Source: Hamadaea flava
GTDB lineage: Bacteria; Actinomycetota; Actinomycetes; Mycobacteriales; Micromonosporaceae
Length of the DNA stretch: 64,000 bases
Direction: 5' to 3'
Assembly (NCBI RefSeq): GCF_024172085.1
Contig: NZ_JAMZDZ010000001.1
Coordinates: 4,836,001 to 4,900,000 of the forward strand
The notes below the pieces were generated by a model. That model searched no databases. It saw nothing but the letters and a program-made list of their open reading frames with translations, and was not told the DNA's origin. Positions within the stretch are counted from its first letter, which is position 1. Each line of letters begins with the position of its first letter. Below are positions 1 to 64,000 of this stretch, one piece after another. The translations under genes were made by a program, and so were the position numbers.

Positions 1-1
1 G

Positions 2-295
2 GAGATCACGGCCGACCAGATCATGGTGTCCACAGCGGACTACTTCGGGGTGAGCCTGGAGGACCTGCGCGGGCACTCCCGGTCGCGGGTGCTCGTCAAC
101 GCCCGCCAGGTCGCCATGTATCTGTGCCGGGAGCTGACGGCGATGTCGCTGCCCCGGATCGGATCGGCGTTCGGCGGGCGCGACCACACCACGGTGATGC
201 ACGCCGAGCGGAAGATCCGGCAGCAGATGGCGGAGCGGCGTTCGCTCTACAACCAGATCGCGGAGCTCACCAACCGCATCAAGCAAACGCCCTGA
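2..295 (+). CDS. dnaA: Chromosomal replication initiator DnaA, C-terminal fragment
   Basis: This is the last 97 codons of the initiator that binds DnaA boxes and opens oriC; the 5' part lies before the window. The visible part is domain IV, the DNA-binding helix-turn-helix: the family signature [11 protein letters not shown] lies near its middle, preceded by the basic helix containing [12 protein letters not shown]. The frame is open from base 2 and ends in TGA. The non-coding DnaA-box cluster and dnaN follow directly, the standard actinobacterial arrangement. Identity is near certain. Confidence 0.97.
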
Positions 296-943
296 CCTGC
301 ACGAAAGACACTTCGGCGGGCGGTGTGACCAGGCGGTCGCGCCGCCCGCCGCTCTATATCGACGCCTGTCGTCGAGTTATCCCCAACCGGTGGACGAAGG
401 TTGTGGATTGGCTGTGGATATGTGTGGACAAAAAATTGTCCCTGTGGATTCAGTGTGGACAACCGACCAAGATCCGTGGACAGGTTTCCATGATCCGTGG
501 ATATCCCTGTGTACAAGGCCCTTCGGGCGGTCCGCCCGATCGGTGGATAACCCGGTGGATAACCTGTGGAAGTCTTGTGGGGAACGTGTGGGCAAGAGTG
601 GACACTCTGTGTACACAGAATGTCCTGTGGATGGAGGGCTCGGTTTTCCACGGCTTCATCCACCGGTTATCCACCGGCCCTGAACCCGGATGAGCAGCGG
701 AAACGGCAGTTATCCCCAGTTTCCACAGCCCCTACTATTACGACGGTAGAGATTTCTAAGAAGAAGAAAACCCAATCTTCGGGGTGTGGATGTTGGTGGG
801 CTGCCGGCGGGCCGACCCCTCCGAGCACCCGCACCGAAGAAGCCCTAGGGTGGTTCACCGTCACACCTCGTCGTTAGGGTCGATAGTCCGTAAGAAGCTC
901 TCGCCGACCCGACGCCCTGACAAGAGATCCCCGGAGGCCTCGC
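296..943. other. oriC: Replication origin oriC (DnaA-box cluster)
   Basis: The 648-base gap between dnaA and dnaN has no credible gene; open frames here are by-products of repeated boxes. DnaA-box-like 9-mers occur at 377-385 and 710-718 (TTATCCCCA, plus), 667-675 (TTATCCACC, plus), 423-431 and 454-462 (exact TTGTCCACA, minus), 542-550 and 554-562 (TTATCCACC, minus), 402-410, 413-421 and 496-504 (one or two changes, minus). Most boxes in 400-565 point the same way, and the three rightmost point the opposite way. An AT-richer stretch at about 731-778 next to the rightmost boxes is the best candidate unwinding element. The dnaN promoter must lie in the last 100 bases; TAGGGT at 874-879 is a possible -10. 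Confidence 0.93.
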
Positions 944-2077
944 ATGAAGTTCCGTGTTGAGCGCGACGCGCTTGCCGACGCCGTTGCGTGGACCGCAAAG
1001 AGCCTGCCCAGCCGGCCGTCGGTGCCGGTCCTCGCGGGTGTGATGCTGCGCGTAGCCGACGGCCGCCTGCACGTCTCCGGCTTCGACTACGAGGTGTCGA
1101 GCCAGGTCGACGTCGAGGTGCAGGCGGACGCCGACGGCGCGGCGCTGGTCTCCGGCCGGCTGCTCGCCGAGATCACCAAGGCGCTCCCGGCCAAGCCGGT
1201 GGAGATCGCCGCCGTCGGCTCGCACCTCGAACTCGTCTGCGGCAGCGCGCGGTTCACGCTGCCGACGATGCCGGTCGAGGACTACCCGACGCTGCCCGAG
1301 CTGCCGCAGAGCGCCGGCACCGTCGACGCCGCCACGTTCGCCGCCGCCGTCGCCCAGGTCGCCATCGCGGCCGGCCGGGACGAGACGCTGCCCATGATGA
1401 CCGGCGTACGCCTGGAGCTGTCCGGCTCGACGATCGCGCTGCTCGCCACCGACCGGTACCGGCTCGCCGTCCGCGAGATCAGCTGGGAGCCGGCCGCCGA
1501 CGACGTTGAGACCACCGCTCTCGTGCCGGCCCGGACGCTGGCCGACACCGCCAAGACGCTCGGCCCGCTGGGCGGCAGCGTGACGGTGGCACTCGCGACC
1601 GCCGGTGCGGGCGAGGGCATGATCGGTTTCGCCGGGGGCACCCGCAAGACCACGAGCCGCCTGCTCGACGGTCAGTCCTACCCGCCGGTGCGGTCGCTGT
1701 TCCCGGCGTCGTTCAACGCCGAGGCGCGGGTGCCGGTGAGCGCCCTCGTCGAGGTCGTCAAGCGGGTGTCGCTGGTCGCCGAGAAGGCCACCCCGATCCG
1801 GCTGTCGTTCACCGAGGAGGGGCTCGTCGTCGAGGCGGGCGGTACCGAGGAGGCGCGGGCGAGCGAGGCGATGGAGGCCACCTTCACCGGTGAGCCGTTC
1901 ACGATCGCGTTCAACCCGCAGTACCTCATCGACGGGCTGGGCGCGCTCGGCGCGGCGACCGCCGTCTTCGGGTTCACCGACGCGTTCAAGCCCGCGGTGC
2001 TCATGCCGGCTGGCGACGACGGTGAGGTTGTGCCGGGTTACCGCTATCTGATCATGCCGATTCGGGTCGGGCGCTAG
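944..2077 (+). CDS. dnaN: DNA polymerase III sliding clamp (beta subunit)
   Basis: The protein forms the ring that tethers the replicative polymerase to DNA. It has 377 residues, the usual length for a three-domain bacterial clamp, and the typical opening MKFRVERDALADAVAWTAKS and clamp-like C-terminus ending in YLIMPIRVGR. The ATG at 944 is supported by GGAGG at 933-937, six bases upstream. It sits immediately after oriC and before gnd and recF, as in many Actinobacteria. No oddities are seen. Confidence 0.97.
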   Translation: MKFRVERDALADAVAWTAKSLPSRPSVPVLAGVMLRVADGRLHVSGFDYEVSSQVDVEVQADADGAALVSGRLLAEITKALPAKPVEIAAVGSHLELVCGSARFTLPTMPVEDYPTLPELPQSAGTVDAATFAAAVAQVAIAAGRDETLPMMTGVRLELSGSTIALLATDRYRLAVREISWEPAADDVETTALVPARTLADTAKTLGPLGGSVTVALATAGAGEGMIGFAGGTRKTTSRLLDGQSYPPVRSLFPASFNAEARVPVSALVEVVKRVSLVAEKATPIRLSFTEEGLVVEAGGTEEARASEAMEATFTGEPFTIAFNPQYLIDGLGALGAATAVFGFTDAFKPAVLMPAGDDGEVVPGYRYLIMPIRVGR

Positions 2078-2168
2078 CCTGAACCTTCAGGGGGGCGGGC
2101 CGCGCGCCGAAGATCGCCGCGTCCGGCGCCCGTCTCGAACTAGGCAAGCACACCTGAGTGGAGTGACC

Positions 2169-3041
2169 ATGCAACTCGGACTCATCGGCCTCGGCAAGAT
2201 GGGCGGCAACATGCGGGACCGCCTGCGCGAGGCCGGCCATGAGGTCGTCGGCTTCGACCGCAACCCCGACCTGTCGGACGCGGCGAGCCTGGAAGAGCTG
2301 GTCGGCAAGTTGCAGGCGCCGCGCGCGATCTGGGTGATGGTGCCCGCCGGTGTCACCGAGGCCACCATCGACGCCCTGGGCGCGCTGTTGGGCGAGGGCG
2401 ACATCGTCATCGACGGTGGGAACTCCCGGTTCTCCGACGACGGTCCCCGGGCCGAGAAGCTCGCCGAGTCCGGCATCGGCTACATCGACGCCGGGGTCTC
2501 CGGCGGCGTCTGGGGCAAGCAGAACGGCTACGCACTCATGGTCGGCGGTTCCGACGCCGACGTCGCCCGGCTCATGCCGATCTTCGAGTCGCTGAAGCCG
2601 GCCGGCGAGTTCGGCTTCGTGCACGCCGGCCCGGTCGGCGCCGGTCACTACGCCAAGATGGTGCACAACGGCATCGAATACGGCCTCATGCACGCGTACG
2701 CCGAGGGCTTCGAGCTGCTGGAGAAGTCGGAGCTGGTGCAGAACGTGCCCGGCGTGTTCCGGTCGTGGCGGGAAGGCACCGTCGTCCGCTCCTGGCTGCT
2801 GGACCTGATGGACAACGCGCTGACCGCCGATCCGCACCTGGACGAGCTGAAGGGCTACGCCGAGGACACCGGCGAAGGTCGCTGGACGGTCGAGGAGGCC
2901 ATCCGTCTCGCGGTGCCGATGCACGTCATCGCCGCTTCGCTGTTCGCCCGGTTCGCCTCGCGGCAGGACGACTCGCCGGCGATGAAGGCGATCGCGGCGC
3001 TGCGCAACCAGTTCGGCGGGCACGCCGTCACCAAGAGCTAG
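2169..3041 (+). CDS. gnd: 6-phosphogluconate dehydrogenase, decarboxylating (short form)
   Basis: Oxidative pentose-phosphate enzyme converting 6-phosphogluconate to ribulose 5-phosphate with reduction of NAD(P). The N-terminus has the Rossmann motif GLGKMGG. The substrate region carries [10 protein letters not shown] and the catalytic block [10 protein letters not shown]. At 290 residues it belongs to the short (GntZ/YqeC-like) class rather than the 470-residue dimeric class. The ATG at 2169 is preferred over an in-frame GTG at 2163 because GGAG at 2160-2163 is correctly placed only for the ATG. It stands between dnaN and recF, a placement seen in streptomycetes and relatives, and ends five bases before recF, so the two are probably co-transcribed. 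Confidence 0.93.
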
Positions 3042-3046
3042 CCAGC

Positions 3047-4159
3047 ATGTACGTTCGCCGGCTGGAGCTCGTCGACATCCGCTCGTACGCGCGGGTGGCG
3101 GTCGACCTCCAGCCGGGGCCGAACGTGCTCGTCGGCCCGAACGGTGTCGGCAAGACCAACCTCGTCGAGGCGATGGGTTACGTTGCCACGCTCTCCAGCC
3201 ACCGAGTCGCGAACGACGCACCGATGGTTCGGGCAGGTGCGGGCACCGGCGTGATCCGCTGCGCGATCGTGCACGAGGGCCGCGAGCTGCTCGTCGAACT
3301 GGAGATCGTGCCGGGCAAGGCCAATCGGGCGCGGCTAGGCCGGTCTCCCGTACGCCGGGCGCGGGACGTCCTCGGCGCGCTGCGCCTCGTCCTGTTCGCC
3401 CCCGAGGATCTCTCGCTGGTCCGGGGCGACCCGGCTGAGCGGCGCAAGTATCTGGACGAGCTGCTGGTGCTCCGGCAGCCTCGGATGGCGGCGGTCCGCT
3501 CCGACTACGAGCGGGTGCTCAAGCAGCGCAACGCGCTGCTGCGTACCTCCTATCTGACGCGCCGGGTGAATCGGACAGCCGGCGACCTGTCCACCCTCGA
3601 CGTCTGGAACCAGCATCTCGCTCAGCACGGCGCCACGCTGCTCGGCGCCCGGCTGGCGCTGGTCGACGCGCTGGCGCCGCATCTGGCGAAGGCGTACGAC
3701 GCGGTGTCGGGCGGCGGTGCGATGCCGGGGGCCGCCACCGCGGTGTATCAGAGCACGGTCGCCGAGCCGACTCCGGAAGCAGTGCTCTCGGCGCTTCAGG
3801 CGGCTCGTCAGTCCGAGGTCGACCGGGGGATGACGCTGGTCGGCCCGCATCGGGACGAACTCGCCCTGTCCCTGGGTCAGCTTCCCGTGAAGGGTTATGC
3901 GAGTCACGGTGAATCGTGGTCCTTCGCCTTGGCGTTGCGGCTGGCGGCGTACGAGTTGTTGAGAGCGGACGGTCTGGAGCCGGTCCTGGCGCTGGACGAC
4001 GTCTTCGCGGAACTGGACAGTGGGCGGCGCCAGCGGCTGGCCGCGCTGGTCGGCGACGCGGCCCAGGTGATCGTGACGTGCGCCGTCGCGGCCGACGTGC
4101 CAGACGAACTGGCGGGTGTCCGTTTCACCGTCACACCGGGAGAGGTGCACCGTGAGTGA
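3047..4159 (+). CDS. recF: DNA replication and repair protein RecF
   Basis: SMC-like ATPase that loads RecA at gaps together with RecO/RecR. The 370-residue product has a Walker A motif GPNGVGKTN near residue 30, an ABC-type signature [14 protein letters not shown], and a Walker B region [11 protein letters not shown] close to the C-terminus. The frame is open far upstream inside gnd; ATG 3047 was chosen because it gives the family N-terminus [15 protein letters not shown] and follows the gnd stop by five bases. Its end overlaps the next gene by eight bases. Confidence 0.96.
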
Positions 4160-4652
4160 CGAAGAACTCAAGGGTCCGGAGTTGGCGCGGGCCGTGCTGG
4201 ACGCGGCGAAGGTCAAGCGCGCCGCGCGCGCGACCCAGCCGCGCAAGTCGCCGGAGGAGTACCGGCCGCGCGGCTACAGCGGACCCGGGCCCGATCCGCG
4301 CGACCCGGCGAAGTTCGGCGACGTGCTGGCCCGGCTGATCAAGGCCCGCGGCTGGCAGAAGCCCGCCGCCGAGGCGACGGTCTTCGGCGCGTGGGAGAAG
4401 GTGGTCGGCCCGGAGATCGCGGCCCGCTGCCGCCCGGTCAAGCTCGAGGAGAAGGAGCTGACCGTCGAGGCGGAGTCCACCGCCTGGGCCACCCAGCTCC
4501 GCGCGGTCGCCCCGACGATCATCAAGCGGATCGCGGCCGAGGTGGGCAACAACGTCGTGGTCCGGGTCCGCATCCACGGCCCGGCCGCGCCGTCCTGGTC
4601 CAAAGGCCCCCGACGGGTACGCGGACAGGGGCCGGGCGACACCTACGGCTGA
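4152..4652 (+). CDS. DUF721 (DciA-like) protein
   Basis: A 166-residue protein with an N-terminal charged, low-complexity stretch and a C-terminal DUF721 domain (about residues 55-145, including [18 protein letters not shown]). DUF721 proteins next to recF in Actinobacteria are relatives of DciA, the helicase loader/operator used by bacteria lacking DnaC; that role here is family knowledge, not shown by the sequence. GTG 4152 has AGAGG just upstream and overlaps recF, indicating translational coupling. Confidence 0.85.
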
Positions 4653-4665
4653 GCCGCCGCGCCGG

Positions 4666-7570
<2,905 letters not shown>

Positions 7571-7617
7571 CCCCCACCCCCGACCTCGCAGGCTGACTAC
7601 GCAAGGACACCACAGAA

Positions 7618-10131
7618 GTGACTGAGACTCCGTTCGACGAGAACGCCGAAGAGAACGCCGAAGAGGCGACGGAGCGGAACCGCATCGAGCCCGTCGGGCT
7701 CGAGGTGGAGATGCAGCGCTCCTTCCTCGATTACGCGATGAGCGTGATCATGAGCCGGGCGCTGCCGGACGTCCGGGACGGCCTCAAGCCGGTGCACCGC
7801 AAGATCCTGTACGCGATGTACGACTCGGGCTACCGCCCGGACCGGGGCTACGTGAAGTGCTCCCGGGTCGTCGGCGACGTGATGGGTCAGTTCCACCCGC
7901 ATGGCGACAGCGCGATCTACGACACCCTGGTCCGGATGGGCCAGCCCTGGTCGCTGCGCTACCCGCTGATCGACGGCAACGGCAACTTCGGCTCCCCGGG
8001 CAACGACCCGGCGGCCGCCATGCGGTACACCGAGGCGCGCCTCTTCCCGCTGGCCATGGAGCTGCTCCGGGACATCGACGAGGACACCGTCGACATGGTC
8101 CCGAATTATGACAACCGCACCACCGAGCCCACGATCCTGCCGGCCCGGTTCCCGAACCTGCTGGTGAACGGCTCCGAGGGCATCGCGGTCGGTATGGCGA
8201 CCAAGATCCCGCCGCACAACCTGCGGGAGATCGCCGCGGCCGTCCAGTGGTGCCTGGCGAACCCGGAGGTCGATGAGGCCACCACGCTCGACGAGCTGAT
8301 CAAGATCGTCAAGGGCCCGGACTTCCCGACCCACGGACTCATCGTCGGCGTCTCCACCATCGAGGAGGCGTACCGGACCGGGCGCGGCTCGATCCGGATG
8401 CGCGCGGTGGTGGAGGTCGAGGAGGACAAGCGCGGGCGTACCTGCCTCGTCGTGACCGAGCTGCCCTACCAGGTCAACCCGGACAACCTCGCCGAGCGCA
8501 TGGCCGATCTGATCAAGGAGGGCAAGCTCGCCGGCATCTCCGACATCCGCGACGAGTCCTCCGGGCGTACCGGTCTGCGGCTGATCGTCGTGCTCAAGCG
8601 GGACGCCGTCGCCAAGGTCGTCCTGAACAACCTCTACAAGCACACGCAGCTGCAGGAGACGTTCGGCGCCAACATGCTGGCGCTCGTCGACGGCGTGCCG
8701 CGGACGCTCAACCTGGCCCAGTTCGTGCGCTACTACGTGGCGCACCAGATCGAGGTCATCCAGCGGCGTACCGCCTTCCGCCTGCGCAAGGCGGAGGAGC
8801 GCGCGCACATCTTGCGCGGTCTGGTCAAGGCGCTGGACCAGCTCGACGAGGTCATCGCCCTGATCCGGCGGTCGCCCACGGTGGAGGAGGCCCGCACCGG
8901 CCTCATGGCGCTGCTGGACATCGACGAGATCCAGGCCACCGCGATCCTGGACATGCAGCTGCGTCGTCTGGCCGCTCTCGAGCGCCAGAAGATCATCGAC
9001 GAGTTGGCCAAGATCGAGATCGAGATCGCCGACCTCAAGGACATCCTCGCCAAGCCCGAGCGGCAGCGGAAGATCGTCTCCGACGAGCTGACCGAGATCG
9101 TCAACAAGTGGGGCGACGAGCGCCGCACGAAGATCATCCCGTTCGACGGCGAGGTCTCCATGGAGGACCTCATCGCCCGCGAGGACGTCGTCGTCACCAT
9201 CACCCGCACCGGGTACGCCAAGCGGACCAAGGTCGACCTCTATCGTTCGCAGAAGCGTGGCGGCAAGGGCGTGTCGGGGGCGACGCTGCGGCAGGACGAC
9301 ATCGTCAGCCACTTCTTCGTGTGCTCCACTCACGACTGGATCCTGTTCTTCACGAACAAGGGCCGGGTCTACCGGGCCAAGGCGTACGAGCTGCCGGAGG
9401 CGTCGCGGACCGCCAAGGGCCAGCACGTCGCCAACCTCCTGGCGTTCCAGCCCGAGGAGCAGATAGCCCAGGTCATCGAGATCCAGAACTACGGCGTGGC
9501 GCCGTACCTGGTGCTCGCGACGAAGAACGGTCTGGTCAAGAAGACGGCGCTGACCGAGTTCGACTCGAACCGGTCCGGCGGCATCATCGCGATCAACCTG
9601 AAGGACGACGACGAACTCGTCGGCGCGGCCCTGGGCGGCTCCGAGGACGACCTGCTGCTCGTCAGCAAGCAGGCCCAGGCGATCCGGTTCAAGGCGACCG
9701 ACGAGACGCTGCGCCCGATGGGCCGGGCCACGTCCGGCGTGATCGGGATGCGCTTCGGCGACGGCGACGAGCTGCTGGCCATGGAGGTCGTTCGCGAGGG
9801 CATGGAATTCGACGTTCTGGTCGCCACGAATGGCGGTTACGCCAAACGGACCCCGATCGACGAATATCCTGTACAGGGTCGCGGCGGAAAGGGAGTTCTC
9901 ACCGCTAAGATCACCGAGCGCCGTGGCGGACTGGTCGGCGCGGTCGTTATCAGCCCGGACGATGAACTCTTCGCCATCACAAGCAACGGCGGAGTTATAC
10001 GAACTCCGGTGAAGCCTGTACGGCGGACGCGCGATCGGAACACAATGGGTGTGAAGCTCATGGACCTCCCAGAGGGCGTAACCATCGTCGCGATTGCACG
10101 CAATGCCGACGAACCGGACGAACAGGACTAA
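7618..10131 (+). CDS. gyrA: DNA gyrase subunit A
   Basis: Breakage-reunion subunit of gyrase, 837 residues. The catalytic tyrosine lies in AMRYTEARL at about residue 137. The quinolone-resistance region reads [19 protein letters not shown], with Ser and Asp at the positions that confer sensitivity in other bacteria. The C-terminal beta-pinwheel carries the GyrA box in [14 protein letters not shown] 7618 follows AAGGA at 7603-7607. An acidic N-terminal extension ([11 protein letters not shown]) is common in Actinobacteria. Confidence 0.97.
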
Positions 10132-10134
10132 TGG

Positions 10135-10932
10135 ATGACGGAGACACAGGCGATGTCGGGTGCCGCGGGGGCCTCGGCGAATCCGGTCGATGACGGTGAC
10201 GCGGAGGCCAACGCCTCGGCGGGCCGGACGGCCGTCGGTCGCGCGACAGTCCCCGCAGACAGCATCACGCCAGCCGGTGAGGAAACTCCAGCGGCCTCTC
10301 CGGACGCCGCCGCTGGGCGGTCCCCGTCGGCGGAGGCGCCCAAGCCCGAGACCACAGGCAGCAGCACGACGAGTTTCACCCGCCCGCCGGGGATGACTCC
10401 GCCCGCGGAACGTCCGCCGGCCGGGGCACCGCCCCGCGGTGCGGCGACCGTCGGGCGTACCCCGCTGAAATCGGTCCAGGCGGCCGGGCAGTTGGGCGCG
10501 GCCCGGGTGACCGAGGCCGTCCGCGCGGCCCGATCGAACGTGAGCGCCGCCGCCTCCCGCGGCCCGCGGCGCGCACGTCTGGCGATCAAGCGGATCGACC
10601 CGTGGTCCGTTATGAAGTTCTCGTTCGCCGTGTCGCTTGTGCTCTTCCTCGTCGTGATCGTCGCGACGTCCGTGCTCTACCTGGCGCTGAACGCGATGGG
10701 CGTCTTCGACTCCATCAACAGCAGCATCGGAGAGCTGGCCAGCTCCAGCGGCGGCGGCACCGGCGCGGCCGAGTTCAAGATCACGGCGGGCGGCGTCATC
10801 GGCACCGCGGCCCTGATCGGCGCGGTCAACGTGGTGCTGTTCACCGCGCTGGCCACGCTCGGCGCGTTCATCTACAACGTCTGCTCCGACCTCGTCGGCG
10901 GCATTGAGGTGACGCTCGCCGAGCGCGACTGA
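10135..10932 (+). CDS. DUF3566 membrane protein downstream of gyrA
   Basis: A 265-residue protein with a long disordered Ala/Pro/Thr-rich cytoplasmic N-terminus (about 1-150) and a C-terminal DUF3566 domain with two transmembrane helices (about 160-190 and 220-252, including GVIGTAALIGAVNVVLFTAL). The equivalent gene follows gyrA in mycobacteria (Rv0007), where a link with cell-wall growth has been proposed; its function is not settled. An ATG at 10131 overlaps the gyrA stop and one at 10135 follows, so coupling to gyrA is likely. A strong inverted repeat follows the gene. Confidence 0.87.
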   Translation: MTETQAMSGAAGASANPVDDGDAEANASAGRTAVGRATVPADSITPAGEETPAASPDAAAGRSPSAEAPKPETTGSSTTSFTRPPGMTPPAERPPAGAPPRGAATVGRTPLKSVQAAGQLGAARVTEAVRAARSNVSAAASRGPRRARLAIKRIDPWSVMKFSFAVSLVLFLVVIVATSVLYLALNAMGVFDSINSSIGELASSSGGGTGAAEFKITAGGVIGTAALIGAVNVVLFTALATLGAFIYNVCSDLVGGIEVTLAERD

Positions 10933-10944
10933 CGAACGCACGAA

Positions 10945-10979
10945 CGCGGCCGGGTGGCATCCATGACCACCCGGCCGCG
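10945..10979 (+). terminator. Terminator hairpin after the gyrBA-DUF3566 operon
   Basis: A perfect 13-base inverted repeat (CGCGGCCGGGTGG at 10945-10957 and its complement at 10967-10979) with a 9-base loop starts 12 bases after the stop codon. No T tract follows, which is normal for GC-rich Actinobacteria. Confidence 0.75.
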
Positions 10980-11038
10980 CCACACCGATACCGATTTGGG
11001 CCGGACCCAGATCGTGCGGTAAGGTTCGTTGTCGCTGA

Positions 11039-11112
11039 GGGGCTATAGCTCAGTCGGTTAGAGCGCAGAGCTGATAACTCTGAGGTCGCTGGTTCGATTC
11101 CAGCTAGCCCCA
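11039..11112 (+). tRNA. tRNA-Ile (GAT)
   Basis: A 74-base cloverleaf: acceptor GGGGCTA pairs with TAGCCCC at 11105-11111, the anticodon stem is CAGAG/CTCTG around loop CTGATAA (anticodon GAT), and the T arm contains GGTTCGATTCC. CCA is not encoded. It is the first of the tRNA pair conserved after gyrA. Confidence 0.97.
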
Positions 11113-11165
11113 CCCTTCACCCCCATGGCACGAGCGCCGTCTCGACGAGCACAAAGGTGTGCATC

Positions 11166-11294
11166 ATGTGGAAGAAGCTTCTGATCATCGCCGGTGTCAT
11201 CGGTGCCGCGGCCATCGTCGCGAAGAAGGTCAAGGACGCGAACCACGATCGGGCGGTCTGGCACGAGGCGATCACCGCCACGGACGCTCGCTAG
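11166..11294 (+). CDS. DLW-39-like miniature protein
   Basis: A 42-residue gene between tRNA-Ile and tRNA-Ala, beginning MWKKLLIIAGVIGAAAIVAKK: one transmembrane helix followed by a charged tail ending VWHEAITATDAR. Actinobacteria carry a family of about 40 residues (DLW-39) in this exact place; here the family's Asp-Leu-Trp is represented by an R-A-V-W sequence, so assignment rests on position, size and architecture. AAAGGTG at 11152-11158 is a good ribosome site for ATG 11166. Function is unknown. Confidence 0.8.
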   Translation: MWKKLLIIAGVIGAAAIVAKKVKDANHDRAVWHEAITATDAR

Positions 11295-11339
11295 CCTGGG
11301 GCTGACCCAAACCGCTGTGGTAGAAATGGTCACAGCGTC

Positions 11340-11412
11340 GGGGCCTTAGCTCAATTGGCAGAGCACCGCCTTTGCAAGGCGGGGGTTAGGAGTTCGATTC
11401 TCCTAGGCTCCA
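11340..11412 (+). tRNA. tRNA-Ala (TGC)
   Basis: A 73-base cloverleaf: acceptor GGGGCCT pairs with AGGCTCC (one G-T pair), and the anticodon loop sits in CCTTTGCAAGG with anticodon TGC. The T arm contains AGTTCGATTCT. CCA is not encoded. It follows tRNA-Ile and the mini-gene as in other Actinobacteria. Confidence 0.97.
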
Positions 11413-11462
11413 CTCCTCACCATCCCGCTGATCCTTAGTGGTCTGCGATTCTCGTGAAAGAA

Positions 11463-11491
11463 AAATGGGGCCTCGGCGTGAGGCCCCATTT
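11463..11491. terminator. Bidirectional terminator after tRNA-Ala
   Basis: A 12-base perfect stem (AAATGGGGCCTC at 11463-11474, complement at 11480-11491) with a 5-base loop, A-rich on the left and T-rich on the right. It stands between tRNA-Ala and the convergent gene ending at 11505, so it can serve both. Confidence 0.88.
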
Positions 11492-11504
11492 CTCTGTTAA
11501 CGCG

Positions 11505-12248
11505 TCAGGCGCGAACTGCCTGGAGGTCTGCCGAACGAGCCGGCTGCGGCACGGTGGCGTCCGTGCGGGCGATCATCGCGGCCGGGACGGCGAGGAGGGC
11601 GATCTCCACTCCGAACAGCATCCGCTGGAGCAGCCCGTCGATCGGGTACTGCTGAAGGAACTGCGCGACGGTCCAACTCGGTGCCATGTCCGGCAGACGG
11701 CTTGCCAGGCACCCGATCATGAGTACGCAGCCCGCCACCGAAAGCGATCGAACCATCGCCGCCGTTCGGGTTGATTCGGTACGCATACGCGTCGCCAGGA
11801 AGAGCCCGGCGATCGGCAGGATGCCCAGTACGCCGACGGCCGCCACGCGGTGGATCCAGCCGGACGTCGAGGTGACCGCCGCACCGGGGTCGGTGGGGAA
11901 GAGGGCCACGAGGACCACCGAGGTGATCCAAGCGCTCAGCAGTGTGGCGGGTGCTCCCCGCAGGCGTACGCCGATCCGGCCGAGGCCCGTCGCGACGGCG
12001 GCTCCGGCGAAGGCGAGGGCGAACACCGCGCCGGTGAACAGCGTGGCCGCCTTGGCTCCGGCGTAGACGTAGAGGCTGGCCGGTGTAGCGAAGGGATTCA
12101 CCTCTTCGGTGTACGCGAAGATCAGCACCAGCATCGAGATCGCCGACGCCGCGAGGGTCAGCAGAGCGGCCTTGCCGTTGCCGATTACATCGACAAATGT
12201 GGCTGTCGGGCGTCGGTAGACCTCGGGATACGTCGCGTAATTCGCCAT
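11505..12248 (-). CDS. DUF998-like integral membrane protein
   Basis: A 247-residue protein with six or seven predicted membrane spans; a short hydrophilic N-terminus (MANYATYPEVYRRPTATF) precedes them and a polar tail follows. The spacing of helices and the segment HRVAAVGVLGILPIAGLFLA resemble DUF998 proteins, a family of unknown function. The ATG at 12248 gives a complete first span. It diverges from the sigma-factor gene at 12424. Confidence 0.7.
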   Translation of the reverse strand: MANYATYPEVYRRPTATFVDVIGNGKAALLTLAASAISMLVLIFAYTEEVNPFATPASLYVYAGAKAATLFTGAVFALAFAGAAVATGLGRIGVRLRGAPATLLSAWITSVVLVALFPTDPGAAVTSTSGWIHRVAAVGVLGILPIAGLFLATRMRTESTRTAAMVRSLSVAGCVLMIGCLASRLPDMAPSWTVAQFLQQYPIDGLLQRMLFGVEIALLAVPAAMIARTDATVPQPARSADLQAVRA

Positions 12249-12309
12249 GGATCAAGGCTCGAAGATTTTGCCTCTTTTCCGAATCCGGTGGCCTGGAGAG
12301 TTCTCTGTC

Positions 12310-12331
12310 GGGCTAGCCCCACCCTTAAGGG
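12310..12331. repeat. Two abutting palindromes containing a copy of the tRNA-Ile 3' end
   Basis: GGGCTAGCCC (12310-12319) and CCCTTAAGGG (12322-12331) are adjacent perfect 10-base palindromes between divergent genes. Bases 12312-12326 (GCTAGCCCCACCCTT) are identical to 11103-11117, the 3' end and flank of tRNA-Ile. They could be operators, or the repeat could be a fossil attachment site. Confidence 0.5.
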
Positions 12332-12354
12332 AAGGATTTCCCCCGTACGAGACG

Positions 12355-12381
12355 GCAACCTCGACAGCGTGTCGGACGTCT
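12355..12381 (+). promoter_or_regulatory. Candidate ECF-type promoter of the sigma-factor gene
   Basis: GGCAACC at 12355-12361 and CGTC at 12378-12381, separated by 16 bases, match the usual form of extracytoplasmic-function sigma promoters. Placed 43 bases before the sigma start codon, this would suggest autoregulation. Assignment is by eye only. Confidence 0.45.
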
Positions 12382-12423
12382 CTCACCATGGAGACACCAG
12401 CACCCTGAAGGGGGTTGATCGCC

Positions 12424-12978
12424 GTGGGACAGTTGACCGCCGTCCGGCCCGAGCAGGCCGAGCATGTTGACGAGTTCGATGCCTTCGTTCGCGCGCGCAA
12501 GCCTGCGCTGCTGCGGGCGGCGTACTTGCTCACCGGGGATCAGCACCTCGCTGAGGACCTCGTGCAGACCGCCTTGGCGCGTACGCACGGCTCGTGGAAC
12601 CGGCTCAACGACAGCGGCAACGCCGAGGCGTACACCCGGAAGGTGATGTATCACCTGCAGGTGAGCTGGTGGCGGCGGCGCCGCGTGGCCGAGGTGCTGC
12701 CGGGGGAGTTGCCGGATCGTCAGCGCAGCCGGCTCGCTGAGGACTCTGGGCAGATCACGTTGCGGATCACCCTGCGGGCGGCGCTGTTGCGGCTGACCGC
12801 CAAGCAGCGTGCGGTCCTCGTCCTGCGGTTCTTCGAGGACCGCAGCGAGGTGGAGGCGGCGGACGCCCTCGGCGTGAGCGTCGGCACGGTCAAGTCGCAG
12901 ACTTCCAAGGCACTGGCCCGGCTGCGTGAGATCGCGCCCGAGTTGGAAGGTCTGATGATCGGCGGATCGACGAAGTGA
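12424..12978 (+). CDS. SigE-family RNA polymerase sigma factor
   Basis: A 184-residue sigma-70 family protein with only regions 2 and 4. Region 2 spans about residues 22-85 (FVRARKPALLRAAYLLTGD, then the DLVQTAL segment), and region 4 about 120-170 (LTAKQRAVLVLRFFEDRSE, and the recognition helix with VGTVKSQTSKALARL). GTG 12424 is preferred to TTG 12415 because AAGGGGG at 12408-12414 lies nine bases before it. Its end overlaps the next gene as GTGA, so a small membrane protein is translationally coupled and could be its antagonist. Confidence 0.88.
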   Translation: MGQLTAVRPEQAEHVDEFDAFVRARKPALLRAAYLLTGDQHLAEDLVQTALARTHGSWNRLNDSGNAEAYTRKVMYHLQVSWWRRRRVAEVLPGELPDRQRSRLAEDSGQITLRITLRAALLRLTAKQRAVLVLRFFEDRSEVEAADALGVSVGTVKSQTSKALARLREIAPELEGLMIGGSTK

Positions 12979-13274
12979 GCGAAGTCAGTCAGGTCGACGA
13001 CACCCTGCGAATTCTGCTCCGAGATCTGGCCAAGGAATCCGCGCGCCCGACGATCAGGCCGGGGCGCCGGCTGTCGACTCGGCATGGCACAGTGTCGGCC
13101 ATGCCGTCCCTCAGCGCACGAATCATCCTCGCCTTGACCGTCGTCTACGGCGGAGCCGTGGCGATTCTGGCGATCCTCCACTCGGACGCCGTCGGCACCT
13201 TCGCCGCCATCGGCGGAGTGGTCATCGGCATTCTCTGGGTCCTGCGCGGACTCTTCTTCCGGAACCAGGTTTGA
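12975..13274 (+). CDS. Small membrane protein coupled to the sigma factor
   Basis: A 99-residue protein, MSEVSQVDDTLRILLRDLAKE followed by a basic stretch and two hydrophobic helices (about 46-66 and 73-92). It begins with a GTG overlapping the sigma stop codon. The cytoplasmic N-terminus plus membrane anchor and the coupling fit an anti-sigma or accessory role, but no zinc-binding HxxxCxxC motif is present, so this is inference. No named family is recognised. Confidence 0.72.
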   Translation: MSEVSQVDDTLRILLRDLAKESARPTIRPGRRLSTRHGTVSAMPSLSARIILALTVVYGGAVAILAILHSDAVGTFAAIGGVVIGILWVLRGLFFRNQV

Positions 13275-13326
13275 GTTCGCAGGAACCAGAGTTCTTCAAG
13301 AAGCAGGGGCCTTCAAGAAGTACGGC

Positions 13327-14031
13327 TTAGGCGGCGCAGCTGTCGTCGTCGCAGGTGGCGCCCTGCGGAGCGAGCACCGTCAACGGGGAGCGGCCTTCGC
13401 GCTGGAGCACCTCGTCCAGCACTTCCCGCAGCGTTGACGGGTCCTGGGCGCCGCTGATCGCGTACTTGCCGGCGAAGACGAACGTGGGAACGCCGGTGAT
13501 GCCCAGCTCCCGGCCCATCTCCAAGTCGGCCTGCACCTCTTCGAGACCGCCCGGCGACTCCAGGAATTCGCGTACCAGTCGGGCATCGTGACCGAGACCC
13601 GCGGCGACCGCGACGAGCGTGTCGAGCGAGCCGATGTCCTTGCCGTGCGTGAAGTGGGCCTCGTGCAGCGCCTCGACCATGGGGCGCTGGTCGGCGCCGT
13701 CGCGACCGGCCCACCAGATCAGCCGGTGGGAGTCGAGGGTGTTGGCGCTGATGGCCTGGTCGAAGTTCATGGTCAGGCCGACCTCGCGGCCCACCGAGGT
13801 GACCTGGGTGAACATGCGCTTGGCGTTGTCCTCGCCGCCGTAGCGGCTCCCCAACCACTGGACCAGCGGGATCCCCTCCGAAGTGGCGCTCGGGTCGAGC
13901 TGGAACGCCCGCCAGCGCAGCTTCACCGGTTCGCCGGTCTCCGTTGTGAAGCCGGACACAGCTGTCAGCACCTTCTGCTCGCCGATCCAGCACCACGGGC
14001 ACACGACGTCGGAAAAGATCTCGATATCCAC
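13327..14031 (-). CDS. FrnE-like DsbA family oxidoreductase
   Basis: A 234-residue thioredoxin-fold protein. The active-site CPWC is at residues 11-14 (IFSDVVCPWCWIG), and residues 227-232 form a second cysteine pair, C-DDDS-C, at the extreme C-terminus. This CxxC plus CX4C layout is known from FrnE of Deinococcus, a cytoplasmic disulfide isomerase linked to oxidative stress. No signal peptide is visible. GTG 14031 is chosen because GGAG lies six bases upstream; a TTG four codons earlier is the alternative. Confidence 0.87.
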   Translation of the reverse strand: MDIEIFSDVVCPWCWIGEQKVLTAVSGFTTETGEPVKLRWRAFQLDPSATSEGIPLVQWLGSRYGGEDNAKRMFTQVTSVGREVGLTMNFDQAISANTLDSHRLIWWAGRDGADQRPMVEALHEAHFTHGKDIGSLDTLVAVAAGLGHDARLVREFLESPGGLEEVQADLEMGRELGITGVPTFVFAGKYAISGAQDPSTLREVLDEVLQREGRSPLTVLAPQGATCDDDSCAA

Positions 14032-14114
14032 GCCACACTCCAACGACCCGCCGGTTACCGCGATTCCCAGATGTGGGACAAACTACTACCGGGTACGGGA
14101 AGGGGGCCGGGAGA

Positions 14115-14879
14115 GTGGCGTGGCAGCGATACGTGGCGCTCGGCGACAGTTTCACCGAGGGTCTGGACGACCCCGATCCGGCATTGCGTGATGTCTTCCG
14201 CGGCTGGGCCGATCTCACCGCGAGTGAACTGGCGCGCTCGTCCACCGAGTTCCAGTACGCGAACCTCGCGATCCGTGGCCGCCTCTACGACGCGATCGTC
14301 GCCGAACAGGTGGACCCGGCCCTGGCCATGAGTCCCGACCTGGTGAGCTTCGCCGCCGGCGGAAACGACGTGCTGCGCAGGTCGTGTGATCCGGTCACGC
14401 TGATGCAGCGCTTCGACGGAACGATCTCCAAGCTGCGCGCGACCGGTGCCGACGTGTTGGTCTTCCGATTCGCGAACCTCGTCGACCGGCTGCCGGGCGC
14501 GAAACTCATCGGTCCCCGCGTCCGCTTCCTGAACGAAGCCGTCGGCGACGTCGCCATCCGCCACGGTGCTCGCCTCGTCGACCTCTGGAACGACCGGGAG
14601 TTCGACAATCCAGCGATGTGGAGCGTCGACCGGCTGCACCTCGCCCCCCGTGGACACGAGCGGGTGGCGGCGCATGTCCTGACCGCACTCGACGTCAAGC
14701 CGCCCGCCGAATGGTGGGAGTCGCCGGCGTACCCGCGGAAGCGGTCGTGGCCGATCGCCCGCGCCCAGGACGTCCGCTGGGCCGGCACGCACCTCGCGCC
14801 CTGGGTCAAACGACGGCTCACCGGCCGTTCCTCCGGCGACAACATCACAGCGAAGCGGCCCACGCTACTGCCGATGTAA
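14115..14879 (+). CDS. SGNH/GDSL-family hydrolase
   Basis: A 254-residue esterase/lipase-like protein. Block I is ALGDSFTEG with nucleophile Ser12. GGND near residue 84 supplies oxyanion-hole residues, and DRLH with His175 completes the catalytic triad. No signal peptide is seen, so it is probably intracellular; the substrate cannot be inferred. GTG 14115 follows AAGGGGG at 14100-14106; an upstream GTG at 14073 would add 14 residues without a ribosome site. It diverges from the FrnE-like gene across 83 bases. Confidence 0.88.
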   Translation: MAWQRYVALGDSFTEGLDDPDPALRDVFRGWADLTASELARSSTEFQYANLAIRGRLYDAIVAEQVDPALAMSPDLVSFAAGGNDVLRRSCDPVTLMQRFDGTISKLRATGADVLVFRFANLVDRLPGAKLIGPRVRFLNEAVGDVAIRHGARLVDLWNDREFDNPAMWSVDRLHLAPRGHERVAAHVLTALDVKPPAEWWESPAYPRKRSWPIARAQDVRWAGTHLAPWVKRRLTGRSSGDNITAKRPTLLPM

Positions 14880-14972
14880 GTCCCAGAATTCCTCTGCAAC
14901 CGCTGCACCACGTCGCGCGTGATGTGGGCACAACCGGGACGGACCTGGTTGGCGCAGGGGAGGAAAGGGGCC

Positions 14973-15512
14973 ATGACGGCCGTGACCATGTACGGGGCCG
15001 ACTCACCACCCATCCGGGTGGGAGTCGAGACGGGTGCGGACTTCGACGAGCTGTACGCCGCGAGCTTTCAAGGGCTCACGCTTCAGCTCTATGCGTACCT
15101 CGGTGATCTGGCCGAGGCGCAGGACGTAGTCCAGGAGGCGTTCTGCCGAGCCTTCGGCAAATGGAAGCAGATCCGCCGCTACGACGACCCGGTCGCCTGG
15201 GTTCGCCGGGTGGCGTGGAACCTGGCGACGAGCCGGTTCCGCAAGCAGAAGACGGCGCTGAACTTCCTGCGCCGCCAGCGTGAGGAGCGCGCGGCCGAAC
15301 CGTCGCCCGACCGGGTCGCGCTCGTCCGGGCGTTGGCCGAGATCCCGCCCCAGCAGCGACGCGCCGTCGTCCTGCATTACATGGCCCAGCTTTCCGTGGC
15401 GGAGATCGCCCGCCAGGAAGGCGTCGCCGAAGGAACCGTCAAGTCTTGGCTCAGCCGAGGGCGTGCCGCCCTCGCCGGCCGCCTGTCCGACCCTGCCCAG
15501 AAGGGATTCTGA
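14973..15512 (+). CDS. ECF RNA polymerase sigma factor
   Basis: A 179-residue two-domain sigma factor. Region 2 contains LGDLAEAQDVVQEAFCRAFGKW and the promoter-contact segment VAWVRRVAWNLATSRFRK. Region 4 contains IPPQQRRAVVLHYMAQLSV and the HTH with EGTVKSWLSRGRAAL. ATG 14973 has a strong AGGAAAGGGG immediately before it. A one-helix membrane protein follows two bases after the stop, the typical sigma/anti-sigma order. Confidence 0.88.
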   Translation: MTAVTMYGADSPPIRVGVETGADFDELYAASFQGLTLQLYAYLGDLAEAQDVVQEAFCRAFGKWKQIRRYDDPVAWVRRVAWNLATSRFRKQKTALNFLRRQREERAAEPSPDRVALVRALAEIPPQQRRAVVLHYMAQLSVAEIARQEGVAEGTVKSWLSRGRAALAGRLSDPAQKGF

Positions 15513-15514
15513 TC

Positions 15515-16732
15515 ATGAACGAGTTCGACCAGGACGCCCTGCTCACGGGCGCATTCTCGGAATTCTCCGCGACCTCTGCCCCGGCGGTGCGCCCGCTCGG
15601 TGCCCAGGCCGTACGCGGTGAAGTGGCGCACCGGCGCAAGGTGCGAGCCGTCGCGTTGGGCGTCGTCGCCGCACTTGTCATCGCGCTCCCGGTGGCCGGA
15701 TACGCAGCCTTCGGACGTGAGTCCCAGGCGCCACCGACGCCCGGGACCAGCATCGTGCCGACGCCGTCGGCGAGCGAGTCGCCCAGCCCGAGCCCGAGCG
15801 TGTCGGCCAGTTCGGTGCCGGACGGGCGGATCACGATCGCGCAGCTCACGGCGGGCAAGGTCGACGTACCCAAGTGGGGCGCGAGCGGCGAGACGCCCGA
15901 GGGGAACTGCAACGACGGCCGGACCGCGATCCGGAAGGTCGAGAAGTTCTGGAAGACTCGGATCACATACATCATCGAGGTGGCGTATGCCAACCTGGAC
16001 GACGATCCTGCGTTGGAGACGGCGGCCATCCTGACGTGCCGGACTGGTGAGATGGGACCGTCGATGATCGTGGCGTACGACCGCGACCTGGCCGGTCAGA
16101 TCGTCTCCCTCGGGACGGTAGTTCGGGCGTCGGCCAAGATGCAGGGCATCTGGCACGTCAAGCCGGCTGACGGCGACGTTGGCGTGAGTGCCGAGGTCAG
16201 CGACATCGTGGCCTGCTGCGACACGTCCGCCGACAACGAGTTCCACCAGTGGCGGACTTACGCCTGGAACGGCACGGCGTTCGTCCAGACGGCGGGTCGA
16301 ACCGACTTTTCCAACAAGCCGCTGTACACCGACCTGAAGCTGACGCTGGGCAAGGTCACGAGCGCCAAGAACGCCAACGGCGACCGTGACTTCAGCATCG
16401 AGATGACGGTCAGCAACATCGGCAAGGTGACCTCCGCGCCGATGGCGGTCGACGTCTGGAGCGAACCGGGCGACCTCATCGCGCGTGACTGGGTGGGCCG
16501 CGCCGACGAGTGCCACCTGGGTACGGTCAAGTGCCACCCGGCGCTTAAGCCCGGCGAGTCGTTCACCATGACGGTGCACGTCATCATGGGAAAGACCCTG
16601 GTGGTCGGGCCCGACGCGATTCACATCCGCGTGGACGGCGCGGGACGGACCGGTGGAACACTCGCGGACCCGAACCCCAAGAACAACTACGCCGAGGTCC
16701 TCATGACGGCGGAGCTCTGGAACATCATCTGA
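15515..16732 (+). CDS. Membrane-anchored protein with CARDB-like domain, probable sigma partner
   Basis: A 405-residue protein. A short cytoplasmic segment (1-45) precedes one transmembrane helix (about 47-67), then a Ser/Pro linker and a large extracellular part. Its last 120 residues (from LKLTLGKVTSAKNA, with FSIEMTVSNIGKV) resemble CARDB/DUF11 beta-sandwich domains. Position two bases after an ECF sigma gene suggests an anti-sigma or sensor role, although the short N-terminus has no recognisable zinc anti-sigma motif. Six cysteines in the outer part may form disulfides. The ATG at 15515 has AAGGGA upstream. Confidence 0.75.
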   Translation: MNEFDQDALLTGAFSEFSATSAPAVRPLGAQAVRGEVAHRRKVRAVALGVVAALVIALPVAGYAAFGRESQAPPTPGTSIVPTPSASESPSPSPSVSASSVPDGRITIAQLTAGKVDVPKWGASGETPEGNCNDGRTAIRKVEKFWKTRITYIIEVAYANLDDDPALETAAILTCRTGEMGPSMIVAYDRDLAGQIVSLGTVVRASAKMQGIWHVKPADGDVGVSAEVSDIVACCDTSADNEFHQWRTYAWNGTAFVQTAGRTDFSNKPLYTDLKLTLGKVTSAKNANGDRDFSIEMTVSNIGKVTSAPMAVDVWSEPGDLIARDWVGRADECHLGTVKCHPALKPGESFTMTVHVIMGKTLVVGPDAIHIRVDGAGRTGGTLADPNPKNNYAEVLMTAELWNII

Positions 16733-16745
16733 CCGGCGAACCAAC

Positions 16746-16781
16746 GAAGGGGCGGCCACCGATCGGGGTGGCCGCCCCTTC
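16746..16781. terminator. Intrinsic terminator after the ECF sigma operon
   Basis: A perfect 15-base stem, GAAGGGGCGGCCACC at 16746-16760 with its complement at 16767-16781 and a 6-base loop, starts 14 bases after the preceding stop codon. Confidence 0.85.
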
Positions 16782-16845
16782 ACTCATGCTTCCGTGGGTC
16801 ATCTTGGGTCGGCATTTGTCCGGCGACGCCGGTACCCTCTGGCGC

Positions 16846-18621
16846 GTGAGTCACTCGTTCCAGGTGGACCTTCGGGGCATCGTCGACCTGTTGAGCCATC
16901 ACCTCTACGGCAGTCCCCGGGTCTACGTCCGGGAGTTGCTGCAGAACGCGGTCGACGCCATTACCGCACGTCGGGTGGCCCATCCGGGCGCTCCGGCGTC
17001 GGTGTGGATCGAGACGCCGGGGCGTACGCCGGACGGCACGCTGCGGGTGCATGACACCGGGGTCGGGCTCACCGAGGATCAGGTGCACGAGCTGCTCGCC
17101 ACGATCGGGCGTAGTGGCAAGCGGGATGAGTTGGGATTCTCCCGGCAGGAGTTTCTCGGCCAGTTCGGCATCGGCCTGCTCTCCGCTTTCCTGGTCGCCG
17201 ACGAGATCCGCGTGCAGACCCGGCATGAGGGAGCGCCGACCGTCTACTGGACGGGGTATTCCGACGGGCGGTACGCGGTCGAGTCGGGGCCGGAGCGGGC
17301 CGAGGTCGGCACGACGGTGACGCTGGTGCCGCGGCGGGACGCTGCGGACTGGCTCGCTGCGGAGCGGGTGGTCGAACTCGCGCGCACGTTCGGCGAGATG
17401 CTGCCGGTCGGCGTACGCGTCGACGGTGAACTGATCACTGTGGAGACTCCACCGTGGGAGCTGAGCCGCGCCGAGCTTTTCGCGTACGCGCAGGAGACCT
17501 TCGGTTTCGTGCCGTTCGACGTGATCGAGGTGAAGGTGCCCGAGGCCGGGCTGCGCGGCGTCGCGTTCGTCCTGCCGCGGCCGGCGAATCCGGCGGCGAA
17601 GGCCGGGCACCGGGTGTACCTGAAGCGGATGCTGCTCGCCGAGGGCGCCGAGGGGCTGCTGCCGGAGTGGGCGTTCTTCGTGCGGTGCGTGATCGACGCC
17701 AGCGAACTGCGGCCGACCGCGAGCCGGGAGGCGCTGTTCGAGGACAGTCTGCTGGAGTCGGTCCGCGAGCAGCTCGGCGACCAGCTACGGGGCTGGATGC
17801 TCACGCTGGCCCGCCGTGAACCGCAACGGTTGCAGCAGTTCCTGTCGGTCCACAATGTCGGCGTGAAGACCCTCGCCCTGCACGACCTGGAGATGTTGCG
17901 CCTGGTCGACGAATGGTGGCCGATGGAGACGAACATGGGCCGCATGCCGCTCGCGGAGTTCCGGCGGCGCTACTCGACCGTGCGCTATTGCACCACTGTG
18001 GACGAGTTTCGGCAGCTCGCGGCGGTGGCCGCCGCGCAGGATCTGGCCGTGGTGAACGCCGGTTACGTCTACGAGCCGGACATCATCGAGCGGTTGCCGC
18101 TGCTCGACCCGGAGGTGCTGGTCGATCGGCTCGATCCCAGCGACCTCGCGACCCGGTTCGACACCCTCGACCCGGCAACCGACCTGGGGTTGCGACCGTT
18201 CCTGGCGATCGCCCAGCGGCGCATGGACCCGCTGGGCTGCGAGATCGTCGTGCGGGCCTTCGACCCGCCCGGCCTGGCCGCGCTCTATCTCGTCGACCGC
18301 GAGTCGACCTTCCAGCGCCAGCTCCGCGAGACCCAGGAGGTCGTCGACGAGGTCTGGGCGGGGGTGCTCGCGGCCTTCGAGCGGGCCGAGGCCGCGACGC
18401 GGCCCCAGCTGGTGCTGAATCATCGCAATCCACTGGTACGCCGAGTGACCGCGTTGCCGTCACCGGAACTCGTCGGGCTGGCCGTGGAATCGCTGTACGG
18501 GCAGGCGCTGCTGCTCGGTCACCATCCACTGCGCCCGGCCGACTCGGCCTTGTTGAACCGGTCTTTCCTGGGTCTGCTGCAGCAGGCGGTGCCCGGGGCG
18601 CAGCCGGAGGGGGAGAACTGA
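16846..18621 (+). CDS. HSP90-family ATPase chaperone (HtpG-like)
   Basis: A 591-residue GHKL ATPase. The N-terminal domain has the conserved ELLQNAVDAITAR, DTGVGLTEDQ and lid-loop LGQFGIGLLSAF motifs. The middle domain ends around TASREALFEDSLLESVREQL, the counterpart of the HSP90 SRE segment. Length is close to HtpG (about 620), but divergence is high, typical of the actinobacterial HSP90-like class. GTG 16846 gives the family start SHSFQVDLRGIVDLLSHHLY. Its stop overlaps the start of the TPR gene (TGATG), so the two are translated together. Confidence 0.88.
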   Translation: MSHSFQVDLRGIVDLLSHHLYGSPRVYVRELLQNAVDAITARRVAHPGAPASVWIETPGRTPDGTLRVHDTGVGLTEDQVHELLATIGRSGKRDELGFSRQEFLGQFGIGLLSAFLVADEIRVQTRHEGAPTVYWTGYSDGRYAVESGPERAEVGTTVTLVPRRDAADWLAAERVVELARTFGEMLPVGVRVDGELITVETPPWELSRAELFAYAQETFGFVPFDVIEVKVPEAGLRGVAFVLPRPANPAAKAGHRVYLKRMLLAEGAEGLLPEWAFFVRCVIDASELRPTASREALFEDSLLESVREQLGDQLRGWMLTLARREPQRLQQFLSVHNVGVKTLALHDLEMLRLVDEWWPMETNMGRMPLAEFRRRYSTVRYCTTVDEFRQLAAVAAAQDLAVVNAGYVYEPDIIERLPLLDPEVLVDRLDPSDLATRFDTLDPATDLGLRPFLAIAQRRMDPLGCEIVVRAFDPPGLAALYLVDRESTFQRQLRETQEVVDEVWAGVLAAFERAEAATRPQLVLNHRNPLVRRVTALPSPELVGLAVESLYGQALLLGHHPLRPADSALLNRSFLGLLQQAVPGAQPEGEN

Positions 18622-21503
18622 TGGCCAGCGAGGACGAGATCCGCGGCATGATCGCCGCGGCCTGGGACGCGCCGGAGGGCGCTGGGCAGATCGCGCTGGT
18701 GGAGGAGGCGATGTTGCACGCCGAGGCGAGCGGCGACGCCGAACTGGCCTTCGACGCCCGGATGGTCGCCACGAACGCGTTCCATCGCGGAGGCGAACCG
18801 GCGAAGGCGTTCGTCACCTTCGCCCGGTGTCTCAAGGAGTACGACGAGAACCCGGATCGTCGCAGCGGGCAGGACGAGCACCTGTTGCTCTGGTTCTTCA
18901 AATACATCATCTCCTCGATGGCGAAGTTCCCCGAGGTTCCGCTGGAGCGTACGCACGCGGTGCTGGACGACATGGAACGCCGTTACCGGTCGGGCGGCCA
19001 CAGCCTGCACGCCGTCTACGCGTACCGGTATGTCGTCGCGTCCCATGTGGGCGATGCCGAGCAGGCCGACCACTTCTACGGCTTGTGGGACGCCGCCCCG
19101 CGCGACGAGAACTCCGACTGCGCCGGCTGCGACCCGACCTCCAAGGCGCACCATCTCGCCTGGCGCGAGCGGTACGCCGAGGCGATCGCCCTCGCCGAGC
19201 CGGCGCTGCAAGGCCGGTTGACCTGTTCGGAGCAGCCGCAGTCGATCCTGACCGCGCTGATGATCCCGTATCTGCGTACCGGCCGGCTGGATCAGGCGCG
19301 CGACGCACACCGGCGGGCGTACCGGGCCTTCCAGACCAAGCCCGCTGATCTCGGCTCGGTCGCCGACCACGTCGAGTTCTGCGGGCTCACCGGGAACGAG
19401 ATGCGCGGGCTGGAGCTGATCGAGAGGCACCTGAGCTGGCTGGAGAAGCCGCCGACGCCGAAGGCCGAGATGGAGTTCGCCTCGGCCGCCGCGCAGGTTC
19501 TGCGGCGGCTGACCGCTCAGGGCAAGGGCGACCTGCCGATCCGGTCGGGGTGGACGGTCGAGGGGCTCGCCGGGCACCTGTCGGACCGGGCCGCTGCCGT
19601 CGCGCTCAGGTTCGACGAGCGCAACGGCAACGCGTACCAGAGCGAGCGGATCGCGCGGCGGTTGGACGCCGAGCCGATCGTGGACTATCTGCCGCTGTCC
19701 ATCACCGCGGCGCACCGGTCGCAGGTGACTCCGGTCGAGCCGGACGAGCCCGAACTGAGCGAGCCCGATTTGAGCGCGGCGCCGACCACGCTGAGCCTGG
19801 ACGAGCAGCTGGATCTCGCCGAGGACTGGTTGCGCGAGCAGGATCCGCGCGGGGAGGCGCTGGCCGACCGGGTGATCGGGAGCTGGCGCACGACGGTCAC
19901 CGGCCAGCTGACCGCCGAGCAGCAGGGCCGGATCGCGATGCTCCAGGTCAGCCGCCTGCCCGACGAAGACCTCGCGGGCATCCACGCGGGTCTGATGCTC
20001 GCGGCGAGCGGTTTCGCCGAGGCCGGCGACGCCGCGCGGGAGGCCGCCTGCCGGGTGCAGCTGGCGATCGCCCAATTCCAGACGCAGGAGCAGGCCCAGC
20101 TACCAGGACTGGTCGACGGCGAGCCCGCCGAGCTGGCCGTCGCCCGTCAGGCCGCCGACGAAGTCCTGTCCAGCTCGACCGACGCCGTCCTGCGCCGGGT
20201 GACTCTGCTGCGGGTGGCGTACCTGGAGACCATCGCGGGGCAGATCGACGCCGCCCTGGCCTCGATCGACGCCGCCGACGCCGAACCAGGGCACGTCCCG
20301 TTGCGGCACCGGGTGCAGAGCCTCATGATGCGGGCCGGCCTCGTGCACGGCCTGGACCGGATCGATCAGACGCGGGACCTGGTCGGCGCGGCGGTCGAGG
20401 CGCTGCGCCCGCTGGGCCGGTCGAACGAGTTGGCCTCGGCCCTGTTCACGTACGCGAACCTCATCGGCGGCCTCGGCGACCACTCCGGGGCGCTGGCCGC
20501 GTTCGAGGAGGCGGCGACCGCCGCGATCGATCCCGAACTGCGCCGGAGCGCTCGCGCCAACGCCGGGTTCATGCTGGTCAACACCGATCGGGCGGACGAG
20601 GTCATCGACGACATCGTCGAGCACGTCTGCCTGATGGCGGCCGAGGGCGAGGACCGGGCGGCGGCGTACTCGCGGCATCGGCTCGCCGTCGCGCTCGCCA
20701 CCACGCGCCGGTTCCGGGAGGCCGCGGAGGTGGCCGAGGAGGCGCTGGCGTACTTCGCCGCCGAGGCCGAGGAGGAGCAGGTGCTCGCGGACGAGTGCCG
20801 TGACCTGCTCGCCCGGATCTACGACGAGATGGGCGAACCGCTGGCCGCGCTTGCCCAGTTGGAGGCACTGGCCGCCGGCCGGGGCGGCTTCGACGACGCC
20901 GGATATCGGGCGCACCTGCTCGAACGGATGGCCGAGGTCCTCTACCGCGTCGACCGGGACCGCGAAGCGGGCCTGCGCTACGGCGAGGCCGCTGCCGGGT
21001 ACCAGTCCGCTGGGGAGCGCCCGGCCGCCGCCCGCGCGCTGCGGCGACGCATCCTCGCCCTGCACTACGGGCGGGATCCGGAAGCCGCGATCGAGGCGAT
21101 CGGCCAGGCCACGGCGTACGCCGAGGGCGCCGACCCGGACGCCGAGCCGAGCATCGTCTGGGAGCACGCGATGGCCTGCTACGACGGTGCGTTCGTGCTG
21201 GCCGATCAACGGTCGTACGCCGACGCCCTGGCCGTCGCCGAGCAGGCGCCGGTGCTGTTCCGCTCGATCGATTCCTTCGAGGAGGCGGCCTTCGCCGAGC
21301 TCCGGCACGGTGAGATCCTGGTCGCGGCGGGCGACGCCCGGTCTGGCGAGCTGGTCCTGCGGCGGGTGATCGAGGGGCTGCCCCGGGATCATCAGGCGCG
21401 CGCGGAAGCGGCGTGGTGGCTCGCGCGGGCGCTGGAGGAGCAGGGTGAGGCCGAAAAGGCCCGTGAACTCCGCAAAGCGTACGATCTTCCAGAACGCGAC
21501 TAA
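18621..21503 (+). CDS. Large tetratricopeptide-repeat protein coupled to the HSP90-like gene
   Basis: A 960-residue Ala/Glu-rich soluble protein of paired helices throughout: TPR-like units such as GDAELAFDARMVATNAFHRGGE near the N-terminus, several between residues 450 and 930, and DHSGALAAFEEAATAA. A Cys pair in NSDCAGCDPTSKAHH near residue 170 might bind metal. TPR proteins are the classical partners of HSP90 in eukaryotes; an Asp/Glu-Val-Asp tail is absent from the chaperone here, so any contact would differ. ATG 18621 shares its A with the upstream stop. Functional pairing is inferred from coupling. Confidence 0.82.
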   Translation: MASEDEIRGMIAAAWDAPEGAGQIALVEEAMLHAEASGDAELAFDARMVATNAFHRGGEPAKAFVTFARCLKEYDENPDRRSGQDEHLLLWFFKYIISSMAKFPEVPLERTHAVLDDMERRYRSGGHSLHAVYAYRYVVASHVGDAEQADHFYGLWDAAPRDENSDCAGCDPTSKAHHLAWRERYAEAIALAEPALQGRLTCSEQPQSILTALMIPYLRTGRLDQARDAHRRAYRAFQTKPADLGSVADHVEFCGLTGNEMRGLELIERHLSWLEKPPTPKAEMEFASAAAQVLRRLTAQGKGDLPIRSGWTVEGLAGHLSDRAAAVALRFDERNGNAYQSERIARRLDAEPIVDYLPLSITAAHRSQVTPVEPDEPELSEPDLSAAPTTLSLDEQLDLAEDWLREQDPRGEALADRVIGSWRTTVTGQLTAEQQGRIAMLQVSRLPDEDLAGIHAGLMLAASGFAEAGDAAREAACRVQLAIAQFQTQEQAQLPGLVDGEPAELAVARQAADEVLSSSTDAVLRRVTLLRVAYLETIAGQIDAALASIDAADAEPGHVPLRHRVQSLMMRAGLVHGLDRIDQTRDLVGAAVEALRPLGRSNELASALFTYANLIGGLGDHSGALAAFEEAATAAIDPELRRSARANAGFMLVNTDRADEVIDDIVEHVCLMAAEGEDRAAAYSRHRLAVALATTRRFREAAEVAEEALAYFAAEAEEEQVLADECRDLLARIYDEMGEPLAALAQLEALAAGRGGFDDAGYRAHLLERMAEVLYRVDRDREAGLRYGEAAAGYQSAGERPAAARALRRRILALHYGRDPEAAIEAIGQATAYAEGADPDAEPSIVWEHAMACYDGAFVLADQRSYADALAVAEQAPVLFRSIDSFEEAAFAELRHGEILVAAGDARSGELVLRRVIEGLPRDHQARAEAAWWLARALEEQGEAEKARELRKAYDLPERD

Positions 21504-21516
21504 ACGGACGTTAAGG
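21500..21516. promoter_or_regulatory. Candidate TetR operator A (tetR promoter)
   Basis: AACGGACGTT at 21503-21512 is a palindrome AACG-N2-CGTT. Read on the minus strand with its flanks it is CTTAACGTCCGTTTAG, matching the sites before the biotin carboxylase and carboxylase-beta genes. It lies 35 bases before the regulator start; TAGGCT at 21536-21541 is a plausible -10, so the operator sits at the -35 region. Confidence 0.65.
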
Positions 21517-21547
21517 TTCCGAGTTGACTGGCGAGTAGGCTGACCGA

Positions 21548-22135
21548 GTGACGATCGAGCAGCAGGTAGACACCCCCCGCAAGCGCTCGCGGCGTGACGA
21601 GATCCTCCAGATCGCTGTCGGCCTCTTCGCGACTCGCGGCTACCACGGCGTTTCCATGGACGACATCGGCAAAGAAGCCGGTGTGACGGGACCCGCCCTC
21701 TACCACCACTTCGCCGGCAAGGACGCCATGCTGGTCGCGGCGCTGAAACCGGTCAGCGAGGGACTGCTGTCCGGCGGCCGGGAGCGGGCCGAGGCCCATC
21801 AGGGCGAGCCCACGGCCGCCCTGGAGGCTCTGGTCGACTTCCACGTCGAGTTTGCGCTGGCCAATCCGGCCGTCATCGCGCTGCACCTGCACGAGCTGGA
21901 CCGGTTGCCCGAGGAGCCGCGCCGGGAGATCCGCCGGCTTCAGCGCCGATACGTGGAGGAGTGGGTTTCCGTGCTCACCGCCGTGCGCTCCGAGCTGACC
22001 GACGGCGAGGCACGAGTGCTCGCCCACGCCGTGTTCGGCTTGATGAACTCGACCCCGTTCCTCGCCGGTGAGGTGGACCGGGACCGCCGTGCCGTGCTGC
22101 TGCGGGCGGCCGCCCTCAGCGCGCTCAGCGCGTGA
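21548..22135 (+). CDS. TetR-family transcriptional regulator
   Basis: A 195-residue TetR protein. The N-terminal HTH is clear: LFATRGYHGVSMDDIGKEAG followed by VTGPALYHHFAGKDAML. The C-terminal helices form the ligand pocket and dimer interface. GTG 21548 lies seven bases after a TAGGCT -10, so the message may be nearly leaderless. It is followed by a biotin carboxylase and HMG-CoA lyase. Palindromes of the same type precede this gene, the carboxylase and the beta-subunit gene at 30162, so it most likely represses an acyl-CoA (leucine-type) catabolic regulon and itself. The inducer, probably an acyl-CoA, is inferred. Confidence 0.9.
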   Translation: MTIEQQVDTPRKRSRRDEILQIAVGLFATRGYHGVSMDDIGKEAGVTGPALYHHFAGKDAMLVAALKPVSEGLLSGGRERAEAHQGEPTAALEALVDFHVEFALANPAVIALHLHELDRLPEEPRREIRRLQRRYVEEWVSVLTAVRSELTDGEARVLAHAVFGLMNSTPFLAGEVDRDRRAVLLRAAALSALSA

Positions 22136-22156
22136 CCGATCACGCCGGGGAGTGCC

Positions 22157-22176
22157 ACCTTAACGATCGATAAGGT
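22157..22176. promoter_or_regulatory. Candidate TetR operator B (biotin carboxylase promoter)
   Basis: A 20-base palindrome, ACCTTAACGATCGATAAGGT, imperfect at only one symmetric pair. Its right arm includes TAAGGT (22171-22176), a good -10 element, so bound repressor would cover the polymerase site. The start codon is 12 bases further on. Confidence 0.7.
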
Positions 22177-22188
22177 AGCGTCCGAGGG

Positions 22189-23532
22189 GTGTCAGAGATT
22201 GAGTCCCTCCTCGTCGCCAACCGCGGCGAGATCGCCCGTCGCGTGATCCGGACGGCGAAACGCCTGGGTATCCGCACGATCGCCGTCCACTCCGACGTCG
22301 ACGCGGGCCTGCCTTTCGTCCTTGAGGCGGACGAAGCCGTGCTCATCGGCCCGGCCAACCCCGCCCAGAGCTATCGCAACGCCGAGGCCGTGCTGACCGC
22401 CGCCAAGCAGACCGGTGCGCAGGCCATCCACCCCGGCTACGGCTTCCTCTCCGAGAACGCGGAGTTCGCCCGGCAGGTCGAGGCGGCCGGGCTCATCTGG
22501 GTCGGCCCGTCGGCTGAGGCCATCACCGCCATGGGCGACAAGATCAACGCTCGGAATCTGATGGCGGCGGCGGGCGTACCGGTGGCTCCGGGGACGACCG
22601 ATCCGGCCGGTTCGGTCGACGAGGCGCTGGCCGAGGCGGAGCGCATCGGATTCCCCGTGATGATCAAGGCGGCGGCGGGCGGCGGCGGCATGGGGATGGC
22701 CCCGGCCCGCGACGAGACCGCGTTCCGCGCCGAGTACGACAGGGTGCGCGGGTTCGCCGAGCGGATGTTCGGCGACGGCTCGGTCCTGATCGAGAAGTAC
22801 TTCCCGAGCGTGCGCCACATCGAGGTGCAGATCCTGGGCCTGGCCGACGGCACGGTGGTCGCCCTCGGCGAACGGGAGTGCTCGGTCCAGCGGCGCAACC
22901 AGAAGCTCGTCGAGGAGTCGCCCTCGCCCGCGAGCATGCTCACGCCGGAGCGGCGCCAGGCATTGCATGCCTCAGCGGTACGCGCGGGGGAGGCGGTCGG
23001 CTACCGCAACGCGGGCACGGTCGAATGCCTGCTCGACCCGGCGACCGGGGAGTTCTTCTTCCTGGAGATGAACACGCGGCTACAGGTCGAGCACCCGATC
23101 ACCGAGGCGGTGTTCGGCATCGACCTGGTGGAGGCCCAGGTGCGGATCGCGGCCGGGCTGCCCGTCGACGTGCCGACGCAGTCCCATGGGCACGCCATCG
23201 AGCTGCGGATCAACGCGGAGGACCCGAAGCGGTTCCTGCCTGGACCGGGCGTGGTGACGGTGTGGGAGGAACCGGCCGGGCTGCCAGGCATCCGCGTGGA
23301 CTCCGGGTACGCGGCCGGCACCACGGTCACCCCGAACTACGACTCCCTGATGGCCAAGCTGGTGGCGTACGGGGCGGATCGGGCGGAGGCGATCGACCGG
23401 CTGCGGGCGGCGGTCGCGGCGTTCCAGATCACCGGTCCGAAGAACAATCTGCCGTTCTTCGCCGAGCTCCTCGAGAACGAGGAATTCTTGAGCGGGGACT
23501 ACGACACCGCCATCGTCTCCCGGATGAGGTGA
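22189..23532 (+). CDS. Acyl-CoA carboxylase biotin carboxylase subunit (no carrier domain)
   Basis: A 447-residue ATP-grasp enzyme that carboxylates biotin. It has the N-terminal LLVANRGEIARRVIRTAKRL, the Gly-rich ATP loop KAAAGGGGMGM, and the catalytic core MNTRLQVEHPITEAVFGIDL. It stops at the end of the biotin carboxylase fold. The biotin carrier domain with its AMKM motif, fused in methylcrotonyl- and propionyl-CoA carboxylase alpha chains (about 600-670 residues), is absent, and no separate carrier gene is nearby. HMG-CoA lyase follows after six bases, pointing to leucine degradation, with the beta subunit probably at 30162. Start is GTG 22189. Confidence 0.9.
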   Translation: MSEIESLLVANRGEIARRVIRTAKRLGIRTIAVHSDVDAGLPFVLEADEAVLIGPANPAQSYRNAEAVLTAAKQTGAQAIHPGYGFLSENAEFARQVEAAGLIWVGPSAEAITAMGDKINARNLMAAAGVPVAPGTTDPAGSVDEALAEAERIGFPVMIKAAAGGGGMGMAPARDETAFRAEYDRVRGFAERMFGDGSVLIEKYFPSVRHIEVQILGLADGTVVALGERECSVQRRNQKLVEESPSPASMLTPERRQALHASAVRAGEAVGYRNAGTVECLLDPATGEFFFLEMNTRLQVEHPITEAVFGIDLVEAQVRIAAGLPVDVPTQSHGHAIELRINAEDPKRFLPGPGVVTVWEEPAGLPGIRVDSGYAAGTTVTPNYDSLMAKLVAYGADRAEAIDRLRAAVAAFQITGPKNNLPFFAELLENEEFLSGDYDTAIVSRMR

Positions 23533-23538
23533 ACACCG

Positions 23539-24426
23539 ATGAGAGTGAGCATCCGCGAGGTCGGCCCCCGGGACGGCCTGCAGAACGAGGATCCCGTGCC
23601 GACCGCCGCCAAGGTCGAGTTGATCGACGCGTTGAGCGGCACCGGGGTCGGCCGGATCGAGGCGGTCAGCTTCGTGCACCCGAAGGCGATTCCGCAGATG
23701 GCCGACGCCGACGAGGTCTGGGCGAAGGTCACGCGGAATCCCGCGGTCCGCTACAGCGCCCTGGTCCCCAACGTACGCGGTGCGCAGCGCGCGATCGCCG
23801 CCGGTTTCACCGAGGTAGAGGTCGTGATCTCGGCGTCGGACACGCACAATCGGCGCAATATCAACCGCAGCACGGACGAGTCGCTGGCGGAGCTGCCGGA
23901 GCTGATCGAGACGCTGCACGCCGGTGATGCCACCGCGGAACTGATCATCGCGACCAGTTTCGGCTGCCCGTACGAGGGCGACATCGATCCCGCCCGAGTC
24001 GCCTCTATTGTGGACAAAGCCGTGGGCATGGGCGTCGACCGCGTGGCCTTCGGCGACACCACCGGCATGGCGACGCCCCGGCGCGTACGCGACGTGCTCG
24101 ATCGGGTGACCCGGGAAAAGCCGCTGCTGTGTCACTTCCACAACACGCGGGGAACCGGGCTCGCCAACATCCTCACCGCGGTGGATCTCGGTGTGACGGA
24201 GTTCGACGCCAGCGTCGGCGGTCTCGGCGGCTGCCCGTACGCCCCCGGCGCGACCGGCAACGTGGCGACCGAGGAAGTCGTGCACATGCTGCACGACATG
24301 GGTTACGAGACCGGCATCGACCTCGACAGACTCGTCGAGGTGGCGGAACTGGCCCAGCGGATCGTGGGTCGCGAGCTGCCCAGCGGAGTGCTTCGGGCCG
24401 GGCCGCGATATCGGACAATTGCTTGA
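23539..24426 (+). CDS. Hydroxymethylglutaryl-CoA lyase
   Basis: A 295-residue TIM-barrel enzyme cleaving HMG-CoA to acetyl-CoA and acetoacetate, the last step of leucine breakdown. Key features are the N-terminal REVGPRDGLQNE with metal-binding Asp, the HFHNTRGTGLANI metal motif, and the family signature GGLGGCPYAPGATGNVATED-like block containing the catalytic Cys (here ending NVATEE). It is the second gene of the carboxylase operon. The ATG at 23539 lies six bases after the carboxylase stop, inside a purine-rich stretch. Confidence 0.94.
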   Translation: MRVSIREVGPRDGLQNEDPVPTAAKVELIDALSGTGVGRIEAVSFVHPKAIPQMADADEVWAKVTRNPAVRYSALVPNVRGAQRAIAAGFTEVEVVISASDTHNRRNINRSTDESLAELPELIETLHAGDATAELIIATSFGCPYEGDIDPARVASIVDKAVGMGVDRVAFGDTTGMATPRRVRDVLDRVTREKPLLCHFHNTRGTGLANILTAVDLGVTEFDASVGGLGGCPYAPGATGNVATEEVVHMLHDMGYETGIDLDRLVEVAELAQRIVGRELPSGVLRAGPRYRTIA

Positions 24427-24506
24427 TTTTTCCTAATCCTCACGTGTCCGCCCTATGCGGGAATCGTTGTCCATAGCGGAGTTTCCACTACCGCTGAAGG
24501 GCGATC

Positions 24507-25403
24507 ATGACCGCAACCCGGAACGGCCGGTTCAAGCGCGCGACGCTGCGCGCGGTGACCGTCGCCGGGTTCGCCGCGGCCGCATGGTTCGCCGGAACAG
24601 CTGCCGCGTACGCCGCTGAGCAGCCGGAGACTCCGTCCGCGCCCGAGGCGGCTTTCGGCGAAGCCCACGCCGTCACCGGGCCAGCCCAAGGGGCACCGAA
24701 CACCGGCGAGGACCGCGCGACGCCGGACCTGGTCACCACGTTGCTCCGGGTCGCTCCGGAACTCGACGTGCAGCGCGTGGTGACCGGCGTCGACGCGGTC
24801 CTCGCCGTGCCCGGCAACCTATTGGCCCGGCCGGCTCGGCCGGCCCCGGACGATCCAGATAATCCATTCCAGCCTGTCCCGCCAGGCTCTCCAGGCTCGC
24901 CAGGCTTTCCAGGCGCTCCGCGCGATCCCGCCGCGCCGCCCAAGCCGCATCCCGGGCCATCGGCCACCTGCGGCGCACACGACCCGCTGCTCTCGCTGGT
25001 CCGCCAGCTGCTCCAGCCGGCCCGCCGCTCGGTCGTCGCCGTCGCGGGCCCGGCCCTGGGCGCCGTCCCCGTGGGAGTGCTGCCGGCTCGCAAGTCCACA
25101 GTGGTACGCACAGCGGCGCATCCGGTGTCGGCCAAGGCCGTCGCCGTGCGCCTGACCACTCCGAAGAGCACGGTCGGCCACCGTCCGGACGGCGGCGACG
25201 ACTCTGGGCGTACCCCTGCTTTGGGCGATTGCGCGCCGAGCACGCTGCCGGCGAGTAGTTCCCCCAGCGGAGGCAATGCGCCCCCCGCGACCCTGGCGGC
25301 GGTGGCCGTCCTGACCGCGCCGTTGGCGCGGGCCTTGCGCCGCGCCGCGGACAGCGCCCTGCGGCGGGCCGAGGCGCCGCGACCTACCAGCTCGCCCGAC
25401 TGA
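24507..25403 (+). CDS. Secreted Ala/Pro-rich protein with short collagen-like stretch
   Basis: A 298-residue protein with a clear signal peptide: basic start MTATRNGRFKRA, hydrophobic core AVTVAGFAAAAWFAGTAAAYA, cleavage probably after AYA. The mature chain is low-complexity; residues around 130-142 read PGSPGSPGFPGAP, a brief Gly-X-Y-like run. Two cysteines occur near DPLLSL and GDCAPS. A short hydrophobic segment near the C-terminus (PATLAAVAVLTAPLA) is followed by Arg-rich residues, reminiscent of a membrane-retention tail, but no LPXTG is present. No family is recognised. It precedes the chaplin-like gene and ends with a small GC hairpin at 25415-25432. Confidence 0.72.
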   Translation: MTATRNGRFKRATLRAVTVAGFAAAAWFAGTAAAYAAEQPETPSAPEAAFGEAHAVTGPAQGAPNTGEDRATPDLVTTLLRVAPELDVQRVVTGVDAVLAVPGNLLARPARPAPDDPDNPFQPVPPGSPGSPGFPGAPRDPAAPPKPHPGPSATCGAHDPLLSLVRQLLQPARRSVVAVAGPALGAVPVGVLPARKSTVVRTAAHPVSAKAVAVRLTTPKSTVGHRPDGGDDSGRTPALGDCAPSTLPASSSPSGGNAPPATLAAVAVLTAPLARALRRAADSALRRAEAPRPTSSPD

Positions 25404-25566
25404 GCGAGTTCTCCGCGCGCTTCTGAGCGCGCCCTCGATCCCAGGTACGCGGACAGCTTCCGCGCGCCTGTGGCTGGTCCGGTGTCTGCGTCCGGACCTG
25501 GCAAATCTCGGCACATCACTGCACTCGCGGACCCCCCGGTCTGCAACACCCGAAAGGCAATGAACC

Positions 25567-26718
25567 ATGAACTCGTGGGCTCGTAAGTCCCTGAAGGCCG
25601 GCGCGATCTCGGCCGGTTTCCTGCTGGCCGGCGCGTCCGCCGCACATGCCAGTGACCTGACGACGTCGAACAACGTCGGGATCGGCAACGGTACGCAGGT
25701 CGACGCGAACATCCAGGCGCCGATCAACGTGTGTGGCAACGCGATCGCCCTGCTGGGCAGCGCTTCGGCCGGGTGCGTCGGCGGCGCGTGGGCGAACCAC
25801 GCGGGTGAGCTGGGCGACCTGACCAGCTCCGACAACGTCGGCCTGCTCAACGGTACGCAGCTGCGTGCGCTGCTCCAGGCGCCCATCGACGCTTGCGGCA
25901 ACGCGATCGGCATCGGCGGTTCCGCGACGGCCTGGTGCACCGGCGGTTCGTGGGCGAAGCAGGAGTCGGCCAAGACCGAGTCGGCCAAGACCGAGAGCGG
26001 CACCCTGACCAGTACGCAGAACGTCGGCCTGCTGAACGGCACGCAGGTGCTGGCCCCGATCCAGATCCCGATCGACCTGTGCGGCAACGCGATCGGCGTC
26101 CTCGGCGGGGCCACCGCGGGCTGCGTCGGCGGCTCGCACGCGTCGCTGGACGCGGAGAGCCTGCCGGACGCCTGGACCGGGCTCAACTTCGGCATCGGCA
26201 ACGGCACACAGCTGATCCCGCTGGTCCAGATCCCGATCGACATCTGCGGCAACGCCGTGGCCGTCCTCGGCAGCGCGACCGCCTCCTGCCAGGGCGGCGC
26301 GGATGCCGTCATCGGCGACGGCCCGGGCGGGCACGGCCCCGGCACCTACGTGAAGGACAAGCCGGCCGACGCACCGAAGAGCACCAAGAAGCACGGCAAG
26401 GGCGGCAAGAAGACCGAAGACCTGCCGCTCGTGGGCGACCTGACCGGCACCCTGACCGGGCTGACCGGCAACCTCACCGGCTCGCTCACCGGCGCGCGTA
26501 CGCTGCCCGCCCCGGCTGCCAAGCACGGCAAGGCCGGCTACGGCGACGGTGGCTCGTGCGGGAACCTGACCAGCGCCATGAACGCCGGTGTCCTGAACGG
26601 CACCCAGGTTCTGCTGCCCGTCCAGGCGCCGGTCGACCTGTCCGGCAACGCTGTGGCCGTGGGCGGCAGCGCCGTCGCGCACAGCACCGGTGGCGCCACC
26701 GCCACGCTCGCCTGCTGA
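25567..26718 (+). CDS. Secreted protein with five chaplin-like repeats
   Basis: A 383-residue secreted protein. The signal peptide (1-28) ends in SAAHA. Five repeats follow with the pattern N-x-G-x-x-NGTQ, then P-I-x-x-CGNA and a closing C-x-GG: about 34-75, 86-127, 150-190, 207-247 and 335-380. They resemble chaplin domains, the hydrophobic amyloid-like coat proteins of actinomycete aerial hyphae, each with two cysteines. A charged Lys/Gly/Pro linker (about 255-330) with LTGTLTGLTGNLTGSLTG separates repeats 4 and 5. Repeat 5 has Ser in place of the CGN cysteine, and a lone Cys ends the protein. No sorting motif is seen, so it is probably free or bound non-covalently. Confidence 0.85.
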   Translation: MNSWARKSLKAGAISAGFLLAGASAAHASDLTTSNNVGIGNGTQVDANIQAPINVCGNAIALLGSASAGCVGGAWANHAGELGDLTSSDNVGLLNGTQLRALLQAPIDACGNAIGIGGSATAWCTGGSWAKQESAKTESAKTESGTLTSTQNVGLLNGTQVLAPIQIPIDLCGNAIGVLGGATAGCVGGSHASLDAESLPDAWTGLNFGIGNGTQLIPLVQIPIDICGNAVAVLGSATASCQGGADAVIGDGPGGHGPGTYVKDKPADAPKSTKKHGKGGKKTEDLPLVGDLTGTLTGLTGNLTGSLTGARTLPAPAAKHGKAGYGDGGSCGNLTSAMNAGVLNGTQVLLPVQAPVDLSGNAVAVGGSAVAHSTGGATATLAC

Positions 26719-26773
26719 TCGAGCAGGTCTGTACCCGCTTGTTCCGCGTACGGCGGACAGCGTCCACAGAGAA

Positions 26774-26807
26774 CCGGGGGCCGGGCGAGAGATCGCCCGG
26801 CCCCCGG
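26774..26807. terminator. Bidirectional terminator between convergent genes
   Basis: A perfect 15-base GC stem (CCGGGGGCCGGGCGA at 26774-26788, complement at 26793-26807) with tetraloop GAGA separates the chaplin-like gene from the flotillin gene on the opposite strand. Confidence 0.88.
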
Positions 26808-26817
26808 CCACCTTGTG

Positions 26818-28353
26818 TCACTCGGCGGGCTTGCCCTTGATGGCCTTGCGCGCCATCGGCTTCGCCTCGCCGTTGTCGCTTGACTGCGTCGGCACCCCGC
26901 CCAGCTTCGCCAGCAGGCTCGACAGATCGATGCCGGTCAGATCGGTACCGAGCTGGAGGCCCTGGGCGACGTTGGAGGCGACCGACTTCGTCAGCGAGCT
27001 GGCGCCGTCGGTGGAGATCACGGTCATCTTGTCGATGGACCGCATCGGGTCGCTGGCCGCGGCCACGACCTCCGGCAGCACCCGCACGAGCAGGTCGAGG
27101 ATCGCAGCCTCGCCGTACTGCTGGAAGGCTTCGGCCTTGAGGCGCATGGCCTCGGCTTCGGCCTGACCGCGGGCCAGGATGGCGGCCGCCTCGGCCGAAC
27201 CCTCGCGCTCGGTCGCCTCCGCGATGGCGGTACGCCGCCGCTGCTCCGCCTCACCTTCCTTGGCGCCTTCGATCGCGTTGGCCTCCGCCAGCGCGGCCCG
27301 GCGGGCACGCTCGCCTTCACCGGTCAGGCGAGCCTGCTCGGCGGAGGCCTGCGCACCGGCGATCGTGGTCTGCCGGGCGGCGTCGGCCGCGAGGACCTGG
27401 GCGTTGCGAGCCGCCTCGGCCTCCTGCTCGACCTTGTACCGCGCCGCGTCGGCGGGCTTGCGTACCTCGGTGTCGAGCTGGCGCTGCTTGAGTTCGGCGT
27501 TGCGCTCGGCGACCTTCTGTTGCTCGGCGAGGATCGCCTGGTCGCGTTCGGCCTGGGCGAGCGGGCCGGCCGCGGCCGACTTCGCCTTCGCGGCGTCGAT
27601 CTCGGCCTGGATGCCGGCCTTCTTGAGTTCGAGGTTCCGCTGGGCCTCGGCGATCGCCTCCTCGGCGAGCAGCCGGGCCTGTTCGGCCGACTGCCGGGCC
27701 TGCGCCTCGGCGATCGACGCGTCCTTGAGGACTCGCGCCGCCTCGGGCCGCCCGAGATCCTGCAGGTAGTTGCCGTCAGCGATGATGTCCTGCAGCTGGA
27801 ACGTGTCGAGGACGAGACCCTGGTTGGTCATCGAGTGCTCGGCCTCCTCCGCGACGGCCGAGGCGAACGCGGCCCGGTCGCGGATGATCTCCTCGACCGT
27901 GAGCCGGCCGACGATCGAGCGCAGGGCGCCGGCCAGAACCTCCCGGGCGAACCCGTCGATGGCCTGCTGCTGGTGGAGGAACCGCTGGGCGGCGGCGCGG
28001 ATCGCGTCCTCGGTCCCGCCGACCTTCACGACCGCGATGCCCTGGAGGTTGGCCCGGATGCCCTGCTTGCTGACGGCCCCGGTGACCTCGACGTGGATGC
28101 CCCGGCTGGACAGGTCCATGATCTGGAGCTTCTGGACGACCGGCAGGACGAAGACCGACGCGCCCATGACGACCTTCTGGCCGGACAGGTCGGTCGACCG
28201 GGTGCCGTCGGCCGCCTCGACGCGGCGGCCCTTGCGGCCGGTGACGATGAAGGCCTCGTTCGACCCGGCCACCTTGATCCGCGAGAGCACGTAGAAGAGC
28301 AGGACGAGGACGAAGACCACGCCACCGGCGATGGGCAGGAGAAGGGAAAGCAT
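26818..28353 (-). CDS. Flotillin (SPFH-domain) membrane scaffold protein
   Basis: A 511-residue flotillin. One N-terminal hairpin or helix (about 4-24, LLPIAGGVVFVLVLLFYVL) anchors it. The SPFH domain follows (about 30-210, with KQGIRANLQGIAVVKVGG). A long Ala/Glu-rich coiled coil (about 215-400) with repeated EAQ/AEA heptads drives oligomerisation. Bacterial flotillins organise membrane microdomains. ATG 28353 overlaps the upstream NfeD-like stop (TGATG) with GAAAGGAA before it. The NfeD-flotillin operon matches Bacillus yuaF-floT. Confidence 0.93.
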   Translation of the reverse strand: MLSLLLPIAGGVVFVLVLLFYVLSRIKVAGSNEAFIVTGRKGRRVEAADGTRSTDLSGQKVVMGASVFVLPVVQKLQIMDLSSRGIHVEVTGAVSKQGIRANLQGIAVVKVGGTEDAIRAAAQRFLHQQQAIDGFAREVLAGALRSIVGRLTVEEIIRDRAAFASAVAEEAEHSMTNQGLVLDTFQLQDIIADGNYLQDLGRPEAARVLKDASIAEAQARQSAEQARLLAEEAIAEAQRNLELKKAGIQAEIDAAKAKSAAAGPLAQAERDQAILAEQQKVAERNAELKQRQLDTEVRKPADAARYKVEQEAEAARNAQVLAADAARQTTIAGAQASAEQARLTGEGERARRAALAEANAIEGAKEGEAEQRRRTAIAEATEREGSAEAAAILARGQAEAEAMRLKAEAFQQYGEAAILDLLVRVLPEVVAAASDPMRSIDKMTVISTDGASSLTKSVASNVAQGLQLGTDLTGIDLSSLLAKLGGVPTQSSDNGEAKPMARKAIKGKPAE

Positions 28354-28868
28354 CAGTTCCTTTCTGGATCAGCGAGACGGACCTTGACGCTGGTGTCGCT
28401 GGGGGCCTCGACCACCAGCACGTGTACGCCCGCCGGGAGCGGCTCGTCGGCGAGGGCGTTGAGCTTGACCTGCTGGCCGCCGATGCGTACGCGGACCTCG
28501 CCGTAGCCCCCGGCCCGGATCTCGGTCACGACGACCCCCGGCCGGCCGACGAGGTCGGTCCGATTCGGGGTCGCATCGGTCGGCATGTTGCGGGCCCGGC
28601 CGGTGAGCAGCCAGGCCAGGTACGCGACGGGCACCGCCGCGATCGCGCCGAGCGCGGCGACGAGCGCGAGCGGGAGGTCGACTCCGGGCAGCGCGCTGAT
28701 GAAAGCGGCGGTGAATCCGAAGCCGGCCAGGACGGCCGCGACCACCTCGATGGACAACACGGAGTCGGCACCGTCGAAGTCGAACAGTTCGCCGCCCAGC
28801 ATCGACAGCGCGAGCAGGCCCAGCCCGACCGCTCCGACGATGATGAAGAGAACCGTCGTCCATCCCAT
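28353..28868 (-). CDS. NfeD-like membrane protein with OB-fold domain
   Basis: A 171-residue protein with three membrane helices in the first 95 residues (MGWTTVLFIIVGAVGLGLLA; VVAAVLAGFGFTAAFISAL; ALVAALGAIAAVPVAYLAWL), then a soluble beta-rich OB-fold domain (LVGRPGVVVTEIRAGGYGEV onward), as in YuaF/NfeD1b partners of flotillin. ATG 28868 gives a compact N-terminus; TTG 28895 is an alternative. It is coupled to the flotillin gene. Confidence 0.85.
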   Translation of the reverse strand: MGWTTVLFIIVGAVGLGLLALSMLGGELFDFDGADSVLSIEVVAAVLAGFGFTAAFISALPGVDLPLALVAALGAIAAVPVAYLAWLLTGRARNMPTDATPNRTDLVGRPGVVVTEIRAGGYGEVRVRIGGQQVKLNALADEPLPAGVHVLVVEAPSDTSVKVRLADPERN

Positions 28869-28911
28869 GGCCGCCAAGGTAAGGAATCCCCGCAAGTGGC
28901 GCTGCCCGTCG

Positions 28912-30066
28912 CTAGGGGGACAGCCGCCAGTCGAGCGCGAGGTACGACCCGTACCAGCCCGAAAGGACGGCCAATGTCGCCAACAGGCCGACCTGGACTC
29001 GCCAGTCCAGCTTGATCAGCGCCACCGCCACCGGAATGAGCAACGGGAAGTCGGAAAGGAGAAAGCGCCCCTTGGCGTGGTAGTAGCCACCGCCTTGGAG
29101 GAGGACCAGCGCCACCGATCCTGCGGCGAAGACCAGCAGCGGCCAGGGTGCCTGGCGGCGTACGACCAGGATGGCCAGCAACGCGACGGCGGCGACCAGG
29201 ACGCCCGTCGTCACGACCTGGCCCAGACGCTGGTGTCCGCCCAGGACCTTGCCGAACGACCGGGCCGTGTCGGCGCCGAAATCGAACTCGCTGTGCCAGC
29301 CCGCGCCCTGCATCCAGAACCAGGCGTCGATCCGGTTCAGCTTCGCCGCGCACCAGCTCCAGAATGCCACCAGGCCCAGCGGAGCCAGCGCCCAGCCCGC
29401 CCAGGGTCGCCAGCCGTCGGTTCGGCGTACGACCGCGATCAGGCAGGCCAGGCCGACGGCCAGGACCAGGACGACGGCGGTCGGCCGGGTCAGCCCGGCG
29501 GCCAGGGTCAGCACGTCGGCCGTCACCCACCGGCGGGCCAGGACCGCCCAGAGCGCCCAGGCGCACAGCGCCGTGAACAGGGACTCGGCGTACACCATGT
29601 TCTGGACCAGGGCATGCGGCAGCACTCCCCAGAGCGCGGCGAGCACCACGCCGAGCCGAGCGCTGTGAATCTCCGCGCCCACGCGGAAGATGCCCCAGGC
29701 GGCGGCGAGCCCGCTGATCGCGGCGAGCGAGATTCCGGCGTACGCGGGCGGGACGCCGATCGCGGCGATGGCTCGGATCAGCTCGGGAAAGAGCGGGAAG
29801 AAGGCCACGTTCGTCCGGACGAGCTGGCCTCCGGCGTAGGTGACGGAGGTGTCGTATCCGTTCGTCGCGATGCCGAGGTACCAGCCTCCGTCGTACGCGG
29901 ACAGCAGTTTGACCACGGGACGGTGCGCGCGCTGGGCGAGGATGGCCAGGATGGCCAGGCCAAACACTCGGACGACCGCGTAGGCGGCCAAGGCCGGCAG
30001 CGCCTGCCGAACCAGTCCTGGTCGTCCGGTGGCGTCGTCGGAACGGGGGGTCTCGAGCGCGACCAT
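28912..30066 (-). CDS. PIG-V-like membrane mannosyltransferase
   Basis: A 384-residue protein with eight or more transmembrane spans. After the first span comes YDGGWYLGIATNGYD and then NVAFFPLFPELIR. These two blocks are characteristic of PIG-V-type (GT76) lipid-linked mannosyltransferases, where the first loop Asp is catalytic. In Actinobacteria such enzymes use polyprenyl-phosphate sugars to modify cell-envelope glycans or proteins; the acceptor here is unknown. It diverges from the carboxylase-beta gene across 95 bases. Confidence 0.8.
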   Translation of the reverse strand: MVALETPRSDDATGRPGLVRQALPALAAYAVVRVFGLAILAILAQRAHRPVVKLLSAYDGGWYLGIATNGYDTSVTYAGGQLVRTNVAFFPLFPELIRAIAAIGVPPAYAGISLAAISGLAAAWGIFRVGAEIHSARLGVVLAALWGVLPHALVQNMVYAESLFTALCAWALWAVLARRWVTADVLTLAAGLTRPTAVVLVLAVGLACLIAVVRRTDGWRPWAGWALAPLGLVAFWSWCAAKLNRIDAWFWMQGAGWHSEFDFGADTARSFGKVLGGHQRLGQVVTTGVLVAAVALLAILVVRRQAPWPLLVFAAGSVALVLLQGGGYYHAKGRFLLSDFPLLIPVAVALIKLDWRVQVGLLATLAVLSGWYGSYLALDWRLSP

Positions 30067-30122
30067 CGCGGGATGCTAGCAACGGAGGAGGTCGTTCCGC
30101 GGGCTCGCTTCGGCCTGGTAGC

Positions 30123-30152
30123 CTAACGTTCGTTCAGGTGAACGCTCGTTAG
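30123..30152. promoter_or_regulatory. Candidate TetR operator C (double site before carboxylase beta gene)
   Basis: A 30-base near-perfect palindrome, non-complementary at three symmetric base pairs, built from two copies of AACG-N2-CGTT at 30126-30135 and 30141-30150. TAGCCT at 30119-30124 is a plausible -10 that it touches, and the ribosome site GGGAGG at 30152-30157 follows, so binding would block initiation. It resembles operators A and B. Confidence 0.75.
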
Positions 30153-30161
30153 GGAGGCCGC

Positions 30162-31673
30162 GTGAGCTGGGATGAGGTCAGGGAGCGGATCGACGCCGGT
30201 GGGGCGGCCCGCTATCACGAGGCCAACGCCAAGCGCGGGAAGCTGTTCGCCCGGGAACGCATCGCCCGGCTGGTCGACGCCGGCTCGTTCGTCGAGGACG
30301 GGGCGTACGCCAACGCCCTGGCCGACGGGCTGCCCGCCGACGGCGTGGTGACCGGTTCGGCGACCATCGACGGTCGCCCGATCTGCCTCATGGCCAACGA
30401 CTCGACCGTCAAGGCGGGCAGCTGGGGCGCGCGTACGGTCGAGAAGATCATCCGGATCATCGAGCGGGCCTATCAGACCGGTGTCCCGATGGTGTACCTC
30501 GTGGACTCGGCCGGCGCCCGGATCACCGACCAGGTCGATCTGTTCCCCGGTCGCCGGGGCGCCGGCAAGATCTTCCACACCCAGGTCCGCGCCTCCGGCT
30601 CGATTCCGCAGGTCTGCGCCCTGTTCGGACCGTCGGCCGCGGGCGGGGCGTACATCCCGGCCTTCTGCGACGTCGTGGCGATGGTGGATGGCAACGCCTC
30701 GATGTACCTCGGCTCGGACCGCATGGTCGAGATGGTCACCGGCGAGAAGACCACGCTGGAGGCGATGGGCGGGGCCAAGGTCCACACCGAGGTCTCCGGC
30801 GTCGGGCATTTCCTGTGCAAGGACGAGGACGCCGCACTGGAGGTCGTCCGGGACTACCTCTCCTACCTGCCGTCGAACTGGACCGCCGAGCCGCCCGCGA
30901 GCGAGCCGAAGGCGGCGCGCGGCGGGATCGCCGCCCTGATCCCGGAGAGCGAGCGCCGGGCCTTCGACATGCGCCAGGTCGTCAAGCGCCTGGTGGACGA
31001 GGGCAGCTTCCTGGAGATCCAGGAGAAGTGGGCGCGGGAGTTGACCGTCGGGTTCGCCCGGCTGGAGGGCCAGGTCGTCGGCCTCGTCGCGAACAACTCG
31101 CTGCACAAGGGCGGCGTGCTGTTCGTCGACTCGGCCGACAAGGCGACTCGGTTCGTGCAGCTCTGCGACGCCTTCAACGTTCCGCTGATCTTCCTCGCGG
31201 ACGTGCCCGGCTTCATGGTCGGCTCGGCCGTCGAGCGGCAGGGGATCATCCGCCATGGCGCGAAGATGATCAGCGCCGTCAGCGAGGCCACGGTGCCGAA
31301 GTTCTGCGTCGTCGTGCGGAAGGCGTACGGGGCGGGGCTCTATGCCATGGCCGGGCCCGGGTTCGATCCGGACGCCACGATCGCGCTGCCCACCGCCAAG
31401 ATCGCGGTGATGGGCGCGGAGGCCGCCGTCAACGCGGTGTACGCGAACAAGATCGCGGCCATCGAGGACGAGACGGACCGGGCGGCCTTCGTAGAGGCCA
31501 GGCGCGCCGAGTACGAGCAGGACATCGACCTCCTCCGGCTGGCCAGCGAACTCGTCGTGGACACCGTCGTCGAACCGGACGACCTGCGCGGCGAACTCGT
31601 CCGGCGGCTGGCCGCCGCGCACGGCAAGGACCGCAGCTTCTCGCGGCGCCGCCACGGCGTCACACCCGTCTGA
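30162..31673 (+). CDS. Acyl-CoA carboxylase beta (carboxyltransferase) subunit
   Basis: A 503-residue carboxyltransferase of the AccD/PccB/MccB superfamily with two crotonase-like halves. The first has DSAGARITDQVDLF and the oxyanion-hole region GPSAAGGAYIPA; the second has DVPGFMVGSAVERQGIIRHG and RKAYGAGLYAMAGPGF. The segment after DSAGARI differs from both the AccD5-like and classic MccB forms, so the acyl-CoA substrate is uncertain. The HMG-CoA lyase in the same putative regulon favours methylcrotonyl-CoA. The start is GTG 30162. The partner is probably the separate biotin carboxylase at 22189. Confidence 0.88.
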   Translation: MSWDEVRERIDAGGAARYHEANAKRGKLFARERIARLVDAGSFVEDGAYANALADGLPADGVVTGSATIDGRPICLMANDSTVKAGSWGARTVEKIIRIIERAYQTGVPMVYLVDSAGARITDQVDLFPGRRGAGKIFHTQVRASGSIPQVCALFGPSAAGGAYIPAFCDVVAMVDGNASMYLGSDRMVEMVTGEKTTLEAMGGAKVHTEVSGVGHFLCKDEDAALEVVRDYLSYLPSNWTAEPPASEPKAARGGIAALIPESERRAFDMRQVVKRLVDEGSFLEIQEKWARELTVGFARLEGQVVGLVANNSLHKGGVLFVDSADKATRFVQLCDAFNVPLIFLADVPGFMVGSAVERQGIIRHGAKMISAVSEATVPKFCVVVRKAYGAGLYAMAGPGFDPDATIALPTAKIAVMGAEAAVNAVYANKIAAIEDETDRAAFVEARRAEYEQDIDLLRLASELVVDTVVEPDDLRGELVRRLAAAHGKDRSFSRRRHGVTPV

Positions 31674-31685
31674 TCTAGGAGAGCC

Positions 31686-32831
31686 ATGGACCACTTCGGA
31701 CTCAGCGAGGACCTCGCCGAGCTTCGGGAGACCGTCGCCGCTTTCGCCCGCGACAAGATCGCGCCGGTGATCGGGGACTTCTACGCCCGCCACGAGTTCC
31801 CCTACGAGATCGTCGCGCAGATGGGCTCGATGGGCCTGTTCGGGCTGGCCTTCCCCGAGGAGTTCGGCGGGATGGGCGGCGACTACCTGGCGCACTGCCT
31901 GGCCATCGAGGAGATCGCGCGGGTGGACTCGTCGGTGGCGATCACCCTGGAAGCGGCGATCTCGCTCGGGGCGATGCCCATCTTCAAGTTCGGCACGGAC
32001 GAGCAGAAGCGCCGGTGGCTGCCCGATCTAGTGGCCGGCCGCAAGCTCGCCGCCTTCGGGCTCACCGAGCCGGGCGCCGGATCCGACGCGGGCGGGACGC
32101 GTACGACGGCGAAGCTGAGCGACGACGGCCGTGAATGGATCATCAACGGCACCAAGGCGTTCATCACCAACTCGGGGACCGAGATCACTGTTCTCGTCAC
32201 CGTCACGGCGCTCACCGGGCCGGACGAGATCTCCACGATCATCGTGCCCTCCGGTACGCCCGGCTTCACCGTCGCACCCGGCTACGACAAGGTCGGCTGG
32301 TGCGCCTCGGACACCCATGAGCTGTCCTTCGACAATGTCCGGGTGCCGGTGGAGAACCTGCTCGGCGAGCGCGGCCGGGGCTTCAAGCAGTTCCTCACGA
32401 TCCTCGACGAGGGGCGGGTCGCCATCGCCGCCCTCGCCACCGGGCTCGCTCAGGGCTGTGTGGACGAGTCCGTCGCGTACGCCCGGCAGCGCGAAGCGTT
32501 CGGCTCGCCGATCTCGGCGTACCAGGCGGTGCAATTCATGATCGCGGAGATGGAGGCGGGCGCGCAGACCGCGCGGCTGGCCTGGCGGGACGCGGCCGCG
32601 CGCCTGGTGGCGGGGCTGCCGATCCGCAACGCCGCCGCGATCGCGAAGCTCCAGGCGGGCGAGGCCGCGATGACGAACGCCCGGAAGGCGACGCAGGTTC
32701 ACGGTGGGTACGGGTTCATGAACGAGTTTCCGGTCGGCCGGTTCTATCGGGACGCGAAGATCCTGGAGGTCGGCGAGGGCACCTCGGAGATCCAGAAGAT
32801 GGTGATCTCGCGGGAGCTCGGACTGAACTGA
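31686..32831 (+). CDS. Acyl-CoA dehydrogenase
   Basis: A 381-residue FAD enzyme of standard length introducing a 2,3-double bond into acyl-CoA. FAD/substrate motifs are AFGLTEPGAGSDAGG and KAFITNSG. The catalytic Glu is in VGEGTSEIQKMVISRE near the C-terminus, the position used by short/medium-chain enzymes rather than the Glu254 type of isovaleryl-CoA dehydrogenase. It lies 12 bases after the carboxylase beta gene with AGGAGAG before the ATG. Together they suit leucine or branched-chain catabolism, but the exact substrate is not determined. Confidence 0.92.
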   Translation: MDHFGLSEDLAELRETVAAFARDKIAPVIGDFYARHEFPYEIVAQMGSMGLFGLAFPEEFGGMGGDYLAHCLAIEEIARVDSSVAITLEAAISLGAMPIFKFGTDEQKRRWLPDLVAGRKLAAFGLTEPGAGSDAGGTRTTAKLSDDGREWIINGTKAFITNSGTEITVLVTVTALTGPDEISTIIVPSGTPGFTVAPGYDKVGWCASDTHELSFDNVRVPVENLLGERGRGFKQFLTILDEGRVAIAALATGLAQGCVDESVAYARQREAFGSPISAYQAVQFMIAEMEAGAQTARLAWRDAAARLVAGLPIRNAAAIAKLQAGEAAMTNARKATQVHGGYGFMNEFPVGRFYRDAKILEVGEGTSEIQKMVISRELGLN

Positions 32832-32879
32832 GTCGGGTTCCGGACATCCCAGCCGGTCGCGAGATGCTCTCATGCCGAG

Positions 32880-34991
32880 ATGCGGAACTGGGCCGGCTGG
32901 CTGGTGCGGGGGCGATGGCTGATCGTCGCCGGGTGGGCGCTGCTCGCGATCGCGGGCGGCGCTCTCGGCGGGAGCGTCTACGACCACGCCCAGAACGTCG
33001 GCCAACTCTCCGCCGACGCCGAGTCGCTGCGAGCCGAAGCCCGGCTGCAGCAGCTCAAGCCGGAGGGTGAGACGGTCTTCGCGATCTCCCGGGACGTGAA
33101 CCCGTACGACCCGGCGCTGGTCGCGACGACGACCGAGGTGGCGCAGCAGCTGCGGGGGATGGCCGGCGTACGCGACGTCGGCGACCTCTACACCGCGCCG
33201 GGCGGTCAGATCGGCCAGGACGAGCGGAGCACCTTGGTCCGGGTCACCTTCACCCCCGGTACGCCCGACGCCGAGATCGACGCCGCCGTCACGGTCCTGC
33301 GTCGCCTGCCGAACGTGCTGGTAGGCGGCAAGCCGCTGGCCGAGCGTGCGTTCACCGAGCAGGCCGTGGCCGACGCCGCACTCGGGGAGGGCGTCGCGCT
33401 CGCCGCCCTGGCCCTGTTACTCGTCGTCGTGCTGCGCTGGGGCGCGGTCGCACCGCTGGCCGCGGCGGTCGCCGCGATCACCACCACCGTGCTCGCCCTG
33501 TCCGGGCTCGCCCTCGTGACGGCGGTCAGCGAGTACACCGTCAACGTGGTGACGCTGCTCGGGCTGGGGCTGGCCGTCGACTACTCGATCCTGCTGCTCT
33601 GGCGGTATCGCGAGGAGAACGACCTGGCCGCCGCGCTGCGTACGGCGGGGAGAGCGGTGCTCGTGTCCGGTGGCGTGGTCGGTGTCGCCATGGCCGGGCT
33701 GGCCGTCTTCGGGGAACCGCTGCTCGCGGCGATGGCGCTCGGTGGACTGCTCGTCACGGTGGTCGCCACGGCTGCTTCGCTGACGCTCACGCCCGCCCTG
33801 CTCGCCATCCTCGGACCGCGGCTGGTGGCCCGCGAGCCTCGCCGCGGACGTTGGTTGATCTTGAATGGAAAACGTCGCCATGGCAACGCCAACGATTCAA
33901 GATCAATTCTGACCAGGCTGGCCGCCGTCGCGCAGAAGGGTCCGGAGTCGGTCGCCTTCGCCAGCACCGCACTGTTGATCATCCTGACCCTTCCGTTCGT
34001 CGCCGCCGACCTCTGGAACACCGACGCGCGCGGGTTGCCGAGCGGCGTGGAGGCGCGGCAGGCGTACGAGGTCTATCTGCGCGACTTCCAGCGCGATCAG
34101 GCCGACGCCGTCACCGTGGTCGTGGACACCGGCAGCGGTGGAGCGGCGATGCGGGATTACCTCGATCGGCTCAACCGGCTGCCCGGGGTCGGCCGACTGC
34201 AACTCCGGCTGGAGATGCCGCCCGAGGCGACGGTCGTCGACCTGACCCCGGTGAGTTCCGGCCAGGGTCCGGCGGTCGTCCGAGCCGTCCGTGAGGTTCC
34301 GGCGCCGGCGAACTCCCTGGTCGGCGGGCCCGCCGCGGAATTAGCGGATTACCAGGATTCGGTTACCGGTCACTTTCCGGTCGTGCTGATAGTCCTGTTG
34401 GCGGCAACCGGAGCGCTGCTCTTCCTGCTCACCCGGTCGATCGTCATCCCGGTGAAGGCGGTCCTGCTCAACCTGCTGACCCTCGGGGCGTCGCTGGGCG
34501 TGCTCGCCGTGGTCTTCGGGGGCCGCCTCGACGCCACGACGCCCGTCCTGCTCTTCGTCTTCATCTTCGGGCTGACCACGGACTACGAGGTTTTCCTGCT
34601 CGCCCGGATCACCGAGGAGCACCGGTCCGGGTACGCCACCGACGAGGCGGTCCGGCGGGGCATCGCGCGTACGGGTCCGGTGGTGACTCTGGCCGGACTC
34701 AGCCTGATCCTCGTCTTCCTGGGCTTCGTCCTGGGTGGCCTGTCCGCCGTACGGGAGATCGGCGTCGGGATGGCGGTGGCGATCGCCCTGGACGTGACCG
34801 TCGTCCGGGGTCTGCTGCTCCCGGCCGTGATGACCCTGCTCGGCCGCTGGAACTGGTGGCCCGGCGACCCAACTGCTGTTGAAGAGGGCCTCGCCGCCCA
34901 ATCACCGGACGGACCGGTCACCGGTGAAGAGAGCCCCGAGTGGGCTCCCAGCCGGGCCCCAGAAGCGGATCAGAAGATCACGAGCCGATAA
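32880..34991 (+). CDS. MMPL/RND-family membrane transporter
   Basis: A 703-residue transporter with the two-fold MMPL architecture: one span, a periplasmic-side loop, five spans (about 165-320), a cytoplasmic stretch, one span near 360, a second loop, and five more spans (about 500-650). Proton-relay Asp motifs are LGLAVDYSILLLWRYREE and FGLTTDYEVFLLARITEE. MMPL proteins export lipids or small amphiphiles. The stretch at about residues 322-345 is encoded by a palindromic insertion (33855-33906) that keeps the frame. It starts 48 bases after the dehydrogenase, so read-through is possible. Confidence 0.92.
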   Translation: MRNWAGWLVRGRWLIVAGWALLAIAGGALGGSVYDHAQNVGQLSADAESLRAEARLQQLKPEGETVFAISRDVNPYDPALVATTTEVAQQLRGMAGVRDVGDLYTAPGGQIGQDERSTLVRVTFTPGTPDAEIDAAVTVLRRLPNVLVGGKPLAERAFTEQAVADAALGEGVALAALALLLVVVLRWGAVAPLAAAVAAITTTVLALSGLALVTAVSEYTVNVVTLLGLGLAVDYSILLLWRYREENDLAAALRTAGRAVLVSGGVVGVAMAGLAVFGEPLLAAMALGGLLVTVVATAASLTLTPALLAILGPRLVAREPRRGRWLILNGKRRHGNANDSRSILTRLAAVAQKGPESVAFASTALLIILTLPFVAADLWNTDARGLPSGVEARQAYEVYLRDFQRDQADAVTVVVDTGSGGAAMRDYLDRLNRLPGVGRLQLRLEMPPEATVVDLTPVSSGQGPAVVRAVREVPAPANSLVGGPAAELADYQDSVTGHFPVVLIVLLAATGALLFLLTRSIVIPVKAVLLNLLTLGASLGVLAVVFGGRLDATTPVLLFVFIFGLTTDYEVFLLARITEEHRSGYATDEAVRRGIARTGPVVTLAGLSLILVFLGFVLGGLSAVREIGVGMAVAIALDVTVVRGLLLPAVMTLLGRWNWWPGDPTAVEEGLAAQSPDGPVTGEESPEWAPSRAPEADQKITSR
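33855..33906. repeat. Palindromic element inside the MMPL gene
   Basis: Outer arms TTGATCTTGAAT (33855-33866) and ATTCAAGATCAA (33895-33906) are perfectly complementary. Inside, CGTCGCC/GGCAACG (33873-33879/33882-33888) forms a second arm around the centre. Base composition is poorer in GC than the gene around it, and the encoded residues are polar and unrelated to MMPL sequence. It looks like a small non-autonomous palindromic repeat that entered the cytoplasmic-loop coding region without breaking the frame. Confidence 0.7.
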
Positions 34992-35098
34992 CGCAGCAGG
35001 ACACCAGGGCACGTTTGTGTCGGAAACACGCATGCAACCTGGTCAAACGGCCGACACGAGCTGCCGTCGGCGACCTCGGCTGGCTAGTCTTCGAGGCC

Positions 35099-37507
35099 GT
35101 GGAGCCCGCAGCCGAGACGCGTAGTCCGTCCATGAAGGACGGATTCGCTGTGCTGCTCCGGCGGCACCGGCTCGCTGCCGGGCTGACCCAGGCCGAGCTG
35201 GCCGAGGCCGCCGAGGTGGGCGTCCGCACCGTACGCGACCTGGAGGCGGGTCGCAGCGTACGCCCGCAGCGGTCCACGGTCGAGCTGCTGGGCGCCGCCC
35301 TCGGCCTGCAGGGGCGGGACCTGTCCGTCTTCGTGGCCGTCGCCCGGGGGCGTACGCCCGCTGAACCGCCGGACACCCCTGGGCCGCCCCGGGCGCTGCC
35401 GAACGCGGGGGAGTTGATCGGGCGCGACCGGGATCTGGCCGGGCTCACCGAGCATCTGCGTACGACGGCTGGGGTGACCACCTTGGTCGGGCTGGCCGGG
35501 TCGGGCAAGACCGTGCTGGCGTTGGCCGCGTCCGCCCAGCTCCGGGACGACTTGCCGGGCGGGGCGGTCGGCATCAAGGTCTCGCCGGACGAGGGCGAGT
35601 CCGGGGTGCTGGACAGCATCTGCGCGGTCATCGGCGTCGGGCACCCGGACGGCCTCGCCGAAGCGTTCCGCCGACCGGCGTTGTTGCTCGTGGACGCAGT
35701 GGATCGGGCACGCCCCGCCGTGGTGGCCGCAGTGACGCGGCTCGTCGCGATCGCGCCGCAGCTGCGGGTGATCGCCACCGCCCGGAGTCCGATCGGGGTG
35801 CCCGGCGAACGAGTGTGGCCGGTCGCTCCGCTGCCGGTGCCCCCAGCCGGCACCCGTACGCTCGTCGAGGCCCGGAAGCACCCGGCCAGCGCCCTGTTCC
35901 TCGAGCGGTGGGCCTTGCATCGGGGCGATCCGCCGCCCGAGTCCGAAGTCGCGGCGATCACCGACCTCGTACGCCGCCTCAGCGGGCTTCCGCTGGCGAT
36001 CGAGCTGGCGGCGGCCCGAGGGCGGCTGCTGGATCCGAGCGAGATGCTGGCCCGGTTCGGGCAGGACGGCGCGGTCGTCGACGCGGCGGAAGCGGTGCGC
36101 TCGGCGGTCGTGGCGAGCTATCGCCTGCTGACCCCGGCTCATCGGCAGGCGCTGCGACATCTGGCCACCTTCACCCATCGCTGGTCCATCGAGCTGGCCG
36201 AGGAGCTGCTGGCCGAGACCAGCGTCGACGTCGTGGAACTGCTGGACCGGCTGACCGATCTCGGCCTGGCGACGGTGCGGGGCCAGGGCGCGATCCGGTT
36301 CATGGTGCTCGAATCCGTCCGCGAGTACGCCCTGGAACAGGCGGAGGCGGCGGGGGAGCTGACCTTGGCCCGGCGACGGCACGCCGTCGTCTTCGCCCGG
36401 TTCGCTGCGCGTACGACGCCGATGTTCAGCGGGGCGCAGCACGGCGCCGCGATCGCGCGGCTCGACGACGTCGCGGGCAACCTCTGGTCGGCGCTGGCGC
36501 ACTCGGCCGACGACGATCCGCATACCGCGTTGTGCCTGGCCGCGAAGCTGCCACGGTGGTGGCGCTTCCGCGGCCGGGATGTAGCGGGCCGCCGCTGGCT
36601 GCGCCGACTTCTGGACGACGAGCGCACCGCCGACGCCGACCCGCTCGTCCGGGCGTGGGCGATGGTGGGGCTGGCTCAGCTGGCCAACGAGCACGGCGCG
36701 GGCGCGGAGGAGATCGACTCGGTCCGCGAAGCCGTGCAGATCTTCGCCGATCGCTCCGAGGTCACGGGCGAACTCGCCGCGCGTACGGTGCTCTTCGCCC
36801 TGTGCACCGGCAGCGGAGACTTCGACGAGGCCCGCGAGCAGAGCCTCGAGGCGCTCATTCTCGCCAGCCGCACCGGCCGGGCGCGCGACATGGCGGTCGC
36901 CCAGACCAACCTGACCTGGCACGACATCCGCGCCGGCGACCTGGTGGGCGCGCAGCGCCGGCTCGCCGAGGTCGACCGGCTCACCGCGCGTACCGGGGAC
37001 TTCCGGCTGCGTGTGCTGGGCCGGGGCGATCTCGCCGAGGTGCTGCGGCTCAGCGGCCAGCTCGCGGAGTCCGTCGTGGTCGGCACCCAGGCCCTCGACC
37101 TACTCGCCGAGGTCGGCGACCCCAGCCATCGCCGCCGCCTGCTTACCACGATCGCCCTCGCCCAGGCCGAGAACGGCGAGGCGGGCGAGGCCGAGCGCGT
37201 CCTCGCCGAGCTGCGCGCCACCACGCTGCCCGAGGTCGAGGACCCGGCCTGCGCGGTGGTCGAGGCCGCGATCGCGTTCGCCCGCGGCCAGCGCAGGCTT
37301 GCCAGCAGCTGGTACGCCGCCGCAGCGGACGCCTACGAGGGCGGCCACGACCTGCGCGACGTGGTGCAGGCTCTCGTCGGGCTGGTGGCCGCCTCCGACG
37401 ATCCGGCTGAGCGGCAGCGCGCCCGCGACCGGATCGCCGCCCTGGTGAAGTCGTCCGGGATGACGTTGACCGAGCGGGAACGCGCCGTCCTGGACAGACG
37501 CGGCTGA
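35099..37507 (+). CDS. XRE-type HTH / STAND ATPase / TPR regulator
   Basis: An 802-residue signalling protein. An N-terminal HTH (about residues 12-65, LLRRHRLAAGLTQAELAEAA) is followed by an NTPase domain (P-loop GLAGSGKT with Lys137, sensor-like LLLVDAVDRARP, and GLPLAIELAAARGRL), then a long TPR-like region to the C-terminus. It is a large-ATPase regulator of the kind often governing secondary metabolism or stress genes. GTG 35099 is chosen because TAGTCT at 35084-35089 could be a -10 for a nearly leaderless transcript; ATG 35132 is the alternative. Confidence 0.82.
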   Translation: MEPAAETRSPSMKDGFAVLLRRHRLAAGLTQAELAEAAEVGVRTVRDLEAGRSVRPQRSTVELLGAALGLQGRDLSVFVAVARGRTPAEPPDTPGPPRALPNAGELIGRDRDLAGLTEHLRTTAGVTTLVGLAGSGKTVLALAASAQLRDDLPGGAVGIKVSPDEGESGVLDSICAVIGVGHPDGLAEAFRRPALLLVDAVDRARPAVVAAVTRLVAIAPQLRVIATARSPIGVPGERVWPVAPLPVPPAGTRTLVEARKHPASALFLERWALHRGDPPPESEVAAITDLVRRLSGLPLAIELAAARGRLLDPSEMLARFGQDGAVVDAAEAVRSAVVASYRLLTPAHRQALRHLATFTHRWSIELAEELLAETSVDVVELLDRLTDLGLATVRGQGAIRFMVLESVREYALEQAEAAGELTLARRRHAVVFARFAARTTPMFSGAQHGAAIARLDDVAGNLWSALAHSADDDPHTALCLAAKLPRWWRFRGRDVAGRRWLRRLLDDERTADADPLVRAWAMVGLAQLANEHGAGAEEIDSVREAVQIFADRSEVTGELAARTVLFALCTGSGDFDEAREQSLEALILASRTGRARDMAVAQTNLTWHDIRAGDLVGAQRRLAEVDRLTARTGDFRLRVLGRGDLAEVLRLSGQLAESVVVGTQALDLLAEVGDPSHRRRLLTTIALAQAENGEAGEAERVLAELRATTLPEVEDPACAVVEAAIAFARGQRRLASSWYAAAADAYEGGHDLRDVVQALVGLVAASDDPAERQRARDRIAALVKSSGMTLTERERAVLDRRG

Positions 37508-37525
37508 CCGACTCGGCTGGCTGAC

Positions 37526-38323
37526 TCAGCTGGCCGTCGCGGTCGGCTCCGGGCTTTCCGTCGGCTCCTCCGACGGCGGCGCCGTCGCCACGATGAGGCG
37601 GATGTTGTCACCGGGCCCCACGAGGCTCCCGCCCACCGGAACGGTGGTGATGACGGTGCCGGGCTCGGTCCCCGGGGCTTCCTGATAGGTCACCGAGTAG
37701 GTCAAGCCGAGCTGGTCCAGCCGGGACTTCGCGGCGGTCTCGGACTGCCCGGCGAGGTCCGGCACCTCGATCTGCGTGGTCGGGCCGCCGGTATTGGTGG
37801 TTTCCGGCGAACTCGGCTCAGTCTGAGTGGGGGAGGGACTCGGCGCGGCAGAGGTCGCCGTCGGCGCGCCGGTCGTCGGAACGGGCTCGGGCTCGTTCGA
37901 CCGGCGCATCAGGAGGACCACCGCCACGATGACGGCCAGCGCCAGAAGCACCGCGACCACGCCGATGAGGATGGGCAGCCACCAGTTGCGGCGCGGTTCC
38001 TCGACGTCGTTCCACTCCTCCGGCGGAACCGCGTCGCGGACGGCGTCCGGGCGTACCTCCGCCCGCCCGGTCCAGTGGTCGCCGCCGGGAGTCACCTGGG
38101 TGGCGTCCGCGCCGACGGGCGGCAGCTGTTCGGTCGGCATCCCCTCGGTCGGGGCGTCGCCCGGCCCCGGCAGCGCCTGGGTGGCGTCCGATGGGATGGC
38201 CTGCGTCGCGTCCGGCTCGGCCGGCCGGGTCGCGTCCGGCTCGATGGGCCGGGTGGCGTCCGGCTCGATCGGCTGGGTGGGCTCGGCGGGCTCGTCCGCG
38301 GGACTTGGCGATCTCTCCGACAT
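37526..38323 (-). CDS. PASTA-domain membrane protein with repeated kinase-like Thr motifs
   Basis: A 265-residue single-pass protein. The cytoplasmic N-terminus (1-110) is disordered and contains an array of Thr sites: PTQPI, DATRPI, DATRPA, DATQAI, DATQAL and PTEQL (Thr at 16, 24, 32, 40, 48 and about 62). All but one have Ile or Leu at +3. One transmembrane helix (about 112-136) leads to a Ser/Thr/Pro linker and one PASTA domain (about 185-245, VPDLAGQSETAAKSRLDQLG). PASTA domains bind peptidoglycan stem peptides or muropeptides. The protein resembles a PknB sensor half without a kinase and may be a PknA/B substrate that recruits FHA proteins. Confidence 0.82.
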   Translation of the reverse strand: MSERSPSPADEPAEPTQPIEPDATRPIEPDATRPAEPDATQAIPSDATQALPGPGDAPTEGMPTEQLPPVGADATQVTPGGDHWTGRAEVRPDAVRDAVPPEEWNDVEEPRRNWWLPILIGVVAVLLALAVIVAVVLLMRRSNEPEPVPTTGAPTATSAAPSPSPTQTEPSSPETTNTGGPTTQIEVPDLAGQSETAAKSRLDQLGLTYSVTYQEAPGTEPGTVITTVPVGGSLVGPGDNIRLIVATAPPSEEPTESPEPTATAS

Positions 38324-38375
38324 GTGCCCGTCCTACCACGATTGCCGTACGCCCGCCGGTGCGGCGCGCGGACCG

Positions 38376-39053
38376 TTACGGACTGGGGCTGGCGGTGGCG
38401 CCCTCGCCGCAGGTGATCTCCACGTGGTCGTTCCATCGGGCGGTTCCGCCCGCCTCTGGGTCCGGCGACTGGCTGAGCACCACGCCGTCCTGGCCGCTCA
38501 GGTAGGTCGGCAGCAGACCGCTGTTGCCCAGCGGCACCCGGGCGTCCCGGCAGGGCAGGCCGACGACCCTGGGCAGGGCGGTCTCCGGCGGCGCACCCGC
38601 GATGTAGACCTTGATGGTGAGGCCCGGTCGGATCCTCGCCGGTGCTGCCGGGGAGGTACGCGTGACCAGGCCGTCCTGTCCGGTCTCCCCGAAGATGAGG
38701 ACGACGCCGAGCTTGGCCGTGCGCAACTGTGCGAAGTACTCGCGGAAGTCGCGGCCCGTGCCGTCCGGGAGCGTGCCGGTGGCCGCAGGCGTCGTCGAGG
38801 TGGCCGACGCCACCGGGCTGGGCGAGAAGCTGGGCGACTCGTCCACCGTCGGCGAGGCCGTCGGCGAGGTGGTCACCGCATTGGCCGATGTGGACGGAGA
38901 CGCCTCCGGGTTCGCGTTGGCGAGCAGGAAACCGCCGGTGGCCCCGATGATCGCGAGCACGGCGACGGAAGTCGCGATGGCCGCGATCATCGCCGGGCTG
39001 AGCCCCTGGCGCGGGGGTTCGGCGTCCACTCTGGTCGCCCACGGGTCGGTCAT
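38376..39053 (-). CDS. Second membrane-anchored PASTA-like protein
   Basis: A 225-residue protein organised like its downstream neighbour: short cytoplasmic N-terminus (1-20), one transmembrane helix (about 21-45), a Ser/Thr/Pro linker and an extracellular domain from about residue 105. That domain contains LPRVVGLPCRDARVPLGNSG and a final WNDHVEITCGEG, which fit a divergent PASTA fold closed by a Cys pair. It lacks the Thr array of the neighbour. The pair probably arose by duplication; the two are 52 bases apart on the same strand. Confidence 0.75.
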   Translation of the reverse strand: MTDPWATRVDAEPPRQGLSPAMIAAIATSVAVLAIIGATGGFLLANANPEASPSTSANAVTTSPTASPTVDESPSFSPSPVASATSTTPAATGTLPDGTGRDFREYFAQLRTAKLGVVLIFGETGQDGLVTRTSPAAPARIRPGLTIKVYIAGAPPETALPRVVGLPCRDARVPLGNSGLLPTYLSGQDGVVLSQSPDPEAGGTARWNDHVEITCGEGATASPSP

Positions 39054-39229
39054 CGTGCGTACTCCTGTTCACTGGCGCCACGGCACTCGCAGCGGCTCAC
39101 AGTGTGCAACCCGAGGGCGACACCAAGCCCGTGTGCAGGCCCAACTGACACCAACTTGACACATGTCGCGGCGTCACCGAGTCAGCGATAGTCTGCCCAC
39201 CACTGGATACCTCGCGGGAGGACGAGACG

Positions 39230-40441
39230 ATGTCCGCACGAGGCTGGACCGGATCGGTCGCCGTCGCGGCCGGACTGGCCGTCGGAATCGGCGCCGCGCA
39301 GCTCGGTGTCGGCTACGGCTTGGGAATCATCGGCTGGCTGGGTGACACCGCGGGCTGGGCTGCCGCGCTCGCCTGGACCGTCTGGGTCGCCGCGCTGTCG
39401 GTCGCGTTGGCCGCGCTCGTCACCGCCCGGCGTACCACCACTGTGGACTCCGCATCGTGGGCCCGCGGCCTGTGGCGGGCGTCGGTGGCCTGCGCGGCGA
39501 CGCTCGGCGGGCTGGCCGTCGTGCCGTTGACCGCGCTGCCCGCGCGGGAGGTCTCGACCAGCGTGACGTTCGCGCCGGCCTGGATCGTCGGCTGGTACGC
39601 GACCGTGGGCGTGCTGATCGGCTTGGTGCTCGCGGCCGTGGTGCTGTCGGCCCGAGCGGCGGCGGCGAACCTGGTGGCGACCGCGTCCTGGTGGTGGCTG
39701 GTCGCGGTGCTCGCGGTGGTCGACGCCGTCGCGGGCGGCCGGGGGCTAGCCCCGACGCAGCTGGGCGTCTGGCGGTTCACGCAGGTCGACTCGGTGAGCG
39801 ACGTCGAGGCGGTGGCCCTGGACCTGCCCGGCAGCGGCTGGTGGCAGTCCATCTACCTGCCCGGAGCGGTGCTCACCCTCGGGTCCACCTTCCTGCTCGG
39901 GTTGCTGGCCGCGTGGCCGGCCGGTCGCCGAGGTGACGCGCGGGCGTCGGTGGCGCTGTCGGGCGTCGTCGGGCCGGTGCTGCTGGCCGCGGCGTCGGTG
40001 CTCGCCGCGCCGCGGTTGGCGGGTGCGCCGGCCGAGCAGGTCTCAGCGCTGCTGATCGCGCCGTACGCCGTCATCGCCGGCCTGGCCGGCTCGGTGCTGG
40101 CCGCCGTGCTGACCGCGACCCGGTCGGCTGCTGTGACAGTCGCGGCGGATCCGGCCGCTCCAGCGGCGGCTGTCGTCGAACCCGCGACCGGGCAGATCTA
40201 TACGCCGAAGGCGAAGTCGGAGGCGAGTGTCGAGGAATCCGCCGAGGTCGAGGCGAAGCCCTCGACGGAACCGAAGGCGGTGGTCATTCCAGCGCCGCGG
40301 AATCGACGTCGTCCTCGGCCGGCGATGGGCCGCGCCGCCGTAGTGGAGCGTCCGGCCGAGCCGGAGCCGCCCGAGAAGTCGAAGCCGGAGAACGGCACGA
40401 AGCCGGATGAGAAGAAGCCCGACGACAAGAAGAAGCCCTAG
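39230..40441 (+). CDS. Polytopic membrane protein with Lys/Pro-rich cytoplasmic tail
   Basis: A 403-residue protein with about eight transmembrane helices in residues 8-300, then a highly charged tail of about 100 residues ending PDEKKPDDKKKP, probably cytoplasmic and able to bind nucleic acid or acidic lipids. I recognise no family. The ATG at 39230 follows GGGAGGA. The 176-base region before it contains tandem direct repeats (CAACTGACAC at 39142-39151 and CAACTTGACAC at 39152-39162) and is shared with the divergent PASTA-like gene. Confidence 0.75.
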   Translation: MSARGWTGSVAVAAGLAVGIGAAQLGVGYGLGIIGWLGDTAGWAAALAWTVWVAALSVALAALVTARRTTTVDSASWARGLWRASVACAATLGGLAVVPLTALPAREVSTSVTFAPAWIVGWYATVGVLIGLVLAAVVLSARAAAANLVATASWWWLVAVLAVVDAVAGGRGLAPTQLGVWRFTQVDSVSDVEAVALDLPGSGWWQSIYLPGAVLTLGSTFLLGLLAAWPAGRRGDARASVALSGVVGPVLLAAASVLAAPRLAGAPAEQVSALLIAPYAVIAGLAGSVLAAVLTATRSAAVTVAADPAAPAAAVVEPATGQIYTPKAKSEASVEESAEVEAKPSTEPKAVVIPAPRNRRRPRPAMGRAAVVERPAEPEPPEKSKPENGTKPDEKKPDDKKKP

Positions 40442-40841
40442 CCGGGAGAGCCTGGGTATTTGGCGCGAGCAGGGCCCCCGAACGTGTCCCGTTCCCCCGC
40501 TCGCGCCAAATGCCACGGCATGAGATCGCTACGCCGGTCGCCCTGGTGTCCGACGAGCAACCGTCATGCCGACCCCCCCAAAGTGGGCCGCCCCCGTGCG
40601 ACCTGATCTGCGCCAAACGCTACCAACGCGGCGCTCGGCGTTCTGTCCATTTTGTTGGTATATAACAGGGTCCAGTCGCTGTGACAGCGGGTTCTGCCGC
40701 CAATTCTGCCTGTCAAAAGCGCGGCGAATTCTGGCAATGGTCCTAGCGCCCGATACCACCCTGGAAGGAACCCCTTAGGCTGGAAGCTCATTGCAACGAC
40801 TCGGTTACCCACAGCAGCAGACCGAGAACCGGGGAGGGCAT
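40442..40841. other. 400-base intergenic region
   Basis: No credible gene is seen. It begins with the nested palindrome at 40458-40511 and contains an unusual AT-rich island (TTTTGTTGGTATATAACAG around 40650-40668) that could hold a promoter, which would give the following gene a leader of about 170 bases or express a small RNA. A strong ribosome site GGGGAGGG at 40831-40838 closes it. Confidence 0.55.
40458..40511. terminator. Nested palindrome, probable terminator or interspersed repeat
   Basis: Arms ATTTGGCGCGAGC (40458-40470) and its perfect complement (40499-40511) enclose an inner hairpin GAACG/CGTTC (40480-40484/40490-40494). It begins 17 bases after the preceding stop. The two-tier layout and long loop look more like a repeated palindromic unit than a simple terminator. 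Confidence 0.6.
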
Positions 40842-42317
40842 ATGGGCAAGGACGTCTCGGAGGGGACGTTCACCAGCGCGGACCGAATGCGGTACCGGCA
40901 GAAGGTCAGGCGATGTCTGGACACCTTCGCCCTGATGCTGGACGACTTCGCGTTCGACGCCGACGCGCCGACGACAGGTCTCGAAATCGAGATCAACCTC
41001 GTCGACGGCGAGCACGAGCCGGCCATGCGCAACCTCGGCATCCTCGAAGATCTGGAAGACCCCACGTTCCAACCCGAGCTCGGCCAGTTCAACCTCGAAC
41101 TGAACGTTCCGCCGCAGCTCATCGGCGGGGACGGGCTGGCGATGTACGAGAAGCGGCTCCTGGAGACCCTGGCGCGTACCGACGCCAAGGCGGCCGAGCA
41201 CGACGCCAATCTGGTGCTGATCGGCATTCTGCCGACGCTGACCGTCGAGCACGCGATCCTGGACAACCTCTCGACCAATCCCCGCTACCGGGTGCTCAAC
41301 GAGCAGATCCTCAACGCCCGGGGCGAGCACATCAGCCTCGACATCCGGGGCGTGGACCACCTGAAGATCGAGACCGAGTCGATCGCCCCCGAAGCCGCCT
41401 GCACCAGCCTTCAGTTCCACCTGCAGGTCTCTCCGGAGAAGTTCGCGAACTATTGGAACGCCGCTCAGTCGGTGGTCGCCTTCCAACTCGCGGCCGGGGC
41501 GAACTCGCCGTACCTGTTCGGCCATCAGCTCTGGCACGAGACCCGGATCGCGCTGTTCAAGCAGGCCACCGACACTCGGCCGGATGAGCTGCGGGCGCAG
41601 GGCGTACGCCCCCGGGTGTGGTTCGGCGAACGCTGGATCACCTCGATCTTCGACCTCTTCGAGGAGAACGTCCGCTACTTCCCGCCGCTGCTGCCGATCT
41701 GCGACGACGAGGACCCGCTGGAGGTGCTGCGGTCGGGCGGGGTGCCGCACCTCGGCGAACTACGCCTGCACAACGGCACCATCTATCGCTGGAACCGGCC
41801 GGTCTACGACGTCATGAACGGTCGGCCGCACCTGCGGGTCGAGAACCGCGTGATGCCGGCCGGACCGACGATCGTCGACATGATGGCGAACGCCGCCCTG
41901 TATTACGGCCTGGTCCGCTACCACGCTGAGCAGGATCGTCCGATTTGGACGCAGCTGAGCTTCAGCGCCGCCGAGGACAACTTCCACGCCGCGGCCCGGC
42001 GAGGCATCGCGGCCCCGGTCTTCTGGCCCGGTGTCGGCGAGGTGCGCGCGACCGACCTCCTCCTGGACGTCATGCTCGCCAACGCGGCCGAAGGACTCGA
42101 CGGATTCGGCGTCGACGCAGCGGTGAGCAACCATCTGCTGGGCATCATCGAGCAGCGGTGCCTCAGCGGGCGCACCGGGGCGACGTGGCAGGTCGACACC
42201 GTCCGGGCCGCCGAACGACGGGGGATGGACCGCCCGGCGGCCCTCCGGCACATGCTCACGGCGTACGCGGAACTGTCCAGATCGAACGCTCCGGTGCACA
42301 CCTGGCCGGTGGAGTAG
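40842..42317 (+). CDS. Glutamate-cysteine ligase family protein (GCS2-like)
   Basis: A 491-residue carboxylate-amine ligase-like protein. The glutamate/ATP-binding opening is TTGLEIEINLVDGEHEP, with FNLELNVPPQL and a C-terminal core (RVENRVMPAGPTIVDMMANA) typical of the actinobacterial GCS2 branch. Relatives ligate glutamate to cysteine or other amines; in mycothiol/ergothioneine producers this is not for glutathione, so the true product is unknown. ATG 40842 is fixed by GGGGAGGG just upstream. Confidence 0.85.
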   Translation: MGKDVSEGTFTSADRMRYRQKVRRCLDTFALMLDDFAFDADAPTTGLEIEINLVDGEHEPAMRNLGILEDLEDPTFQPELGQFNLELNVPPQLIGGDGLAMYEKRLLETLARTDAKAAEHDANLVLIGILPTLTVEHAILDNLSTNPRYRVLNEQILNARGEHISLDIRGVDHLKIETESIAPEAACTSLQFHLQVSPEKFANYWNAAQSVVAFQLAAGANSPYLFGHQLWHETRIALFKQATDTRPDELRAQGVRPRVWFGERWITSIFDLFEENVRYFPPLLPICDDEDPLEVLRSGGVPHLGELRLHNGTIYRWNRPVYDVMNGRPHLRVENRVMPAGPTIVDMMANAALYYGLVRYHAEQDRPIWTQLSFSAAEDNFHAAARRGIAAPVFWPGVGEVRATDLLLDVMLANAAEGLDGFGVDAAVSNHLLGIIEQRCLSGRTGATWQVDTVRAAERRGMDRPAALRHMLTAYAELSRSNAPVHTWPVE

Positions 42318-42381
42318 CACCGATCGGACGTTGGCTCAGGGGCGCGGCAACTCCATAGTGCACAGTGTGCATCTCGGGGAC

Positions 42382-43590
42382 ATGAAGCCACGCCTTCGGC
42401 ACGAAGCCGTTGTGCTGTTGACGGTTCTCGCGGTCGCGTCGCTGTTCTCCACACTGGCGGCGGCCCACCCCTCGTCCGGCCGGGCCGCGCCGACGGCCGC
42501 GCCGGCCGCCCCGCAGCCGACGGTCCGCACGACGTTGGCGCGCTCGTCGGCGGCCGCACCGCAGTCGACGACTTCGCCGGACTGGCAGCCCAGGCGGTTC
42601 ACCGTCGTCGGCACCGGCGACGTCCTGCTGCACCAAGGACTGTGGCAGCAGGCCCGGGTGGACGGGCACGGCCGGGGCATGGACTTCCGGCCGCTGTTCG
42701 CCGGGATCAAACCCATCATCGCCGGAGCCGACCTGGCCATCTGCCACATGGAGACGCCGCTCGGGCGGCCGGGCGGGCCGTTCACCGGGTACCCCGTCTT
42801 CCAGGTGCCGCCGCAGGTCGTCCCGGCGCTCAAGGACACCGGATTCGACAGCTGCTCGACGGCGTCCAACCACAGCCTCGACGCGGGGCTCGACGGCATC
42901 CGGCGTACGCTCGACGCCCTCGACGCGGCTGGGCTGGCGCACACCGGAACAGCCCGATCGCCGCAGGAGCGCGCGACGACGACCCTGCTCACCGTCGCCG
43001 GCGTACGCGTCGGGCAGCTCTCCTACGCGTTCGGGTTCAACGGGATCCCCCGGCCGAAGGGCAAGGAGTGGGCGGCCAACCTCATCAAGCCCGCCACGAT
43101 CCTCGCCGACGCGCGTACGGCCAAGCAGCGGGGCGCCGAGATCGTCATCGTCTCGCTGCACTGGGGCACGGAATACCAGCACGCCGCCACGGCCGAGCAA
43201 GCCTCGATCGCGCGTACGCTGCTCGCCTCGCCTGACATCGACCTGATCCTGGGCCATCACGCTCACGTCGTGCAGCCGTTCGAGCAGATCGGTGGCGAAT
43301 GGGTGGCCTACGGGCACGGGAACCTGGTCAGTACGCAGAGCTTCTCGGCCGACACCCGGGACGGCGTGATCTCCCGATTCACCTTCGCCGAGAGCGCACC
43401 CGGACAGTTCCACGTCGTGGTGGCCGAAGCACTGCCGGTCTACATGCGCCTGGGTTCGGGAGCGGCGCGGATCCTGCTCGTCTCGTCCTGCGTACGCGGG
43501 AAGGGTTCGACGGCGGCGGAGTGCGCGGCGAGCGGCCGGCGGACGACGAAGGTCATCCGGTCGCGGCGCGCCACGGTGCTCATCGCCTGA
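42382..43590 (+). CDS. CapA-family secreted metallophosphatase-like protein
   Basis: A 402-residue protein with an N-terminal signal segment (RHEAVVLLTVLAVASLFSTLAAA) and an Ala/Pro linker, then a CapA/PGA-synthesis domain from about residue 73. Metallophosphoesterase-like motifs are VVGTGDVLLH, HMETPLG, ASNHSLDAG, VSLHWGTEYQ and LGHHAHVVQPFE. CapA proteins are linked to poly-gamma-glutamate capsule, though most actinobacterial members are uncharacterised; no capBC genes are nearby. ATG 42382 is used, with GTG 42367 also possible. It follows a Glu-ligase-like gene after 64 bases. Confidence 0.88.
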   Translation: MKPRLRHEAVVLLTVLAVASLFSTLAAAHPSSGRAAPTAAPAAPQPTVRTTLARSSAAAPQSTTSPDWQPRRFTVVGTGDVLLHQGLWQQARVDGHGRGMDFRPLFAGIKPIIAGADLAICHMETPLGRPGGPFTGYPVFQVPPQVVPALKDTGFDSCSTASNHSLDAGLDGIRRTLDALDAAGLAHTGTARSPQERATTTLLTVAGVRVGQLSYAFGFNGIPRPKGKEWAANLIKPATILADARTAKQRGAEIVIVSLHWGTEYQHAATAEQASIARTLLASPDIDLILGHHAHVVQPFEQIGGEWVAYGHGNLVSTQSFSADTRDGVISRFTFAESAPGQFHVVVAEALPVYMRLGSGAARILLVSSCVRGKGSTAAECAASGRRTTKVIRSRRATVLIA

Positions 43591-43615
43591 CGGTGCCATC
43601 GCCGTACGCATGACA

Positions 43616-43648
43616 AGACCCCGCGGGCCGGTCGTGCCCGCGGGGTCT
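43616..43648. terminator. Bidirectional terminator between CapA and DUF397 genes
   Basis: A perfect 13-base stem AGACCCCGCGGGC (43616-43628) with its complement at 43636-43648 and a 7-base loop lies between convergent stop codons. Confidence 0.88.
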
Positions 43649-43661
43649 CGATCAGCTGGAC

Positions 43662-43886
43662 CTAGAGGTCGAACTCCCCGTCCTTCGTACCGGCGACGAA
43701 GGCATCCCATTCGCCCGGCGTGAAGACCAGGGTGCCGGCGTCACGGTTCTTGGAGTCGCGCACGGCGACGGCGCCTCCGACGAACGCGACCTCGACACAG
43801 TTGTCGCAGCTGGGACTACTACGGGTGCTCTTACGCCAGACCGCGTTGCTCAGGTCGACGCGAAACCCCTTTGTCTCGATCTCCAC
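43662..43886 (-). CDS. DUF397 small regulatory protein (BldB/WhiJ-associated type)
   Basis: A 74-residue protein with the DUF397 core VWRKSTRSSPSCDNCVEVAF, VRDSKNRDAGTLVFTPGEWDAFV. Such proteins are paired throughout Actinobacteria with XRE regulators of the WhiJ type and affect development or antibiotic production. The ATG at 43886 overlaps the end of the regulator gene by 37 bases in another frame, so expression is coupled. Confidence 0.93.
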   Translation of the reverse strand: MEIETKGFRVDLSNAVWRKSTRSSPSCDNCVEVAFVGGAVAVRDSKNRDAGTLVFTPGEWDAFVAGTKDGEFDL

Positions 43887-44731
43887 AGTGGCTCCTCTAC
43901 TAGCTGCTGAATCCGTTCGGCGGACTGCTCCGGTCCGAGCGCCGCCGTATGGATGTGCTCGAAGAGATTTTTGTACCTCTCCAGCTCGTCGCGTTTGTCG
44001 ATGAAGAGGCCCCCGGTGGCATTCTCGGCGAAGACCACGGATCGGTCACCCGGTTCGCGGAAGTCGAGGATGGCGAATGTCCCGTCCATACCCGCATGTG
44101 AACCGATTTCGAACGGAAGGAGCTGAAGCGTCACGTTCGGTCGATTTGCGGCGACGACCAAGTGCCGCAACTGGTCGGACATGACCTCGTCGCCTCCGAC
44201 CGGCCGGCTCACGGCGGCCTCATCGAGCACAACCCAAAGGTGGAAGGAGTCTTCCTGGTCCAGCAACGACTGACGCTGCATTCGGACACGCACTCGGGAG
44301 GAGATTTCTTCCTCACTTCGACCCGGGAGGATGCCCATGGTGGCTCGGGCGTACGCCTCCGTCTGCAGGAGACCCGGGACGAGCTGCTGTTCATAGGTCC
44401 GTACGCGGACGGCCTCAGCCTCCAGACCCACATAGGCACTGGAGAGAACTTGACTGAAGGGGTGCCACCAAGCCTTCTGGCGGGCCTCCCGGGCGAGTTC
44501 GATCAGCTCCTGGATCTCGGCCTCGCCCGCGCCGTAGATCGTGAGCAGGTCCCGCACATCGCGGACGTTGACCGACGTGTGGCCGGTCTCGATGCGGGAG
44601 ATCTTGGACTGCGAGCACTCCAGCTGTTCGGCGACATACTCCAGCGAGTAGCCGGCACGCTCGCGACGATTGCGCAGCTCAGCGCCCAAACGTCGCCTTC
44701 GGACGGTCGGGCTTTTACGGTCGATGGTCAC
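43850..44731 (-). CDS. XRE-family regulator with DUF5753 domain (WhiJ-like)
   Basis: A 293-residue DNA-binding protein. The HTH is at about residues 12-65 (LRNRRERAGYSLEYVAEQLE, CSQSKISRIETGHTSV). The DUF5753 sensor domain spans about 95-270 (QLVPGLLQTEAYARA, LQLLPFEIGSHAGMDG, FAENATGGLFIDK). GTG 44731 is chosen for GGAGG seven bases upstream. It forms a regulator/DUF397 module with the overlapping gene. An inverted repeat GGACAA/TTGTCC at 44784-44803, just upstream, could be its operator. Confidence 0.92.
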   Translation of the reverse strand: MTIDRKSPTVRRRRLGAELRNRRERAGYSLEYVAEQLECSQSKISRIETGHTSVNVRDVRDLLTIYGAGEAEIQELIELAREARQKAWWHPFSQVLSSAYVGLEAEAVRVRTYEQQLVPGLLQTEAYARATMGILPGRSEEEISSRVRVRMQRQSLLDQEDSFHLWVVLDEAAVSRPVGGDEVMSDQLRHLVVAANRPNVTLQLLPFEIGSHAGMDGTFAILDFREPGDRSVVFAENATGGLFIDKRDELERYKNLFEHIHTAALGPEQSAERIQQLVEEPLWRSRQRGFAST

Positions 44732-45093
44732 GGCGCACCTCCGCGACGGGTACATAGTCGGCGTACGGTACGCCCTTGTACAGGGACAACCTCCCCATTG
44801 TCCGGAGTCTGCCCGCTATGAAACCGCACTTCAAGTGTCCGAACGCGCACATAGGGTCCGACAAACCGACTACCCGATCATGACGGATATCCGGTCATCC
44901 ACAGCCGAGTGACAATATCCTCCGTGCAACTTGCATTGATCTGTCTGATGGTGCACAGTGAGTGGGAAATCGGGCACTCATCGTGATCAACACGACGTAA
45001 CGTCCGGCGTGATCGTCACGCCAATGCCGTTTCGGCGCCGTGCCGTTACTTCGTTAACGACTCAGATGAGGCGAACGACTCCCGGGAGGCAAC
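44732..45093. promoter_or_regulatory. Divergent intergenic region with candidate WhiJ-like operator
   Basis: The 362 bases between divergent genes are less GC-rich than the surroundings and hold no credible gene. GGACAA (44784-44789) and TTGTCC (44798-44803) form an inverted repeat 53 bases before the regulator start. Nothing else is assignable. Confidence 0.5.
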
Positions 45094-45435
45094 GTGACAC
45101 CGAAGGCCGGCGACATCCTTCACGTCACCCGCGACGCGAGCGTGCAGTTCGCGACGGCGATCTTCTTCCGGGTCATCCGGGTGCACGACTGGCCGACTTA
45201 CGACGGCTGGCTCTGGCTCGACGGTTACCAGCTCAACGCCGCAGGTGACGCCGTCGAGCGCCGCTCGATCTTCGTGCAGGGCAACGGATTGCGCCAGGTC
45301 CGCCAGAACCCGGCCGGCACCGGCGCCGGGCTCGGCGCTGGTCACCGTGGCCACACGAACCTCCAGGATCGAACGGTCGCCGGAGCCCAGGTCCGTCCGG
45401 CAGTGCGCCACGCGTCGGCGGTCGCGACCGGCTGA
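45094..45435 (+). CDS. Hypothetical protein, conserved-looking N-terminal domain
   Basis: A 113-residue protein. The first 65 residues are compact and aromatic-rich (FFRVIRVHDWPTYDGWLWLD, GYQLNAAGDAVERRSIFV), suggesting a small beta-barrel. The last 45 are low-complexity Gly/Ala/Arg and could be disordered. I cannot name a family with confidence. GTG 45094 follows GGGAGG with seven-base spacing. A terminator hairpin with a pyrimidine tail follows. Confidence 0.72.
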   Translation: MTPKAGDILHVTRDASVQFATAIFFRVIRVHDWPTYDGWLWLDGYQLNAAGDAVERRSIFVQGNGLRQVRQNPAGTGAGLGAGHRGHTNLQDRTVAGAQVRPAVRHASAVATG

Positions 45436-45454
45436 AGCGACCCGCCCGGCGCCC

Positions 45455-45494
45455 AGCCGTCCGATCGCCCGGTACGCCGGGCGGCCGGACGGCT
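45455..45494. terminator. Two-tier terminator hairpin
   Basis: AGCCGTCCG (45455-45463) pairs with 45486-45494, enclosing GCCCGG/CCGGGC (45467-45472/45477-45482). TTACTCTTCT follows on the plus strand. It stands between convergent genes. Confidence 0.85.
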
Positions 45495-45541
45495 TTACTC
45501 TTCTGGCTACTCAGCCAAAGCTGATTCGGCGCGTCGTCCCG

Positions 45542-46273
45542 TCAGGCGAGTTCGCGCGGAATGATCTCGTCCAGCTGCGACCGGCGTCGTTTCGCGACCG
45601 CCTGACGAGCCGCCGTCAGCCAATCCGGGGTGGTGGCGGGGGAACCGATGCCGAATCGGAACCAGACCGGTTGATCGGTCAGGCTCGCGTACCCCTCGAT
45701 GAGGTCGTCGATCACCTTGACCAGTTCGGACCGCGCGTTCCGGCCAGCGGCCAGGGTGACGTGATGCTCGGCGAGGTACGCGGTCCGCCGGCCGGTCGCT
45801 GAGCGCAGGCGATCACGGACCTCCGCAGCACGCCGGCGCTGGACGGCCGCGATCACCGCGGTGGCCCGATCCCGCTTGAGCTGGCGTACCACCGCCGCCC
45901 GATGCGACGGGCGCAGCCAGGACAGCGGGCTGGCCAGCGCGGTCTGCGCCGCGCGGATCTGCATCTGGATGCGTTCCTCGAACGTCGTGGCCAGGGCGAG
46001 CTGGCGTTCCGCCTCGGTGAGCCGATCGGCCGGCGGCGGTTCGGGCGCGGCGGCGAAGACTCGGTCGGCCTCGTCCACGAGTCGCCAGAGCCAGGCCTCC
46101 TCATCGCCCATCTCGTCCAATTCGAGACGCGTACGCGCGAGCGACGGGAGCGATTCGGATTCCCCGGTACGCGCCGCCGGGACGGCGACGTGTCCGGTGG
46201 GGACGTCCAAAGTGGCATCGGCGTCGCAGCCGCAGTTCCGGCACTGGGCCGAAGTGTTACGTGGATCAGCCAC
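45542..46273 (-). CDS. Hypothetical protein with N-terminal Cys cluster and helical body
   Basis: A 243-residue protein with no recognised family. Near its start it has CRNCGCDAD (three Cys, possibly half a zinc site). A long Arg/Ala-rich helical region follows (residues about 70-180: EAERQLALATTFEERIQMQI, and KRDRATAVIAAVQRRRAAEV) suggestive of coiled coil. The C-terminus (VKVIDDLIEGYASLTDQPVW) may be a small folded domain. GTG 46273 is preferred because GGGAG lies five bases upstream. Confidence 0.7.
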   Translation of the reverse strand: MADPRNTSAQCRNCGCDADATLDVPTGHVAVPAARTGESESLPSLARTRLELDEMGDEEAWLWRLVDEADRVFAAAPEPPPADRLTEAERQLALATTFEERIQMQIRAAQTALASPLSWLRPSHRAAVVRQLKRDRATAVIAAVQRRRAAEVRDRLRSATGRRTAYLAEHHVTLAAGRNARSELVKVIDDLIEGYASLTDQPVWFRFGIGSPATTPDWLTAARQAVAKRRRSQLDEIIPRELA

Positions 46274-46446
46274 GCCGACTCCCGCAGGGCAGTGAAAAGA
46301 GCACGGCCGTGCGTACAGGCGCGGGGAAACCGTCGCTTGGCCCATTCCGCCTCGTTGTATCAGAAAGTGGGTCCGCGATCAGTGGCGACCCGCCGCGTGA
46401 CCAGCAGTTTTTTGCGGGTACGCCCGCCGGCTCGAGGAGTGTGACC

Positions 46447-46845
46447 GTGACGATCAGCCAAGAGAACGCCGGCGCCGCGCCGACGCCCGAACGCCTGATG
46501 GGCCAGCTCCCGGGCTTCCAGCTCAGCCCGGCCGGGCTCCCGGCGAGTCAGATGAACGGAACCGAGCAGCCGACCCCGACGCCCAGCCGATGGGCGGCGA
46601 ACGATATGCCGGAGGTGGACGACGCCCGCCCGCTCGACAGCGGCGCGCCGATCGGCCTGGGCCTCGACGAGCCGGTGTACCCGCCGCCAGCCTGGCTGGA
46701 GGAGACCGGGCTGGCCGACCACCCGCTGCTGCGGGGGCTGCTCATGGAGTTGCCGCCGAAGGGCGCCGCGCCCTCGCCGGAGTGGCTCAACCGGTGGTTC
46801 GAGGCCGCGCGGGCGATTCTCGAACTGCTCTACGTCCGGGCCTAG
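46447..46845 (+). CDS. Hypothetical Pro-rich protein
   Basis: A 132-residue protein of unknown family. The first 75 residues are Pro/Ala-rich and probably disordered. The C-terminal 55 (PAWLEETGLADHPLLRGLLM, SPEWLNRWFEAARAILELLY) form two or three amphipathic helices, perhaps an interaction module. GTG 46447 is chosen for GAGGAG at 46434-46439. It converges on the glycosyltransferase gene 15 bases downstream. Confidence 0.65.
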   Translation: MTISQENAGAAPTPERLMGQLPGFQLSPAGLPASQMNGTEQPTPTPSRWAANDMPEVDDARPLDSGAPIGLGLDEPVYPPPAWLEETGLADHPLLRGLLMELPPKGAAPSPEWLNRWFEAARAILELLYVRA

Positions 46846-46860
46846 CCGCCCGGATCGGCG

Positions 46861-47682
46861 CTAGACCGGGAAAGTCGGAACGGGCTGCTCCGTCGGCGTC
46901 GGCGGGGTGGCCTTCCACAGGCCGATCCGCTGAGCGCCGAGCCGAGCCAGGTACTCGGGGTTGAGCAGCAGGTAGCGACGCCACAGGCGCTTCGGCTCCA
47001 GGCCCAGGCGCCACAGCCATTCCAGGCCGTTGCGCTGCATCCACGGCGGCGGCTTACGCAGCCCGCCGGCGTGATAGTCGAAAGCCGCGCCGACGGCGAG
47101 CAGCGGCATCGCGAGGTGCGGCCGCAACGCGTGGGCGAAGTTCTCCTGCCGGGGGCAACCCAGTCCGACCAGCACGATCCGCGCGCCAGACGCAGTGATG
47201 CGCCCGCCGATCTGCTCCGCCTCGCCCGGCTCGACGGCCCGGAACTTCGAGGCCTCGATCCCGGCGAATTTGAGCGCGGGGAACATCTGCTGGAGGGCCG
47301 GCACCAGCCGGTCGAGCGTCGGCTGAGTCGAGCCGTACAGGTAGACGGGCAGCCCGGCGGCGGCGGCCCGTTCCAGCACGCGCAGCGTGAGCGTGGGACC
47401 GTAGACGCGATCGCTCAGCCCGGCGCCGTGCAGCAGGTTGAGCGCCCACCGGACCGGCTGCCCGTCCGGCGTCACCAGGTCGAAGCTGTTGAGCCGGGCG
47501 CCGAGGGCGGGGTCGTGGACCCCTTCCATGACGCCGTGGACCGCCAGCGCCGTGACCGCCATCGGCCGGCCCTGTTCGGCGGCGGCGATGATGCGGTCGG
47601 TGGCCTCGGCGTAGTCGGTCGCGTCGACGAGGATGCCGAGGACGCTGCGCTTGCGCAGGTCCGTGGTCGCCGCCGGTGTCAC
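46861..47682 (-). CDS. WecG/TagA/CpsF-family glycosyltransferase
   Basis: A 273-residue GT26-type enzyme that adds ManNAc-like sugars in envelope polymer synthesis. Family blocks are [25 protein letters not shown], and [14 protein letters not shown], with [19 protein letters not shown] near the C-terminus. GTG 47682 overlaps the stop of the epimerase gene (GTGA), so the two genes form a coupled operon probably making a nucleotide sugar and using it in a glycopolymer. The C-terminal basic helix resembles the membrane-associating tail of TagA. Confidence 0.92.
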
Positions 47683-48752
47683 GAACGGGTCCACTTGTCG
47701 GCGTTGGCCTCGTAGATCTCGCGGAGGATCGCGGGGACGTCGTAGGTCATCCGCCAGTCCGGGTAGTGGCTGCTGAAGCGGGACATGTCGCTGACGTACC
47801 ACTGGTGGTCGCCGATGCGCGCCTGCTCCACGTAGTTGATCTCGGCCTCGTGACCGGTGATCTCCTGGGCGATCTGGAACGCCTCGATGTGCGAGGTGTT
47901 CGAGAACCGGCCGCCGCCGAGGTTGTAGACCTCACCGCTGCGCGGCGCCCGGTAGAAGGCCTCGAACGCGGTGAGCACGTCGTGCGAGTGGATCGCGTCG
48001 CGGACCATCTTGCCCTTGTACCCGTAGAGGTTGTAGGTCCGGCCTTCCATGACACACCGCATCAGGTACGCCAGGAACCCGTGCAGCTCGGCGGCGGAGT
48101 GCGCCGGTCCGGTCAGCGTGCCGCCGCGGAAGCAGGCGGTCCTCATCCCGAAGTACCGGCCGTATTCCTGCACCGCGACGTCGGCCGCCACCTTCGACAC
48201 GCCGAAGATGGAGTGGAGGCTGCCGTCGATCGACATCTCCTCGGGGATGCCCTCGGCGTAGAACGGGTGGGCCGGATCGAGCTCCCAGCGGGTGTCCAAC
48301 TCGACCAGGGGAAGCCGGTTGGGCGTGTCGCCGTAGACCTTGTTGGTCGAACAGAAGATGAAGGCGGCCTCGGGGCAGTGCTGCCGGGTGAACTCCAGCA
48401 CGTTGAGGGTGCCCACCGCGTTGACGTCGAAGTCGGTGAACGGCTCCTTGGCCGCCCAGTCGTGGGACGGCTGCGCCGCGGTGTGGATGACGAGGGAGAT
48501 GTCGCTGCCGTAGCGCTCGAAGATCTTGGCGAGCAGCTCGCGGTCGCGGATGTCCACGTCATAGTGGGTGTACGAGTCGCCGAGCTCGCTGGTCAGCCGG
48601 ACCAGGCTCCAGGCGGTCGAGCCGTCGTCGCCGAAGAAGTACTTCCGCATGTCGTTGTCGATGCCGACGACCTGCAGTCCCAGCTGGGCGAAGTGGCGGG
48701 CGGCCTCGGACCCGATCAATCCGGCCGAGCCGGTAACCAGCGCAACACTCAC
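47679..48752 (-). CDS. NAD-dependent sugar epimerase, CDP-tyvelose/paratose epimerase-like
   Basis: A 357-residue short-chain dehydrogenase-fold enzyme. The Rossmann motif is [10 protein letters not shown] at residues 7-16. The substrate region contains [14 protein letters not shown] and [20 protein letters not shown], which match the CDP-paratose/tyvelose 2-epimerase branch. At the usual catalytic Y-x-x-x-K the residue is Phe (F-G-V-S-K). GTG 48752 has AGGAG upstream. Its coupling to a WecG-like transferase suggests envelope polysaccharide synthesis; the nucleotide sugar is not known. Confidence 0.85.
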
Positions 48753-48897
48753 CGTTAATACTCCTGGCCTGCGTCTTCGGGGCACGGGGACACCGGACAG
48801 CATAGCCGCGGAGCAGGTGCGGGCAACCGGCCGGGATTCATCGACGAAGTCCCGGAGGAGGTACAGCTGTCGGGTTGCCGACCCGGCGTCCTGGCAT

Positions 48898-48937
48898 ACA
48901 GTAAGGGCGCCGAGCCGCAGCTCGACGCCCTTACTGT
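48898..48937 (-). terminator. Terminator of tRNA-Leu
   Basis: ACAGTAAGGGCG (48898-48909) is perfectly complementary to 48926-48937, with CGAGC/GCTCG nested inside. The hairpin begins five bases after the tRNA 3' end on the minus strand. Confidence 0.82.
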
Positions 48938-48942
48938 AGCGG

Positions 48943-49025
48943 TGGGGAAGGAGGGAGTTGAACCCTCACGCCCTTTCGGGCACACGGACCTGAACCGTGC
49001 GCGTCTGCCATTCCGCCACTTCCCC
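48943..49025 (-). tRNA. tRNA-Leu (CAG)
   Basis: An 83-base class II tRNA on the minus strand: acceptor GGGGAAG/CTTCCCC, anticodon stem CACGG/CCGTG around TTCAGGT (anticodon CAG), a variable arm TGCCCGAAAGGGCG, and T arm GGGTTCAACTCCC. CCA is not encoded. Confidence 0.95.
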
Positions 49026-49265
49026 GGAAGTGAACAGCCGGCACAGCTTACGCTATGCATGCTGTCACCGCCAACCAGGTTGTTTCCAAAGGCAGAGCCA
49101 ACGGCGAGAATTCACCGTTTGGGCCTGGTAGCGGCGCGGGAAGAAGATTAGCACGACGATCTCGGGCGGCCGAATCGGCCGGTCGGTGAGGCAGGGTGGA
49201 TTGGGGCGCAGACGTGATGGGTGGCGGGCGGATAGCATCATGTCCTCGGAACCCGAGGAGGACCG

Positions 49266-50036
49266 GTGAGCGTGCTGCAACGCTTTGAGAAGAGGCTGGA
49301 AGGCCTGGTGGAGGGCGCCTTCGCGAAGGTGTTCAAGGGTGTCGTCCATCCCGTGGAGATCCTGAACGCCATGCAGCGGGAGGCCGAAGCCCACAAGGCG
49401 ATCCTTGCGGGCGGCCGCACGCTGGTGCCCAATCGCTATGTGATCGATCTCTCGCCTTACGATCACAGCCGCCTGGCGCCGTACGCGGCTGCCCTGGCGC
49501 AAGAGCTGGCGCAGTCGCAGGCCGAGTTCATCGGAGAACAGGCCTGGACCGTCTACGGCGACGTGATCGTGGAGATCGAGCGCGGCGACGGGCTCGACAC
49601 CGGAATGTTCCGGGTGACCGCGGAAGTCTTCACCGGCGCCGAGCCGGGTGGCGGCTACGCCGAACCCGCCTACGAGGCGCCGCCGCCGGCGTACCAGGGC
49701 TACGACCAGGGTGGCTACGACCAGGGTGGCTACGGCCAACCGCCGGCCGGGGCGCGGAACGTGCGGCTGGTCTCGGCGGACGGCCGGACCTACCCGGTCG
49801 CGATCGGCTCGACCGTGATCGGCCGGGGCGATCAGGCGAACCTGCGCCTGCCCGACGTCGGGATCTCGCGCCGGCACGCCCGGATCGACTACGACGGCGG
49901 TCAGGTCGTCCTGACCGACCTCGGGTCCACGAACGGCACGATGGTCAACGGCCAGCGCATCTCGGCCGTGGCTCTCAACCCGGGTGACATGGTTCAAATC
50001 GGCACGACCACGCTGACCTTCCGCGTGGACGGCTAG
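49266..50036 (+). CDS. fhaA: FhaA: DUF3662 and FHA domain protein
   Basis: A 256-residue cytoplasmic protein. The N-terminal DUF3662 domain (1-115, FEKRLEGLVEGAFAKVFKG) is followed by a Gly/Tyr/Gln linker (YDQGGYDQGGYGQ) and a C-terminal FHA domain (about 165-256, with GRGDQANLRLPD, SRRHARIDY and LGSTNGTMVNG). In mycobacteria FhaA binds phospho-threonine on MviN and other division proteins. It is the first gene of the kinase/cell-wall operon. GTG 49266 follows GAGGAGG. Confidence 0.95.
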   Translation: MSVLQRFEKRLEGLVEGAFAKVFKGVVHPVEILNAMQREAEAHKAILAGGRTLVPNRYVIDLSPYDHSRLAPYAAALAQELAQSQAEFIGEQAWTVYGDVIVEIERGDGLDTGMFRVTAEVFTGAEPGGGYAEPAYEAPPPAYQGYDQGGYDQGGYGQPPAGARNVRLVSADGRTYPVAIGSTVIGRGDQANLRLPDVGISRRHARIDYDGGQVVLTDLGSTNGTMVNGQRISAVALNPGDMVQIGTTTLTFRVDG

Positions 50037-50041
50037 CGGCC

Positions 50042-50527
50042 GTGCCGGAATTCGTTCTCGCCGCCGCCCGGTTCGGCTTCCTCATCCTGCTGTGGATCTT
50101 CGTGTTCACGGTGGTGGGCGTCATCCGCCGGGATCTCTTCGCCGGGGCGCGCGCGTCCCGGCTCGTCGCTGCGCCCCGCGGGGTGGGCGCGGCGGCGGCG
50201 GGACCGTCCCGACCGGCCAAGGTCAAAAAGGGCCGGGCCGCGCATCAGTTGGTGGTGACGGCGGGCGCCCTCGCGGGCACCCGCCTCACGCTGGGCGAGT
50301 CGCAGATCACGATCGGACGGGCCGAAGATTCCACGCTCGTCATCACCGACGACTACGCCTCCGCCCGGCACGCCCGGCTGGTTCCGCGGAACGGTCAGTG
50401 GTTCATCGAAGATCTAGGCTCGACAAACGGCACTTACCTGGACCGGAACAAGGTGACCGGTCCTACCCCCGTACCCCTTGGCGTGCCGATCCGGATCGGC
50501 CGCACTGCCCTCGAGTTGCGACCATGA
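50042..50527 (+). CDS. fhaB: FhaB/FipA: membrane-anchored FHA protein
   Basis: A 161-residue protein with an N-terminal transmembrane helix (about 6-27) and an FHA domain (about 72-160, GRAEDSTLVITDD, SARHARLVP, LGSTNGTYLD). In mycobacteria (FipA) it links PknA/PknB signalling to FtsZ/FtsQ under oxidative stress. GTG 50042 lies five bases after fhaA; the end overlaps pstP by four bases. Confidence 0.94.
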   Translation: MPEFVLAAARFGFLILLWIFVFTVVGVIRRDLFAGARASRLVAAPRGVGAAAAGPSRPAKVKKGRAAHQLVVTAGALAGTRLTLGESQITIGRAEDSTLVITDDYASARHARLVPRNGQWFIEDLGSTNGTYLDRNKVTGPTPVPLGVPIRIGRTALELRP

Positions 50528-51888
50528 CCCTCACCCTGCGCTACGCGGCCCGCAGTGACCGCGGCCTGATCCGAGACGGCAACCAGGATTCCGTCTACGC
50601 CGGGCCGCGGCTGCTCGCCGTCGCCGACGGCATGGGCGGCATGGCCGCCGGTGACGTCGCGAGCAACATCGTCATCGGAGCGATGGCCCCGCTCGACGAG
50701 GACGTCCCGGGCGATGCCCTGGTCGACGCCCTCCGCGGCGCCGTCGAAGCCGCCAATCAGCAGCTTCGCGACACGGTCGACGCCAATCCCCACCTGGAGG
50801 GGATGGGCACGACGCTCACCGCGATGCTCTTCACCGGTACCAAGATCGGCCTCGTCCACATCGGCGACTCGCGGGCGTACTTGTTGCGCGACAACGAGTT
50901 CGCGCAGATCACCAAGGACGACACCTACGTGCAGATGCTGGTCGACGAGGGCCGCATCTCCGCCGAGGAGGCCAGCAGCCATCCGCAGCGCTCCCTGCTG
51001 ACCCGGGCCATGGACGGCCGGGACGTCGAGCCGGAGTACTCGGTGCGGCAGGTCCTGCCGGGCGACCGCTACCTGATCTGTTCGGACGGACTGTCCGGCG
51101 TGGTCAGCGCGGAGACCATCGGCGAGACCATGCGCGAGTACGTCGACCCGTCCCAGTGCGTCGACCGGCTCATCGCGCTCGCGCTGCGCGGCGGCGGCCC
51201 CGACAACATCACCGTGATCGTCGCCGACGCCCACGACGAGGACATCGTCGAGGACGTGCCGGTGGTCGGCGGTGCGGCGGCCCGGGACCGTGGAAACGAG
51301 AGCTCGGGCGGCGAGTCGACCCCGGCCGCTCGGGCGGCCTCGCTGACCGCCGCCAACGCGGCGCCCCGTCCGGCGGCCCCGGCGGAGGCGCAGAACTCCT
51401 CCGACGAGGAGAACCGGCCCCGCCGGCGTCCCTGGCTGACCGTCGGGATCCTGGTGGTACTGGTCGGCGTCCTCGGCGGGCTGCTGTACGCGGGGTGGCA
51501 CTACACCCAGTCGCAGTTCTACGTCGGCGTCACCGAGGACGGCTATGTGGCCGTCTTCAAGGGCGTACCAGGGTCGATCGCGGGGCTGAGCCTGTCCGAG
51601 GTCGACACCGAGAGCCAGGTCAAGGTCGACGCGCTGACCCAGGTCGCACAGGACCGCGTACGCAAGGGCATCGCCGCCGCGACCGAGACCGAGGCCCAGC
51701 AGATCCTGGTCGGTCTGACCAGCGACAGCCCGACGAACCCCAACCTGCTGCCGAGTTGTACGCCGTCCGCCACCGCCTCGGCGACCGCGTCTGCCGTGCC
51801 GACCACCGGTGCGACCACCACTGCGGCGGCCACCACTTCCCCCTCTTCGAACGACGGCGCGCTGAGTCCGGCCCCCTGCCGCTCGTAG
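50524..51888 (+). CDS. pstP: PP2C-type Ser/Thr phosphatase PstP
   Basis: A 454-residue membrane phosphatase opposing PknA/PknB. The PP2C catalytic domain (1-235) has metal-binding motifs RDGNQDSVY, VADGMGGMAAGD, GDSRAYL, SDGLSG and GGGPDNITVIV. A juxtamembrane linker, one transmembrane helix (about 300-325, WLTVGILVVLVGVLGGLLYAG) and an extracellular domain rich in Thr/Ala at the end follow. ATG 50524 overlaps the fhaB stop. Confidence 0.95.
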   Translation: MTLTLRYAARSDRGLIRDGNQDSVYAGPRLLAVADGMGGMAAGDVASNIVIGAMAPLDEDVPGDALVDALRGAVEAANQQLRDTVDANPHLEGMGTTLTAMLFTGTKIGLVHIGDSRAYLLRDNEFAQITKDDTYVQMLVDEGRISAEEASSHPQRSLLTRAMDGRDVEPEYSVRQVLPGDRYLICSDGLSGVVSAETIGETMREYVDPSQCVDRLIALALRGGGPDNITVIVADAHDEDIVEDVPVVGGAAARDRGNESSGGESTPAARAASLTAANAAPRPAAPAEAQNSSDEENRPRRRPWLTVGILVVLVGVLGGLLYAGWHYTQSQFYVGVTEDGYVAVFKGVPGSIAGLSLSEVDTESQVKVDALTQVAQDRVRKGIAAATETEAQQILVGLTSDSPTNPNLLPSCTPSATASATASAVPTTGATTTAAATTSPSSNDGALSPAPCRS

Positions 51889-51910
51889 AAACTCCCACCG
51901 TGAGGATGCT

Positions 51911-53623
51911 GTGACCGCTGCCGCCGTCTCCCCGCCCGTCGCCGCGCCCCCGGCGGCGGGGAAGCGTGCGCGCCGGGCCCGCCGCACCGAGCTGATCCTC
52001 CTGGTCCTCGGCATGATCGTCGTGGTCGGTTATCTGGCCGCGGCCGAGGCGAACCTCCTCGACACGATCACGCCGGACTTCTGGGTGCCGGCGGGCATCC
52101 TGGGCGTGATCTACGCCGCGATGCACGTCGTCATCCGGGTGCGGGCGCCGTACGCCGATCCGGTGATCCTGCCTGTGGTGGCGACCCTCAACGGCCTCGG
52201 CGTGGTCTTCCTGCGCCGGCTGGACCTCGGCCGGGCGAAGACGGGCGAGCGGGCCGACTTGTCGATCTTCGCCGGCGAGGGTGGCCGGCAGCTGCTCTGG
52301 ACGGCCATCGCGGTCGCCATGGCGGCGGCGCTGCTGTGGTTCCTCACCGACCACCGGACGATCTCCCGGTACGCCTGGACGCTCGGCTTCGTCGGCATCA
52401 TCCTGATGATGCTTCCGGCCATCCTGCCGAGGCGGTTCTCCGAGGTCAACGGGGCCAAACTGTGGATCAAGCTGGGCTCGTTCTCCATCCAGCCCGGTGA
52501 GTTCGCCAAGCTGATGCTCGCCTCCTTCTTCGCGTACTACCTGGTGCGCAAGCGAGAGGTCCTGGCGCTCGCCAGCAAGCGGGTGCTCGGGATCGACTTC
52601 CCCCGGGGCCGCGACCTGGGCCCGATCCTCGCGGTCTGGGTGCTCAGCCTGGTCGTCCTCGTCTTCGAGAAGGACCTCGGCACCGCGCTGCTCTACTTCG
52701 GCCTGTTCATCGTGATGCTCTACATCGCGACCGAACGGGTCAGCTGGCTGCTCATCGGTCTGATCCTGTTCTTCGGCGGCGCCTTCCTCGCGTACTTCCT
52801 GGGCAAGGTCATCGGTGGTCCGTTCGCCAACTTCTACGACCGGGCCAACATCTGGCTCGACCCGTTCAGCGGGGACCGGCCCTACAACGAGGGCTATCAG
52901 CTGGTGCAGTCGCTGCTCGGGCTGGGCACTGGTGGCTTGTTCGGCACCGGTCCCGGCGCGGGGTCGCCCAGCCAGGTCCCGGAGGTCCGCAACGACTTCG
53001 TCTTCGCCGGGATGGGCGAGGAGATCGGGCTCATCGGGCTCACCGCGTTGCTGTGCCTCTATCTGCTGATCGTCGTCCGCGGTCTGAAGTCGGCGCTCGG
53101 CGTACGCGACTCCTTCGGCAAGCTACTCGCCGGTGGCCTGGCGTTCACCCTGGGTTTGCAGGTGTTCGTCATTGTCGGCGGGGTGAGCCGGCTGATCCCC
53201 CTCACCGGCCAGACCACGCCCTTCCTGTCCGCCGGTGGCTCCTCGCTGATGGCGAACTGGCTGCTCGTAGCGATCCTCTTGCGGGTCTCCGACGCGGCCC
53301 GAGCGCCGCTGGGAGCGCCGGGCGGGATGATCCGGCCGCCGGTGGCGACGCCGGCGCCTGGCCGAGCGCCGGTCGGCACCGCCGCCGCGCCCGCCGGCGC
53401 GCTGCGACCTGCGCCGCCCGCTGGGCCGGGCCAGCAGCACCAGCCGACATACCCGCAAGGCCCGGGAACCCCGAGTGCCCCTCCGTCCGTCTCACCTGCC
53501 GTGCCCGCACCGCTGCCCGGCACGGCCGAGCAGCCGATCATCGGCGGTGAGGCCGGTGACATCGACGCCGACGCTGAGACGGAAATGATCGACTCGCCGT
53601 CCCGCCCGAAGGAGAACCCGTGA
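51911..53623 (+). CDS. rodA: SEDS-family peptidoglycan polymerase (RodA/FtsW)
   Basis: A 570-residue polytopic enzyme that polymerises lipid II. About ten transmembrane helices occupy residues 25-470. SEDS hallmarks are AKLWIKLGSFSIQPGEFAKL, DRPYNEGYQLVQSL, and PLTGQTTPFLSAGGSSL. The cytoplasmic Pro/Ala tail (about 475-570) ends with AETEMID, a Thr with Ile at +3. Position between pstP and pbpA matches mycobacterial rodA; RodA is preferred to FtsW on context. GTG 51911; end overlaps pbpA by four bases. Confidence 0.93.
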   Translation: MTAAAVSPPVAAPPAAGKRARRARRTELILLVLGMIVVVGYLAAAEANLLDTITPDFWVPAGILGVIYAAMHVVIRVRAPYADPVILPVVATLNGLGVVFLRRLDLGRAKTGERADLSIFAGEGGRQLLWTAIAVAMAAALLWFLTDHRTISRYAWTLGFVGIILMMLPAILPRRFSEVNGAKLWIKLGSFSIQPGEFAKLMLASFFAYYLVRKREVLALASKRVLGIDFPRGRDLGPILAVWVLSLVVLVFEKDLGTALLYFGLFIVMLYIATERVSWLLIGLILFFGGAFLAYFLGKVIGGPFANFYDRANIWLDPFSGDRPYNEGYQLVQSLLGLGTGGLFGTGPGAGSPSQVPEVRNDFVFAGMGEEIGLIGLTALLCLYLLIVVRGLKSALGVRDSFGKLLAGGLAFTLGLQVFVIVGGVSRLIPLTGQTTPFLSAGGSSLMANWLLVAILLRVSDAARAPLGAPGGMIRPPVATPAPGRAPVGTAAAPAGALRPAPPAGPGQQHQPTYPQGPGTPSAPPSVSPAVPAPLPGTAEQPIIGGEAGDIDADAETEMIDSPSRPKENP

Positions 53624-55121
53624 ACGCCCCACTACGCCGCGTCGGAGTGGTCGCGATGGTCCTCTTCGGCCTGCTGTTCGCGAACCTGAACTTCGTGCAG
53701 TGGCACAAGGCCAATGACTATCGGACCAGCCAGTACAACGGCCGGGTGCAGGTCGCCGAGTACGACCGGCAGCGCGGCGTGATCCAGGTCAGCGGCAAAC
53801 CCGGAGCGCAGTCGATCACCACCGACGACAGCCTGAAGTTCCTCCGGCAGTACCCGTACAAGGCCGAATTCGCCCACGTCATCGGTTACAAGCCGGTCAA
53901 CGGCGAGGCGACCGGCATCGAGTACATCGAGAACGAGTTCCTCGCCGGGACGAGCGACCAACTGTTCGCCGACCGGCTGCGCGACCTCTGGTCGAACGAG
54001 AAGACGCCCGGCGGCAACGTCGTGACGACGCTGTCACTGCGCGCGCAGCAGACCGCGTACAAGGAGCTGCTCAACAACGCGAACGACGCCAAGGTCGGCT
54101 CGGTGGTGGCCCTCGACCCCACCACCGGCGCGGTGCTCACCATGGTCTCCACGCCGAGCTACGACCCGAACCTGCTGGTCAGCCATGACACCAAGGCGGC
54201 CAACTCGGCGTACGACAGGCTCGCCGCCGACCCGAGCCAGCCGCTGCTGAACCGCGCGGTCAAGGAGACGTACGCGCCCGGCTCCATCTTCAAGGTGATC
54301 GACTCGGCGGCCGCCCTCGAACGCGGCTACACGATGAACACCTCGATCCCGGCGGGCTCCTCCTACACCGCACCCGGCACGACGCACGCGATCAAGAACG
54401 CGGCGCCCTCGATCTGCCCGGAGGCGCAGGTCACCCTGATCGAGGCGCTGACGGAGTCGTGCAACACCGGCTTCGCCCAGTTGGGCGTGGCGCTCGGACC
54501 GCAGGCCCTCGCCGACACCGCCGACTCCTTCGGCTTCGGTGACGACAGCCTGCGCGTCGGGCAGCTCGGCAAGGACAACGGGATGCTGGTCGCCCCGAGT
54601 CAGGTGGGCAAGCTGACCACCGACAGCGGCGGCCCGGACCAGCCGATCATCGCCCAGACGGCGATCGGCCAGGCCGACGTGCGGGTCACCCCGATGCAGG
54701 CGGCGCTCATGGCGGCGACCGTCGCCAACGGCGGGGTCCAGATGCGGCCGTATCTCGTCCAGCAGTTGCTCGGCCCGGACCTCACGCCGTATGACATCGC
54801 CTCGCCGCGCCAGCTGCGGACGGCCTGCACCCAGGGCGTTGCGCAGAGCCTGCAGGCGATGATGGTCAGCGTCGTGGAGAACGGCACGGGCAAGAAGGCG
54901 CAGATCGACGGCTACGTCGTCGGCGGTAAGACCGGCACGGCCCAGAACGCCGAAAATGCGAAGGACCACGGTTGGTTCATCGGCTTCGCGATGAAGGACG
55001 GCAAGCCCCTGGTGGCAGTGGCCGTGCTGCTGGCGAACGCCGGTTCGGGGGGTAGCGGCGAGGCCGCACGCATCGGCGGACAGGTCATGAAGGCCGTCAT
55101 CGCCGACCGGGGAGGTAAGTG

Positions 55122-55122
<1 letters not shown>
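53620..55122 (+). CDS. pbpA: Class B penicillin-binding protein PbpA
   Basis: A 500-residue transpeptidase with one N-terminal membrane helix (about 8-27). Catalytic motifs are S222-I-F-K (GSIFKVID), SCNTGFAQL as the SxN motif, and K437-T-G-T. It partners the upstream SEDS polymerase in lateral or septal wall synthesis. It begins with GTG overlapping the rodA stop and ends overlapping the pknA start region, showing tight translational coupling. Confidence 0.94.
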
Positions 55123-56527
<1,405 letters not shown>

Positions 56528-56531
<4 letters not shown>

Positions 56532-58234
56532 CGCAGGCCCGGCTGCTGGGTGGCAGGTACCAGGTCGGCGAGCTGCTCGGCTACGGCGGCATGGCGGAAG
56601 TGCACCGCGGGCGCGATCTGCGCCTCGGCCGGGACGTCGCGATCAAGATGCTCCGCACCGACCTCGCCCGGGACAACACGTTCCAGATGCGCTTCCGGCG
56701 GGAGGCGCAGAACGCGGCCGCCCTGAACCACCCGGCGATCGTGGCCGTCTACGACACCGGCGAGGAGCGCGCGCCGACCGGCGAGGCCCTGCCCTACATC
56801 GTCATGGAGTTCGTGCCGGGCCGGACGCTCAAGGAGGTGCTCGCCGCCGAAGGGCGGCTGATGCCCCGCCGGGCGCTGGAGATCACCGGCGACATCTGCG
56901 CCGCCATCGAGTTCAGCCACCGGCACGGCATCATCCACCGCGACATCAAGCCCGGCAACGTCATGCTGACGCCGCAGGGCCAGGTCAAGGTGATGGACTT
57001 CGGCATCGCCCGCGCGCTGGCAAGCGGCGCGACGACGATGACGCAGACCTCGGCGGTCATCGGCACCGCGCAGTACCTGTCGCCGGAGCAGGCCCGCGGC
57101 GAAGCCGTCGACGCCCGATCCGACGTGTACGCCACCGGCTGCGTACTCTTCGAACTTCTCTGCGGGCATCCGCCGTTCGTCGGCGACTCGCCCGTCGCCG
57201 TGGCGTACCAGCATGTTCGAGAAGACCCGCCGCCGCCCTCGAACACCAACCGGGACGTGACGCCGGATATCGACGCGGTCGTCCTCAAGGCGCTGGCCAA
57301 GAACCCCGCGAACCGCTACCAGTCCGCCGCGGAGATGCGTGCGGACGTGCTGCGCGCGGCGAACGGGCGCCCGGTGCTGGCGACGCCCGTGATGCGCGAG
57401 GACGAGACCCTGCCGCTGAACGCCGCGACGACGCGCACGGGTGCGGCGCGCAACGGCGCCCGTGTCGGTACGTCCAAGCGCAAGAAGACCTCGGGCGCGC
57501 TCATCGCGCTGCTATCGTTCCTCGGCGTTCTGGCCGTGATCGCCGTGACCGTCGGCCTCGTGCTGCTCAACCAGCCGACCAGGGTCGGCGTGCCGTCGGT
57601 CATCGGCAAGACGTACGCCGAAGCGCAGTCCGAGCTGACCACGCTCGGCTTCAAGACGAGTCCGGGCGAACCGATCACCAGCGACACCTGTGACAAGGAC
57701 AAGGTCGCGGACCAGACGCCGAAGGGCGGGCAGAAGGCCGACAAGGACTCGACGGTGACGCTCCACGTCTGCACCGGGCCGGGCCAGGTCCAGGTGCCGA
57801 ACCTGGACGGGCTCACCAAGACGAGCGCGGAGCAGCTGCTGACCCAGTTCGGTCTCAAGGCCGAGTTCAAGCCGGTCGACAGCGACAAGCCGGCGGACTC
57901 GGTGATCTCCTACAGCCCCGGCAAGGGCACGACTGTGGAGAAGAACTCCACGGTGACGGTGCAGATCTCCAGGGCCAACCGGGTGGCCGTGCCGGACGTC
58001 GTCGGCATGCGGGACAGTGACGCCTGCGCCAAGCTCAAGGAAGCCGGGCTCACCTGCCAGATCAGCCAGGGCAAGGCGGTCTCCGATCCGAGCAAGGCCG
58101 ACCTCGTGAGCAGCCAGAGCATCAAGAAGGACACGGTCGTCGACAAGAACACGAAGGTCGTGATCCGGGTCGACTACCTCGAGCAGACGAACCCGACGGA
58201 GACCGCGTCGCCGACCCCGACGACGACGGGCTGA
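56528..58234 (+). CDS. pknB: Ser/Thr protein kinase PknB with PASTA domains
   Basis: A 568-residue kinase. Kinase domain (1-280) with GYGGMAEVHRG, VAIKMLR, HRDIKPGNVML and DFGIARAL, plus an activation loop TTMTQTSAVIGTAQYLSPEQ in which paired Thr are autophosphorylation sites in relatives. The juxtamembrane part has DETLPL at about 292-297. One transmembrane helix (about 328-347) leads to three PASTA domains starting near VGVPSVIGKTY, VQVPNLDGLTK and VAVPDVVGMRD. It senses peptidoglycan fragments. It overlaps pknA by four bases and ends the operon. Confidence 0.95.
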
Positions 58235-58248
58235 CCAGGGGCCGTTTC

Positions 58249-58911
58249 TCAGGCCGCGAAGGCGGCCAGGCGACGCTCGTCGACCTCGGCGGCCAGCGCC
58301 TTCGCCGGTTCCAGCGCGTCTCGGAAACCGCAGGCGGCGAGCCAGTTCGCCAGCATGAGATGGCCGCCCTCGGTGAGGACGGACTCGGGGTGGAACTGGA
58401 CTCCCTCGATCGGCAGCGTCCGGTGCCGCATGGCCATCACGACGCCACGGCCGCCGTCGGGAGCGACCGTCCATCCGGTCACCTCGATCTCGTCCGGCAG
58501 CGTGGACTCCACGACCGCCAGCGAGTGGTAGCGCGTCGCGGTGAACGGCTCCGGCAACCCTTCGAGTACGCCCGTGTTCAAGTGCGTCACGAGCGAGGTC
58601 TTGCCGTGCAGGAGCTCCGGCGCGCGGTTCACCGTCGCCCCGAAGGCCGCGCCGAACGCCTGATGACCGAGGCATACGCCGAAGATCGGCACGTCGCCAC
58701 CGCATTCGCGGAGAACGTCGAGGCAGATCCCCGCGCTCTCCGGGGCGCCGGGGCCGGGGGAGAGCAGGATGCCGTCCGCGCCGAGCCGGGCCGCCTCGGC
58801 GACGCTGATCTCGTCGTTGCGGCGTACGTCGCACTCGACGCCCAACTGGCCGAGGTACTGCACCAGGTTGTAGACGAACGAGTCGTAGTTGTCGATCACG
58901 AGAACGCGCAT
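58249..58911 (-). CDS. Glutamine amidotransferase of anthranilate/aminodeoxychorismate synthase
   Basis: A 220-residue class I glutaminase subunit (TrpG/PabA). Motifs are VIDNYDSFVYNLVQYL, SPGPGAPESAG, the nucleophile in FGVCLGHQAFG and the His-Glu pair in VQFHPESVLTEGG. It provides ammonia for tryptophan or folate synthesis; the shared subunit cannot be assigned to one pathway. The gene next to pknB is also trpG-like in mycobacteria. ATG 58911 is preceded by GGGGTG. Confidence 0.94.
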   Translation of the reverse strand: MRVLVIDNYDSFVYNLVQYLGQLGVECDVRRNDEISVAEAARLGADGILLSPGPGAPESAGICLDVLRECGGDVPIFGVCLGHQAFGAAFGATVNRAPELLHGKTSLVTHLNTGVLEGLPEPFTATRYHSLAVVESTLPDEIEVTGWTVAPDGGRGVVMAMRHRTLPIEGVQFHPESVLTEGGHLMLANWLAACGFRDALEPAKALAAEVDERRLAAFAA

Positions 58912-58913
58912 GG

Positions 58914-59183
58914 TCACCCCACCGTGCTCGGAGACGGAATCGCGGTCGCCGACGGACCGGCGGAATGCGTCGGCACCGGGTTGTTGGTCTCGGTGTCGTA
59001 GGGGATCACGTCCTGCCCCGGGACGATCTCGCCGACCTGGACGTCGTCGAAGGGCAGCAACGGCTCGGCCCAGGGGAACGCGAAGAACCACATCAGGGCG
59101 CACAGTCCGGCGACGGCGGCCACGCACGTCGAGAGCCGGACCCAGAGCGGTCCTGGCAGGTGTCGCCAGATCCACGCGTACAT
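58914..59183 (-). CDS. Small membrane protein between sortase and trpG-like genes
   Basis: An 89-residue protein with one transmembrane helix (about 14-36), then an outer segment FPWAEPLLPFDDVQVGEIV and a Ser/Thr/Pro tail. I know no named function; similar small proteins sit here in other Actinobacteria. It starts four bases after the sortase gene and stops two bases before the amidotransferase start, so it is co-transcribed with both. Confidence 0.82.
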   Translation of the reverse strand: MYAWIWRHLPGPLWVRLSTCVAAVAGLCALMWFFAFPWAEPLLPFDDVQVGEIVPGQDVIPYDTETNNPVPTHSAGPSATAIPSPSTVG

Positions 59184-59187
59184 CTGC

Positions 59188-61589
<2,402 letters not shown>

Positions 61590-61725
61590 TCCCCCTTCTC
61601 GTCATGGCGTGTCGATGTGACTACGCTAGCTGTTGAACATTATTCAGGCCGGTCCGCGCCGTCATCCTCCGGTGCGGTGACCCGGTCCCGGAATTCGGGT
61701 CAAACCAGCCCCAGGGAGAACTACG

Positions 61726-61989
61726 GTGCCGAAGTCGCAGGTCCGCAAGAAGAAGGTCTACACGCCGCCGACCGACGTGCGGCCCACCGCTGCGATGGCC
61801 GACAAGCGGCCGAGCCCGATCTGGCTGCCGATCACCGCAGTGACGCTGATTGTTCTGGGTATCGCCTGGCTCGTCGTCTACTACCTCTCGCAGGGGGAGT
61901 ATCCCGTATTGAGCTGGAACTACTGGAACATCGCGGTCGGTTTCGGGGCGATGGTCGTCGCGCTCGGCCTGCTCTCCAAGTGGCGTTGA
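61726..61989 (+). CDS. crgA: Cell division protein CrgA
   Basis: An 87-residue septum-associated membrane protein with a basic N-terminus (MPKSQVRKKKVYTPP), two transmembrane helices (about 33-53 and 65-83) and the conserved NYWNIAVGFG region. CrgA inhibits premature FtsZ-ring function in Streptomyces sporulation and recruits wall enzymes in mycobacteria. GTG 61726 follows GGGAG. Confidence 0.95.
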   Translation: MPKSQVRKKKVYTPPTDVRPTAAMADKRPSPIWLPITAVTLIVLGIAWLVVYYLSQGEYPVLSWNYWNIAVGFGAMVVALGLLSKWR

Positions 61990-62006
61990 TCCGGTCATAG
62001 CTCACG

Positions 62007-62040
62007 AAGGGCCCCACAGCAGTGCTGTGGGGCCCTTTCT
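62007..62040. terminator. Strong bidirectional terminator after crgA
   Basis: AAGGGCCCCACAGCA (62007-62021) pairs with 62023-62037, followed by TCTTTT. It lies between crgA and the convergent protease gene. Confidence 0.93.
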
Positions 62041-62056
62041 TTTCGCTGTCTGTCTG

Positions 62057-64000
62057 CTATCTGCGGGGCAGGCTCGTCGCGCAACCCCTGGCCCGAACGC
62101 TGAAGATCGGGTACGCCGACTTCTGGCATGAGACCGGGGCGTACGGGGCGATGGACAGATCGGTCCAGTCCCCGGCGACTCCCGTGTTCGACACGGCGCG
62201 AACCTTGACGGTCCGAGCCACGGCGGGCTCGGTCGTGGTCACCGTGAAGCCGGTCTGCGTGCCCGCGACCGAGGTCGGCCCACCCGTCAGCGCGGGACTG
62301 TACTGGAACTCCCAGTGATCCAGCGACTGCCCGGCCGGCAGGTACGCCGCGGCCAGCGTGCTGACGACGACGTTCGTTCCGTCGTAGTACGCGTACCCGG
62401 TGGGCGCCGACGGCCGCGCGGCACACGTGTACGCCCGGAAGTCGTCGAGGTACCAGTCGTACGAGTTCGTGTTACCGGCGTTGACCGCCAGGACGAAGCG
62501 GAGCCGCACCGACTTGCCAGCCCAGCTCGTGAGGTCGAGGCGGACGTCGGAGTACCCCGTCGTCTGGGCGAGCTGAGCGGGTCCGACTGCGGCGGGCAAT
62601 GCGGCCCACGCGCCGCCGTCGACGCTGGCCTGGACCCTCGTCGAGGCGCCGGTGCTAGCGTCGAGCGCGGCCTGCTGGAAGTGCACGTAGGTGTTGCCCG
62701 TCGCCGGAACCGTGATGGACTGCGGCATCGTCGCGGTCGTGCCGTTCCCGGTCGTGCTCGGAGCCCATCCGTTCAGCGAGCCGGTGCCGACTGCGGCGTA
62801 CTGGTACCGGGCCACGTCCGACGGGATGTTCAGCCAGTTGTAGGTGTTGCTGACCGGCCAGGTGCCCGGCTTCTCGAAGCCGTCGTAGTAGATCGTGTCG
62901 ACGGGCTGGGCTGCCGACGTGGGGCACAGGGCAACCTTGGTGAGGCCGGCTGCCGCCTGGTTCCGCATGCCGGTCTGGCTGATCACGGGCTCCAGGTTGG
63001 CGCAGTCGGTCGGTGTGAAGCCGAAGTGGCCGACGAGCTGCGTACAGGCGGAGGTGAGCGCCGTCGCCAGCGTTCCGTAGTCCGCGGCGGACGGCAGCAG
63101 GTGCATGACCCGCCACCACAGCTGCGCCGATTTCGCGTTGCCGATGCCGTTCGGCCCGGCGGCGATCAGGTACGCCGCGTAGTTGGCCACGCCGGAGTTG
63201 GTGTGGACACCACCGCTGTCGTCCTCCCCGTTGTCCCAGTTTGTGCCGCCGACCGTCTTGGGCTGCCCGTACAGATTCGGGTTGTCCATGCTGCGCAGCG
63301 TCCCGATCGAGCTGGGCAGATCCTCGCCGAGTTGCCACTTCAGGCTCGGGTTGGCCTCGTTCACCGCGGTGTACTGCTGGTCGACGAACTCGCCCATGAT
63401 GTCCGAGAGCGCCTCGTTGAGGGCGCCCGACTGGTACGCGTACAGCAGGTGCGAGGAGTACTCGGTCACCCCGTGCGTGTACTCGTGGGCGACCACGTCG
63501 TCGGTGGCGAACCCGTCGCCGAAGACGAACTGGGTGCCTTCCCAGAAGGCGTTCCGGAACGGGCACCGGGCCACGTCACAGACCCGGACGGTGGCCTGCA
63601 GCTGGGCGCCGTGGCCGTCGAACGAGTCGACGCCGAAGTTCGCCTTGTAGAAGTCGTAGGTCGCGCCGAGCATGTCGTACACCTTGTTGACCTCGGCGAC
63701 GGTGCTGACCGCACCGCCCTCCTTACGCGTGGTGCTCTTCGCTCCCAGGGTGGTCGACGGCGTGCAGCGGTAAGCCGCCGCGTTGTTGGTGTCCACCTTC
63801 GTCCCGGCGAGGTCGCAGACGATCCGGCTGCGGGCGCTCTGCCGGTCCGACATGGTCAGCCGAGCGGTGCCGTCGAGCGCGTCCACGAGCACCGTCGCGA
63901 CCTCGCCGCCGTCGGTGGCCGTGATCGCGACCTGCCAGGTCGGGCGCAGGCTCGCGGCGCCCGGGGCGCCGATCAGCGTCGGGTCGTACAGCGCCAGTTG
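62057..64000 (-). CDS. M4-family (thermolysin-like) metalloprotease, 5' end missing
   Basis: Secreted zinc protease, 647 residues visible; the N-terminus lies beyond the window. After a propeptide-like part comes the catalytic domain with HEYTHGVTEYSS (HExxH) and the distal NEALSDIMGEF carrying the third zinc ligand Glu, then GVHTNSGVANYAAYLIA with the M4 GxxxxSG/His region. Downstream are a jelly-roll-like domain (about 300 residues from the C-terminus, WPVSNTYNWLNIPSD onward) and a fibronectin-III-like domain (SAPTGYAYYDGTNVVVSTL), probably for substrate binding. It ends in TAG at 62057-62059. Confidence 0.93.
   Translation of the reverse strand, partial: QLALYDPTLIGAPGAASLRPTWQVAITATDGGEVATVLVDALDGTARLTMSDRQSARSRIVCDLAGTKVDTNNAAAYRCTPSTTLGAKSTTRKEGGAVSTVAEVNKVYDMLGATYDFYKANFGVDSFDGHGAQLQATVRVCDVARCPFRNAFWEGTQFVFGDGFATDDVVAHEYTHGVTEYSSHLLYAYQSGALNEALSDIMGEFVDQQYTAVNEANPSLKWQLGEDLPSSIGTLRSMDNPNLYGQPKTVGGTNWDNGEDDSGGVHTNSGVANYAAYLIAAGPNGIGNAKSAQLWWRVMHLLPSAADYGTLATALTSACTQLVGHFGFTPTDCANLEPVISQTGMRNQAAAGLTKVALCPTSAAQPVDTIYYDGFEKPGTWPVSNTYNWLNIPSDVARYQYAAVGTGSLNGWAPSTTGNGTTATMPQSITVPATGNTYVHFQQAALDASTGASTRVQASVDGGAWAALPAAVGPAQLAQTTGYSDVRLDLTSWAGKSVRLRFVLAVNAGNTNSYDWYLDDFRAYTCAARPSAPTGYAYYDGTNVVVSTLAAAYLPAGQSLDHWEFQYSPALTGGPTSVAGTQTGFTVTTTEPAVARTVKVRAVSNTGVAGDWTDLSIAPYAPVSCQKSAYPIFSVRARGCATSLPRR

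Follow-up and report, generated by a model that had tools for sequence, protein, structure and literature searches.

The gene for an MMPL-family transporter of Hamadaea flava was found to carry, in frame, a 52-base palindrome that is a copy of a dispersed family of palindromes of about 50 bases. The family is probably REP-like, spread or maintained by a cognate enzyme, with the copy in the transporter gene being a tolerated by-product. Palindromes of this kind flank genes for nucleases with a DUF559 domain, which may be the enzyme in question. The window, that is the whole stretch of DNA analysed here (64,000 nucleotides, positions 4,836,001 to 4,900,000 of contig NZ_JAMZDZ010000001.1, assembly GCF_024172085.1), belongs to a genome of 8.86 Mb in a single contig, designated G000. 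The features under study are collected in Table 1.

Table 1 Features of the palindromic element and its host gene, in positions of the window.
Feature	Position	Strand	Evidence
Palindromic element, 52 bases	33855..33906	.	71 bits, E 2e-19 by covariance model
Conserved family unit, 50 bases, type A (TGATCTTGAAYRG...)	33856-33905		
Left outer arm TTGATCTTGAAT	33855..33866	+	
Right outer arm ATTCAAGATCAA, fully complementary to the left outer arm	33895..33906	+	
Inner stem, central CATG (CGTCGC CATG GCAACG)	33873..33888	.	
Host gene, MMPL-family transporter, 703 aa	32880..34991	+	PF03176, E 1.9e-56

The full sequence of the element is TTGATCTTGAATGGAAAACGTCGCCATGGCAACGCCAACGATTCAAGATCAA. It is an imperfect palindrome with 20 of its 26 positions paired and an inner arm centred about CGTCGCCATGGCAACG. 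An earlier note, made from the letters of this DNA, had described perfect 12-base outer arms with an inner arm and a GC content below that of the host gene; its coordinates proved exact, and the GC contents are 44% for the element and 70.5% for the gene. Folded as single-stranded DNA, the element reaches -13 kcal/mol against a mean of -6.2 for shuffled sequences (z -3.6), and none of 200 shuffles equalled it. The palindromic shape alone is only moderately unusual, because palindrome starts with exact arms of at least 12 bases and a span of 40–64 occur five times in the window against 0–2 times per Markov simulation (n = 15). The decisive point is membership in a repeat family rather than shape, and the covariance model that gave the match in Table 1 was built from 21 copies, MMPL copies excluded.

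In the reading frame of the transporter the element encodes LILNGKRRHGNANDSRSI, residues 326-343, so the in-frame palindromic insertion claimed by the earlier note is indeed present, as a copy of a family. An AlphaFold2 model of the protein had a pLDDT of 86.7, with residues 320-339, flanked by two long helices, as its sole internal stretch below 50. Since the element overlaps this stretch, its peptide is predicted to occupy a floppy interhelical loop. Four of the six frames of this copy are open.

A 30-base query gave five matches in G000 at 0–3 mismatches, palindromes with exact 10-base arms numbered 10, a looser pattern raised the count to 13, and a scan with the covariance model, trained on the 21 non-MMPL copies, disclosed at least 45 copies at at least 35 sites. 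The arms, whose copy number the earlier note had proposed as a check, are therefore repeated and not unique. The unit is nearly constant at 50 bases and consists of a 13-base arm, 4 bases, a 6-base inner arm and a 4-base centre, followed by the mirror of these parts. Three arm types were distinguished by eye, A (TGATCTTGAAYRG), B (TGATCTAGGCGAGAAATGG) and C (TGATCTTGGCGAG). Besides single copies there are close doublets of A and B, 61–73 bp from start to start, at 10 of the 35 listed sites. By eye, the A-like and B-like doublets are those at 2519983, 2755886, 4282823, 5994398, 6825767, 7027333, 7059037, 7093982, 7130135 and 7537901, the B partner of the first matching weakly. In a covariation count in which the outer 8 pairs were set by the search pattern and are hence uninformative, 31 cells were altered on both sides (shuffles, 15.9) and the covariation score stood at 0.179 (shuffles, 0.103), neither value being reached in any of 500 shuffles; pairs with a double-sided change (7 of 23) were not above shuffles (7.7). 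No match was obtained with Rfam at gathering thresholds in loci L040, L091, L163 and L323. Elsewhere in the window, a 42-base palindrome at 48897-48938 (TACAGTAAGGGCGCCGAG...) fell, by eye, outside the families named here and may be a terminator or another repeat.

Gene context was taken from a codon-usage ORF caller trained on six genes of the window. By this criterion 33 of the 35 listed sites lie outside called genes, and the distribution is 2 intragenic, 14 convergent, 17 tandem and 2 divergent; the flanks of the nuclease gene described below account for two of the 35. With 87.6% of the window coding but two of the 35 sites intragenic, the family counts as a REP-like repeat of extragenic DNA, not one adapted to coding regions. 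The other intragenic copy was found in a WD40 gene, where it encodes ELTLNRNRRPGDANHSRS in a Gly/Ala-rich linker and is read in the same frame as the MMPL copy. With four of six frames of the MMPL copy open, this shared frame is a weak sign of selection and not strong evidence for it.

The transporter orthologues of two congeners, G002 (87% identical) and G003 (85% identical), carry the element at the same site and in the same frame, as type C and type A, respectively. The candidate explanation that the element is confined to the source species was ruled out by these orthologues. A third congener, G001, has an MMPL protein of 65% identity without the element, and the segment is absent from all 22 aligned MMPL homologues beyond the two Hamadaea orthologues. 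The comparison of orthologues that the earlier note had suggested thus places the segment in the close relatives and leaves it missing from all 22 others, the congener at 65% identity included. Between G000 and G002, five pairs of the element were changed on both sides, four of which are paired in both copies, and the G002 copy is identical at 47 of 50 positions to a type C copy of G003. This difference of subtype looks like replacement or conversion in place. Comparison of these sequences suggests that the MMPL copy is a tolerated insertion, which would predate the split of the three species and would have undergone at least one replacement after it.

A blind scan of the same loop in 25 aligned MMPL genes gave scores of 12, 13 and 7 for the copies of G000, G002 and G003; among the other 22 homologues a score of at least 12 was reached solely by L044 (22), followed by L052 (10). 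In L044 (2495-2563), an MMPL homologue of G012 from another genus, the loop holds an unrelated palindrome of about 65 bases with TCACGTTTTGCAGC arms, and this arm was found in none of the other loci among the 319 compared.

Site occupancy varies among related species. Site 5345661 is occupied by type B in G000 and G002 and by type A in G003, and is empty in G001; at site 1385328 G000 has B where G003 has A; site 5730780 holds C in G000 and type D, a further palindrome described below, in G002 and G003. A similar comparison was made at one 3' slot of the g4 genomes, which we take to be Micromonospora-like, for 18 of the 20 genomes (G270 and G278 were left out). The slot contains a nuclease cassette in L276. 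One of the 18 genomes lacked the left anchor, G232 and G294 had as little as 59–62 bp between the anchors, eight had 102–136 bp with an unrelated palindrome of the GGGCCCC type, and seven had longer, differing content. Clean empty sites with a target duplication were sought in G001-G003 and in the g4 genomes; although an element is clearly present or absent at several places, none was resolved, the 3' intergenic flanks being too diverged to fix the boundaries; nor was a transposition event or intermediate resolved in the genomes compared.

Some copies are paired, at a distance of 1045–1055 bp in G000, G002 and G003 and of 1068 bp in G216 and G294. ORFs were listed for two of these loci, from G000 and G216; one evident gene, that of a predicted DUF559 nuclease, lies between the paired copies, where no transposase was seen, and no gene for an AbiEii toxin was recognised by eye in the same lists. 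The cassettes are mostly stationary among close relatives and occupy at least two unlinked locations. At the locus where G000, G002 and G003 have the nuclease, G001 has a D-like palindrome and no nuclease. In L091 a beta-galactosidase-like gene (735-2345, named by eye) ends in the left palindrome of the cassette, the TGA of the palindrome serving as stop codon. The nuclease gene of G003 (L093 2057-3160, compared with L091 2343-3437) is inverted relative to its neighbours and is bracketed by type B instead of type A.

The nuclease was assigned in Pfam to DUF559, with a weak match to AbiEi_4. Its structural model (pLDDT 89.6, pTM 0.84) gave a match to the AbiEi antitoxin 6y8q (E 3e-5); weaker matches were to Rv2827c (1zel, E 0.008) and, by Foldseek, to the EDxHD domain of I-Bth0305I (3r3p, E 0.014–0.026, TM 0.72–0.75 by target length). 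On this model the protein is predicted to consist of an AbiEi-like DNA-binding half and a DUF559/Vsr-like half with the EDxHD homing endonuclease fold. Alignment of 24 proteins out of 30 loci disclosed seven invariant columns, among them E211, D243, E254 and D256, which are putative catalytic-type residues. At E 0.01 in Pfam, DUF559 was recognised in 20 of the 24 members, MTES_1575 in 10, AbiEi_4 in 10, AbiEi_1 in 4 and PvuRts1I-like_N in 1, and PF01797 (Y1/HUH) was absent from all 24. The PADLOC AbiEi models match all 24 aligned AbiEi-DUF559 proteins at the same threshold, and scans for defence systems may count such proteins as parts of toxin-antitoxin systems despite the nuclease domain. 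Relatives of the nuclease had no match among PLSDB plasmids.

The association of nuclease genes with palindromes was observed well beyond Hamadaea. A query in 10 genomes returned 30 loci, whose DUF559 genes comprise a close subfamily and more distant members; these loci were scored blindly. In these Micromonosporaceae loci the flanks reached a palindrome score of at least 12 on 41 of 60 sides, compared with none of 56 distal windows and one of 50 MMPL flanks; at this score 15 genes have a palindrome on both sides, 26 on at least one and 4 on neither. In a phylum sample of 29 loci from other genomes the corresponding figures were 19 of 58 sides, with 6 loci positive on both sides, 13 on at least one and 16 on neither, or, with the locus of the source genome (L231) included, 20 of 60 sides against 0 of 60 distal windows, two of which belong to that locus; part of the phylum-sample palindromes may be other repeats. 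Left and right flanks resembled each other above the distal maximum (20, n = 58) at 16 of 30 family loci and 13 of 29 phylum loci, a comparison that rests on the distal-window control, the mismatched-pair control being inflated by orthologous cassettes. Matching palindromes also flank the distant DUF559 genes L126, L127, L132 and L135, which are about 26–31% identical to the nuclease first found, and their arms differ from those at that nuclease.

Within the close subfamily, 36 cassettes have palindromes on both sides in 19 cases, on one side in 11 and on none in 6 (score of at least 10, within 220 bases), the last group including L290, which lies at a contig edge, is misframed and was kept outside the Mantel test. 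Left-right palindrome similarity was 0.64 within cassettes and 0.18 between them, and nuclease identity correlated with palindrome similarity over the 30 cassettes with a palindrome (Mantel rho 0.68, none of 2000 permutations as high). This result can partly be explained by physical linkage and common descent and alone is no proof of recognition. Across 300 family genomes, screened with the R1 pattern, which detects one palindrome type only, palindrome and close nuclease occurred together in 106, the palindrome alone in 38, the nuclease alone in 46 and neither in 110 (Fisher p 1e-14, uncorrected for phylogeny). A close nuclease is thus lacking in 38 of the 144 palindrome-bearing genomes; G001 likewise has copies of the palindrome and no nuclease of the close subfamily.

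Since linkage and common descent can yield part of the Mantel signal, unlinked copies offered a better test. A blind census away from the cassettes (score of at least 14) covered 660 kb in G000, 400 kb in G216 and 400 kb in G006 and yielded 47, 16 and 23 palindromes, respectively, 86 in total. These were matched to 50 nuclease-flank palindromes from 10 genomes, with 470, 160 and 230 shuffles as controls. Nineteen of the 86 (13 in G000, 1 in G216, 5 in G006) matched a nuclease flank better than every shuffled control, and for all 19 the best match was a nuclease of the same genus, in 14 cases of the same genome. The cross-genome best matches were those of four G000 copies to a nuclease flank known only from G002 and of one G216 copy to a G006 nuclease. 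By nuclease gene, the 13 matches of G000 went to L323 (7), L126 of G002 (4), L127 (1) and L320 (1). None of the dispersed copies sampled in G216 and G006 (400 kb each) matched the cassettes that these two genomes have of the close subfamily; the nuclease matched was L136. The G216 palindrome at L379 12086-12147, which matches the flank of the G006 nuclease L136, may belong to an unseen G216 orthologue or be an orphan.

By eye, about 13 of the 47 palindromes of the 660 kb G000 sample are of type D (GGATCAGGGTTCCGGGTCGAATCTTG; for example L342 17269-17329 and L347 8643-8697), and no nuclease partner was found for this type. Extrapolated from the census rate of G000, the palindromes of a single genome may number several hundred and belong to several coexisting families.

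These observations suggest how the nuclease might mobilise the palindromes. The AbiEi-like half would bind the palindrome, the nuclease half would nick or cut it, and copies would then move, or be converted where they stand with another copy as the repair template. At the MMPL gene, a stop-free frame of the palindrome would have entered a variable loop between transmembrane helices and added about 17 mostly polar residues; the element probably has no transporter function of its own. It is conceivable, at somewhat less than an even chance, that the AbiEi-DUF559 proteins of Actinomycetota, entered in profile libraries as AbiEi antitoxins or under a domain of unknown function, are at large palindrome-specific nucleases of REP-like selfish elements unrelated to RAYTs, each lineage maintaining one palindrome family through homing-like cuts that are repaired from a template. 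Such a process would explain the switching of subtypes in place, the turnover at 3' slots and the occasional in-frame insertions that add peptide.

Among the alternatives, host function comes first. The palindromes could be transcription terminators or stabilisers of mRNA 3' ends that are under selection and that the nuclease gene uses as insulation, which we regard as unlikely. The avoidance of divergent promoters in the counts of convergent, tandem and divergent sites given above would suit such a role, as would the many sites within about 100 bases of a gene end and the unrelated palindromes that fill the same 3' slot across species. It does not, however, account for sequence-specific arm families common to nuclease flanks and unlinked sites, for arms such as TGATCTTG, which exceed the needs of a terminator, or for two in-frame copies inside genes, and the copies read showed, by eye, no U-tract.

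Slightly less probable is a MITE-type family moved by an ordinary transposase (DDE or HUH/RAYT) encoded elsewhere, with the DUF559 gene as passenger. MITEs and REPINs are typically short, dispersed and palindromic, with doublets among them, and the elements described here share these traits. Yet the sole evident gene between paired copies in the ORF lists of G000 and G216 is the DUF559 gene, and matching palindromes with other arms flank the four distant DUF559 genes as well.

The palindromes might also be operators, the AbiEi-DUF559 protein acting as a transcription factor or defence protein that controls its own gene and a regulon, with mobility incidental; this we consider a little more doubtful again. 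According to excerpts of one report, AbiEi antitoxins bind pairs of 23-bp inverted repeats and autoregulate through inverted repeats in the promoter (PMC7319586), and the PADLOC matches to all 24 aligned proteins fit this reading. Against it, copies stand downstream of the nuclease gene and not just upstream, divergent promoter regions are avoided, site occupancy is not conserved, and the catalytic-type residues are invariant in the 24 proteins. Last, the MMPL segment might be taken for ordinary coding sequence that happens to be palindromic, and the natural variation of the loop in length and sequence could be cited in favour; this idea is ruled out by the dispersed copies, of which the intergenic one at 6825830 is identical at 48 of 50 positions, and faces in addition the 71-bit match to a model built without MMPL copies and 44% GC inside a 70.5% gene.

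Bacterial palindromic repeats best known for an enzyme partner are tied to HUH (RAYT) transposases. The present data suggest that nuclease-linked palindromes are an undescribed kind of spreading repeat. In the open-licence literature no paper was found that links DUF559 with such palindromes or AbiEi with DUF559, nor, judged by titles and abstracts, was a report found of such repeats in Micromonosporaceae. If recognition and spread by the nuclease are true, a second, unrelated enzyme would be paired with dispersed palindromes, and this lifestyle would have evolved more than once; a common and poorly named actinobacterial family, labelled antitoxin by a defence-gene library, would acquire a role, and nuclease-palindrome pairs with specificity readable from sequence would be predicted.

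Of the known systems, the AbiE type IV toxin-antitoxin resembles the nuclease in its N-terminal half, which matches the AbiEi antitoxin 6y8q, and differs in that here a nuclease domain is fused on. As in I-Bth0305I and related EDxHD/Vsr-like homing endonucleases, whose catalytic domain the C-terminal half is predicted to resemble, the gene forms a self-contained cassette; it differs in that no intron or intein was seen around it, in the fusion of the nuclease half to an AbiEi-like domain, and in its flanking palindromes, which are also found singly at other places.

REPs co-vary with their RAYTs, and REPINs, which are reportedly doublets of REP palindromes, pair two palindromes of one kind, whereas the doublets described here combine A-like and B-like palindromes. 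In REP/RAYT systems, as excerpts of PMC2817692 describe them, palindromes are dispersed outside genes and the enzyme gene is bracketed by two of them. The palindromes of Hamadaea likewise are dispersed, mainly extragenic, occur in doublets and bracket an enzyme gene. Unlike in REP/RAYT, an enzyme with a predicted AbiEi fold and a DUF559/Vsr-like half takes the place of the Y1/HUH tyrosine transposase, and the repeat unit has two nested stems in about 50 bases. Inspection by eye of the flanks of 45 copies showed symmetric TGATC ends but no GT(A/G)G or other shared head.

The parallel with Rickettsia that the earlier note had raised holds in part. Rickettsia palindromic elements are given in excerpts of PMC10969869 as about 150 bp long, with nearly half inserted in ORFs. 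Like them, the palindromic repeat described here stands in frame in unrelated genes, MMPL and WD40, in the same frame in both, and adds a similar peptide; the parallel is loose in that the unit has 50 bases and that only two of the 35 listed sites are intragenic. The MMPL and WD40 copies show how, in bacteria other than Rickettsia, such repeats can supply proteins with new peptide segments.
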